The notes below the pieces were generated by a model. The model saw only the letters and a list, made by a program, of their open reading frames with translations, made no database searches and was not told where the DNA came from. From the NCBI GenBank assembly GCA_013001965.1, contig JABDLA010000096.1, positions 1-43,574 on the forward strand: DNA of 43,574 nucleotides, read 5' to 3'. The position numbers and the translations under genes are program-made. Within the stretch, counting starts at the first letter, position 1. Every line of letters starts with the position of its first letter. The stretch is from Flavobacteriaceae bacterium. Its GTDB lineage: Bacteria; Bacteroidota; Bacteroidia; Flavobacteriales; Flavobacteriaceae. Positions 1 to 43,574 of the stretch are shown here, piece by piece.

Positions 1-962
1 CACTATCAGAGAAAGTGGCTTCAAGACCGGTTGAGCAGTTATCCGCTTCATCGGTTACATCACCTGTAAGGCCAAGATCGGATTCATCCTGATCACATTC
101 GATTGTTATATCTGCTGGCACAGTAAAGACCGGAGCAGTTGTATCAACTACCGAGATCGTTTGATCTGCAGTGGTTGAATTACCGCAATCGTCTGTTAAT
201 GTCCATGTACGTGTAATTACAAATTCATTCGGACAAGAACCACTAGTAATACTATCGGTGAAAGAAGCTTCAAGTCCGTTAGAACAGTTGTCTCCTTCGT
301 CAACGACATCACCTGTAAGATTTAGATCATTTGGATCCTGATCACATTCAATAGTCAAATCGGCAGGTACAGTAAATGTAGGATCTGTAGTATCTTCAAT
401 AGTTAATATCGCACTTAATGTAACTTCATTGCCGCAATCATCTGTAACTGTATAAGTCACTGCAATTGTTCCGCCAAGTCCACAAGTAGAAACAAGGTTT
501 CCAAAATCATAGTCAGAAGTCACCTGAGCGATGAGATCAACATCACAAAGATCAACACCGCAAGCTTCAAGAGCAGCAATATTATCTGCATTCCATTGAT
601 CTGCTAAAGTTTCATTATTGGCACCGTCACATTCGATGGTTTCATCGGTTACAGTACAATTAGATAAATCAGGTACTGTTGTATCTTCTAAAGTTAGGGT
701 TGCTACATATTCAGTTTCATTCCCATTATCGTCAGTGACAGTATAGGTTACAGTAATTGTTCCACCTTGTCCACATGTTGATACCAGGTTTACAAAACTA
801 TAATCTGAAGTCACCTGACCACTGAAGTCTGAATCACAATCATCGGTTGCACAAGCTTCAAGGGCAGCGATATTATCGGCATTCCACTGATCGGCTACGG
901 CTTCGTTATTATCGCCATCACATTCAATAGTTGCATCTAAAACTGCACAGTCAGTTAAGTCT
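1..962 (-). repeat. HYR-like repeats of the adhesin, units of about 83-97 aa
   Basis: Recurring TIECD landmark (cacattc on + strand) at 94, 343, 628 and 919, spacings 249, 285 and 291 nt, all multiples of 3. Confidence 0.8.
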
Positions 963-3900
963 GGACCTTCATCATCAAGTATTGTCAAATAAACAGTTGC
1001 TTTATCACAGGCTTGCGGAATTCCATCGTCACAAACAGTATATACGAAGCTGTCGGTTCCTACGAATCCTGCATTTGGTGTATAGACAAATGAACCATCG
1101 GCATTTAGGACCAATGTTCCGTTTTGAACATTTACAAATGGAATAGTATTCAAGATTTGATTATCACCTTCCGGGTCAAAATCATTGTCTAATACATTTC
1201 CTGAAATGGCAACACAAGTCTTAACGAAATAGGCATCATCATTAGCCACTGTTGTATTTTGGATATTTTTCACAACAGTGATCACAACAATAGCTGTATC
1301 ACAAAGTGCCGGATTACCGTTATCACAAATTGTATACATAAATGTATCATCACCAACAAATCCAAGAGGCGGTGTATATGTAAATACTCCGGTCACAGGA
1401 TCAATGGTGACATTTACACCTTCGGTAGTAGTTACTGAAGTTGTTGTCACAGTAATTGGATCACCATCCGGATCAAAATCGTTAACAAGTACATTTCCGG
1501 TCAAAGGCGTATCGACTTCGGTTCTACCGGTATCGGCATTAGCTATTGGTGCCTCATTTTCAGGCAAGCCATCGGCAATAACCTCAATATAAACGGTCGC
1601 GGTATCGCAGGCCAGAGGATTACCATCATCACAGATGGTATACTCAAAACTGTCCTCACCGATATAATCGGTTGGTGGATTGTAAATATAAGCCCCTGTA
1701 TTATAATCTATAGTCACTAAAACACCCTGAACAGTTGTTACTGATGTTGTAGAAACGGTTTGTGTATCGCCTTCAATATCAAAATCATTTATCAATACAT
1801 TACCTGCAACAGGCAGATTAACAAAAGTGTTATTGATATCGGTTACGGCATAGGTCGTATTAGCAATTCCCCCAATGGTAATATATACGGTTGCTTTATC
1901 ACAGGCGACAGGAGTTCCGTCGTCACATACTGTATAGATAAAGCTATCGGTTCCTGTAAATCCTGGGTCCGGGGTATAAATGAATGTACCATCGGCATTA
2001 AGTACAAGCGTTCCGTTATTAACGCCATCAAATGGTGTTGTATTCACAATTTGATTATCGCCTTCAGGATCACTGTCATTATCCAGAACATTTCCTGCAA
2101 CAGCAGTGTCTGGTGTTGTATTATAGGCATCGTCATTGGCGACGGTTGAATTTCCATCGTTTTTAATTACTGTGATCACAACAATAGCTGTGTCGCATAA
2201 AGCTGGATTTCCATCATCACAAATGGTGTATTCAAAACTATCTTCACCGATAAAGCCAGTAGGAGGATTATAAGTGAATTCTCCTGTATTTGGATCGATC
2301 GTTACTGTTACGCCTTCGGTAGTGGTTACGGAAGTAGTAGTAACTATAATCGGATCGTTATCCGGATCGAAATCGTTGACCAGTACATTGCCGTCCACCG
2401 GTGTATTTTCTTCCGTTTGTGCCGTATCGGCATTGGCAACCGGAGGTTCATTATCGGGTGAACCGGATGATAGGACCTCAATGTAAACCATCGCTGAATC
2501 ACAAGCCTGAGGATTACCATCATCACAAATACTGTACTCAAAACTGTCTTCACCAATATAATCAAGTGGTGGATTATAAGTATAAACTCCTGTATTTGGG
2601 TCAATATTGACCGTCACACCCAGAGCAGTTGTTACTGATGTTGTCGTTACTGTTTGCGTATCGCCTTCAAGATCATAATCGTTGGTCAATACATTCCCTG
2701 AAACGGGAACATTAACATAAGTGTTATTGATATCGGTGACTGCATAGGTACAGTTGAAAAGAATAAACCCATCAATTGATGCTGTACATCCGTTAGCATC
2801 TAAGACGATCACCGTATAATTCCCTGCATCTAAATTTCCAAATACATTACTTGATTGATAGGAGTTTCCTCCATCGATAGAATATAAATATGGAGGCGTG
2901 CCACCGTCAGCTTGAACCGTTATGGTTCCAAAGCCATCGCAGATAATGTTTTCTTTTGAGACAAATGAAATCGAAAGTTCTAGAGTAGGTTCCGTAATAG
3001 TACCCTGAATGGATGAAATACATCCGTTGGCATCTTTCGCATAGATTGTATAATCACCTGCAGCTAAATCATCAAAGGTGCCAGATGTATTGCTGTAATC
3101 GATATTATCTAGGCTATAACCATATGGTGAATCCCCACCTGAAGCAACGACAGTTATAGATCCGTCATGACCACCATTACAGGAAACATCAATATGATTT
3201 TCAATAAGTTCTGTTATTTCGACATATATAACTGTTACATCAAATTCACAGGTTAGTTGAATAGGGTCTCCACTTATAGGTGTATAGGTGGCGGTATAAA
3301 TGACCGTAGTATCACCTGGGAGAAATAAATCGCCCGGATTATGTGTTGAAGTAACCACAAAATTGATTCCTCCAGCACAAGCTACATCCAATAAGGTTGC
3401 ATTATAATACATGCGATCAATTTCAATATGATCGTTTGCACCCAAATTGGTTCCATTATCATCAAAAATAAATTTCAATTTATAGGCACCATTCGGAACC
3501 GTATTTGGAATTGTAATTGTTCGGACCCCATCAGATGAAATACCAAATACCGTTTCTGAAAAAACAACAGTTGTTTCGTCATGAACTTCTAAGGTCCAAT
3601 CAAAAGTTCCAGTCGGCACAAGGAATTCTAAATTTATCGGTGTTCCATCACTGTTATCAAAGTATTGTAAGGGAGCAGTAAAATTAACATCAGTTCCAGA
3701 AGATTGAAAAAGTCTGAGATTATCACTGCCAATTCTCTGAACTCTATTGTATTCCCAACATTCATTGGCTACTTCAGGGAGATCAAATTCCATAAAAAAG
3801 GAATAATCATCCCCTGCAATTGAGGTACAGCATTCATATGCAAATCCTGGTGGTGTCCAAAATACATTGGCTCCTAATTCAGATTCAGCACAAACGGGGT

Positions 3901-5854
3901 CAATCTCCGGCGGGCAGTCATAAACATGAATTTCACAGGCCTGTAATTCAGGTTCGGTTATCGTTATTTCTATGGGTGAAATATCTGGATTACAATTATT
4001 TGCATCCGTAACAACTAATGAATAGGTTCCGGCTGAGATATCAGTAATATCTTCAGTAGTTGCCGAATATGAATTTGGCCCTGTCCAGGAAAACGTATAA
4101 GGTGGTACACCTCCATTAACAGTGACGTTAATATCTCCGGTATTTTCACCATAACATAATACATTGTTTTGAGTATAGGTAACAACTAAATTATCGGGTT
4201 CTGATACGACTATATTATTTAGATTTTCACTACAGCCTTCATCATCGGTTACCGTCACCGAATAAACTCCGGCAATAAGACCGGTTAAATCTTCATTGGT
4301 TGAGCCGTTATTCCAGGAATAGGTATAAGGCGGAACGCCACCTTCAACTGTAATATCGATGCTTCCCGTTGCATCCGACGCACAAAGTACATCCACAACA
4401 GTACTTGTTATGCTCAGGTTATTAGGAATTTCTATTGAAATTTCCTCAATAAGGTCAGGTAATTGACAGCCTGAATTGTATGAACTTGTATAAGTTAATC
4501 TAGCTAAAAAGCTTCCTGCAAAATCGAGGCCTCCCGTATAATCATAAAGACCATCTAATGAAGTGGATGTTCCAACAGGAGTTCCGTTTAAAAAGAATTC
4601 CCATAAGAAATTTTCGGCTACAGATGCGCAGTCACCCGGATCAAAATTACTTGAATATTCAACGGATTCGGTACATGCAACCCATTCAATATCAGGTTCG
4701 ATTGTTGGACAGGGGACGCATATATCTTCTTTTTCAAATTCAGTTTGTTGTTCAGTACACATCGAATCTATGTATAGAATCTCACTGTCTTGCGTTTGTT
4801 GTATGCCGCAAGTGCCTTCATTTGCAATAACCGAATAGGTCAATGTAATTGTTTCATTAAATACATCTTCAACATACCATGCGATCTTACTCGCATTATG
4901 AGTTGCTGTTCCTTTAGTGGGATCAATGGATCCGGGCACAAATGAAAAACCGGTTCCAATATAACTGGTAACAAGCGCTTCATCCGGCAGCTGGGTTGCT
5001 GCTGGAACAAGTTGACCTAAAATTTGATCATATATGGCTGTAAGGTCGGCATTGACCTCAGTCGAGTAGGCTCCTGAATTTTGAATGGCATCCAAAGTAT
5101 TTAAGGCAATAGTTTCCTCTAAACCACTAATGGCACCTATCAGTCCAATGGTAAATATACTTTGATCGTAAATTGTACCCCCAATATCTGTTGTTTGAGC
5201 AGCGATTCCGGCCGCTATGGCCTCAGTTTGACAAGGCGTATCCGGTATGGTCCCACTACAGATTGGCGTACTGTTACCGTCGTTATATCGTGTCGCTACA
5301 CCATCTGATAATAAGATCATACTTCGTGATGTGGCACAATCAAATGTAGCTTTTGAAGTCATTTCCTGATCAGCTACTTCCAAAGCGTCTTCAATATTGG
5401 TATATCCTCCGGTAACAATGTTGTTTATCGCTTGAATGATCATTCCCTGATTGGCACTGTCGGACAAACTGACGTCCAGGGTTGCCGTATTGCCATAACT
5501 AACAATACCAACACGGTTTAAACCGGTTGGGTTATTTGCAGGTTGGAAAAAGTTTTGAACAAATTCAATAGCGGCATCCTTTGCATAATCGATGGGTTCA
5601 GGCGTTGGACCGTCATCCATACTACCAGATCTGTCAATGATCAGAATGACCTCCTGAGGACGTTCGGGTGGATTACCCGTTACCTCTACGGTAATATCAT
5701 ACTGGGCGCAGTTATCGGGATTTTGCACGGAGTATTTATCTAATATAATTTCCTGCCCAAATAGTGTATTAACAGAAAAAAGCAAGGACAACACAATCAA
5801 GAATTTGGTTGCTCCTAACTTGTTTAATTTCGGAAATTTGAATTGATTTTTCAT
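1..5854 (-). CDS. Giant secreted adhesin, 3' end beyond the left window edge: signal peptide, VWA domain, SprB-like repeats, cadherin-like/Ig-like repeats, HYR-like repeats
   Basis: Start ATG at 5854..5852 (MKNQFKFPKLNKLGATKFLIVLSLLFSVNTLFGQE...), frame spot-checked at several points down to position 2. VWA MIDAS motif (LIIDRSGSMDD ... GGYTN ... LLSDGVAT). SprB-like units such as DVLCASDATGSIDITVEGGVPPYTYSWNNGST. GNVLVNDFDPDGDPITV...GFIGEDSFEYTICDDGNP repeats, then DLTIECDQ...WTLTDDCGNSTT HYR-like units. Missing from the ORF track because it has no stop inside the window. Confidence 0.93.
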   Translation of the reverse strand, partial: MKNQFKFPKLNKLGATKFLIVLSLLFSVNTLFGQEIILDKYSVQNPDNCAQYDITVEVTGNPPERPQEVILIIDRSGSMDDGPTPEPIDYAKDAAIEFVQNFFQPANNPTGLNRVGIVSYGNTATLDVSLSDSANQGMIIQAINNIVTGGYTNIEDALEVADQEMTSKATFDCATSRSMILLSDGVATRYNDGNSTPICSGTIPDTPCQTEAIAAGIAAQTTDIGGTIYDQSIFTIGLIGAISGLEETIALNTLDAIQNSGAYSTEVNADLTAIYDQILGQLVPAATQLPDEALVTSYIGTGFSFVPGSIDPTKGTATHNASKIAWYVEDVFNETITLTYSVIANEGTCGIQQTQDSEILYIDSMCTEQQTEFEKEDICVPCPTIEPDIEWVACTESVEYSSNFDPGDCASVAENFLWEFFLNGTPVGTSTSLDGLYDYTGGLDFAGSFLARLTYTSSYNSGCQLPDLIEEISIEIPNNLSITSTVVDVLCASDATGSIDITVEGGVPPYTYSWNNGSTNEDLTGLIAGVYSVTVTDDEGCSENLNNIVVSEPDNLVVTYTQNNVLCYGENTGDINVTVNGGVPPYTFSWTGPNSYSATTEDITDISAGTYSLVVTDANNCNPDISPIEITITEPELQACEIHVYDCPPEIDPVCAESELGANVFWTPPGFAYECCTSIAGDDYSFFMEFDLPEVANECWEYNRVQRIGSDNLRLFQSSGTDVNFTAPLQYFDNSDGTPINLEFLVPTGTFDWTLEVHDETTVVFSETVFGISSDGVRTITIPNTVPNGAYKLKFIFDDNGTNLGANDHIEIDRMYYNATLLDVACAGGINFVVTSTHNPGDLFLPGDTTVIYTATYTPISGDPIQLTCEFDVTVIYVEITELIENHIDVSCNGGHDGSITVVASGGDSPYGYSLDNIDYSNTSGTFDDLAAGDYTIYAKDANGCISSIQGTITEPTLELSISFVSKENIICDGFGTITVQADGGTPPYLYSIDGGNSYQSSNVFGNLDAGNYTVIVLDANGCTASIDGFILFNCTYAVTDINNTYVNVPVSGNVLTNDYDLEGDTQTVTTTSVTTALGVTVNIDPNTGVYTYNPPLDYIGEDSFEYSICDDGNPQACDSAMVYIEVLSSGSPDNEPPVANADTAQTEENTPVDGNVLVNDFDPDNDPIIVTTTSVTTTEGVTVTIDPNTGEFTYNPPTGFIGEDSFEYTICDDGNPALCDTAIVVITVIKNDGNSTVANDDAYNTTPDTAVAGNVLDNDSDPEGDNQIVNTTPFDGVNNGTLVLNADGTFIYTPDPGFTGTDSFIYTVCDDGTPVACDKATVYITIGGIANTTYAVTDINNTFVNLPVAGNVLINDFDIEGDTQTVSTTSVTTVQGVLVTIDYNTGAYIYNPPTDYIGEDSFEYTICDDGNPLACDTATVYIEVIADGLPENEAPIANADTGRTEVDTPLTGNVLVNDFDPDGDPITVTTTSVTTTEGVNVTIDPVTGVFTYTPPLGFVGDDTFMYTICDNGNPALCDTAIVVITVVKNIQNTTVANDDAYFVKTCVAISGNVLDNDFDPEGDNQILNTIPFVNVQNGTLVLNADGSFVYTPNAGFVGTDSFVYTVCDDGIPQACDKATVYLTILDDEGPDLTDCAVLDATIECDGDNNEAVADQWNADNIAALEACATDDCDSDFSGQVTSDYSFVNLVSTCGQGGTITVTYTVTDDNGNETEYVATLTLEDTTVPDLSNCTVTDETIECDGANNETLADQWNADNIAALEACGVDLCDVDLIAQVTSDYDFGNLVSTCGLGGTIAVTYTVTDDCGNEVTLSAILTIEDTTDPTFTVPADLTIECDQDPNDLNLTGDVVDEGDNCSNGLEASFTDSITSGSCPNEFVITRTWTLTDDCGNSTTADQTISVVDTTAPVFTVPADITIECDQDESDLGLTGDVTDEADNCSTGLEATFSDS
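963..2750 (-). repeat. Higher-order tandem repeat in the adhesin: three ~100-aa domains (A-B-C) duplicated as a block, period 894 nt
   Basis: Matched landmarks are offset by exactly 894 nt in all three units: atcacaacaatagctg at 1281 and 2175; acctcaat at 1581 and 2475; ttgctttatcacagg at 997 and 1891. Outer boundaries approximate. Confidence 0.85.
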
Positions 5855-5894
5855 TGCTTTACTTTTTAAGTCCAGATTAAGTTTCATTTGAATC

Positions 5895-6404
5895 TTAACC
5901 TTCGGAAGGATTTGGTACATAAACGCTTAAAATTGTTTTTAGGGAATCAGAACCACATTGTTCAGATGCGGCTTTAACTTCAATGCAACTCCATGTTTTA
6001 AAAGGAGTTCCGTCTGGAACGCGAACGTTCACATTAAATTTAAGCGATTCACCACTGCCAAGTATAACAGTGTTGCTCTCTGTCATGAAAGTGTCGTTCG
6101 CTAGAACCAACACATCTAAATTCACATTTTGGCTAGCCGCTTTGTTTAAATCGGAAGCCTTATTGCTACATGATGTTGAAAGATTTTTTACAGACAAATT
6201 ATAGGTCTTAGTGCTTTCGGAATTATTTTCTAAAACCAGAGCAAAACTAGTTCCATCCTGATCTGCCGATTTGAACGATCGGTTTTTCTCAACAGAAAGT
6301 TCGCTATTGCAATTCCGTTGCAGGTCTGCGGTCTCTATACCGGAAAAATTCATTATCCCAGTAAAGCAAGTTGTAATTAAAATAAATAGAGTTTTCATAA
6401 TCAT
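5895..6404 (-). CDS. Small secreted protein of unknown function, probably Ig-like beta-sandwich, upstream of and co-oriented with the adhesin
   Basis: ORF with N-terminal hydrophobic signal (MIMKTLFILITTCFTGIMNFSG). The track start at 6410 is TTG; ATGs are at 6404 and 6398. 40-nt gap to the adhesin start. Confidence 0.75.
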   Translation of the reverse strand: MIMKTLFILITTCFTGIMNFSGIETADLQRNCNSELSVEKNRSFKSADQDGTSFALVLENNSESTKTYNLSVKNLSTSCSNKASDLNKAASQNVNLDVLVLANDTFMTESNTVILGSGESLKFNVNVRVPDGTPFKTWSCIEVKAASEQCGSDSLKTILSVYVPNPSEG

Positions 6405-6942
6405 TTTCAACTTTAAAAATCTTGATTAATAGCTTAAATTATATGTTTGTAATCTTAATAATTCTAAATCAATGTATTGCTCCAGACAATAGCCTCAAAC
6501 AACATTTAAAAATAAATAGGGTTATTTATGTCATAATTCGGCAGTTGTATTTGCCGGGGTGTCATGACCATACACCGAGAAGTCGTTAAAAAATAATTGC
6601 ATCCCAAATGTAATTTTTGCTTCATAACCTTATTTCGATTCATAATAAAATTTGATAGGTTTTTAATACCTTTACTTTTACTATGAAAACATTAGTTTTG
6701 CCATGTGATTTAACACATGTGAGTTACTAAAAAATTTAATTTGCGAGGGAAGAGCACTGATTTTTAGTGCGAATGGATCAATTAATGGAATTAGATTTGG
6801 AGTCATTATTCTTTAATTATTATAAACAAAAGAACTCATCAAATGAATGAATCACAAAAATAAACTTCAAAGGACCAAAATATTCGTTAAGTCGGACTAA
6901 TCTGACTTTTAATCGACTAATTATACATTTAATCGGAATGCA

Positions 6943-7428
6943 ATGAAATCACTAGTACTTGTAAGGCACGCAAAATCGTCCTGGGAATATGACGTTGGCG
7001 ACAAAGAAAGGCCATTAAAAAAGCGTGGTAAAAACGATGCGAAAATTGTTTCTAATGAATTTTTGAATACTGAATTTCAACCCGATATGGTATTCTCCAG
7101 TCCGGCAAATCGGGCCCATAGTACCTGTAAAATATTTCAGGAAACTTTAGGCATTCCGGACGACAAACTCGAGGTCACCGATGAGCTTTATGATTTTGGC
7201 GGATCTTCTGTTTTAAACTTTCTCAAAAATTTAGATGATAATTATCAAAATGTTATGATATTTGGACATAATCATGCGTTTACTTCAGTTTCCAATCTTT
7301 TAGGGAGTCAGTACTTCGATAATTTACCAACTTCAGGCTTGGTTTTGATCGATTTTAACATTGATTCCTGGGCAGATTTGAACAAAGGCAAAACACGCTT
7401 AGCGCTGATTCCAAGTCAATTGAGATAA
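6943..7428 (+). CDS. sixA: SixA-like histidine phosphatase
   Basis: RHG motif near N-terminus (LVLVRHAKSSWE) and FGHNHAF; 161 aa; TAATG overlap with ppk1. Confidence 0.88.
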   Translation: MKSLVLVRHAKSSWEYDVGDKERPLKKRGKNDAKIVSNEFLNTEFQPDMVFSSPANRAHSTCKIFQETLGIPDDKLEVTDELYDFGGSSVLNFLKNLDDNYQNVMIFGHNHAFTSVSNLLGSQYFDNLPTSGLVLIDFNIDSWADLNKGKTRLALIPSQLR

Positions 7429-9482
7429 TGATCAAACCGAAGAATACATACATCAACCGTGAATTGAGTTGGCTTCAATTTAATGCAAGGGTATTGCAGG
7501 AAGCTGCAGATGAAACGGTTCCTCTCATTGAACGGCTTCGTTTTTTAGGTATTTTTTCCAACAATCTTGATGAGTTTTTTAAGGTGCGTTACGCGACCGT
7601 AAGACGCATTTTTGAAGCTGGAAAAGGTGGTAAATCAGCCTTAGGCGGAATTACATCGGGAGAGCTCCTTGGTATGATCACAAAAGTGGTTATTGAACAA
7701 CAGGCAGAGAGCGCTCAAATCCTTAAAAATATCTATAAAAAACTTGAAGCAGAGCATATCTTGATCATTGATGAAACACAGATCGATGATTCTCAGCACG
7801 AGTTTATAAAAAAATACTTCATCAAAAATGTAAGCCCGGCACTGGTAACCATAGTTCTGAGTGAAGAAGTTAAACTGCCTATGCTGACTGATAGTGCGGC
7901 ATATTTAACCATAAAGATGAACTTGAAAGATGGTAATAAAAAGTTTGCCCTCGTTGAATTACCAAGGTCATTAGATCGATTTGTCGTCCTTCCGAAGCAA
8001 AACAATAAGGATTACATCATTATGCTCGATGACTTGATCCGCTATTGTCTGGATGATATTTTTAGCATTTTCGATTATGATTCGATTTCTGCTCATATGA
8101 TCAAAATTACACGAGATGGTGAACTGGACTTTGATAGTGATTTGAGTAAAAGTTTGATTGAAAAGATCTCCTTGAGTGTCAAACACCGTAAAGTAGGCGC
8201 CCCTGTGCGCTTTGTATATGATAAAACCATAGATGCCGAAACACTGGCATTTTTAATGAGTAAAATGAAGGTCGATTCTAAGGATAGTGTCATTCCCGGT
8301 GGCCGATATCATAACCGACGAGACTATATGGCCTTTCCAAGTTTAGGGAGAGAGAACTTATTGTACGATAAGATTGAATCGCTGCCAATAAAGGGATTGA
8401 GCCTTGAAGGCAGTATTTTTAAGGCTATTGCTTCTAAAGATTATTTACTCCATGCACCTTATCAAAATTTTGCATATGTCGTTAAATTTTTGCGTGAAGC
8501 CGCCCTGGATCCTGATGTCAAGACCATTAAGATCACGATCTATCGATTGGCAGAAATATCACATGTTGCAAGCTCACTGATCAATGCCGCTAAAAATGGT
8601 AAAAAAGTAGTTGTTTCCATAGAGATACGAGCACGTTTTGACGAGCAGGCGAATATTAATTATGCCGAACAAATGCAGGCCGAAGGCATCGACCTGCAAT
8701 TCGGTATTCCCGGATTAAAAGTACATAGTAAAATGTGTGTTATTGAACGGGAAGAAGAGCAGAAATTAAGGCGATATGGATTTGTAAGCACTGGAAATTT
8801 TAATGAATCTACTGCAAAGGTCTATACTGATTTCACCCTTTTTACAGCCAATCAGAAAATACTGAAGGACATCAATAATGTGTTTAGTTTCTTCGCTATA
8901 AATTATAGGATCTACAGGTATAAGCATATTATCACCTCACCGCATTATACCAAGTCACGATTGTTCGCGCTGATCGATAATGAGATCGAAAACGTAAAGC
9001 AGGGAAGACCTGCATTTATCCGACTAAAAATGAATAGTATTTCCAATAATCAAACAGTAGATAAACTATATGAAGCGAGTAGGGCCGGCGTTAAAATTCA
9101 AATGATCGTTCGTGGAATCTGTTGTTTAATTCCGGGAATCAAAGGGATGAGCGAAAATATTGAAGTCATAAGTATTGTAGACAAGTTTCTTGAGCATACC
9201 CGGCTGTTCATTTTCTGCAATAATTCCGATCCGAAAGTCTATATTTCTTCGGCAGATCTGATGACCAGAAATATTGAAAACAGGGTAGAAGTGACCTGTC
9301 CTATTTACGATAAAGATATTAAGCAGGAATTGATGGATATTTTTGATATCAGCTGGAGTGATAATATAAAGTCAAGAATTATTGACGAGAGCCAAAGCAA
9401 TAGCTATAAAAGAAATGATTTACCTAAGGTACGATCGCAGTTTGCCACCTATGATTATTATTTAAATAAATTAAAGAACTGA
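7428..9482 (+). CDS. ppk1: Polyphosphate kinase 1
   Basis: NRELSWLQFNARVLQEAAD, FLGIFSNNLDEFFKVR, KTIKITIYRLA, KVHSKMCVI, GFVSTGNFNESTAKVYTDF motifs. Confidence 0.97.
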   Translation: MIKPKNTYINRELSWLQFNARVLQEAADETVPLIERLRFLGIFSNNLDEFFKVRYATVRRIFEAGKGGKSALGGITSGELLGMITKVVIEQQAESAQILKNIYKKLEAEHILIIDETQIDDSQHEFIKKYFIKNVSPALVTIVLSEEVKLPMLTDSAAYLTIKMNLKDGNKKFALVELPRSLDRFVVLPKQNNKDYIIMLDDLIRYCLDDIFSIFDYDSISAHMIKITRDGELDFDSDLSKSLIEKISLSVKHRKVGAPVRFVYDKTIDAETLAFLMSKMKVDSKDSVIPGGRYHNRRDYMAFPSLGRENLLYDKIESLPIKGLSLEGSIFKAIASKDYLLHAPYQNFAYVVKFLREAALDPDVKTIKITIYRLAEISHVASSLINAAKNGKKVVVSIEIRARFDEQANINYAEQMQAEGIDLQFGIPGLKVHSKMCVIEREEEQKLRRYGFVSTGNFNESTAKVYTDFTLFTANQKILKDINNVFSFFAINYRIYRYKHIITSPHYTKSRLFALIDNEIENVKQGRPAFIRLKMNSISNNQTVDKLYEASRAGVKIQMIVRGICCLIPGIKGMSENIEVISIVDKFLEHTRLFIFCNNSDPKVYISSADLMTRNIENRVEVTCPIYDKDIKQELMDIFDISWSDNIKSRIIDESQSNSYKRNDLPKVRSQFATYDYYLNKLKN

Positions 9483-10387
9483 TGCTGTCGATAAAGAAAT
9501 ATGCTGCGATTGATATAGGTTCTAATGCTGTGCGATTATTAATTTCCAATATCCTTGAAGTTGAAGGAAAACCGGTCATGTTCAAAAAGAGTTCACTGGT
9601 TCGGGTTCCTATAAGACTTGGTGCCGATGTATTCCTGACGAAGTCCATTTCCAATGAAAATATTCAGCGCATGCTGGATACGATGTTGGCCTTTAAGTTA
9701 CTGATGAAATCCCATAAAGTGGAACGTTATAAGGCCTGTGCTACGTCGGCAATGCGCGAAGCTGATAATGGTGAAGACGTGGCCAAACTCATTTCAGAGG
9801 AGTCTCAAATCGATATTGATATTATCGATGGCCAGGAGGAAGCAGCTATTATCGCGGCCACAGACATCAATGAATATATCAGTAAGAATAAAAATTACCT
9901 TTATGTTGATGTTGGTGGAGGGAGCACCGAATTCACCATTATTCATAATGGTGAAAAAGTAGCATCACGATCTTTTCAGATCGGGACTGTTCGTCTTCTT
10001 AATGATATTGTATTACCGGACACCTGGAATGATGCTGAAGCATGGATCAAAGAAAGTACCAGTGAGTTTGAAGAGATCGATGTCATTGGATCCGGAGGTA
10101 ATATCAATAAATTATTTAAGATGTCTGGTGTGACTATTGGGAAACCATTGACCTATTTTTATTTGAGTTCATTTTTTCATACGTTGAATAGCTATACTTA
10201 TGAGGAACGCATTATTGAATTGAACCTAAATCCCGACAGGGCCGATGTCATCATTCCGGCGACCAGAATCTATTTATCTGCGATGAAATGGAGTAAGGCT
10301 CAGGACATCTATGTACCTAAGATCGGACTATCAGACGGGATCATTAAAAGTTTGTATTACGAAACCGTAAGCAGTAACAAGTTATAA
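9482..10387 (+). CDS. ppx: Ppx/GppA family exopolyphosphatase
   Basis: AAIDIGSNAVRLLI, CATSAMREADN, DVGGGSTEFTII motifs; TGATG overlap with ppk1 stop. Confidence 0.93.
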   Translation: MLSIKKYAAIDIGSNAVRLLISNILEVEGKPVMFKKSSLVRVPIRLGADVFLTKSISNENIQRMLDTMLAFKLLMKSHKVERYKACATSAMREADNGEDVAKLISEESQIDIDIIDGQEEAAIIAATDINEYISKNKNYLYVDVGGGSTEFTIIHNGEKVASRSFQIGTVRLLNDIVLPDTWNDAEAWIKESTSEFEEIDVIGSGGNINKLFKMSGVTIGKPLTYFYLSSFFHTLNSYTYEERIIELNLNPDRADVIIPATRIYLSAMKWSKAQDIYVPKIGLSDGIIKSLYYETVSSNKL

Positions 10388-10969
10388 CTAGCCATGAATC
10401 GTTTGGCTCTTGCCAAGATCTTTCATGATCTCGGCTTCAAATTCGAGTAGGGCCTTCCATTTTTCATCCACTTCTTTCCGGTCTCCATATTGTCTGGCAA
10501 AGCTCAGAAACATGGTATAATGATTGGCTTCACTCACCATAAGCTTGCGGTAAAATTCGGCGAGTTCTTTATCTTCCAATTCTTCCGATAACAGTCTGAA
10601 ACGCTCACAACTTCTCGCTTCGATCAATGCGGCATATAATAAGCGATGGATCAAATGAGTAGTTCGGCTGCCGCCCTTTGGGAAAAATCTGATAAGTTGA
10701 TTGACATAGTCATCTTTTCGGTCACGGCCAAGGGTCCATCCACGTGCAATGATCTTGTCATGCACCATTTTAAAATGGCTGATCTCCTCTTTGACTAAAG
10801 CAGTCATTTCCTGCACCAGATCGGTATATTCTGGGAAGCTCACAATTAATGATATGGCTGTACTGGCTGCCTTTTGCTCACAAAAAGCATGATCGGTAAG
10901 GATTTCCTCTATATTCTTTTCAACGATATTTACCCAACGCGGATCGGTTGGAAGTTTTAAACCAAGCAT
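10388..10969 (-). CDS. miaE: tRNA-(ms2io6A)-hydroxylase
   Basis: Ferritin-like diiron signatures (KEEISHFKMVHD, EARSCERFRLLSE, SEANHYTMFLSFA) and length typical of MiaE. Confidence 0.9.
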   Translation of the reverse strand: MLGLKLPTDPRWVNIVEKNIEEILTDHAFCEQKAASTAISLIVSFPEYTDLVQEMTALVKEEISHFKMVHDKIIARGWTLGRDRKDDYVNQLIRFFPKGGSRTTHLIHRLLYAALIEARSCERFRLLSEELEDKELAEFYRKLMVSEANHYTMFLSFARQYGDRKEVDEKWKALLEFEAEIMKDLGKSQTIHG

Positions 10970-10970
10970 A

Positions 10971-12725
10971 TTATAGATCGAGATCGAAGGTTTTTTTCAG
11001 AAGATCGATGTTTTTGTTTTTCTCCTTGAGTTTATTATACTTTTCTTCGGGTGTATAAGCATATTGTTTTTCCAAAGCTTCGTTTACCGAAATTGATAAA
11101 TTTATATCAAAATTATTCAGCTCTGTTCTCAAATGCCTTAGCAGATCTGTTTTCTGTCGTTCCAGTTCCAGCTTATTCGTCGCGTTTGGGAATTCAAGAA
11201 AAACAGTTGTGTCCTGAAGTTTGGGCGAATCAATTCGCAAAATTGAGGCGAAATTGAATTTACCTTTCCGTTCCATTTGATCGACATAGGTATTCCAGGA
11301 GGCATGTAATTGTTCTTCGGAAAAGGGTTCTTTGGGCAGCTCGTCCTCGTCCAAAATGACCTCCATCTGACGAATTTCGTGCTCCCTTTTCTTTTTGATG
11401 CTGCTCAGTGATAAGCCAGAAGATGCTTTTTGTTTACTCAGTATGATTTTTGGTCGTTTCTCAGCGATCTTCTTCGCGGTCGATTTTTCGACTACCACGG
11501 TTGCATCATCACCTATTGGAATTTCTTCAACTGAAGCTTCTGTATTCAGCTTTTCTTCTGCTAAATCCTTCTTCAATTCGTCAACTTCTACAATGATCGG
11601 GTCAATAACCTGCTTGTTAAAATAGGAGGCAGGGACTATGTAAGGCTTATTGTTTTTTTTTTCAGCAACAAAGGTAATCGAAGCAAGTTGCATCAGGCAT
11701 AATTCTACAAGAAGTCTTTGGTTTTTACTGGTCTTGTATTTCAGATCACAATCATTGGCCATTTCAATGGCTTTAAATAGAAATTCCTGACTCGTCTTCT
11801 TAGATTGCTCCAAGTACTTTTCTTTGGTCTGATCACCAACCTCCAAAAGCTCGATCGTCTCAGGCGTTTTGCACACCAATAAGTCTCTAAAATGAGATGC
11901 TAATCCGGCGATGAAGTGATGGCCGTCAAACCCTCTGGCGATGGTATCATTAAACTGAAGTAAAAGTTCTGGGATCTTATTCTCTAAAATAAGATCGGTG
12001 CTCTTAAAATAGGTCTCATAATCCAGAACATTTAAATTTTCGGTAACGGCCTGGCGTGTTAAATGTTTGCCGGAAAAACTCACAACGCGATCAAAAATAG
12101 ATAAGGCATCACGCATAGCGCCATCGGCTTTTTGGGCAATGATATGCAGGGCATCATCCTCAGCTTCCACCTTTTGTTGTTCGGCAATATACTTTAAGTA
12201 ATCTTTCACGTCATTAACCGTAATACGTTTAAAATCAAATATTTGACATCGCGACAATATTGTTGGAATGATCTTGTGTTTCTCTGTAGTAGCTAAGATG
12301 AAGATGCAATGTTTGGGAGGCTCTTCAAGCGTCTTTAAGAAGGCATTAAACGCCGACTGCGACAGCATATGCACCTCATCGATGATATAAACTTTGTATT
12401 TGCCTACCTGGGGAGGAATGCGCACCTGATCGGTTAGGTTTCTGATGTCGTCAACAGAGTTGTTCGAGGCGGCATCCAATTCAAAAATGTTAAATGCAAA
12501 ATCCTCATCATCCGATACATTTCCATCTTCCTGATTGATCATTTTGGCGAGTATACGTGCGCAGGTCGTTTTTCCTACACCACGAGGTCCTGTGAACAAC
12601 AGGGCCTGAGCCAAATGGTTATTTTCAATGGCATTGGTCAAAGTATTGGTAATAGCCTGCTGACCCACAACATCTTTAAAAGACTGTGGTCTGTATTTAC
12701 GGGCTGATACAATAAAATGTTCCAT
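10971..12725 (-). CDS. dnaX: DNA polymerase III subunit gamma/tau
   Basis: ARKYRPQSFKDVVGQ, GPRGVGKTTCARILAK, IDEVHMLSQSAFNAFLKTLEEPP. Track start 12728 is TTG; ATG at 12725. Confidence 0.97.
   Translation of the reverse strand: MEHFIVSARKYRPQSFKDVVGQQAITNTLTNAIENNHLAQALLFTGPRGVGKTTCARILAKMINQEDGNVSDDEDFAFNIFELDAASNNSVDDIRNLTDQVRIPPQVGKYKVYIIDEVHMLSQSAFNAFLKTLEEPPKHCIFILATTEKHKIIPTILSRCQIFDFKRITVNDVKDYLKYIAEQQKVEAEDDALHIIAQKADGAMRDALSIFDRVVSFSGKHLTRQAVTENLNVLDYETYFKSTDLILENKIPELLLQFNDTIARGFDGHHFIAGLASHFRDLLVCKTPETIELLEVGDQTKEKYLEQSKKTSQEFLFKAIEMANDCDLKYKTSKNQRLLVELCLMQLASITFVAEKKNNKPYIVPASYFNKQVIDPIIVEVDELKKDLAEEKLNTEASVEEIPIGDDATVVVEKSTAKKIAEKRPKIILSKQKASSGLSLSSIKKKREHEIRQMEVILDEDELPKEPFSEEQLHASWNTYVDQMERKGKFNFASILRIDSPKLQDTTVFLEFPNATNKLELERQKTDLLRHLRTELNNFDINLSISVNEALEKQYAYTPEEKYNKLKEKNKNIDLLKKTFDLDL
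11653..11662 (-). other. A10 homopolymer in dnaX, candidate slippage/frameshift site
   Basis: Coding-strand GCT GAA AAA AAA AAC AAT AAG. One added A gives GAA AAA AAA AAA CAA TAA (stop). One lost A gives GAA AAA AAA ACA ATA AGC CTT ACA TAG (stop). Confidence 0.6.
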
Positions 12726-12814
12726 CAAAAATGATTGAATAACAAAGGTAAAAATTCAGTATAAAAATAGGAATTAAGTGGTCTTAAATTGGAAGGAGTT
12801 ATTAACAATTTATG

Positions 12815-12822
12815 TATTTTTG
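12815..12822 (+). promoter_or_regulatory. Bacteroidota-type -7 element (TATTTTTG) for rnpB
   Basis: Exact TAnnTTTG match ending 6 nt before the inferred rnpB 5' end; a TTG at 12789-12791 lies 23 nt upstream. Confidence 0.7.
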
Positions 12823-12827
12823 CGGCC

Positions 12828-13134
12828 AAGCAGATCGCCTTATCGCTGTCTCGTTTAACGAGATGGAGGAAAGTCCGAACACCATAGTGCAGCATAGTGG
12901 TTAATGGCCACCGATCGTGAGATTAGGAAAAGTGCAACAGAAAGAATGTACAGGTTAAGCTGTAGTGAAATCAGGTAAACTCTATGTGGTGCAATGCCAT
13001 GTATACCAGCGCTTGAGCGTGGCACGCGCAATGCTGGTGGGTAGGCAGCTAAAGTGTATTGGTAACAATTCACTCAGATAAATGATAGGGATCACCTATA
13101 AGGTGATACAGAATTCGGCTTATAGATCTGCTTA
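12828..13134 (+). ncRNA. rnpB: RNase P RNA (class A)
   Basis: Conserved GAGGAAAGTCCGAACACC, GTGCAACAGAAAGAA and ACAGAATTCGGCTTATAGATCTGCTT. 5' AAGCAGATC pairs with 3' GATCTGCTT to close the P1 helix. Confidence 0.96.
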
Positions 13135-13141
13135 AGCATAA

Positions 13142-13176
13142 ATAAACCCTTTTTAAGATTCTTAAAAAGGGTTTAT
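13142..13176. terminator. Bidirectional intrinsic terminator downstream of rnpB and the convergent gene
   Basis: Perfect 17-bp arms ATAAACCCTTTTTAAGA / TCTTAAAAAGGGTTTAT around one central nt, with T/A-rich arms. Confidence 0.85.
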
Positions 13177-13216
13177 CATTAAAAATGGTTGATTAAAAAT
13201 TGGTTATTAAAAGAAT

Positions 13217-13738
13217 TTAATTTTCAGCTTCGGTTTCAGCCTCGGCCTCTGCTGCTGCAGCAATAGCTTCAAATTCAGCATTCATCGCAGTAGCATCAAA
13301 ATAAACATGTTCTGTTACTATTTTACCATCAACAAATCGAACTGCTAAATGAACTGGAATAGCCAGACTTTTATTTGTAGCAGCAATGGTGCCCTTATGA
13401 GTAGCCCAATAGTACACCCAGGTTTGGTCTTTCTTATCTAAGACCATTTCGATGTGGTCGTCTTCACGATCAAAACCATAGGACGACATTGCGGCGGACA
13501 TTCCTTTCAGGCCTTCTACACGCTCATCAACAGAAACAGCTTCCGTTGAATTGACATAGATCTTGGCGGTATCTGCAAAATGACTTCTCCATTTATCCCA
13601 GTCTGCAGCTTCATAAGCCGCAATTCCAGCTTTTAAGGTCTCAATTTCAGCCGATTCGGCATAATAACGTTTTTCCTCTGCTTGCTGACATCCTGCGAAG
13701 AGTATGGCAACAACAACTATATACATTAAATTTCTCAT
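13217..13738 (-). CDS. NTF2/SnoaL-like lipoprotein
   Basis: Lipobox (MRNLMYIVVVAILFAGCQQ); SnoaL-like core (IAAYEAADWDKWRSHFADTAKIYVNS); acidic Ala/Glu-rich C-terminus. Confidence 0.75.
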   Translation of the reverse strand: MRNLMYIVVVAILFAGCQQAEEKRYYAESAEIETLKAGIAAYEAADWDKWRSHFADTAKIYVNSTEAVSVDERVEGLKGMSAAMSSYGFDREDDHIEMVLDKKDQTWVYYWATHKGTIAATNKSLAIPVHLAVRFVDGKIVTEHVYFDATAMNAEFEAIAAAAEAEAETEAEN

Positions 13739-13741
13739 ATC

Positions 13742-14539
13742 TTAATCATCTACAGCCATTCTGCTGTCTTTTTTCGGTTTATAGCTAAGTTCTGGCCTGA
13801 CGTTTCCTGTAAATTCCTCGAATTTTGTAGCCAATGCCATGACTTTTCCAAAAACAGGACCTGCAGCTTCCCCTAATAATTTATCGTTAGCCGCCGATCT
13901 TTGTTCCATATCAATAGGATCCTTAGCTGAAACTGCCACCATATAAAAGGTGTCCATGGTTCCAAAGCCGTTACTGTATACCCTATAATTCATTTCTGAG
14001 TTTTTACTCGCAAAAAGATCTTTAACACCTTTCATGGCCTTGCTCATTGCGGCTCGGTCTTTAGGTAAGTGATGGATGTAATAAAATTTACGATAGTTTT
14101 CACCCTCAGGAGTTTGTGTTATGCCGTCAGGCATATACGTTAATTCCTTGTTCATGCTGATCACATAATCACCATGTTTGTCATAGCAAGGACCAAAGCC
14201 AGACATGAGTTCAGTCAAGGCATCATTACCCATCGCTTCACTTAATTCAGTCCACCATGAATTGTCATCGAGATCGGCCATGCTTTCAATAGGCGTAACC
14301 CACATATACCGAAAATCATCGGTAACGGAAGACAACCAGCTTGTCGATTGGATATTGTGCTTCTTCATTGCATCAGCCAATGCTTTTGAAGTTTTTTCAT
14401 ATTCGGCTAGCATTGAAGGTTTGACCTGGTCCTCATGGACGACGTACATTTGAGATTTTTTTTCATCCTGGGCATAGATATTGCCCACGAAAAGAACGGC
14501 TGCCAGCATTAATAACAACCTGCATTTCATTGATTTCAT
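13742..14539 (-). CDS. Secreted protein of unknown function
   Basis: Signal peptide (MKSMKCRLLLMLAAVLFVGNIYAQ); no family assigned by eye. Confidence 0.75.
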   Translation of the reverse strand: MKSMKCRLLLMLAAVLFVGNIYAQDEKKSQMYVVHEDQVKPSMLAEYEKTSKALADAMKKHNIQSTSWLSSVTDDFRYMWVTPIESMADLDDNSWWTELSEAMGNDALTELMSGFGPCYDKHGDYVISMNKELTYMPDGITQTPEGENYRKFYYIHHLPKDRAAMSKAMKGVKDLFASKNSEMNYRVYSNGFGTMDTFYMVAVSAKDPIDMEQRSAANDKLLGEAAGPVFGKVMALATKFEEFTGNVRPELSYKPKKDSRMAVDD

Positions 14540-14756
14540 AATTTTGGTTTTTGGTTAATATATATTCATTGAATTAATAGTCGAAAGTATTAACCATGCA
14601 ATAAGAATGTAAGCAACGCAAATAAGTGGCAATATTGTGCCATGACAAAAAAGTAGAAGGTTCAAGAATAAAGGACGCGTCGTGAGTGAAAGTTGTTCTA
14701 AAGTAATAAAATTAATTGAAATCAGCAAATAAACTACTAATAATGAGCGATTTTAA

Positions 14757-15290
14757 TTACGCAAAAAATGAGAATGCACTTCCACCATAGTGCTTAACTT
14801 GCTGGAATTGATCTAAATTAGAAAGATCGGTATGTTTTGAATGTTCTATAATCAATAATCCGCCCTCTTTTAGCAAATCATTAGCAAAGACCAGACTTGG
14901 GATCGATCCAAACTGATCATCTGTAAAGTGATAAGGAGGATCGGCAAAAATAATATGATAGGTCTGACGCGTATTGGAAAGATATTTAAAGACGTCGCTT
15001 TTAATGGTCTCAATGGGCATCTCAAGCTGTTGCGCAGTCTCATTAATAAAATGTAGGCATCTAAGGTCCTGATCAACCGCTGTAATGGTTGAGCTGCCGC
15101 GGGAAGCAAATTCATAACTGATACTTCCGGTACCGCTAAACAGGTCGAGTACAGAAAGCTCATCAAAATAATACGTATGATTAAGGATATTGAACAAGGC
15201 TTCCTTGGCCATATCTTTAGTGGGACGTACCGGTAATCTTTTCGGAGCGTTTATTTTTCTACCCTTATGTAGGCCTGAAATAATACGCAT
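14757..15290 (-). CDS. rsmD: 16S rRNA (guanine(966)-N(2))-methyltransferase RsmD
   Basis: MRIISGLHKGRKI, RPTKDMAKEALFNIL, LDLFSGTGSISYEFASRG, FADPPY motifs. Confidence 0.95.
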   Translation of the reverse strand: MRIISGLHKGRKINAPKRLPVRPTKDMAKEALFNILNHTYYFDELSVLDLFSGTGSISYEFASRGSSTITAVDQDLRCLHFINETAQQLEMPIETIKSDVFKYLSNTRQTYHIIFADPPYHFTDDQFGSIPSLVFANDLLKEGGLLIIEHSKHTDLSNLDQFQQVKHYGGSAFSFFA

Positions 15291-16132
15291 CAGATGCTAT
15301 TTAAAAGGACGAAATTTTTATGAATATCAGTATCGATACCGTCATAAAGCTCATAGTTTAAGGAAGGTTTGTTTACACTAATATGTCTTACATAAGTGTA
15401 TGCAATATCATACAGTTCATCGCTTTCATCAATATGTCCTAATAAGATCAACTCAAATTCTTCGGGATTTAATTGCAGTTGCTCGGCCGTGAACAGGATG
15501 TAGTAAATGAAATCTTCTTTCGATTGATAATCGAATATATTGAATAGCTTGAGTCCATTAGTGTCAATGACCAGTATTTCAAAATGATGCTTTCCAACAT
15601 GTACGTACATTTTTTCAGAAGCGGTGTTCTTTTCCAGGAGTAAAATGCTTTCGATAAGCACACTTGAGTAATGACGGTATTCAAAAGCACCGAATTTATC
15701 ATACAAATAGTTATTTACATTCATATAGGGAACATAAACCACCATACTATCGTTGACCTCAATGGCATCATGGGTCATGACGTCATTTTGTAAAATCCTT
15801 GAGTTGAACTTTAAATAATCAGCTAGATGATCCTCATCGAATAATGATTTGGGGACAACTGTAGACAATTCATTGTCATAAATTAAATTCACCGATTTGA
15901 ACGGGCCTTGTAATTTGGTATTCGAGTTAAAATGGGCAGTTAAGTTATCCAGAAGTTCGACTGGATTTACACGTCTTTTGAAATCCTCGGCAGTAAAATA
16001 AACTATGGTATTTTGGTCTCGATCTAAGACGCAAAAAGAAAGTCCATTCAAGCTCACTTGAATGGACAATATATTTGAACTTAATTCGTCTATATTAGTT
16101 GTCTGTTGAATAGTTTTTTGGCCAGTTTCCAT
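15290..16132 (-). CDS. DUF3822 family protein
   Basis: Bacteroidota-typical protein next to rsmD; sequence pattern recognised (DELSSNILSIQVSLNGLSFCVLD). Confidence 0.75.
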   Translation of the reverse strand: METGQKTIQQTTNIDELSSNILSIQVSLNGLSFCVLDRDQNTIVYFTAEDFKRRVNPVELLDNLTAHFNSNTKLQGPFKSVNLIYDNELSTVVPKSLFDEDHLADYLKFNSRILQNDVMTHDAIEVNDSMVVYVPYMNVNNYLYDKFGAFEYRHYSSVLIESILLLEKNTASEKMYVHVGKHHFEILVIDTNGLKLFNIFDYQSKEDFIYYILFTAEQLQLNPEEFELILLGHIDESDELYDIAYTYVRHISVNKPSLNYELYDGIDTDIHKNFVLLNSI

Positions 16133-16835
16133 TTGTATTCACTTCTTCCATTGATCCTACTACTATTGCATCACCATTAACACCATCAACGGATACCACC
16201 TGGTTCTCTTTGGCGATCAGGTATTTATCTTGTCCGTCTAAAATTAATCTTTTTGGAGCTCTCACCTCAAAAACAGGAATCTTAATATCGTTTTGTTCAA
16301 TGACGCCTGCTTTTAATTCATATTTTTCACCAACCTTACCAACAGGTAAATTCATCATCGTCTTATACCTTGGATCAGCACCAAATAATGAATCTCTAAC
16401 CGAAACAAAATCCAGAGTATCAATTACTACGATATCCTTAAATGTTTCAACACCGCCAAATCGTCGCGTTGCCTCAACGTCAAGTACGCTGGTATCTCTT
16501 CTTTGTGTAATTGTGAAACTGTCTGTTTCAATAAATCGAACCAGTTTGTTCCAATCGTCAGCGAATTGACCGGTAACAGTACGATGCGCCAATTGCGAAT
16601 CCCTTATGTCGATCAGGTTATCAATAACCTTGGCATAACGCTGGTCCTTTATTTTGTTAAATTCAATCTCGCCATAAACTGACATGAATGTTTTATAGCC
16701 CAAAAATGCGATTAAAATCCAAAGCCCAAGTAAAATAAGTGGCTTGACTTTCTTAGGAACAAATTTATCAATCAGCCAAACAATACCGATTGTAAGGAGG
16801 ATTACGACAATTACAGCAATAATTATTGTTAACAT
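16095..16835 (-). CDS. Membrane-anchored protein of unknown function
   Basis: Two N-terminal TM segments (TIIIAVIVVILLTIGIVWLI; LILLGLWILIAFLGYKTF); overlaps DUF3822 by 38 nt. Confidence 0.8.
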   Translation of the reverse strand: MLTIIIAVIVVILLTIGIVWLIDKFVPKKVKPLILLGLWILIAFLGYKTFMSVYGEIEFNKIKDQRYAKVIDNLIDIRDSQLAHRTVTGQFADDWNKLVRFIETDSFTITQRRDTSVLDVEATRRFGGVETFKDIVVIDTLDFVSVRDSLFGADPRYKTMMNLPVGKVGEKYELKAGVIEQNDIKIPVFEVRAPKRLILDGQDKYLIAKENQVVSVDGVNGDAIVVGSMEEVNTNGNWPKNYSTDN

Positions 16836-16987
16836 AGTTAGTTTATTAATTTATATATATTCAGGCATAACGCAAATCTACAATTTTTTTTTATTCGTGA
16901 AAGTGAATATAATAAAAATCATTTTATATGTTTTCTAATATTATTATTATGTAGGTTTGGAAGATGATATAATCGTATGGAAAGTTA

Positions 16988-18412
16988 ATGACTTCATCTG
17001 AGTTTTATAGCATATTAAAATCGGGGTTTCCTTTTGATGCAACAGTTCAACAGGACATTGTTCTCCAGCAATTATCTCAATTTATTTTTGAGTCGTCTTC
17101 CCAGTCGGTCTATCTTCTTAAGGGCTACGCCGGAACGGGTAAAACCACAATTATTGGAACCCTCGTAACCCATCTTTGGAAAGCTAAAAAGAGCGCTGTC
17201 CTTATGGCACCAACCGGTCGAGCCGCCAAGGTGATTTCGAATTACTCGAGTAAAGAGGCTTTTACGATCCATAAAAAAATTTACTTTCCGAAAAAGGAAA
17301 AAAGCGGCGCGGTTAAGTTTGTCCTTCAACCCAATAAGCATAAAAAAACAGTGTTCATTGTTGATGAAGCGTCAATGATCCCTGATGTTCCGGGAGATTC
17401 AAAATTATTTGAGAATGGGTCCTTATTGGATGATCTCATGCAATATGTGTACTCTGGATTTCAGTGTAAATTAATGTTGATAGGTGATACAGCTCAGTTG
17501 CCTCCTGTTAAACTCGATTTGAGCCCGGCACTGGATCCTGATAAATTGGAGATCAATTATAATAAGGAGGTGACTAAAATGGAGCTGACAGAAGTGGTGC
17601 GGCAACATAAAGATTCCGGGATTTTGGTGAATGCAACCAATTTGCGAGAATCTCTTGCACAATCATTCTACGAAAGCTTTAATTTCCAATTGGATGGGTA
17701 CACTGATATTGTACGATTGATTGATGGGCATGATGTCATGGATGCCATCAATGGCGCATATAGCAATCTTGGATATGAGGAAACCGCTATAATTGTTCGT
17801 TCTAATAAACGTGCCAATCTTTATAACCAACAAATTCGATCCCGAATCTTATTTAATGATCATGAGCTCACAGCGGGCGATTATCTTATGGTGGTGAAGA
17901 ATAATTACTTCTGGATCAAGCCAACTTCCGAAGCAGGTTTTATCGCAAACGGCGATATCGTAGAAGTACTCGAAGTTTTTGGAATTAAAGAACTCTACGG
18001 ATTCCGCTTTGCTGAAGTAAAAGTTCGTATGGTCGACTATCCAAAAATGCGGCCTTTTGAAACCGTATTACTTCTGGATACCATAACCGCCGAAACACCA
18101 TCATTACCCTACGAAGATTCTAACAAATTGTATCAGGAAGTCATGAAAGATTATGCCGATGAAACTTCGAATTACAGAAAATTTCTAAAGGTGAAAAACA
18201 ACCAATTCTTTAATGCACTTCAGGTTAAATTCAGCTATGCCATGACCTGTCATAAATCGCAGGGCGGACAATGGCATACCGTTTTTGTTGAGCAACCGTA
18301 TTTGCCAAATGGCATTGACAGAGATTATTTGAGATGGCTGTATACAGCAGTCACCCGAGCCAAGGAAAAATTGTATCTTATTGGTTTCAAAGATGACTTT
18401 TTTTCTGAATGA
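16988..18412 (+). CDS. RecD-like ATP-dependent helicase (UvrD_C_2 type)
   Basis: Walker A GYAGTGKTT, APTGRAAKV, VDEASM, C-terminal TCHKSQGGQW and YTAVTRAKEKLYLIG. Confidence 0.92.
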   Translation: MTSSEFYSILKSGFPFDATVQQDIVLQQLSQFIFESSSQSVYLLKGYAGTGKTTIIGTLVTHLWKAKKSAVLMAPTGRAAKVISNYSSKEAFTIHKKIYFPKKEKSGAVKFVLQPNKHKKTVFIVDEASMIPDVPGDSKLFENGSLLDDLMQYVYSGFQCKLMLIGDTAQLPPVKLDLSPALDPDKLEINYNKEVTKMELTEVVRQHKDSGILVNATNLRESLAQSFYESFNFQLDGYTDIVRLIDGHDVMDAINGAYSNLGYEETAIIVRSNKRANLYNQQIRSRILFNDHELTAGDYLMVVKNNYFWIKPTSEAGFIANGDIVEVLEVFGIKELYGFRFAEVKVRMVDYPKMRPFETVLLLDTITAETPSLPYEDSNKLYQEVMKDYADETSNYRKFLKVKNNQFFNALQVKFSYAMTCHKSQGGQWHTVFVEQPYLPNGIDRDYLRWLYTAVTRAKEKLYLIGFKDDFFSE

Positions 18413-18975
18413 CCACTGAAACGATAATAAGTATTTGTTTAGGCATTGGGCTCGCCGCCTCGGTTGGGTTTCGTGTATTCTTACCGCTGTTTGCACTGAG
18501 TTTGGCTTCTTATTTTGGAATTTGGGAACTCAATGAAAGCTGGCAATGGATTGGAAGTATTGGTGCAGTGATCACCTTTGGAGTTGCCACAGTCGTTGAA
18601 GTGTTTGCTTACTTCATTCCATACCTCGATAATCTACTGGATTCAATAGCAGTTCCACTGGCGGCGATCGCTGGCACTGCAGTCATGGTCTCAACAGTCG
18701 CCGATCTGAGCCCTGAAATTACCTGGGCATTAGCCATCATCGCTGGAGGTGGAACAGCGGCTGCAATTTCGGGAGCTTCCGGAGCCACAAGGTTGACATC
18801 TACCGCAACAACGGCAGGGATTGCCAATCCGGTAGTGTCCACTGTTGAAACAGGAACATCGGTCGTCTTATCCATATTCTCTATATTTCTTCCAATTGTC
18901 GCGTTCATATTGGTTCTGGTGATCGCATTTATCATCTTTCGCCTGTATAAAAAGATTAAATCAAGGCCGACATAA
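18409..18975 (+). CDS. DUF4126 family membrane protein
   Basis: Multiple TM segments, GLAASVGFRVFLPL, GGGTAAAISGASGATR; ATGA overlap with helicase gene. Confidence 0.8.
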   Translation: MTTETIISICLGIGLAASVGFRVFLPLFALSLASYFGIWELNESWQWIGSIGAVITFGVATVVEVFAYFIPYLDNLLDSIAVPLAAIAGTAVMVSTVADLSPEITWALAIIAGGGTAAAISGASGATRLTSTATTAGIANPVVSTVETGTSVVLSIFSIFLPIVAFILVLVIAFIIFRLYKKIKSRPT

Positions 18976-19019
18976 ATTCGGTTAAAAACTGTATTTTTGA
19001 AGCAGAAAGATTTAGTTGA

Positions 19020-19748
19020 ATGAAAATAATTTCGATGATTCCCGCACGTTACAGTGCGTCTCGTTTTCCAGGAAAATTAATGCAGGATCTTGAAGGCAAA
19101 ACCGTCATTAGGCGAACTTATGAAGCGACTAAGGCTACAGCATTGTTCGATGAGGTTTATGTTGTGACCGACAGCGATATTATTTTCCAGGAAATTACCG
19201 CTCATGGAGGAAAAGCCATCATGAGTAAAAAGGAACATGAGTCTGGCAGCGATCGCATTGCCGAAGCCGTTGCCAATATGGATGTGGATATTGTAGTGAA
19301 TGTACAAGGTGATGAACCTTTTACTGAACGAACAAGTCTTGAGAAATTATTAGCGGTCTTTAAAGATGATGCTGAGGAGGAAATAGACCTTGCTTCCTTA
19401 ATGGTTGAAATTTCAGATCAGGCCGAGATCAATAACCCGAATACGGTCAAGGTTATTGTTAATGAATCTAACCTGGCATTGTATTTTTCCAGAAGCCCGA
19501 TTCCATTTCCAAGGAATGAAAACGCATCAACCCGATATTTTAAGCATAAAGGAGTTTACGCCTTTCGGAAGCAGGCACTGATGGATTTTTCTCGATTACC
19601 GATGCGAAGTTTAGAGGCTACGGAGAAGATTGAATGTCTTCGCTATCTGGAATACGGCCGTAAAATAAAAATGGTAGAAACCCATGTGGAAGGCGTTGAA
19701 ATCGATACGCCTGAAGACCTGGAACGCGCAAAAAAATTATGGAAATAG
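19020..19748 (+). CDS. kdsB: 3-deoxy-manno-octulosonate cytidylyltransferase
   Basis: [52 protein letters not shown] motifs. Confidence 0.96.
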
Positions 19749-20458
19749 ATTTTGATAACATAAAGGTTGTAGGGTTCGATGCCGATGATACATTATGGGT
19801 CAATGAGACCTATTTCAGAAATGCCGAACTTGAATTTGCCAAGTTGTTAAGTCCCTATGAAACCGCCAATAAAATAGATCAGGAACTATTCAAGAAAGAA
19901 ATGGATAACCTTGATCTCTATGGCTTCGGAGTAAAATCCTTCATTTTATCGATGGTCGAATCGGCGCTTGAGATTTCGAATGGTTCTGTACCACAGGAAA
20001 CCATTCAGAGTATTCTAAATATAGGCAAGGACATGATCAACCAGCCGGTCGTCCTTTTAGAAGGCGTGGAAGAAGTGCTGCATACCTTATCACAAAGCTA
20101 TAGGCTGATTCTGGCCACCAAGGGTGACCTTTTGGATCAGGAACGCAAACTTGAGAAATCGGGATTGACAGATTATTTCCATCATATTGAAGTATTAAGC
20201 GACAAGAAAGAAGAAAATTATTCAAAGCTGTTGAATCACCTGGATATAAATCCGTCTGAATTCCTGATGATCGGCAATTCTTTGAAATCAGATATTTTAC
20301 CTTTGGTCAATATTAAGGCGAATGCCATACATGTCCCATTTCACACGACCTGGGCCCATGAGCAGGTTTCGGAGAAAGAAACCAATGGAAAACATTATAA
20401 GACAGTTAATAATCTAAGTGAAATTTTAAATTTTTTAAACTCAATTGAGAATCATTGA
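19739..20458 (+). CDS. HAD family hydrolase
   Basis: [27 protein letters not shown]; overlaps kdsB by 10 nt. Confidence 0.88.
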
Positions 20459-21062
20459 TATTGAAAACTGGGAGAGGAAGCAACATTTTGAACATTTTAA
20501 TGCGTTCGAAGATCCATATTGGGCGGTAGTAATTCCGTTCGACCTGACAAAGGCCTATGAAAAATCAAAGCAGGAGGAACGTAGTTTTTTTTCAATCTAT
20601 CTTCATGCCTGTATGAAAGCCATAAATGAAGTTGAGAATTTTAAATATCGAATTATTGATGATAAAATTGTAATTTATGATGTAATTCATGCTTCGGCAA
20701 CCATATTAAGGGCAAATAATACATTTGCATGCTCTTATATTGAATATGATAATGAGCTCGAAGTTTTTGAAAGAAACCTGATGAAAGAAAAACAAAGAAT
20801 AGAAAATAGTAATGCGCTTTTTCCACCTAATGAAGGCATTGATTGCATTTACTGTTCGGCCATGCCCTGGTTTAATTTTACAGGGCACAAAGAACCCTTT
20901 TCAGGCGCGAAAATGTCGGTGCCAATGCTTGCGTTTAGTGCATTGGAACAAGTGGGAGGGAAGCGCATGATGAATGTATCCATTAGTGTAAATCATGCCT
21001 TGGTTGATGGATATCATATGGGTTTGTTTTCAAATAAATTCCAAAATTATTTAAACACCTAA
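20445..21062 (+). CDS. CatA-like (chloramphenicol acetyltransferase fold) acyltransferase, TTG start
   Basis: VSISVNHALVDGYHMGLF matches the CAT catalytic HxxxDG region; start codon is TTG at 20445; overlaps HAD gene by 14 nt. Confidence 0.85.
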   Translation: MRIIDIENWERKQHFEHFNAFEDPYWAVVIPFDLTKAYEKSKQEERSFFSIYLHACMKAINEVENFKYRIIDDKIVIYDVIHASATILRANNTFACSYIEYDNELEVFERNLMKEKQRIENSNALFPPNEGIDCIYCSAMPWFNFTGHKEPFSGAKMSVPMLAFSALEQVGGKRMMNVSISVNHALVDGYHMGLFSNKFQNYLNT

Positions 21063-21110
21063 TTTTAAAATCATAGTAGTTCAGTGTTAGTAAAAGAAGA
21101 AAAGAAATTA

Positions 21111-22193
21111 ATGACATATAAGAATTTTCCAATGGTGCCTCGTGTTGTATTCGGAAGAGGTAGTTTTAATCAATTGGATGAAATCCTTTCCCCGAAACGA
21201 CGAAACCCCCAGGCATCATTTATTTTTTTAGTGGATGATGTGTTTAAAGGAAAAGCCTGGCTGACATCCAGAATACCCTTGTCCTATGGCGACGAAATCC
21301 TCTATATATCGGCGAAAGAAGAGCCCAAAACCTCTCAGGTTGATGAAATAGTTGAACAAATTATTTTGTCTTCCAAAGAACGGCCATCAGGAATAATCGG
21401 CGTAGGTGGAGGTACAATACTGGATCTCGCCAAAGCTGTATCGATACTTCTCACCAATGAAGGAAGTGCCAGTGAGTATCAGGGTTGGGATTTGGTAAAA
21501 AATCCAGCCATATACCATGTTGGAATTCCAACGATATCAGGAACGGGAGCCGAAGTATCCAGAACCACAGTACTCACCGGACCCGATCGGAAATTAGGCA
21601 TCAATAGTGACTATACACCATTTGATCAGGTGATCCTTGATCCTGAATTGACCAAAGATGTCCCCCGACAACAATGGTTCTATACAGGAATGGATTGCTA
21701 TATACACTGTGTTGAATCTTTGAATGGTACTTATTTAAATGCTTTTAGCCAAAGTTATGGCGAAAAGGCCTTCGAACTTTGTAAGGAAATCTTTGTTTAC
21801 GATAAGCTTTCCGAGAAAGAAACACAAGATAAACTCATGATGGCATCCTGGCATGGTGGAATGAGCATTGCCTATTCACAGGTTGGCGTGGCCCATGCCA
21901 TGAGTTACGGTTTGTCCTATTTGTTAGGAACGAAGCACGGTATTGGCAATTGCATTGTTTTTGATCATTTGGAGGAATTTTATCCAAACGGTGTCGCCTT
22001 GTTTAAAGACATGAAAAAGAAGCACAGCATTGAACTTCCTCAAGGTATTTGTGAAAATTTGAATGACGATGAATTTGATATTATGATCAATGTGGCCTTG
22101 AGTTTAGTACCGCTTTGGGAAAATGCGATAGGCAAGGACTGGAAAAAAACCATTACTCCTGAAAAATTAAGAAGCCTTTACGAAAAAATGTAA
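21111..22193 (+). CDS. kdnB: Iron-containing alcohol dehydrogenase family, KdnB-like 3-deoxy-alpha-D-manno-octulosonate 8-oxidase
   Basis: GRGSFNQLDEIL, VGGGTILDLAKAVS, QGWDLVKNPAIYHVGIPTISGTGAE, TGMDCYIHCVESLNGT, MSIAYSQVGVAHAMSYGLSYLLG, HGIGNCIVFD. Track start 21084 is GTG; ATG at 21111 preferred. Confidence 0.8.
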   Translation: MTYKNFPMVPRVVFGRGSFNQLDEILSPKRRNPQASFIFLVDDVFKGKAWLTSRIPLSYGDEILYISAKEEPKTSQVDEIVEQIILSSKERPSGIIGVGGGTILDLAKAVSILLTNEGSASEYQGWDLVKNPAIYHVGIPTISGTGAEVSRTTVLTGPDRKLGINSDYTPFDQVILDPELTKDVPRQQWFYTGMDCYIHCVESLNGTYLNAFSQSYGEKAFELCKEIFVYDKLSEKETQDKLMMASWHGGMSIAYSQVGVAHAMSYGLSYLLGTKHGIGNCIVFDHLEEFYPNGVALFKDMKKKHSIELPQGICENLNDDEFDIMINVALSLVPLWENAIGKDWKKTITPEKLRSLYEKM

Positions 22194-22195
22194 TA

Positions 22196-22738
22196 ATGCG
22201 CTGGCTTTCCAAATTCATTTATTATAAAATTCTAGGCTGGAAGGTTACCGGGTTCACCGATTTCGAATCCGTTAAAAAGGCTGTTATTATTGCAGTTCCG
22301 CATACGAGCTGGCATGATTTCTACATAGGCATTTTATTACGCTCGGTGATTGGCATCAAATCAAATTTCGTTGGAAAGAAGTCCTTGTTTAAATTTCCCT
22401 ATGGCTGGATTTTCCGAGCGCTTGGTGGTGCACCCGTGGAACGCAAATCGAATGAAAATCAAGTGCAGGCCATTGCACGATTGTTTGCAGAAAAGGACGA
22501 ATTCAGAATGGGCATGGCGCCAGAAGGAACCCGCAAGAAAGTGGAGGAGTGGCGTACCGGCTTTTATTATATCGCTAAGGAAGCCAAGGTCCCAATTGTA
22601 ATGTTCACACTCGATTTTGAGCATAAGGAAAACCGATTTTCAGAACCCTTTTATCCTACTGACGATAAAGCGGCCGATTTTAAATTCATGAAGGATTTCT
22701 TTAAAGGCGTGAAAGGTAAAGTACCCGAATATTCATGA
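22196..22738 (+). CDS. PlsC-like 1-acyl-glycerol-3-phosphate acyltransferase family protein
   Basis: HX4D motif (PHTSWHDF), APEGTRKK motif. Confidence 0.85.
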   Translation: MRWLSKFIYYKILGWKVTGFTDFESVKKAVIIAVPHTSWHDFYIGILLRSVIGIKSNFVGKKSLFKFPYGWIFRALGGAPVERKSNENQVQAIARLFAEKDEFRMGMAPEGTRKKVEEWRTGFYYIAKEAKVPIVMFTLDFEHKENRFSEPFYPTDDKAADFKFMKDFFKGVKGKVPEYS

Positions 22739-22739
22739 G

Positions 22740-23345
22740 TTATTCATGAGACCAGGAATTTTCATCACTTTTATCGCTGGGCGACAGACCTAAGACTTCA
22801 CCATTGGTAGTTACACCCAATCCCAGCACGGTTCTATTGGCATAATTAAAATAGGACACCACTTGATTTACCTCCAGAATCTCGCCATCATCGATATGCA
22901 ATGCTTTTAATTTAGTGATATCATCCTCCGTCATTGATCCTATGGCTAAGGTCAGTTTCTTAGCATAATTGACCAGGGCGACTTCCTTTTCGCTTAATAG
23001 TTCCTTTAAACTGTCATTCAGAAGATGTTTTTTCAACTCATATGCTTTTTCATCATCATTTAAAAAACGGCGCAGCCCGGCAAAATGATGGTCAAAGCAG
23101 TAGTCACATTTATTTAACAGACTTGTATAGGTGCCTAATAATTCCAAAAACCAATTTGGAAATGTATTATTTGAATGATGCAAGGTGTTTTTATACAAAC
23201 TCATATGACCTACAAGCGTATGTGGTCTTAAACTATGAATGCCAAGAACGTTATCAATTTGATCATTCGGGCCTTTAATCTTGTCATAAATAGATTTAAG
23301 TTTGCCAGTAGCTTCATTTAAGGGAATAACTTTTATCCAACTCAT
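22740..23345 (-). CDS. Peroxidase-related enzyme, carboxymuconolactone decarboxylase/AhpD-like
   Basis: NKCDYCFDHH (CxxC...H) motif in an alpha-helical AhpD-like context. Confidence 0.8.
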   Translation of the reverse strand: MSWIKVIPLNEATGKLKSIYDKIKGPNDQIDNVLGIHSLRPHTLVGHMSLYKNTLHHSNNTFPNWFLELLGTYTSLLNKCDYCFDHHFAGLRRFLNDDEKAYELKKHLLNDSLKELLSEKEVALVNYAKKLTLAIGSMTEDDITKLKALHIDDGEILEVNQVVSYFNYANRTVLGLGVTTNGEVLGLSPSDKSDENSWSHE

Positions 23346-23758
23346 GATGTTCTGTCTTTTGATCGATAAACAAATTTTAAACCGCTCCAGTCCTCATCAA
23401 TGGCCGCAACCTTAACATCAACCAAACCGTTGTCAAGAAAATAATTGCGTATCATGTCTCTTTTTATGGTGGTTTTGATAGCAGAGCCTCCTTTTGGCCA
23501 GCTTACCCAGAGCATACCGTTTTTAACCAGAGCAGATTTATAATGCCTGACCACATTTTCAAGATCCTGCTCGTCAGTACAAAAAACATGGATAAAATCG
23601 GCCGATTCATTTTTCTCAATGGATGCCTGCTGAAGTTCGATCTCCAATGTGTTGAACCATTTCATATAATTTGATGGTGCATTATAGAGTACATAGCGAA
23701 AATCGGGTTTGAGCCCAAGTTTCCGCGCTAAGGGTGTTCCCGAATATCCGGATGTCAT
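23342..23758 (-). CDS. DUF3052 family protein
   Basis: MTSGYSGTPLARKLGLKPD and GMLWVSWPKGGS pattern; 4-nt overlap with downstream gene. Confidence 0.8.
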   Translation of the reverse strand: MTSGYSGTPLARKLGLKPDFRYVLYNAPSNYMKWFNTLEIELQQASIEKNESADFIHVFCTDEQDLENVVRHYKSALVKNGMLWVSWPKGGSAIKTTIKRDMIRNYFLDNGLVDVKVAAIDEDWSGLKFVYRSKDRTS

Positions 23759-23820
23759 AATATATAAATGGCTTTAAAACTGACCTAAATTAATCATAAA
23801 ATTAAGATGGTATATTATTT

Positions 23821-23836
23821 TGGCACGGGATTTGCA
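23821..23836 (+). promoter_or_regulatory. Sigma-54 (RpoN) promoter, -24/-12
   Basis: TTGGCACGGGATTTGCA: TGGCAC-N5-TTGCA, with GG-N10-GC spacing exact. Confidence 0.75.
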
Positions 23837-23867
23837 ATTTTTTTTGTGGGTTTAATTAATACAGTAA

Positions 23868-23960
23868 ATGAAACATAAATTAAACATGATTCATGTCACT
23901 AAAAAGAAACATTTACAATTATTAAATAACCATATAAATAACCGCTTCATTCCCCAATGA
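23868..23960 (+). CDS. Candidate 30-aa microprotein in the sigma-54 transcript
   Basis: MKHKLNMIHVTKKKHLQLLNNHINNRFIPQ, ATG to TGA; final codons and stop lie inside the terminator hairpin. Below ORF-track size limit. Confidence 0.35.
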   Translation: MKHKLNMIHVTKKKHLQLLNNHINNRFIPQ

Positions 23961-23973
23961 GGCGGTTTTCTAT
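23940..23973 (+). terminator. Intrinsic terminator
   Basis: AACCGCTTCATT-CCCC-AATGAGGCGGTT (one T/G wobble) followed by TTCTATTT. Confidence 0.8.
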
Positions 23974-24474
23974 TTAGAAGCGCTCTTTTTTGGTCGTTTT
24001 TTTCTTCTCTTTAGAATCTTCAGAACTCAACCCCGGAAATATTAATGTCGAACTGGAAAACGAGGTCCCAAAGGTGATATTTGAAGCGTATACCTGACTT
24101 ATGGCGTCGATCAGCTGTTCTTCACTCAACTCTTTAAGCGGATGAATGTATACCGTCCAGAGAATATCATTAGAAATGGCATATTTAACATCAAGAGCCG
24201 TATGAAAATTTGCGGTCAGACAGGCATTTTTGAGTTCTTCACTCAGCTGGAAGGTCTCCATTATTGGAGAAATAATGCGCATTCTGTTATTGCCCAAGTC
24301 TGTAAAGCACATCAGGCTAATATCCTTGACGTAAAATTGCCATCGTCCCGGCTCACCTTCAATTGAATCACTGACCTTTTCAAAAATCTCAGCCAATTTT
24401 TCATTAGACATGTTTTGTGATGGGGCAATGCTAAAGCTCAGGCACAACACTAATAAAAGCACAGTTGTTTTCAT
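23974..24474 (-). CDS. Secreted protein of unknown function
   Basis: Signal peptide (MKTTVLLLVLCLSFSIAPSQ); lysine-rich C-terminus. Confidence 0.7.
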   Translation of the reverse strand: MKTTVLLLVLCLSFSIAPSQNMSNEKLAEIFEKVSDSIEGEPGRWQFYVKDISLMCFTDLGNNRMRIISPIMETFQLSEELKNACLTANFHTALDVKYAISNDILWTVYIHPLKELSEEQLIDAISQVYASNITFGTSFSSSTLIFPGLSSEDSKEKKKTTKKERF

Positions 24475-24563
24475 GACAATAAACGCGTTTAGGCTTTAGA
24501 CGTATTTACATTAGATAGCCTACAGAATTTGACCGGATTTAATTTTTTAAACCAAGAATAGTC

Positions 24564-26294
24564 CTAAAGCACCGAATCATCGATTTTGATGTCGGCATGT
24601 TTCCAGGCGCTGTCAAACTCCGCTTTAATTTTTTGTGCTTCATCAGTTTTTCCCTGAGCATTCAAGCTTTTGTATAAGCCCATTAACGACCAGCCATTTC
24701 GTCTAACGGCTTCAAGATCATCCTTAAAGACTTCCTCCGCTTTTTCAAATTGCTTTGCCTTTAATAATACCGAACCTAAGGTTTGTCTGGCCGGAATATG
24801 CCAGGGTGCAGGCTCGCTGTAAATGAGTTGGTCTTCATATTCTACTGCTTTTTCTAAATGAGTTATGGCAGTATCGAGTTCGCCACGAAAAGCGGCCACC
24901 TCTCCGGCTAGAACCTCATAAGCCACTTTGGCAATTGCAGAAGTTGGATTTGTATAGTTGGCAATTATATCTTCTAGTACCGGGTCAGCATTCATAGCCG
25001 AAACGGCCTCCAACTCTTCAAGTGCTTCTTTTAAATTATCTTTTCTGAGAAAAGCAATACCCCGGGCATAATGCCATATCAAACTGAAGTGTTTATAGTC
25101 TTCCCCAGGATGCGGGATGGTTAGAATATCGTTCCATTTCCCAAAACGTGTGTAGGCTAATAAAGGCGTGGATGCAAAATCTTGTAGAAATGGCATTTCA
25201 TTTAATTCGGAGATCGGTACTTTTTCAGCAGTTTTTTTTGCAGCCTCTATAGCTTTTTCACTGGCACCTAATATACTGGCTGCCGACCATAAGAAATGAA
25301 TATTATGTGGATAATAGCCCAAGGGATACATGCCTTGTGAGTAGCATTGTGAAATATAATCCTCATCGGCCAGTATGGCCTTTTCATTGGCTTCTACGGC
25401 ATCCTTATAACGGCCTACACGAATGAATATATGAGATGGCATATGTACTAAATGGCCTGCTGCCGGAACAAGTCCGCCAAGTTTTTCTGCACTTGGTATT
25501 GCGAGTTCAGGTTTAGGTAATTCGACCATATGAATATAATAATGGTGTGCTCCCGGGTGATCTGGATTCAAAGCCATTGCTTTTTCCAGAGCGGCTTTGG
25601 CATCGAGGGTATTCTTGGCCGGATTTCCATTATTGTCCCAGTAATTCCATGGCATCGTATTCATCACTGCCGCCGCAAATAAGGTTTGAACATCAGCATC
25701 GTCAGGAAAATTATTCACCACGGTCCGCATGGCCTTCATGTATGCCAAATTGAGTGATTCGAGATCGGCATTGAGATCACTACTATACCTTGATTCTAAT
25801 GCTCTGATCAACGCCTGTTCTTTTGGTGACCCATTAGACATTTGTTTTAGAGCCTTTTGCAATGCATCATAAGCACTTTTTTTGCGTTCATCGTCAGGAA
25901 AAGCATCATTAATATTTGGCCCTAAAGCATAGGCCTGAGCCCAATAGGTCATTGGTGACTTTGGGTCCAGACGGGAGGCTTCCATAAAGGATCGATGTGC
26001 TTCTGCATGATTAAAAGCATAAGTCAAGCTTAACCCTTGATTAAAGAATCGTTGAGCCATTTTACTGGAGGTACTGATGCTGAAATTATGCTTTCCCAGA
26101 TTTTCAAATAGCGGTGAGATTTGTTTGGTGGTATCAACATCTTCCAACATATATTTTGCTGGGGTACATTTAATAAAATTGTATCCCAGTTTTGAGCTCG
26201 GATCTTCTTCTTTTGTTCTTAAACTAAAGACGACAAAAATGAGCAGTGGGATAATGAGTGCTGAGAGAAATGCAATATTGGTTTTTGATTTCAT
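24564..26294 (-). CDS. TPR-repeat protein with His-rich motifs, N-terminal membrane anchor/signal
   Basis: Multiple TPR-like helices; HPGAHHYYIHMVE and HLVHMPSHIFIRVGRY. Confidence 0.82.
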   Translation of the reverse strand: MKSKTNIAFLSALIIPLLIFVVFSLRTKEEDPSSKLGYNFIKCTPAKYMLEDVDTTKQISPLFENLGKHNFSISTSSKMAQRFFNQGLSLTYAFNHAEAHRSFMEASRLDPKSPMTYWAQAYALGPNINDAFPDDERKKSAYDALQKALKQMSNGSPKEQALIRALESRYSSDLNADLESLNLAYMKAMRTVVNNFPDDADVQTLFAAAVMNTMPWNYWDNNGNPAKNTLDAKAALEKAMALNPDHPGAHHYYIHMVELPKPELAIPSAEKLGGLVPAAGHLVHMPSHIFIRVGRYKDAVEANEKAILADEDYISQCYSQGMYPLGYYPHNIHFLWSAASILGASEKAIEAAKKTAEKVPISELNEMPFLQDFASTPLLAYTRFGKWNDILTIPHPGEDYKHFSLIWHYARGIAFLRKDNLKEALEELEAVSAMNADPVLEDIIANYTNPTSAIAKVAYEVLAGEVAAFRGELDTAITHLEKAVEYEDQLIYSEPAPWHIPARQTLGSVLLKAKQFEKAEEVFKDDLEAVRRNGWSLMGLYKSLNAQGKTDEAQKIKAEFDSAWKHADIKIDDSVL

Positions 26295-26467
26295 AATATC
26301 AAAAGGTTTTTAATGGTTTAATACCATCATAAGGTTATCTTCAAATAGAAAAGGCAATTAGCAATTGCAAAGGGAGAACGAGATTGCAGCTATTGTATTC
26401 GTTTAATTCAAAAAAAACGAGAACTAAAGATACTAAATATTTGAGAAAAAATTAAGTATTGAGGCGT

Positions 26468-27193
26468 TTATTCCTGCTCAGTTAACTCTTCCATAGTATG
26501 GTAGACATTCTGAACATCATCATCTTCTTCTATCTTCTCAAGTAACTTTTCTACATCGGCCATTGCTTCGGCTGAAAGCTTTTTTGTAATCTGTGGAATA
26601 CGCTCGAATCCCGAAGACAAGATCTCAATGTTGCGCCTTTCCAACTCAGCTTGAATGGCTCCAAAACTTTCAAAAGGTGCGTATATCAAAATACCATCAT
26701 CATCGACAAATACCTCTTCAGCACCGAAATCAATAAATTCGAGTTCGATCTCTTCGGCATCGATGCCTTCACTTGGAATCCGGAAATTACAGCTGTGGTC
26801 AAACATAAAAACCACACTTCCCGAAGTTCCTAAACTGCCGTTACATTTGTTGAAATAGCTTCTGATATTTGCAACGGTTCGCGTATTGTTGTCGGTTGCA
26901 GTTTCTACTAATACGGCTATTCCATGCGGTGCATAGCCTTCAAATAAAACCTCCTTAAAATCACCCTGACTTTTATCGCTCGCACGTTTAATGGCGCGTT
27001 CAATATTGTCTTTTGGCATATTAACCGACTTCGCATTTTGAATTACAGCACGCAATCTTGAGTTGGTATCGGGATCGGGACCGCCTTCTTTAACCGCGAT
27101 AACAATATCTTTTCCAATACGCGTAAAGGCCTTACTCATTGCAGACCAACGCTTCATTTTCCGTGCTTTACGGAACTCAAAAGCTCTTCCCAT
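26468..27193 (-). CDS. yebC: YebC/PmpR family protein
   Basis: MGRAFEFRKARKMKRWSAMSKAFTRIGKDI, GGPDPDTNSRLR, NMPKDNIERAIKRA. Confidence 0.95.
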   Translation of the reverse strand: MGRAFEFRKARKMKRWSAMSKAFTRIGKDIVIAVKEGGPDPDTNSRLRAVIQNAKSVNMPKDNIERAIKRASDKSQGDFKEVLFEGYAPHGIAVLVETATDNNTRTVANIRSYFNKCNGSLGTSGSVVFMFDHSCNFRIPSEGIDAEEIELEFIDFGAEEVFVDDDGILIYAPFESFGAIQAELERRNIEILSSGFERIPQITKKLSAEAMADVEKLLEKIEEDDDVQNVYHTMEELTEQE

Positions 27194-27247
27194 ATATACT
27201 GATTATTAGATCAGACCAAAATTAAAAATGAATGCCATAAAAACAAA

Positions 27248-27538
27248 TTATTCTATAGGTTCAACTATAGCTTCTATGGCTTCGGCCAACTTAAAGTCTT
27301 TTTCAGTAACACCACCGGCTTCATGGGTGGACAGGGAAATGGTAAGTACATTGTAGACATTGGTCCAGTTGGGGTGATGGTTTAACCCTTCACATTCAAA
27401 GGCGATTCGGCTCATCGCGCTAAAGCAGTCTCTAAAATTTTCAAATTCGAATTCGGCATGAATGGCATCTTCAAAATAATCCCAATCCGGGAAATGAATT
27501 AATTTTCTTTCAATATCGTCTTCTGACAGTTTATTCAT
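27248..27538 (-). CDS. 4a-hydroxytetrahydrobiopterin dehydratase (pterin-4a-carbinolamine dehydratase)
   Basis: LNHHPNWTNVYNVLTISLSTHEAGGVTEKDFKLA. Confidence 0.92.
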   Translation of the reverse strand: MNKLSEDDIERKLIHFPDWDYFEDAIHAEFEFENFRDCFSAMSRIAFECEGLNHHPNWTNVYNVLTISLSTHEAGGVTEKDFKLAEAIEAIVEPIE

Positions 27539-27585
27539 GATATTTAATTTGTATTAAAAATAAGCAATTTATCTAAGTATTTTGT

Positions 27586-28416
27586 TCAAACAGCCAACTC
27601 TTCAAGAATCTCCTGACTAAACAATTGCAGATGTTTTGGCAATAAATTGTCCTTTGGCAAAACCGCTAGATATCGGTCATTGTTTGTGGTATATACCAAT
27701 TTAAAGGACGGCTTATATTCGCCCAGTGTCGTAATAATTTCATTGATGAAATCATCATGATGTACAAGATCTTTACTTCCTAAATGAAAGACGCCATATT
27801 TATTCCTATTGATGATATAATGTATTTGCTGAGTCACTCGGGTATCGGTGGTGACGTTCATGATTAAATTTGGAAAAATCTCAATGGGCTCGCCCTGCAG
27901 CAATAAATTCTTAATCTCCCTTATGCGTGGTGACTGAGTTCCAAACACCATGGGAAGCCTAAGAATGGCCACTTTACGTTTAGGAAGTTTCGTTAGGATA
28001 TTTTCAATTTTTATTTTGAAATGACCATAAACGCTATTGCTTAAAGTCGTGTCATTTTCATAACTTGGGTATTGGCTGTATGCATCAAAAACATTGGCTG
28101 ATGACAGAAAGATCAATTTAGATTTATTGGTCTTAACATATTCGGCCATATGCTTATGGGCTATAATTTGAGCAGCAAAATCACCCCGAATCGCAGAAAT
28201 TATGATACTTGGTTTGACCGCTTCAAGAATTTCGAAAACATCATCAGTCTCTACATTGTACTGAAAAAAATGAGCGTTTTTCTCAAACTCTTTTTGATTG
28301 TAGCAATAGGTGCCAAAGGTCTTAAAATACGAACAAAGTTCCCTGTAAATGGCATTTCCTAAATACCCACTCGCTCCGAAGATTAAAATTCTATGTTTAC
28401 TTACTCTTTTTTTCAT
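27586..28416 (-). CDS. NAD-dependent epimerase/dTDP-4-dehydrorhamnose reductase-like SDR
   Basis: GASGYLGNAIYREL, FLSSANVFD, YGHFKIKIE, GVFHLGSKDLVHHDDF. Confidence 0.82.
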   Translation of the reverse strand: MKKRVSKHRILIFGASGYLGNAIYRELCSYFKTFGTYCYNQKEFEKNAHFFQYNVETDDVFEILEAVKPSIIISAIRGDFAAQIIAHKHMAEYVKTNKSKLIFLSSANVFDAYSQYPSYENDTTLSNSVYGHFKIKIENILTKLPKRKVAILRLPMVFGTQSPRIREIKNLLLQGEPIEIFPNLIMNVTTDTRVTQQIHYIINRNKYGVFHLGSKDLVHHDDFINEIITTLGEYKPSFKLVYTTNNDRYLAVLPKDNLLPKHLQLFSQEILEELAV

Positions 28417-28441
28417 TCATCAATCTTCAGAACAATTCAAT

Positions 28442-29524
28442 TTAGGCCTTGTAGAAAGGCAATTTGACAATGGTAGCAGGAACGGCATTTTTACGGATCT
28501 GAATATTGATCTTGCTGCCAACATCCGAGAATACAGCAGGTACATAGCCCAATCCGATGCCTTTTCCTAAACTGGGACTCATGGTCCCTGAAGTTACATT
28601 ACCAATTGTTTTTCCCTGGCTATCAACGATATCATAGCCTTGTCTGGGAATACCACGATCATCCAATTCAAATCCAACTAATTTGCGTTCCGGTGTACGG
28701 CGCTTCTCATCTTCAAGTGCTTCACTATTTGTAAAGGCCTTATTAAATTTACAGATCCAACTTAATCCGGCCTCGATAGGAGAGGTGGTGTCATCAATAT
28801 CATTGCCATAAAGACAATAACCCATTTCCAAACGCAAGGTATCTCGGGCAGCTAGGCCAATTGGTTTTATGCCATAATCTTTACCGGCCTCCATCACCTT
28901 GTCCCAAACCTGTTTCACCTCCGAATTCTTGCAGTAGATCTCAAATCCTCCGCTTCCTGTATAACCTGTTGCCGATATGATGACATGTTCAATTCCCGCA
29001 AAATCACCGACCTCAAAATTGTAAAATTTGATCTCAGACAGGTCATGACTTGTCAATGATTGCATGGCTTCAACGGCCTTCGGACCTTGAATTGCGAGCA
29101 GTGAATAATCTTCTGAAAGATCCCGCATTTCGGCTCCAACATCATTTTTGGATGAGATCCAATTCCAATCCTTTTCAATATTACTGGCATTGACCACTAA
29201 TAAATAGGTATCGTCCTTAACCCTGTATATAATGAGATCGTCTACAATGCCACCATCATCATTAGGCAAACAACTGTATTGTGCTTTGCCTATTGTCAGT
29301 TTTGATGCATCATTGCTGCTCACCTTTTGAATGAGGTTCAAAGCATTTGGTCCTTCGATTAAAAATTCACCCATATGCGATACATCAAAAACGCCAACAC
29401 TCTTTCTAACAGTTTCGTGTTCAATGGTGACACCTTCATATTGAACTGGCATATTATATCCTGCAAATGGTACCATTTTTGCACCAAGTGCTTCATGTGT
29501 TGATGATAAGGCCGTATTTTTCAT
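28442..29524 (-). CDS. gcvT: Glycine cleavage system aminomethyltransferase
   Basis: [60 protein letters not shown]. Confidence 0.96.
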
Positions 29525-29656
29525 GCGATTCCAGTTTGAATTCTAAAGGGCAAAACTACGTAAATTTTGATTGATTTTGTTTATAAAAGTTCTGTTAAAA
29601 GTCAATTCACATTAAGTTTAATTATGTATTTTCATCAGCGATAAAAAATCGTTACA

Positions 29657-31144
29657 ATGAGAGTTAAATTTTCAATATTATTATCACTGTTTTTTGTTTT
29701 GGCTGTCTTTGCCCAGGAAGGCTTACCAACCGATTATCTTTCCTCTGAATTTCATAAAAATAGACGCGAAGCGCTTCGGCAAAAAATGCCTGAAAATAGC
29801 GTTGCCGTGTTTTTTGCCAATCCGGTTAGAAATCGTGCAAATGATGTTGATTATGTGTACCATCAGGATCCAAATTTTTACTATTTGACAGGTTATAAAG
29901 AACCGCATGCTGTACTCCTGATTTTTTCAGACATGCAAACCGATGACAATGGGAACGCTTTTAACGAAATTGTATACGCCCAGGAACGTAATGAATTGTG
30001 GGAGATGTGGACAGGACGCAGACTTGGAGCAGAAGGTGTTAAAAAAGAATTGGGATTTGAGGTGGCCTTTAAGGGTGCTGAATTCTTAAATTCCGGAATC
30101 GATTTTATGGCCTTTGATAAGGTGATGTTTAATGATTTCAGGGATGATTATCGTGACTCCGGAAGGAATACGGCCGACCTATTTGACCTTATTAAATCGT
30201 TTAAGACCCAGGTTGGGTATTATGTAGAAGCATCCAGCGTTAATGTCACGAACGATAACCAGATCGATCAAAATAAGGAAGGGGCTGTCCCCTTGCAGCG
30301 TGCAAAAATAGATACCCAAACGCTCAATAAATTTATGGGCGAATTACGCCAGATAAAAACCCCTGAGGAAATGAAATTGCTAACCAAGGCAATTCGTATT
30401 TCGGCCCAGGGCCAGATTGAGGTCATGAAGGCGATGCATCCGGGCATGTCGGAAACAGAACTACAAGGGATTCATGAATACGTCTATAAAAAATACGGCA
30501 GTGAATATGAAGGTTATCCTTCCATAGTAGGAGCTGGAAATAATGGCTGTGTTTTACATTATATAGAAAACACAAAAACCAAAGTTGAGAATGATTTGGT
30601 ACTCATGGATTTGGGTGCCGAATATCATGGTTATACAGCCGATGTCACACGAACCATTCCTGCGAATGGCAAATTCAATCCTGAGCAAAAGGCGATTTAT
30701 GACCTGGTTTATGAAGCACAGGAAGCAGGTATCGCAGCTGCCATTGTTGGTAACAACGGAGGTTCGACCCACAATGCTGCTAAAGAAGTGATCAATGAAG
30801 GATTGGTGAGGCTCGGAATAATTAAATCGGTTGACGAAAGACATATGTACTTTCCACATGGTACGTCCCATCATATTGGTCTTGATGTCCATGACCTCAA
30901 TACACGGGGGAACTATGAAGCCAATATGGTCATTACAGTCGAGCCCGGAATTTATATTCCTGACGGAAGTCCCTGTGATGAAAAATGGTGGGGAATCGCT
31001 GTTCGTATTGAAGACGATATATTAATTACTGACAACGGCCCTGTAAATCTTTCGGCCGAAGCACCGCGTAAATCAGATGAGATCGAAGCGATGATGAAAA
31101 AGAAAAGCGCTTTGGATAATTTTAAGCTGCCAAAGCTGGATTAA
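29657..31144 (+). CDS. Secreted aminopeptidase P family (Xaa-Pro) metallopeptidase
   Basis: Signal peptide; LMDLGAEYHGYTADVTRTIPANGKF, HGTSHHIGLDVHD, VEPGIYIP. Confidence 0.92.
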   Translation: MRVKFSILLSLFFVLAVFAQEGLPTDYLSSEFHKNRREALRQKMPENSVAVFFANPVRNRANDVDYVYHQDPNFYYLTGYKEPHAVLLIFSDMQTDDNGNAFNEIVYAQERNELWEMWTGRRLGAEGVKKELGFEVAFKGAEFLNSGIDFMAFDKVMFNDFRDDYRDSGRNTADLFDLIKSFKTQVGYYVEASSVNVTNDNQIDQNKEGAVPLQRAKIDTQTLNKFMGELRQIKTPEEMKLLTKAIRISAQGQIEVMKAMHPGMSETELQGIHEYVYKKYGSEYEGYPSIVGAGNNGCVLHYIENTKTKVENDLVLMDLGAEYHGYTADVTRTIPANGKFNPEQKAIYDLVYEAQEAGIAAAIVGNNGGSTHNAAKEVINEGLVRLGIIKSVDERHMYFPHGTSHHIGLDVHDLNTRGNYEANMVITVEPGIYIPDGSPCDEKWWGIAVRIEDDILITDNGPVNLSAEAPRKSDEIEAMMKKKSALDNFKLPKLD

Positions 31145-32436
31145 GTTTTCAGTAAGAAGGCCTTTAACCCCTCATAGTTCTGAATGGGAATTGCTGATTT
31201 TTTCTTGCCCATAACCGATTGAATTTGTGCAGGCAGTTCGATTTTTTTCTGAATAACCTTTTCAACAACGTCTAAAAATTTTGTAGGATGCGCTGTTTCT
31301 AAAAACACACAGTGCGCATCAGGATGATTCTCCAAATAAGATTTAGCGCCTAAATAACCCACAGCGCCATGAGGGTCGGCTACATAATTATAATTATTGT
31401 AGATCTCCAGCATGGCCGAGCGAGTTTCTGCATCAGTGAAACTATAGGATGACAAATTCTCTTTTAAACGGTCAAAATCGTGTTGGTATATTTCCAGGAT
31501 CCGAACAAAATTACTGGGATCGCCAACATCCATAGCATTGCTAATGGTTTGCACCGAAGGTCTTGGCTCATATGAATTGCTCTTTAAAAAATCAGTCACA
31601 ACCTTATTCGCATTATTAGCTGCAATAAAAGTGTTAACTGGCAATCCTAGTTGCTGCGCCATCATGCCAGCGCAAATGTTCCCGAAATTTCCGCTGGGAA
31701 CAGAAAACACAATTTTATCATGGGAAACCTTTAATCTCTTGTAGGCAAAAAAGAAATAAAACATTTGAGGTAACCAACGGGCTACGTTAATGGAGTTAGC
31801 CGATGTGAGTTGCAATTTTGATGTGAGTTCATGATCAAGAAAGGCACGTTTCACCATGTATTGGCAATCATCAAAAACGCCATCAACTTCAAGGGCCGTA
31901 ATATTTTGCCCCAACGTTGTTAATTGTTTTTCCTGGATCTCACTTACTTTAGCGCTGGGATAGAGAATAACTACATCAACACCTTTAACACCAAGAAAGC
32001 CATGAGCCACAGCACCACCGGTATCGCCTGAAGTAGCAACTAAAACTGTGATTTTTTCAGAATTATTTTGATTAAAATATCCTAAACAGCGGGCCATAAA
32101 TCTTGCACCAACATCTTTGAAGGCCATGGTGGGACCGTGATAAAGTTCCAAAACAGATATAGAATCATTTAAAGCAATAACAGGAAAATCAAAGGAGAGT
32201 GTATCTTCAATGATCTGTCGTAATTCTTTCTCCGGAATTTCCGGAAAAACAAATTGTTTAATGACTTCAAAAGCAATTTCTGTATCCGATAACTGATCAA
32301 TAGTGTCGAAAAATGATTTTGGCAATGGTTGGATCGATTTTGGAAAATACAATCCTTTATCAGGGGCCAGTCCTTTGATGACAGCATTTTTAAAGGAGCT
32401 GTCCGGGGCTTGTTTATTTAAACTGAAATAGTGCAT
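31141..32436 (-). CDS. thrC: Threonine synthase
   Basis: YHGPTMAFKDVGARFMAR, VATSGDTGGAVAHGF, ADPHGAVGYLG. Confidence 0.96.
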   Translation of the reverse strand: MHYFSLNKQAPDSSFKNAVIKGLAPDKGLYFPKSIQPLPKSFFDTIDQLSDTEIAFEVIKQFVFPEIPEKELRQIIEDTLSFDFPVIALNDSISVLELYHGPTMAFKDVGARFMARCLGYFNQNNSEKITVLVATSGDTGGAVAHGFLGVKGVDVVILYPSAKVSEIQEKQLTTLGQNITALEVDGVFDDCQYMVKRAFLDHELTSKLQLTSANSINVARWLPQMFYFFFAYKRLKVSHDKIVFSVPSGNFGNICAGMMAQQLGLPVNTFIAANNANKVVTDFLKSNSYEPRPSVQTISNAMDVGDPSNFVRILEIYQHDFDRLKENLSSYSFTDAETRSAMLEIYNNYNYVADPHGAVGYLGAKSYLENHPDAHCVFLETAHPTKFLDVVEKVIQKKIELPAQIQSVMGKKKSAIPIQNYEGLKAFLLKT

Positions 32437-32443
32437 ACATCAA

Positions 32444-33373
32444 TTAGCTTGACAAAATTTTAATGCCTTCGGTATTGATCGTCGAGACATAAGTTTGAAA
32501 TTCGATCTCTGATTTTGAATAAGCGTTTCTCATGGCCTGTTCAACTTCTTTAGCTTTGTGCTGTCCTTTGCTCAATGCAAAGATGGATGGCCCGGAACCT
32601 GAAATAGAACCACCTAATGCACCTGCATTATGTGACGCCAGCATGACTTCATTAAAGTAAGGGATAAGCTTGCTGCGATAAGGCTCTACAATAATATCCT
32701 GTAATGAATGGCAGATCAGATCGTAATCTTCAGTATGTAAGGCATGAACCAAACTTCCAAGGTTAGCCCATTGTTTGATCGCATCTTTCAAGGGAACCAT
32801 TTCAGGAAGAATAGCTCGTGAATCGGCAGTTTTAATTTCGATCTGTGGATGAAGGATCGTTGCATAAAGTTCTTTAGGTGTTGGGATCGAAATGATCTCA
32901 AGAGGATCGATGCCTTTTACCAATGTAAAACCACCAAAAAGTACCGGAGCAATATTATCGGCATGTTCGCCCTGGCTGGCAAGGGCTTCTCCTTTCATCG
33001 CAAAACGGGTAAGCTCGGTTTTGTTATATGGCGAATTCAATAACGCATTTAATGCAAATACACTTCCGGCAGCACTTGCTGAACTACTGCCAATACCACT
33101 GCCTGGTTTTATGCCTTTATAGATCTCAATTTCAAATCCACAGTCCGGTTGGGCATCTTCATAAAGGGCCAAGGCACTGACGCCAGCAACATTTTTATCT
33201 ATATCGAAAGGCAGATCATGACCTTCTATCTTAGTAATTTTTAATCCTTTTTCCGTTGTTTTTCTAACCACCATTTCATCGCCAACACTATCCAAACAGA
33301 AACCAAGGACATCATAGCCACAGGCCACATTGGCAACAGTTCCAGGAGAAAATATTTTAATTTCGTTCTTCAT
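32444..33373 (-). CDS. thrB: Homoserine kinase
   Basis: FSPGTVANVACGYDVLGFCLD, KPGSGIGSSSASAAGSVFALN, GGSISGSGPSIFAL. Confidence 0.96.
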   Translation of the reverse strand: MKNEIKIFSPGTVANVACGYDVLGFCLDSVGDEMVVRKTTEKGLKITKIEGHDLPFDIDKNVAGVSALALYEDAQPDCGFEIEIYKGIKPGSGIGSSSASAAGSVFALNALLNSPYNKTELTRFAMKGEALASQGEHADNIAPVLFGGFTLVKGIDPLEIISIPTPKELYATILHPQIEIKTADSRAILPEMVPLKDAIKQWANLGSLVHALHTEDYDLICHSLQDIIVEPYRSKLIPYFNEVMLASHNAGALGGSISGSGPSIFALSKGQHKAKEVEQAMRNAYSKSEIEFQTYVSTINTEGIKILSS

Positions 33374-33374
33374 A

Positions 33375-35825
33375 TTAATTATTGGCTACACGCATAATAT
33401 CTGCAAATAAACCGGAAGCAGTCACATCTGCACCGGCTCCGGCTCCTTTAATTATTAGTGGTTGTTCTGCATACCTGTCGGTGTAAAACATAACAATATT
33501 ATCTTTTCCTTCTAAATTATAAAAGGGATGACCTGGCGGAATTTCCTCCAATCCAACTTTAGCATTACCTGCACTATATTCGGCAACAAATTTTAACTGA
33601 CAGTTATTTTTTTCTGCCGATGCATATAATTCCTGATAATAAGATTCATCTGCGATCAGCGTTTCATAAAAGGCTTCAACCGAATCGGCCTTCAGAGCAG
33701 CTTCAGTTAAAAAACCTTCACAATGAATATCTTTTAGATTCATGGCGACACCGCTTTCCCTGGCCAGGATCAAAATTTTTCGGGCCACATCAATACCGCT
33801 CAAATCTATTCTTGGATCGGGTTCGGTATAGCCTTCTTCCTGTGCCTGTTTCACCACGTAATGAAACCTGGTCTTATCACTAAAATTATTAAATACAAAA
33901 TTCAAACTCCCCGATAAAACCGCTTTTATGGTATTGATGCGATCTCCGGAGGTTATTAAATGATTAAGCGTATCAATTATGGGCAATCCGGCACCAACAT
34001 TGGTTTCGAATAAAAAAGGCGCATTATATTTCCGTGACAGTTGTTTGAGTTCCAGGTAGTGTTCATAGTCACTTGAACAGGCAATTTTATTACAGGCAAT
34101 GACCGAAATACTCTCCTGAATATATTTCGAGTAAAAATTAGAAACTTCTTCATTGGCGGTCACATCTACAAAAACCGAATTTCGCAAGTTGAATAATTTT
34201 ACCCGTTCAAAGAAGCCTTGCAGTGAAGCCTGATCTCCATTGGCCAAATCGGCCTTCCAGCTTTTTAAAGATAGTCCGTCGTCATTAAAGATCATCGTCC
34301 TGGAATTGGATAAGCCAATCACTCTTAAATTTATTTTAAAGTTGTCCTTAACAAATTTTTTCTGCTTACTAATTTGCTCGATGAGGCGTTCACCAACATT
34401 GCCGACTCCTGTAATGAACAAATTAACCTGTATTGTTTTAACTTCAAAAAAGCGTTCGTGGAGTACATTAAGGGCCTTCTTGACATCCTTTCGGTCAATG
34501 ACAGCCGAGATATTTCGCTCGGAGGCTCCTTGCGCAATAGCCCGAATGTTGACGTTGTTTTTTCCCAGGGCACTAAACATCTTTCCGCTAAGGCCCTGAA
34601 GATTTTTCATGTTATTACCTACTGTGGCTACAATTGATAATCCATCTTCAACGATGATGGGATCAAGTTTATGGAGTGCGATCTCATTTTCAAAGGTTTT
34701 ATTTATAGCTTGCTCAGCATTTTCAGCATCAGCTTCAGTGATGCCAAAGCATATGGAATGCTCTGATGATGCCTGAGTAATGAGGATCACATTGATCTTT
34801 TCCTGTGCAAGTGTTTCGAATAGCCGTTTGCTAAAGCCGGGAATTCCAACCATGCCGTTACCTTGTAGTGTGAGCAAGGCAATGTCATTGATGTTACTGA
34901 TCCCTTTCACAATAGCATCGGCTCCATTTTCAGATGTCTCTGTAATGAGTGTTCCTTCATCGTCGGGCGACATAGTATTTTTTATGGCGATCGGGATATG
35001 CTTATCAAGAACGGGTTGTATGGTTGGTGGATATAGAACTTTCGCACCAAAATGCGATAATTCAACAGCTTCCTGATAGGTAATTCTTCGGATGGGTTTC
35101 GCCTGCTTTACTAGTTTCGGATTCGTTGTGAACATGCCGCTAACGTCGGTCCAGATCTGCAATTCATCAGCCTCAAGTGCGGCTGCAAGAATGGCGGCCG
35201 TATAATCGGAGCCGCCTCTGCCCAGGGTGGTTATTTCGCCTTTTTCCGAAGTGGAAATAAATCCGGGAAATAGGCTGACCTTATGATCATGCTCATTAAA
35301 AAAAGCACGAATGTTTTCCTCAGTCATTTTGAAATTAACAACGGCATTGGTATAATTGGTATCGGTTTTAATGAGGTCCTGCGAATTTTTCAGGACGGCA
35401 TCAACACCGTTCGACTTTAGTGCTTCATATATGATCTTAGATGAAAGTAACTCTCCAAAACTCAGTAATTTATCCGTTATTTTTGGCGATAACTCGTTCG
35501 TGAGAAATAGTCCGTCAAGCAATTGTTTTAGTGCAGATAGATGCTTTGAAACGGCTTCCTCTACTTCAGTACGGCTTTCACTACTTATAAGTTCTTTCAC
35601 CATATTGATATGGATCGTTCTTATATTTTCATATCCATTATTGTAAGCGGCATTCTTCTGAACGGCCAACTCTGCAACATCCAGTAATTTATCAGTTATA
35701 CCTCCAACGGCAGAAACAACGACCACCAGTCGATCCTGATCAGATCGATCTTTTAATATTTGAATAACCTTATTGATGTTTTCAACAGAACCAACAGAGG
35801 TGCCGCCAAACTTTAGAACCTTCAT
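33375..35825 (-). CDS. thrA: Bifunctional aspartokinase/homoserine dehydrogenase
   Basis: MKVLKFGGTSVGSVENI, GRGGSDYTAAILAAAL, C-terminal homoserine dehydrogenase (VLSGSLNFVFNNF, EEGYTEPDPRIDLSGIDVARK). Track start 35849 is GTG; ATG at 35825. Confidence 0.96.
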   Translation of the reverse strand: MKVLKFGGTSVGSVENINKVIQILKDRSDQDRLVVVVSAVGGITDKLLDVAELAVQKNAAYNNGYENIRTIHINMVKELISSESRTEVEEAVSKHLSALKQLLDGLFLTNELSPKITDKLLSFGELLSSKIIYEALKSNGVDAVLKNSQDLIKTDTNYTNAVVNFKMTEENIRAFFNEHDHKVSLFPGFISTSEKGEITTLGRGGSDYTAAILAAALEADELQIWTDVSGMFTTNPKLVKQAKPIRRITYQEAVELSHFGAKVLYPPTIQPVLDKHIPIAIKNTMSPDDEGTLITETSENGADAIVKGISNINDIALLTLQGNGMVGIPGFSKRLFETLAQEKINVILITQASSEHSICFGITEADAENAEQAINKTFENEIALHKLDPIIVEDGLSIVATVGNNMKNLQGLSGKMFSALGKNNVNIRAIAQGASERNISAVIDRKDVKKALNVLHERFFEVKTIQVNLFITGVGNVGERLIEQISKQKKFVKDNFKINLRVIGLSNSRTMIFNDDGLSLKSWKADLANGDQASLQGFFERVKLFNLRNSVFVDVTANEEVSNFYSKYIQESISVIACNKIACSSDYEHYLELKQLSRKYNAPFLFETNVGAGLPIIDTLNHLITSGDRINTIKAVLSGSLNFVFNNFSDKTRFHYVVKQAQEEGYTEPDPRIDLSGIDVARKILILARESGVAMNLKDIHCEGFLTEAALKADSVEAFYETLIADESYYQELYASAEKNNCQLKFVAEYSAGNAKVGLEEIPPGHPFYNLEGKDNIVMFYTDRYAEQPLIIKGAGAGADVTASGLFADIMRVANN

Positions 35826-35899
35826 TCCCGATGAATTAGATGTTTGCACTTAAACGTTTGCAGTTTTAACTGTATAATATTGACGAAGAACTATAACTA

Positions 35900-35917
35900 A
35901 CAACCCTAACGGGTTGT
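35900..35917 (-). promoter_or_regulatory. Attenuator-like hairpin at the end of the thr leader peptide
   Basis: Minus strand ACAACCC-GTTA-GGGTTGT perfect 7-bp stem; a second upstream ACAACC (35921..35926 on +) competes for the same GGTTGT. Confidence 0.55.
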
Positions 35918-36001
35918 CTCGGTTGTAAATGTACCAAAAACAGAACTGTTTCCTAAAAGGAAAGAGGGAAAAGTTCCTATATTTTGTTTTAATAGATGCA
36001 T
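35906..36001 (-). CDS. Candidate threonine leader peptide, 31 aa
   Basis: MHLLKQNIGTFPSFLLGNSSVFGTFTTETTR*: 5 of the last 8 residues are Thr; 80 nt upstream of the thrA ATG; preceded by TACATTTG. Confidence 0.65.
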   Translation of the reverse strand: MHLLKQNIGTFPSFLLGNSSVFGTFTTETTR

Positions 36002-36018
36002 TTGGTCACTATACGTAC

Positions 36019-36026
36019 CAAATGTA
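36019..36026 (-). promoter_or_regulatory. Bacteroidota-type -7 element (TACATTTG) for the thr operon
   Basis: CAAATGTA on +, exact TAnnTTTG on minus; predicted TSS about 10 nt before the leader ATG. No convincing TTG -33 box. Confidence 0.5.
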
Positions 36027-36065
36027 TTATTTTTATAACCGTCAGAAAAAAAATTCTATAAGGAG

Positions 36066-37634
36066 ATGAAAATATTCGCCAAGGAGCAAATTTATGCGGG
36101 AGATAAATTAACAGCCGAGAAGCAAGGCATAACATCAACCGAGTTGATGGAGCGTGCCGGGACTCAGATCTTTAATTGGCTGCATGCCCGTATGCAGGGC
36201 GCCCAGGTACCCATTCATGTCTTCTGCGGAATCGGGAATAATGGGGGCGACGGTTTAGTGATCTCACGTCATCTCATAACGCACGGTTATAATGTCATAA
36301 CCTATGTTATTAATTGCAGTGATAAGCGTTCTAAGGATTTTCTGGTGAACTATGATCGCATTAAAACCGTAACTAAAAAATGGCCTATACTTTTATCTTG
36401 TAGTGAAGATTTTCCGGCCATTCATCAGGATGATATTATCGTTGACGCAATTTTTGGTATTGGATTAAACCGACCTGCCGATGATTGGGTGAAGGCCCTC
36501 TTTCAACATTTCAGGACCTCAAAAGCATTTACCTTGTCCATTGACATGCCTTCTGGATTATATGCCGATAAGGTTCCTGAAGATGAAAATGGAGTCGTTT
36601 GGGCCAATCATACCTTGAGTTTTGCCTCACCCAAATTGGTTTTCTTTTTACCGGATACAGCGCGATTTACACAGCAATGGGAATTGATCGATATTGGATT
36701 GGACCAGGAATATTTAATGACGACCAATACCGAAGCTGAGCTCATAGGAAAATTTGAAGTCCTTCCATTTTATAAACCGCGACAAAAATATTCACACAAG
36801 GGTGATTACGGCCATAGTGTGATCATTGGCGGGAGTTATGGAAAAATTGGGGCCGTTTGTCTGACAAGCAGGGCAGCACTGTCAACTGGAGCCGGCCTGG
36901 TTTCAACCTATGTCCCAAAATGCGGCTATGATATAATACAAACCAATTTACCGGAGGCCATGGTGATCACCGATCAGGCTGATGATAGAATCACCAACAT
37001 TCACTATGAACTCGAACCAACTGTGGTTGGTTTAGGTATCGGACTTGGCACCGATTCAAAAACCATACAGGCATTAGAGTCATTTTTAAAGACCAATAAG
37101 TCTCCACTCGTGATCGATGCCGACGGTATCAATATATTAGCAAAGAAAAAAGAACTATTAAAATTATTAGCACCTCAAACCATATTGACACCGCATCCAA
37201 AGGAACTGGAACGTTTGATCGGTAAATGGGATGATGATTTCGATAAACTAAAGAAGACCAAAGCACTTTCAAAAAAATACGATTTGATCATTGTTATAAA
37301 GGGTGCAAATTCAATTACCGTTGCCAAAGAGCAGCTTTTTATTAATTCAACGGGGAATCCGGGTATGGCAACAGCAGGCAGTGGTGATGTATTGACCGGG
37401 ATTATTACAGGCCTTATTAGCCAGGGATATGACCCGGTTATGGCAACTATCTTTGGCGCATACCTTCATGGAAGGGCAGGAGATATGGCCGTTCAGGTCA
37501 TGGGCTATGAAGGCCTACTTGCAAGTCATATCATTAATTATATAGGTGAAGCCTTTAAGGATCTGTTTAAGCGACCTGAACAAACACAAGTTGAAGAACC
37601 TCAGGAAGAAGAAACCAAGGCTGAAGAGCGGTAA
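36066..37634 (+). CDS. nnr: Bifunctional NAD(P)H-hydrate repair enzyme (epimerase plus ADP-dependent dehydratase)
   Basis: ELMERAGTQIFNWL, GIGNNGGDGLVISRHL, HKGDYGHSVIIGGSYGKIGA, NPGMATAGSGDVLTGII. Confidence 0.95.
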   Translation: MKIFAKEQIYAGDKLTAEKQGITSTELMERAGTQIFNWLHARMQGAQVPIHVFCGIGNNGGDGLVISRHLITHGYNVITYVINCSDKRSKDFLVNYDRIKTVTKKWPILLSCSEDFPAIHQDDIIVDAIFGIGLNRPADDWVKALFQHFRTSKAFTLSIDMPSGLYADKVPEDENGVVWANHTLSFASPKLVFFLPDTARFTQQWELIDIGLDQEYLMTTNTEAELIGKFEVLPFYKPRQKYSHKGDYGHSVIIGGSYGKIGAVCLTSRAALSTGAGLVSTYVPKCGYDIIQTNLPEAMVITDQADDRITNIHYELEPTVVGLGIGLGTDSKTIQALESFLKTNKSPLVIDADGINILAKKKELLKLLAPQTILTPHPKELERLIGKWDDDFDKLKKTKALSKKYDLIIVIKGANSITVAKEQLFINSTGNPGMATAGSGDVLTGIITGLISQGYDPVMATIFGAYLHGRAGDMAVQVMGYEGLLASHIINYIGEAFKDLFKRPEQTQVEEPQEEETKAEER

Positions 37635-37685
37635 TAAAAAAAAGCCATCCGAAGACAGCCCTTTTTTAAAAAAACACTTAATATA

Positions 37686-39041
37686 TTATAGTTTCAATTC
37701 TTCAAAAAGTTTGACCAGTTTCGGGTCTGAAGGTCGGGGTGCATCAGCAGTTACAATGTTTCCTTCCGGATCAATTAATAAAAATCGCGGAATCCCTTCA
37801 ATGGCATAATCAGTAACAAACTTCGAATTCCAATCATTATCAGCAAAAAGCTGAATGCCACCAAGTTCTTTGTCCTTGACCATTTCTACCCAGGCACTAT
37901 GGTCCTTGGCTTTATCTATTGAGGTACTTACAAACTCAATATTATTGTTGTGGTATTTGGCTTCCACCTCTTTTAAATATGGGATTTCGCGTTTACAGGG
38001 TCCGCACCAGGTGGCCCATACATCAACATAAACATACTTGCCCTTAAGATCTGTTAACGACATTTCTCCACCTTTATGATTTTCATAATTTTCGAAAACG
38101 GGAGACGGCATTCCTTTTGCCAATAATTTCACTTTCTCATACTTCCTGGTCAGTTTCGCCTTTAATTCTTCATCAGATGACATGGCCATGATACCATTAT
38201 AATAGGCTTCGTTGTGCTCGTTGTTCGGACCAACTTCATAATTGAGCATCCTGGCAAGATCGGTTTTTAATGCCTCAGATGCCGAAGTCTTTAGGACCTC
38301 AAAAATTTCTGCCGGATGATCACTTTCTCTTAAAGTCATTGAATAGTGATTTTGAACCAAGCGTTTGTAATTGGACAAACTTTGATAGTATTCAGCATTT
38401 GTAAAATCAACGCCATCCAGGAGTTTCAAAAAATCATCCGAAGCTTTAAAATCATCCTTTTTTGCAAAATACTCATGGTACGATGGATACTGCTGCAAAT
38501 TGGTTAGGTGTTCAAATTCAAGGTTCTTCGATTCCAATACCATAAATTCATCATCTATGTTCTGTGCGTCATCGAGCAGTTTTACTTTTGCATCTTTAAG
38601 CGCATTCACTTTTTCTAGAAAGGCTTGTTCTTCCATTGCAAAAACCTCTGAAACACTGCCTGACATGTTTTCGTCGGTCAAATATTTAGCTGCTAAATAA
38701 TTATTGACTTCAGCACCTGGTCCAGTAAAACTGATGGATTCATCAAATTCTTTTGTGTCAAGCGTAAGACCTAACTCATAACCTGGAGCTAGATACACCG
38801 AGGCGTTTTCCCTACCATGAACAAAGGTGTAATAGCCTCTATCAACCCGAAGTGTATCGGCGAAGGCATTGTTCTCATCTAAATTTATTTCTGAAATCTT
38901 TTCTTTCCCCTTGTAAATATTTACCGTACCATCTACCGGATTTTCAATTTGACCGGAGATCAAGGCATAGTCGATTTCAGGCTCATTTTTACAGGCAACA
39001 AACACAACTGCTACCAATAACAGGACCATAAGTTTTTTCAT
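37686..39041 (-). CDS. TlpA/thioredoxin-like lipoprotein with N-terminal DUF4369-like region
   Basis: Lipobox MKKLMVLLLVAVVFVAC; VDVWATWCGPCKREIPYLKEVEAKY. Start at 39041 preferred over 39089. Confidence 0.88.
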   Translation of the reverse strand: MKKLMVLLLVAVVFVACKNEPEIDYALISGQIENPVDGTVNIYKGKEKISEINLDENNAFADTLRVDRGYYTFVHGRENASVYLAPGYELGLTLDTKEFDESISFTGPGAEVNNYLAAKYLTDENMSGSVSEVFAMEEQAFLEKVNALKDAKVKLLDDAQNIDDEFMVLESKNLEFEHLTNLQQYPSYHEYFAKKDDFKASDDFLKLLDGVDFTNAEYYQSLSNYKRLVQNHYSMTLRESDHPAEIFEVLKTSASEALKTDLARMLNYEVGPNNEHNEAYYNGIMAMSSDEELKAKLTRKYEKVKLLAKGMPSPVFENYENHKGGEMSLTDLKGKYVYVDVWATWCGPCKREIPYLKEVEAKYHNNNIEFVSTSIDKAKDHSAWVEMVKDKELGGIQLFADNDWNSKFVTDYAIEGIPRFLLIDPEGNIVTADAPRPSDPKLVKLFEELKL

Positions 39042-39168
39042 CGGATTGATTTTAGGTTTTGCAAATTCGACCAAAAATAACAAAGCCAAATAAAATACAC
39101 TGAATAATTAACATTTATTTGGATATATTTTAGTGTTTGTCGTATTTTGAAAATCAAATATTCTAAGC

Positions 39169-40680
39169 ATGGAGGACTATCATTTAATTATAAATCGACC
39201 GCTGGATTTACACGATATTAATGAAGTTATCAGATCCAATAAGAAATTAAAATTATCGGAAGAATCGAAACAAAAAATAGTCCAATGCCGTCAATATCTC
39301 GATAAAAAACTCGAAGAAAGTGATCGTCCTTTCTATGGCATTAATACTGGTTTTGGATCTCTGTCGAATGTGAAGATCAATGATCAAAATTTGTCCAGAC
39401 TGCAACGTAATTTGGTCATCTCACATGCCTGCGGTACCGGAGAGTTTGTTTCGGTTGAGATCGTAAAGCTCATGCTGTGGTTTAAAATAAGGTCACTTAG
39501 TTTTGGACATAGCGGCGTTCAGTTGGAAACCGTGGAGCGTTTGATCGATTTCTATAATAAAGATGTTTTTCCCGTTGTTTATACCCAGGGGTCTTTAGGC
39601 GCCTCTGGTGATTTGGCTCCATTAGCACATTTAACGCTTCCTATTTTGGGAGAAGGTGAAGTTTGGTATGAAGGGAAGGTGAAAGCCTCTATGAAAATAC
39701 TCAATCATTTTGGTTGGAAACCCATTGAACTTAAATCGAAAGAAGGCCTTGCCCTGCTTAATGGGACCCAGTTCATGAGTGCCTATGGCATTCACCTGCT
39801 CTTAAGGAGTCATAAACTGGCCTATTTGGGTGATTTGATCGGTGCAATTTCCCTGGATGCCTATGATGGATTGATCGAACCATTTAATGACCTGGTACAT
39901 TTGGTGCGTCCGCATAGCGGACAAGTAAAAACGGCAAAGCGTTTACAGCATTTATTGGAGGAAAGCGAACTTATAAACCGTCCAAAGGATCATATCCAGG
40001 ATCCCTATTCCTTCCGTTGTATGCCCCAGGTGCATGGAGCAACAAAAGATACAATTGATTTCGTGGAGAAAACCTTTATTACAGAGATTAACGCCGTGAC
40101 CGATAATCCTAATATATTTTATGCTGAGGATAAAATAATATCCGGCGGAAATTTTCACGGGCAGCCTCTGGCACTGGCATTTGACTATTTAAAGATTGCC
40201 ATGGCCGAATTGGGCAATATTTCGGAAAGACGCACTTTTCAGCTTGTTTCCGGACAAAGAGGACTCCCTGAATTCCTCGTAGACAATCCAGGCTTAAATT
40301 CCGGTTTTATGATCCCACAGTATACCGCGGCCAGTATTGTTAGCGCCAATAAGCAATTGGCAACTCCGGCAAGTGTGGATTCAATTGTAAGTTCGAACGG
40401 ACAAGAAGACCATGTTAGTATGGGAGCAAATGCTGCAACACAAGCCTTAACGTTAATAGATAATATAGAAAGGGTTCTCGCCATCGAATTATTTAATGCA
40501 TCCCAGGCACTGCATTTTAGAGAACCATTAAAATCATCACCTTTTATAGAAGCCTTTTTAAAAGCCTACAGAAACGTGGTTCCATTTGTTAAAGAAGACA
40601 TATTTCTGCATCAGGAAATCATGAATTCAATACGCTTTCTTAATGCTCTAAACCTTGATAATGAGGCACTTTATAACTAA
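39169..40680 (+). CDS. hutH: Histidine ammonia-lyase (MIO-dependent aromatic amino acid lyase family)
   Basis: FYGINTGFGSL, NLVISHACGTGE, GSLGASGDLAPLAH (MIO), DNPNIF, GNFHGQPLA. Confidence 0.93.
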   Translation: MEDYHLIINRPLDLHDINEVIRSNKKLKLSEESKQKIVQCRQYLDKKLEESDRPFYGINTGFGSLSNVKINDQNLSRLQRNLVISHACGTGEFVSVEIVKLMLWFKIRSLSFGHSGVQLETVERLIDFYNKDVFPVVYTQGSLGASGDLAPLAHLTLPILGEGEVWYEGKVKASMKILNHFGWKPIELKSKEGLALLNGTQFMSAYGIHLLLRSHKLAYLGDLIGAISLDAYDGLIEPFNDLVHLVRPHSGQVKTAKRLQHLLEESELINRPKDHIQDPYSFRCMPQVHGATKDTIDFVEKTFITEINAVTDNPNIFYAEDKIISGGNFHGQPLALAFDYLKIAMAELGNISERRTFQLVSGQRGLPEFLVDNPGLNSGFMIPQYTAASIVSANKQLATPASVDSIVSSNGQEDHVSMGANAATQALTLIDNIERVLAIELFNASQALHFREPLKSSPFIEAFLKAYRNVVPFVKEDIFLHQEIMNSIRFLNALNLDNEALYN

Positions 40681-40807
40681 TGATCTGCGCCACTTATTCG
40701 TCCAAATACTCAAATATTAGTTGAACTCATTTGGAATTAACTATTATTCACCATAATTTTGATAATAGAAGTTAAAGTAGCGTTAAATCTGCTCGAAGCT
40801 TCGCCAA

Positions 40808-40829
40808 AACCGCAGCATTTTCTGCGGTT
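40808..40829. terminator. Hairpin downstream of hutH, possible terminator (no strong U-tract)
   Basis: AACCGCAG-CATTTT-CTGCGGTT, perfect 8-bp stem. Confidence 0.45.
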
Positions 40830-41079
40830 AATTCCTACTCTGAAAATTGTTTAATAGCATAGCAATTTGATTGATTACTAGCATTTTACTGATTTGATGA
40901 TTATCTAAGTATAGTCATTGATTTAAGCCGATTTTGGCTGTTTAAGAAGTCCGCTTTTTTTTAACAGTCCTGTATTGGTTTAACCCTTATCTATTTATGG
41001 CTTAGTGTTTTTCTTATTTATGGAAAATAGCGTTAGCTATTTGAGGATGTTAAAATAATTTTAATTAAATCTAAATGTT

Positions 41080-43574
41080 ATGTTTATGAACAATTTTACC
41101 AAAAGTAATGGTAAAGCCTACTGGCAATCTATTACGAATTTGACATGTTGTATCAGAAAACTTAGCGGGAATTTAAAAGGTAGCACGACGAGCTTATTGC
41201 TTGTTATGCTTTTTTTATTTTCTGTGAGTTCTTTGAATGCACAAATTTCAAAAGATCAACAACAAAGGAGTTCTGATCTAAACCTCTGTTTAGAAGATAT
41301 TCCTGCACCTTTTAATGAGGCAGACGTTGCTGATCTTTATGATTTTTTATGTGATCCTGGTGATGAAGCAATCGCTGTTCTTCAGGATTTTGTGATTACA
41401 GGACAAGATGGCACCGGAGAAGGTACCGATTGCTCCTGGGCAGTTACTTATACTTATGATATCTATTGTAAGGAAGTTTCTGGTGATCCAATCGATAAGT
41501 TCATCATCGATTATGATGGTGGCGACACTGAAGCTCCTCAATTAGAGGGCAATTTACCAACAGGAGATTCTGGCCTTAACTTGTGTTACAATGAAATTCC
41601 GGCAGGACCAACTGAGGCAGAAATAGCTGCTCTTTATTCAGACAACTGCGGAAACGTAAATGTTACTAAGTCGGGTGAGCCAACTGGTAATGATTGCGAA
41701 TGGTCGGTTACTTATCTCTACCAAATTGTAGATGATTGCGATAATTCGGCAGCTGATGTTGAGATCACTTATAGTGGTGGAGACGACGAAGCTCCTGAAT
41801 TAGGGAAAGATGCTGTAGTTCCAACCGGTGAAACAGGATTAAATGTTTGCTATGCTGACCATCCTGTAGGGCCAACTGAGGCTGAAATTGCTGCATTATA
41901 TACCGATAATTGCGGTAATATAAACGTAACAAAGACATCTAATTTTAAAGGTGATGATTGCGGATGGAAAGGTGAAGTCATGTATGTTATCGAAGATGAC
42001 TGCGGAAACCAGGCCGAATCAATCATTTTATTTTATAACGGAGCCGATACAGAAGATCCTGTACTGGATTCCTTCCCAGATGATTTCGAAGTTTCATGTA
42101 TTGATGTGATCCCTTCGGCTGAATCTATAACATTTACTGACAACTGTACTGAAGGCAAGAACAAAGCCTCTTCTTCTGATGATACATCAGGATTAGGAAT
42201 CGCTTGTGAAGGTGGTATTGTGATCAGAACGTGGACTGCTACAGACGACTGTGGTAATTCTTCTTCTCACAGTATTACGATTACTGTTCTTCCTGCACCT
42301 CCTGCAGAATTTGAAGATCCGGCTGGATATTCAATAGATTGTTCGGAAGTTGCGAATCACGTACCGCTTCCATTAGGATATTCTAATGGCGCCCTAGGTG
42401 CTTGCCTTATTGAAGGTGAAGCTCCTGGAACAGCTCAATCTTTCGAAGGTAGCTGTGGTCAGTTTGAAGTAGACTATGAATTTACAGATGAATGTGGTCG
42501 TACAATTATGGCAAAACGCATTGTTACTGTAACAGATACGACACCTCCGGTTATCGAGCCTGGTGCATCTGACCTTGTGGTTGAATGTGATGGAGCCGGT
42601 AACGCTACTGAATTAGCCGATTGGTTAGCCAGTAATGGTGGTGCCAGTGCAACTGATGATTGTGGAAATGTCACCTGGTCAAATGATGCCGGTGCACTTT
42701 CTGATGAATGTGGAGCAACTGGTTCTGTTACTGTAGAATTTACTGCAACTGATGATTGTGGTAATGAAGCTAAAACAACTGCTACATTCACGATTAGAGA
42801 TATTACACCTCCAACCATTGATACGCCGGCATCCGACCTTACGGTTGAATGTGATGGTCAGGGTAACCAAGCCGATTATGAAGGTTGGTTAGCTAATTAT
42901 GGTGGCGCTTCTGCAAGTGATATTTGTGGAGATGTTTCATGGGGTGCTCAAGTTATTGATGGAGCAGAAAACTGTGGTAATACAGGCTACTATATCGTAC
43001 GATTTACAGCAACAGATGAGTGTGGCAATTCTGATTATACAGATGCTAAATTCGAGATCATCGATACAACACCTCCAACAATCGATCCGGGTGCTTCCGA
43101 TTTGACTGTTGAGTGTGATGGCGAAGGAAACCTGGCAGAATTACAAGCCTGGTTAGATTCAAATGGTGGTGCTTCTGCAACCGACGTTTGTAACGATGTA
43201 AGCTGGACTAATGATTTCTCTGGTCTTTCTGACGATTGTGGATATACAGGTACAGCGACAGTAATATTTACTGCAACTGATTCTTGTGATAACAAAGCTG
43301 AAACTTCAGCGACATTTACAATTGTAGATACACTTAGCCCGCCAATTACAACTGAAGCGCAAGATGCTTCTGCTGAATGTGATGGACAAGGTAATCAAGC
43401 CGAATATCAAGCATGGTTAGCTAATAACGGTGGAGCAATAGCTCATGATATTTGCAGTGATATAAGCTGGTCATACGTAGAAGGACCCTTTGTTCCCGCT
43501 TGTGGATTAACAGGTTCTTATACTGTTTTGTTTACAGTAACTGACGATTGTGGATTGAGTTCTTCAACAGAAGC
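41080..43574 (+). CDS. Giant secreted HYR-repeat surface protein, 3' end beyond right window edge
   Basis: ATG at 41080 (MFMNNFTKSNGKAYWQSITNLTCCIRKLSGNLKGSTTSLLLVMLFLFSVSSLNAQ...), open to the edge. Repeated TTPPxIxPGASDLTVECDGxGNxAExxAWLxxNGGASATDxCxDVSW units. Not in ORF track (no stop). Confidence 0.92.
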   Translation, partial: MFMNNFTKSNGKAYWQSITNLTCCIRKLSGNLKGSTTSLLLVMLFLFSVSSLNAQISKDQQQRSSDLNLCLEDIPAPFNEADVADLYDFLCDPGDEAIAVLQDFVITGQDGTGEGTDCSWAVTYTYDIYCKEVSGDPIDKFIIDYDGGDTEAPQLEGNLPTGDSGLNLCYNEIPAGPTEAEIAALYSDNCGNVNVTKSGEPTGNDCEWSVTYLYQIVDDCDNSAADVEITYSGGDDEAPELGKDAVVPTGETGLNVCYADHPVGPTEAEIAALYTDNCGNINVTKTSNFKGDDCGWKGEVMYVIEDDCGNQAESIILFYNGADTEDPVLDSFPDDFEVSCIDVIPSAESITFTDNCTEGKNKASSSDDTSGLGIACEGGIVIRTWTATDDCGNSSSHSITITVLPAPPAEFEDPAGYSIDCSEVANHVPLPLGYSNGALGACLIEGEAPGTAQSFEGSCGQFEVDYEFTDECGRTIMAKRIVTVTDTTPPVIEPGASDLVVECDGAGNATELADWLASNGGASATDDCGNVTWSNDAGALSDECGATGSVTVEFTATDDCGNEAKTTATFTIRDITPPTIDTPASDLTVECDGQGNQADYEGWLANYGGASASDICGDVSWGAQVIDGAENCGNTGYYIVRFTATDECGNSDYTDAKFEIIDTTPPTIDPGASDLTVECDGEGNLAELQAWLDSNGGASATDVCNDVSWTNDFSGLSDDCGYTGTATVIFTATDSCDNKAETSATFTIVDTLSPPITTEAQDASAECDGQGNQAEYQAWLANNGGAIAHDICSDISWSYVEGPFVPACGLTGSYTVLFTVTDDCGLSSSTE
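41281..42060 (+). repeat. N-terminal degenerate triplicate module in the right adhesin
   Basis: LNLCLEDIPAPFNEADVADLY / LNLCYNEIPAGPTEAEIAALY / LNVCYADHPVGPTEAEIAALY, at 41281, 41578 and 41842 (spacings 297 and 264 nt). Confidence 0.8.
42583..43574 (+). repeat. Tandem 264-nt (88-aa) repeats in the right adhesin
   Basis: GA[AG]TGTGATGG landmark at 42583, 42847, 43111 and 43375: three consecutive spacings of exactly 264 nt. Confidence 0.9.

Follow-up and report, generated by a model that had tools for sequence, protein, structure and literature searches.

In Proteobacteria, the short RNAs Qrr, GlmY/GlmZ and CrcZ are transcribed under the control of RpoN and enhancer-binding proteins, sometimes from several gene copies, and several of these sigma-54 sRNAs act together with Hfq. 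CsrB/RsmZ are protein-sequestering RNAs with GGA hairpin loops, a module that also occurs in leader RNAs. In Bacteroidota, post-transcriptional control is poorly known, with no classical chaperones such as Hfq and few known sRNA partners. The paralogous sRNAs FopS and GibS of Bacteroides are transcribed with the primary sigma factor, act on susC mRNAs through a 5' seed and are bound by the RRM protein RbpB (PMC11697453). In Flavobacterium psychrophilum, the mapped sigma-54 regulon comprises stress, gliding and envelope genes and the putative regulatory RNA Rfp36, an intergenic RNA with a predicted sigma-54 (SM4) promoter, and a further intergenic RNA of this species, Rfp18, affects protease mRNA levels (PMC9723704). 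This regulon is the closest experimental support for promoters of the type described here. An earlier note on this DNA called short transcripts that depend on sigma-54 alone poorly described in Bacteroidota; with Rfp36, however, the phylum already has a precedent for a putative regulatory RNA under a sigma-54 promoter (PMC9723704).

The window, i.e., the whole stretch of 43,574 nt that was analysed, contains a perfect sigma-54 -24/-12 element with GG-N10-GC spacing in a gap between two minus-strand ORFs (23342-23758 and 23974-24474), followed by a strong hairpin and a T tract, exactly as the earlier note had claimed. The features of the locus are listed in Table 1. The pattern TGGCAC-N5-TTGCA has one exact match in the window, the site at 23821, compared with a chance expectation of 0.03. 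The looser pattern TGGCA-N5-TTTG is also found only once, but 0.74 matches are expected by chance, so the site taken alone is suggestive and the case rests on conservation. A sigma-54-like site with one mismatch lies at 29468-29483 (+) within a minus-strand ORF, and the number of such sites corresponds to chance. The genome encodes rpoN and two strong enhancer-binding-protein ATPase domains (PF00158), both of which the earlier note had proposed to look for. The predicted transcript folds at -28.9 kcal/mol with a z-score of -4.29 relative to its shuffles, and its terminator may at the same time terminate the convergent gene on the minus strand, which ends at 23974.

Table 1. Features of the RNA locus in the window; the invariance of the loop strands is to be read with the qualification given in the text.
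Feature	Position	Strand	Description
Sigma-54 -24/-12 promoter	23821..23836	+	TGGCACGGGATTTGCA; GG 23822-23823, GC 23834-23835; exact consensus, single in the window; same site type upstream of 113/207 family members
Predicted noncoding transcript, ~129 nt	23847..23975	+	start ~12 nt (+/- 2) past the -12 GC, end in the T tract; predicted from promoter and terminator
Basal hairpin extension, GGUU..UUAAUA with UAUUAA..AACC	23849..23931	+	23849-23861 with 23920-23931; minimum-energy fold
Conserved core	23863..23917	+	P1 23864-23869 with 23911-23916; internal loop; P2 23884-23888 with 23892-23896
30-codon ORF	23868..23960	+	MKHKLNMIHVTKKKHLQLLNNHINNRFIPQ; stop codon within the terminator stem; regarded as a chance by-product of the conserved RNA sequence rather than a gene
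Internal loop, 5' strand	23870..23883	+	GAAACAUAAAUUAA (family consensus GAAACAUAAAGUAA); nearly invariant in 205 copies, length constant
Internal loop, 3' strand	23897..23910	+	CACUAAAAAGAAAC (family consensus CNCUAAAAAGAAAC); nearly invariant in 205 copies, second base excepted
Intrinsic terminator	23940..23975	+	12-bp stem and CCCC loop (hairpin 23940-23967), then TTCTATTT; hairpin kept in the closest relative

A BLAST search of the 231-nt region against 60 relatives returned one full-length homolog (84% identity over 159 nt) and, in about 12 further genera, short high-identity matches to a single 45-nt stretch. The matched loci consist of TGAAACATAAAGTAAAC, a variable middle and GTCCCTAAAAAGAAACA, usually with TGGCAN5TTTG before and a terminator after them; the closest relative keeps the promoter as TGGCACGAGATTTGCA. 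When folded singly, the members mostly adopted one shape, with an outer stem, a symmetric internal loop of conserved letters and a small apical stem. The family core is accordingly composed of a covarying outer stem (P1), a symmetric internal loop of 14 + 14 nt and a covarying apical stem (P2), and the covariance model matches the window copy at 23862-23918 with 60.9 bits. In 14 sequences, 33 double-change cells were counted in the stems compared with 11.5 in shuffled and 4-14 in slid controls. The 84 model matches gave 269 compared with 96.8 and 32-86, respectively, with 83% of the cells paired, in an alignment which was fitted to the covariance model and thus leans towards it. These counts cover P1 and P2 of the core. 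The basal extension belongs to the minimum-energy fold, and the long-leader subfamily shows a similar 5'-end pairing. The same stem pairs are supported by 20 distinct phage sequences. Where both loop strands are intact (205 copies), their length is constant and their letters are almost identical, an invariance that is overstated, as the underlying set of 207 copies was gathered partly with the exact loop-strand pattern; the 84 covariance-model copies show the same loop conservation with slightly more variation.

At the gathering threshold, Rfam 15 matched nothing at the site, the only match in the window being an ordinary RNase P RNA of bacterial class A (12827-13138, +, 214 bits). At a relaxed threshold, the best match at the site was CyaR with 29.7 bits, where 47 are needed. 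None of 13 relatives matched an Rfam family, and no paper containing the core sequence was found by searching the literature text. The RNA of the window is one copy of a structured family that is absent from Rfam, and its identity as a noncoding RNA is well supported by the comparison of sequences.

The earlier note had offered two readings of the transcript, an sRNA or an mRNA for a 30-aa peptide, and had proposed to compare promoter, hairpin and ORF among related genomes. The first reading is strongly supported, as promoter, fold and terminator are kept across genera. The ORF does not share this conservation, and its reading frame, length and start codon vary among the relatives, so a conserved small-protein gene was rejected. 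The lengths of the segment between the two conserved strands are distributed evenly over the three reading frames (73/69/63 in 205 copies), and the ATG is missing in 39 of these 205 copies. Among the 85 sigma-54 relatives that do have an ATG, the frame closes after 6 to 42 codons, and the nearest relative yields just 19 residues. A small mRNA could be suspected because the conserved core begins with an ATG and this genome encodes a basic peptide, but with neither frame, length nor ATG kept and an inter-strand segment that is free modulo 3, this comparison refutes it as a conserved function, and we give it hardly any credence.

A -24/-12 site was present at most 55 nt upstream in 113 of the 207 distinct copies, compared with 0.4% of random positions in the same loci, and in 53 of the 84 copies found by the model alone. 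The family promoter profile is TTTGGCAY..TTTG. A terminator-like hairpin follows in 108 of the 113 sigma-54 copies, and the RNAs predicted for these 108 relatives are 83-136 nt long (median 104). rpoN was detected in all 151 Flavobacteriaceae genera. The downstream gene lies on the opposite strand in 92 of the 113 sigma-54 members, and cis-regulation of that gene was rejected for the sigma-54 class for this reason. Many sigma-54 loci have an acyltransferase gene upstream; in the window, an acyltransferase is located at 22196-22738, and the locus is probably the same ancestral one with two further genes in between. A search for enhancer-binding-protein sites upstream was uninformative, because the enriched words largely represent the 3' coding end of a conserved acyltransferase gene.

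The RNA is widespread in marine flavobacteria. With the covariance model (E 0.01), 66 of the 151 Flavobacteriaceae genera proved to carry it, a genome having at most five copies, and the named carriers include Winogradskyella, Psychroserpens, Algibacter, Lacinutrix, Tenacibaculum, Lutibacter and Arenibacter. Among 346 genomes across the phylum, the sole matches were seven members of the Flavobacteriaceae. As more than half of the genera have no detectable copy, the family can evidently do without the RNA. Model matches did not exceed chance level in 41 genomes of the largest Flavobacteriaceae genus sampled, taken to be Flavobacterium. Divergent members in this genus were considered and rejected, since the matches had E-values of 0.01 or worse and the two that were inspected were unlike the core.

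Other core copies are preceded by GTGAC..TGTCTTA boxes, which are ECF-like, or by TAnnTTTG boxes, which are primary-sigma-like and occur in tandem arrays of Tenacibaculum-type genomes. The present genome has three copies, the one in the window and two in tandem on another contig (1442-1501 and 1749-1808 in locus L071), and a separate GTGAC..GTCT(T/A)A box precedes each of these two, which suggests that paralogs within one genome use a different sigma factor. The description of the RNA as dependent on sigma-54 alone, made in the earlier note, is thus correct for the window copy and too narrow for the RNA domain, since its paralogs are found behind promoters of other types. Tenacibaculum-type arrays (L215, L207, L244 and L178) carry two to four copies spaced by about 375-620 nt, with TATCTTTG directly upstream of the copies and no conserved ORF in between. 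In L110, L164, L173, L181 and L200, the core lies within a long terminator-like stem (AAAAGCATT..AATGCTTTTT); the L110 copy comes after a pepD-like gene, so a 3' untranslated region can harbour the module.

Exact copies of the core are also present in 32 viral contigs from IMG/VR (L297-L328), one in each stretch examined, for example at L324:9789-9849 and L303:7864-7924. Three viral contigs were checked with ten proteins; two have terminase and other phage genes and one has a ParB-like protein. L324 and L303 are clearly phage, as judged from terminase, helicase or tail genes, and a search for named phage genomes similar to two viral loci found none. Most of the 32 viral copies directly follow a TATATTGC-like box, which resembles the F. 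psychrophilum motif SM5, TAnnTTGY (PMC9723704), and in many cases a small ORF or a tRNA-like gene comes next. The tRNA-like genes just downstream of the core (L313:5385-5505, L301:1542-1658, L324:9848-9969, L311:9952-10073 and L319:7044-7165) are 117-122 nt long, score 33-39 bits with the Rfam tRNA model and contain a long insert around the anticodon arm; ARAGORN did not call them at these five loci.

The position of the phage copies at transcript starts, ahead of tRNA-like or small genes, would agree with an RNA of the put type, employed by phages and taken over by the host, that attaches to RNA polymerase and enables it to pass terminators. We regard this as very improbable, since the element in 108 of 113 sigma-54 host copies is closely followed by an intrinsic terminator, usually with a convergent gene beyond it. 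A 5'-end stabiliser or processing signal is somewhat easier to envisage, although still unlikely; the hairpin would protect any transcript, including phage leaders, from a nuclease or be cut by one, in agreement with its location at or near the predicted 5' end in the sigma-54 genes, the Tenacibaculum tandems and most phage copies. However, simple stabilising hairpins need no fixed internal loop of 28 nt, and the sigma-54 genes carry only a terminator after the hairpin, so there is no cargo to protect.

Both strands of the internal loop are fixed in letters and size between stems that are free to change, and the loop looks like a binding site for a protein or a ligand. The main rival is a classical trans-acting antisense sRNA, in which one A-rich loop strand would be the seed for U-rich sites near start codons, as in FopS/GibS. 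It accords with an independent gene having its own promoter and terminator and with multicopy paralogs sharing a constant A-rich segment, for which FopS is a precedent (PMC11697453). In a 1.7-Mb sample, less than a whole genome, complements of 10-mers from the 5' strand also occur slightly more often than expected close to start codons (7 compared with 2.1), a value reached by 18 of 200 shuffled seeds, and loop-complementary sites near start codons show no clear, convincing enrichment in this sample. An antisense seed needs one strand only, whereas here both opposite strands are fixed and always lie between two stems, which favours a binding module, and the copies in terminator stems and phage leaders fit a pure trans-seed poorly. 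We hold the antisense explanation to be a serious one, yet considerably less probable than a binding module.

We consider it fairly probable that the RNA is a regulatory sRNA induced through sigma-54 and that its internal loop acts as a recognition module, the most likely partner being an RNA-binding protein. Sigma-54 RNA polymerase would be opened by an enhancer-binding protein, the signal being, by analogy, stress or surface contact. The product would be an RNA of the predicted length, comprising one imperfect hairpin and the terminator, the stems of the hairpin being free to drift while the two-sided loop that they enclose and present stays constant in sequence and size. Hfq was found in none of the 151 Flavobacteriaceae genera, this genome included, and RRM_1 had no match in this genome (87% complete), so the putative partner would lie outside the usual candidates, being neither Hfq nor an RRM protein of the RbpB type. 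Production of the module may tie up or recruit this protein, sequestration being the simplest action; paralogs under other promoters would couple this output to further signals, and the module on phage RNAs may compete for the same partner or exploit it. More tentatively, and with less confidence than in the recognition module itself, the loop might be the site for an undescribed flavobacterial RNA-binding regulator, with the sigma-54, ECF-like and primary-sigma copies as signal-specific sponges and the phage copies serving to obey or escape the regulator. If true, the phylum would have a counterpart of its own to the Csr/Rsm logic, one that came to light through its RNA.

The importance of the locus lies less in an orphan transcript than in one copy of an uncatalogued RNA family with a putative partner. 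The family is a candidate for a new Rfam entry, and it extends the sigma-54 regulon of flavobacteria by a noncoding product. Given the strong covariation, the fixed loop, the many named hosts, the different promoter classes and the phage copies, a single pull-down with a 60-nt RNA could find the partner.

With a GG-N10-GC promoter, rpoN and an enhancer-binding protein in the genome, and a noncoding, self-contained and terminated transcript, the locus has by its sequence the features of the sigma-54 sRNA class. Qrr, GlmY/GlmZ and CrcZ have no known sequence or structural likeness to the flavobacterial RNA, which, unlike the Hfq-using sRNAs of Proteobacteria, occurs in genera without Hfq. With CsrB/RsmZ, it shares the proposed logic of producing a protein-binding module that is also found in leader RNAs, but the motif is different, there is one module per RNA and the partner is putative. 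Rfp36 and Rfp18 are likewise flavobacterial intergenic RNAs, Rfp36 also with a predicted sigma-54 promoter; they are probably unrelated, as judged from the chance-level model matches in the genus taken to be Flavobacterium rather than from the Rfp sequences. FopS/GibS differ from the present family, in which most promoters are of the sigma-54 type, conservation centres on a two-sided internal loop and this 87%-complete genome has no RRM_1 match, but both are multicopy short noncoding RNAs with a constant segment in Bacteroidota lacking Hfq, and a phage copy has been reported for FopS/GibS as well (PMC11697453).

Follow-up and report, generated by a model that had tools for sequence, protein, structure and literature searches.

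Most work on leader-peptide attenuation has concerned Proteobacteria, Firmicutes and Actinobacteria. In E. coli, the thrL leader is a short ORF rich in Thr and Ile codons that precedes thrA, the gene of the fused aspartate kinase-homoserine dehydrogenase. The thr operons of Bacteroidetes may be covered by Lopatovskaya et al. 2010 (Mol Biol 44:128). Two later papers (PMC4833913, PMC10272879) cite that work, which lies outside the literature searched here; within that literature, no published thr leader of Bacteroidota was found. In actinobacterial ilvB leaders, the regulatory codons overlap the hairpin, which is followed by a poly-U run (PMC1262725). A transcriptome study of F. psychrophilum (PMC9723704) describes strong clues to leader-peptide attenuation 5' of amino-acid operons and names conserved 5' elements at pheA and hisG among others, a list in which thrA may also appear. 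Since such clues have already been reported in a flavobacterium, the novelty of a further leader of this kind is limited.

The window, a stretch of 43,574 nucleotides, comes from a Flavobacteriaceae genome of 2.74 Mb that is 87% complete; the relatives of its thrA agree with this family assignment. Its thrABC operon lies on the minus strand, where thrA (33375 to 35825; NCBIfam NF006959, E=0) encodes the bifunctional aspartate kinase/homoserine dehydrogenase I, thrB (32444 to 33373; NF002288, TIGR00191) homoserine kinase and thrC (31141 to 32436; TIGR00260) threonine synthase. The divergent neighbour of this locus is a NAD(P)H-hydrate epimerase/dehydratase gene. Elsewhere in the window, a bacterial class A RNase P RNA is located on the plus strand at 12827 to 13138 (RF00010, 214 bits).

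The three thr genes stand 3' of a leader ORF of 31 amino acids on the same strand (MHLLKQNIGTFPSFLLGNSSVFGTFTTETTR; 35906 to 36001), which begins with an ATG at 36001, ends in a Thr-rich segment with a TAG stop at 35908-35906, and has equivalents in 108 non-redundant loci. Its coordinates and sequence agree with the preliminary description, as does the distance of 80 nt to the thrA ATG at 35825; an alternative GTG start of thrA at 35849 is absent in most relatives. The regulatory codons, ACA ACC GAG ACA ACC (Thr Thr Glu Thr Thr), occupy 35911 to 35928 on the minus strand. Just upstream of the ORF, at 36026-36019 on the same strand, is the exact Bacteroidota -7 promoter element TAnnTTTG (TACATTTG) that had been pointed out earlier, and the leader transcript probably starts just 3' of it. 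This element is common in the leaders of relatives, lying 60-190 nt 5' of the hairpin in 101 of 108 leaders versus 36 of 95 control windows. The region gave no match to the covariance model of the Thr leader RF00506 at the gathering score or at E up to 10, and no Rfam riboswitch or T-box was matched 5' of thrA at gathering or permissive thresholds. The Bacteroid-trp model (RF01692) has no match at the thrA site, its only match in the genome being on contig C158 (G000:C158:7784-7906), where a U-tract is present.

The comparison of thrA upstream regions drew on 30 loci from this genome and its relatives, 80 named genome contigs and 60 class-level or extra regions. Removal of near-identical entries left 108 non-redundant leaders with an ACCC-loop-GGG hairpin, called P3, nearly all of them from Flavobacteriaceae and with many genera represented. 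An ORF of about 28-38 codons with a Thr/Ile-rich end is found at about -190 to -80 of thrA in almost every Flavobacteriaceae locus; the leader element was not found by the pattern used in L047, L083, L088, L107 and L109, among others. With a frame choice that favoured the Thr frame, P3 opens with an in-frame Thr codon, ACC, in 108 of 108 leaders, and the stop codon falls 6-18 nt past the P3 start in 106 of 108. Of the 12 codons preceding the hairpin codon, Thr accounts for 27.5%, Ile for 21.1% and Met for 5.2%, together 54%, with Lys, Asp, Glu and Leu nearly missing. When the comparison was repeated without such bias, all of the 108 leaders (100%) had frame 0 open over 20 codons or more, compared with 53% and 27% for the other frames. 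Per 12 codons, frame 0 holds a mean of 3.3 Thr versus 0.06 and 0.21 in the other frames, and 6.4 Thr, Ile and Met codons versus at most 0.6.

A conserved short ORF rich in codons for the end product of the operon is present upstream of it, as in amino-acid leader-peptide attenuation. The Thr-rich leader peptide proposed earlier before thrABC is borne out by the alignment of relatives: many genera share the Thr-rich ORF and where it lies, as well as the promoter element and the hairpin, and the hairpin covaries; its reading as a threonine-operon leader peptide is well supported by these comparisons. The conserved frame points to translation of the leader ORF. Substitutions by codon position (86:78:109 in 20 disjoint pairs) show a weak bias that would be expected of a leader peptide and is not proof of translation. 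Past the P3 Thr codon the peptide is variable (TLWGC, TPWG, TRLG and TPLG, or TR and TP followed directly by the stop), and ACCC and GGGT are kept whether the 3' arm of P3 is coding or lies after the stop. Since the peptide varies yet ACCC and GGGT persist, it is the RNA that is conserved here rather than the peptide. The Winogradskyella leaders (L051, L058, L061, L065, L066, L071, L073, L076, L085 and others) have a regulatory segment rich in Ile, Met and Ser instead of Thr, for example MSISMFFISTIIT, with P3 kept. Ile and Met are also end products of the pathway, and this suggests that Winogradskyella may sense them in place of Thr.

In the window, P3 has 8 bp and a 4-nt loop (GACAACCC-GTTA-GGGTTGTT; 35899 to 35918, minus strand; -12.5 kcal/mol). 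The last two regulatory codons, both Thr, sit inside its 5' arm, and the start of the leader stop codon falls within its loop. In many relatives, P3 is short, with 4-5 bp. Its ACCC/GGGT core is uninformative by covariation because it hardly varies, so the covariation is that of the outer pairs: columns -1/+1 are paired 51 times versus 34 expected, and columns -2/+2 59 times versus 37 (0 of 2000 permutations). In a 43-sequence alignment, changes on both sides affect 20 cells versus 13.1 ± 2.1 in shuffled data (0/500), and 80% of P3 cells are paired versus 61% or less in slid structures. Pairing was also compared between matched and mismatched partners for ten leader segments in 59 equally weighted clusters, with kinship handled by clusters rather than by a full tree; P3 gave a z of -3.9 (0/200). 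Mutual information over the whole leader without gaps was dominated by relatedness and indels, and that result was set aside. A covariance model of P3 plus its tail has the thrA leader as its only match in this genome and finds the thrA leader in ten genomes. Elsewhere, over 40 genomes, it gave only one match in a coding sequence and three in repeats (E about 0.06-0.08), none of them convincing.

Around P3, the leader contains further elements of unequal weight. P1 (35928 to 36010, minus strand) is a weak long-range helix of the minimum free energy structure, in which ACCAAA (36006-36001) pairs with UUUGGU (35938-35933); its analogue in relatives, a helix between codons 5-9 and codons -9 to -6, is weak after clustering (z -1.6). 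P2 is a hairpin inside the ORF (TTTCC-TTTTA-GGAAA; 35949 to 35963, minus strand) that has a covarying counterpart at a similar place in relatives (z -4.5, 0/200), and it is probably a pause hairpin for RNA polymerase. Following P3 is an AU-rich, G-poor tail (35882 to 35898, minus strand), defined by column composition, which ends in a TTCNGNC-like box (TTCTTCGTC, 35890-35882). A C/U-rich box near TTCNGNCC is conserved at +14 to +25 after P3, between P3 and P4; no partner or function was identified for it in the flavobacterial leaders. P4 (CAGT-TAAA-ACTG; 35861 to 35872, minus strand) is weak in the window and marks the site of a conserved second hairpin, which in relatives starts about 28 nt past P3 and shows compensating changes (z -9.9, 0/200).

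The preliminary description had combined two tandem ACAACC blocks with a single GGGTTGT into mutually exclusive stems. The blocks (35926-35921 and 35916-35911) and the GGGTTGT (35906-35900) are indeed present in the window, but the two-block arrangement is local and recurs in 5 of 108 leaders. The second block is not conserved, and the distal pairing reaches -6.2 kcal/mol, about 6 kcal/mol weaker than P3, so that the two-block switch was rejected as a conserved mechanism. The permutation scans over the ten leader segments found no conserved competing partner for the 3' arm of P3 and no conserved antiterminator. Pairing of a freed 3' arm with a downstream partner, also considered, was rejected, its signal being diffuse and pairing with the tail in fact avoided (z +2.7).

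Taken together, these features make it probable that thrABC is preceded by a ribosome-sensing leader in which a stalled ribosome covers P3 directly. Transcription would start just past TACATTTG and the leader peptide would be translated, with P2 probably pausing RNA polymerase and letting the ribosome catch up. When Thr-tRNA is scarce, the ribosome would stall at the Thr/Ile codons leading into the 5' arm of P3; in relatives scarce Ile-tRNA would also stall it, as might Met-tRNA in some genera. The stalled ribosome would cover the 5' arm, P3 would not form and thrABC would be expressed. When Thr is plentiful, the ribosome would reach the stop in or just after P3 and leave, P3 would form and expression of the operon would fall. 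A ribosome covers about 12-15 nt ahead of the decoding site. Since the regulatory codons enter the 5' arm and the leader ends within P3 or immediately behind it, a stalled ribosome must cover P3, and the dependence of P3 formation on ribosome position would follow from this geometry. Direct occlusion needs no antiterminator and so fits the absence of one. The stalling, the occlusion and the pausing at P2 are what we infer; the ORF, its codon bias, its position relative to P3 and the hairpins P2, P3 and P4 rest on the comparison of relatives, as do the lack of a U-tract at P3 and of a conserved antiterminator.

How P3 would lower expression depends on what follows it. The sole tail after P3 in the window is AGTTATAGTT, which has no U-tract; this feature had been correctly remarked on before, and the absence is common to almost all relatives. 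A TransTerm-type tail score is -3.5 in the window and -3.2 in the median relative, compared with -5.3 to -6.2 for hisG and trp leaders, whose tails were chosen by eye. In the same family, hisG leaders such as MNFIQFHHHHFHTCT precede standard hairpins with U runs. Among Flavobacteriales, L178-L194 are His-rich (HHHH) hisG leaders with antiterminator-like and U-tract terminator elements. The upstream regions of ilvD, taken as a further control, showed no clear conserved leader. Once formed, P3 may serve as a weak terminator by means of its AU tail, may let Rho act on the G-poor spacer, or may work through a post-transcriptional step; early termination of transcription, either non-canonical or assisted by Rho, is favoured over translational control. 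A fuller version of the occlusion reading is put forward tentatively, at somewhat less than even chances: the stalled ribosome would itself be the antiterminator on the 5' arm of one small hairpin, neither an antiterminator RNA nor a U-tract terminator would be involved, the output would be non-canonical (Rho, or the AU-rich tail with the TTCNGNC box), and in Winogradskyella sensing would have shifted from Thr to Ile/Met.

Stalling in the upstream ORF of E. coli topAI acts through Rho. A Rho-dependent readout of the thr leader, for which ribosome stalling in that ORF is a known parallel (PMC12121999), would have the ribosome leave at the leader stop, Rho load on the spacer of about 80 nt, which is G-poor with C in excess of G, and transcription end before or in early thrA, unless a stalled ribosome prevents this. 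The spacer between the leader stop and thrA has 6.8% G and 17.5% C, whereas 456 control 5' regions have 11.5% and 13.1%; pairing between this spacer and the 3' arm of P3 is avoided. This bias is moderate, however, as 7.5% of controls are as high, and it may simply keep the spacer unstructured; nor is it obvious by what means a ribosome that stalls upstream could protect the spacer. As a rival account, this readout is unlikely. Control after transcription, in which P3 and the position of the ribosome would alter thrA translation or mRNA decay, is improbable to a similar extent. It requires no terminator and so fits the missing U-tract, and P4 and the TTCNGNC box are conserved between P3 and the thrA start. 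Against it, the thrA start region showed no conserved pairing partner, and most foldings leave the last 40 nt ahead of thrA unstructured.

Slightly less likely still is a classical thr attenuation similar to that of E. coli thrL, in which P3 would correspond to the 1:2 hairpin, the 5' strand of P4 would find its partner in the 3' arm of P3 or in the Thr codons, and P4 would be a degenerate terminator. The Thr-codon segment does show modest complementarity to the 5' strand of P4 (z -2.5, 0/200), and P4 hairpins followed by U runs occur, mostly in Winogradskyella in the examples listed. Pairing of the 3' arm of P3 with P4 is weak (z -1.2), however, and only 13 of 94 family loci carry 6 or more T within the 8 nt that follow P4, while the same scan shows no P4 in 18 of them and P4 in the window is followed by CAAACGTT. 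P4 was rejected as a general terminator, since its U-run is confined to a few lineages; no intrinsic terminator of hairpin plus U-tract was found before thrA, the minority with P4 and U runs being the exception. A layout with exactly the helices of classical attenuation, and with a U-tract, is seen in L123 (family f64), where a P3-like hairpin precedes a U-tract terminator and has in its 3' arm a sequence complementary to the 5' strand of that terminator. That the ORF and hairpin arose by chance, short ORFs being common in AT-rich DNA, is scarcely credible, since five Thr among the 13 codons ending at the hairpin have a binomial P of about 7e-4 from the window sequence alone and a chance origin is made untenable by the covariation and by a frame, codons and a stop position that are conserved throughout the family.

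The thrA leaders of family f55 of the same class (L139, L141, L143, L145, L151, L152, L160; for example MTTNNTIIITIITTGINLGGR) precede the same gene with a Thr/Ile-rich leader ORF. They differ from the flavobacterial leader in having a U-tract terminator, and in L143, where antiterminator complementarity was checked, GGAGGAAG pairs with CTTCCTCC to form the antiterminator. These leaders give separate support to Thr sensing by a leader at thrA. On sequence grounds, there are two thr leader layouts in the class, the flavobacterial one being without a canonical end, and the thrA leader of L123 is possibly an intermediate between them. These bacteria also possess amino-acid leaders in Bacteroid-trp (RF01692) and the flavobacterial hisG leaders. 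Both of these have a U-tract terminator and those of hisG also a likely antiterminator, two elements that are absent from the thr leader. With standard U-tract terminators retained in the hisG and trp leaders of this family, the thr leader offers a natural contrast for asking how expression is cut in these bacteria when no U-tract is present. The actinobacterial ilvB leaders share with it the overlap of the regulatory codons with the hairpin itself (PMC1262725), but have a poly-U run and belong to another operon, other amino acids and another phylum. The leader has no match in Rfam 15, to which it could be added as a family. Its closest likeness is to thrL of gamma-proteobacteria (RF00506), which is also a short Thr/Ile-rich ORF directly 5' of a fused thrA in a thrABC operon; the flavobacterial leader differs in having neither a U-tract terminator nor a conserved antiterminator and in that its regulatory codons enter the hairpin arm. 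It offers a family-wide, testable thr leader in Bacteroidota, with an architecture simpler than the textbook one.
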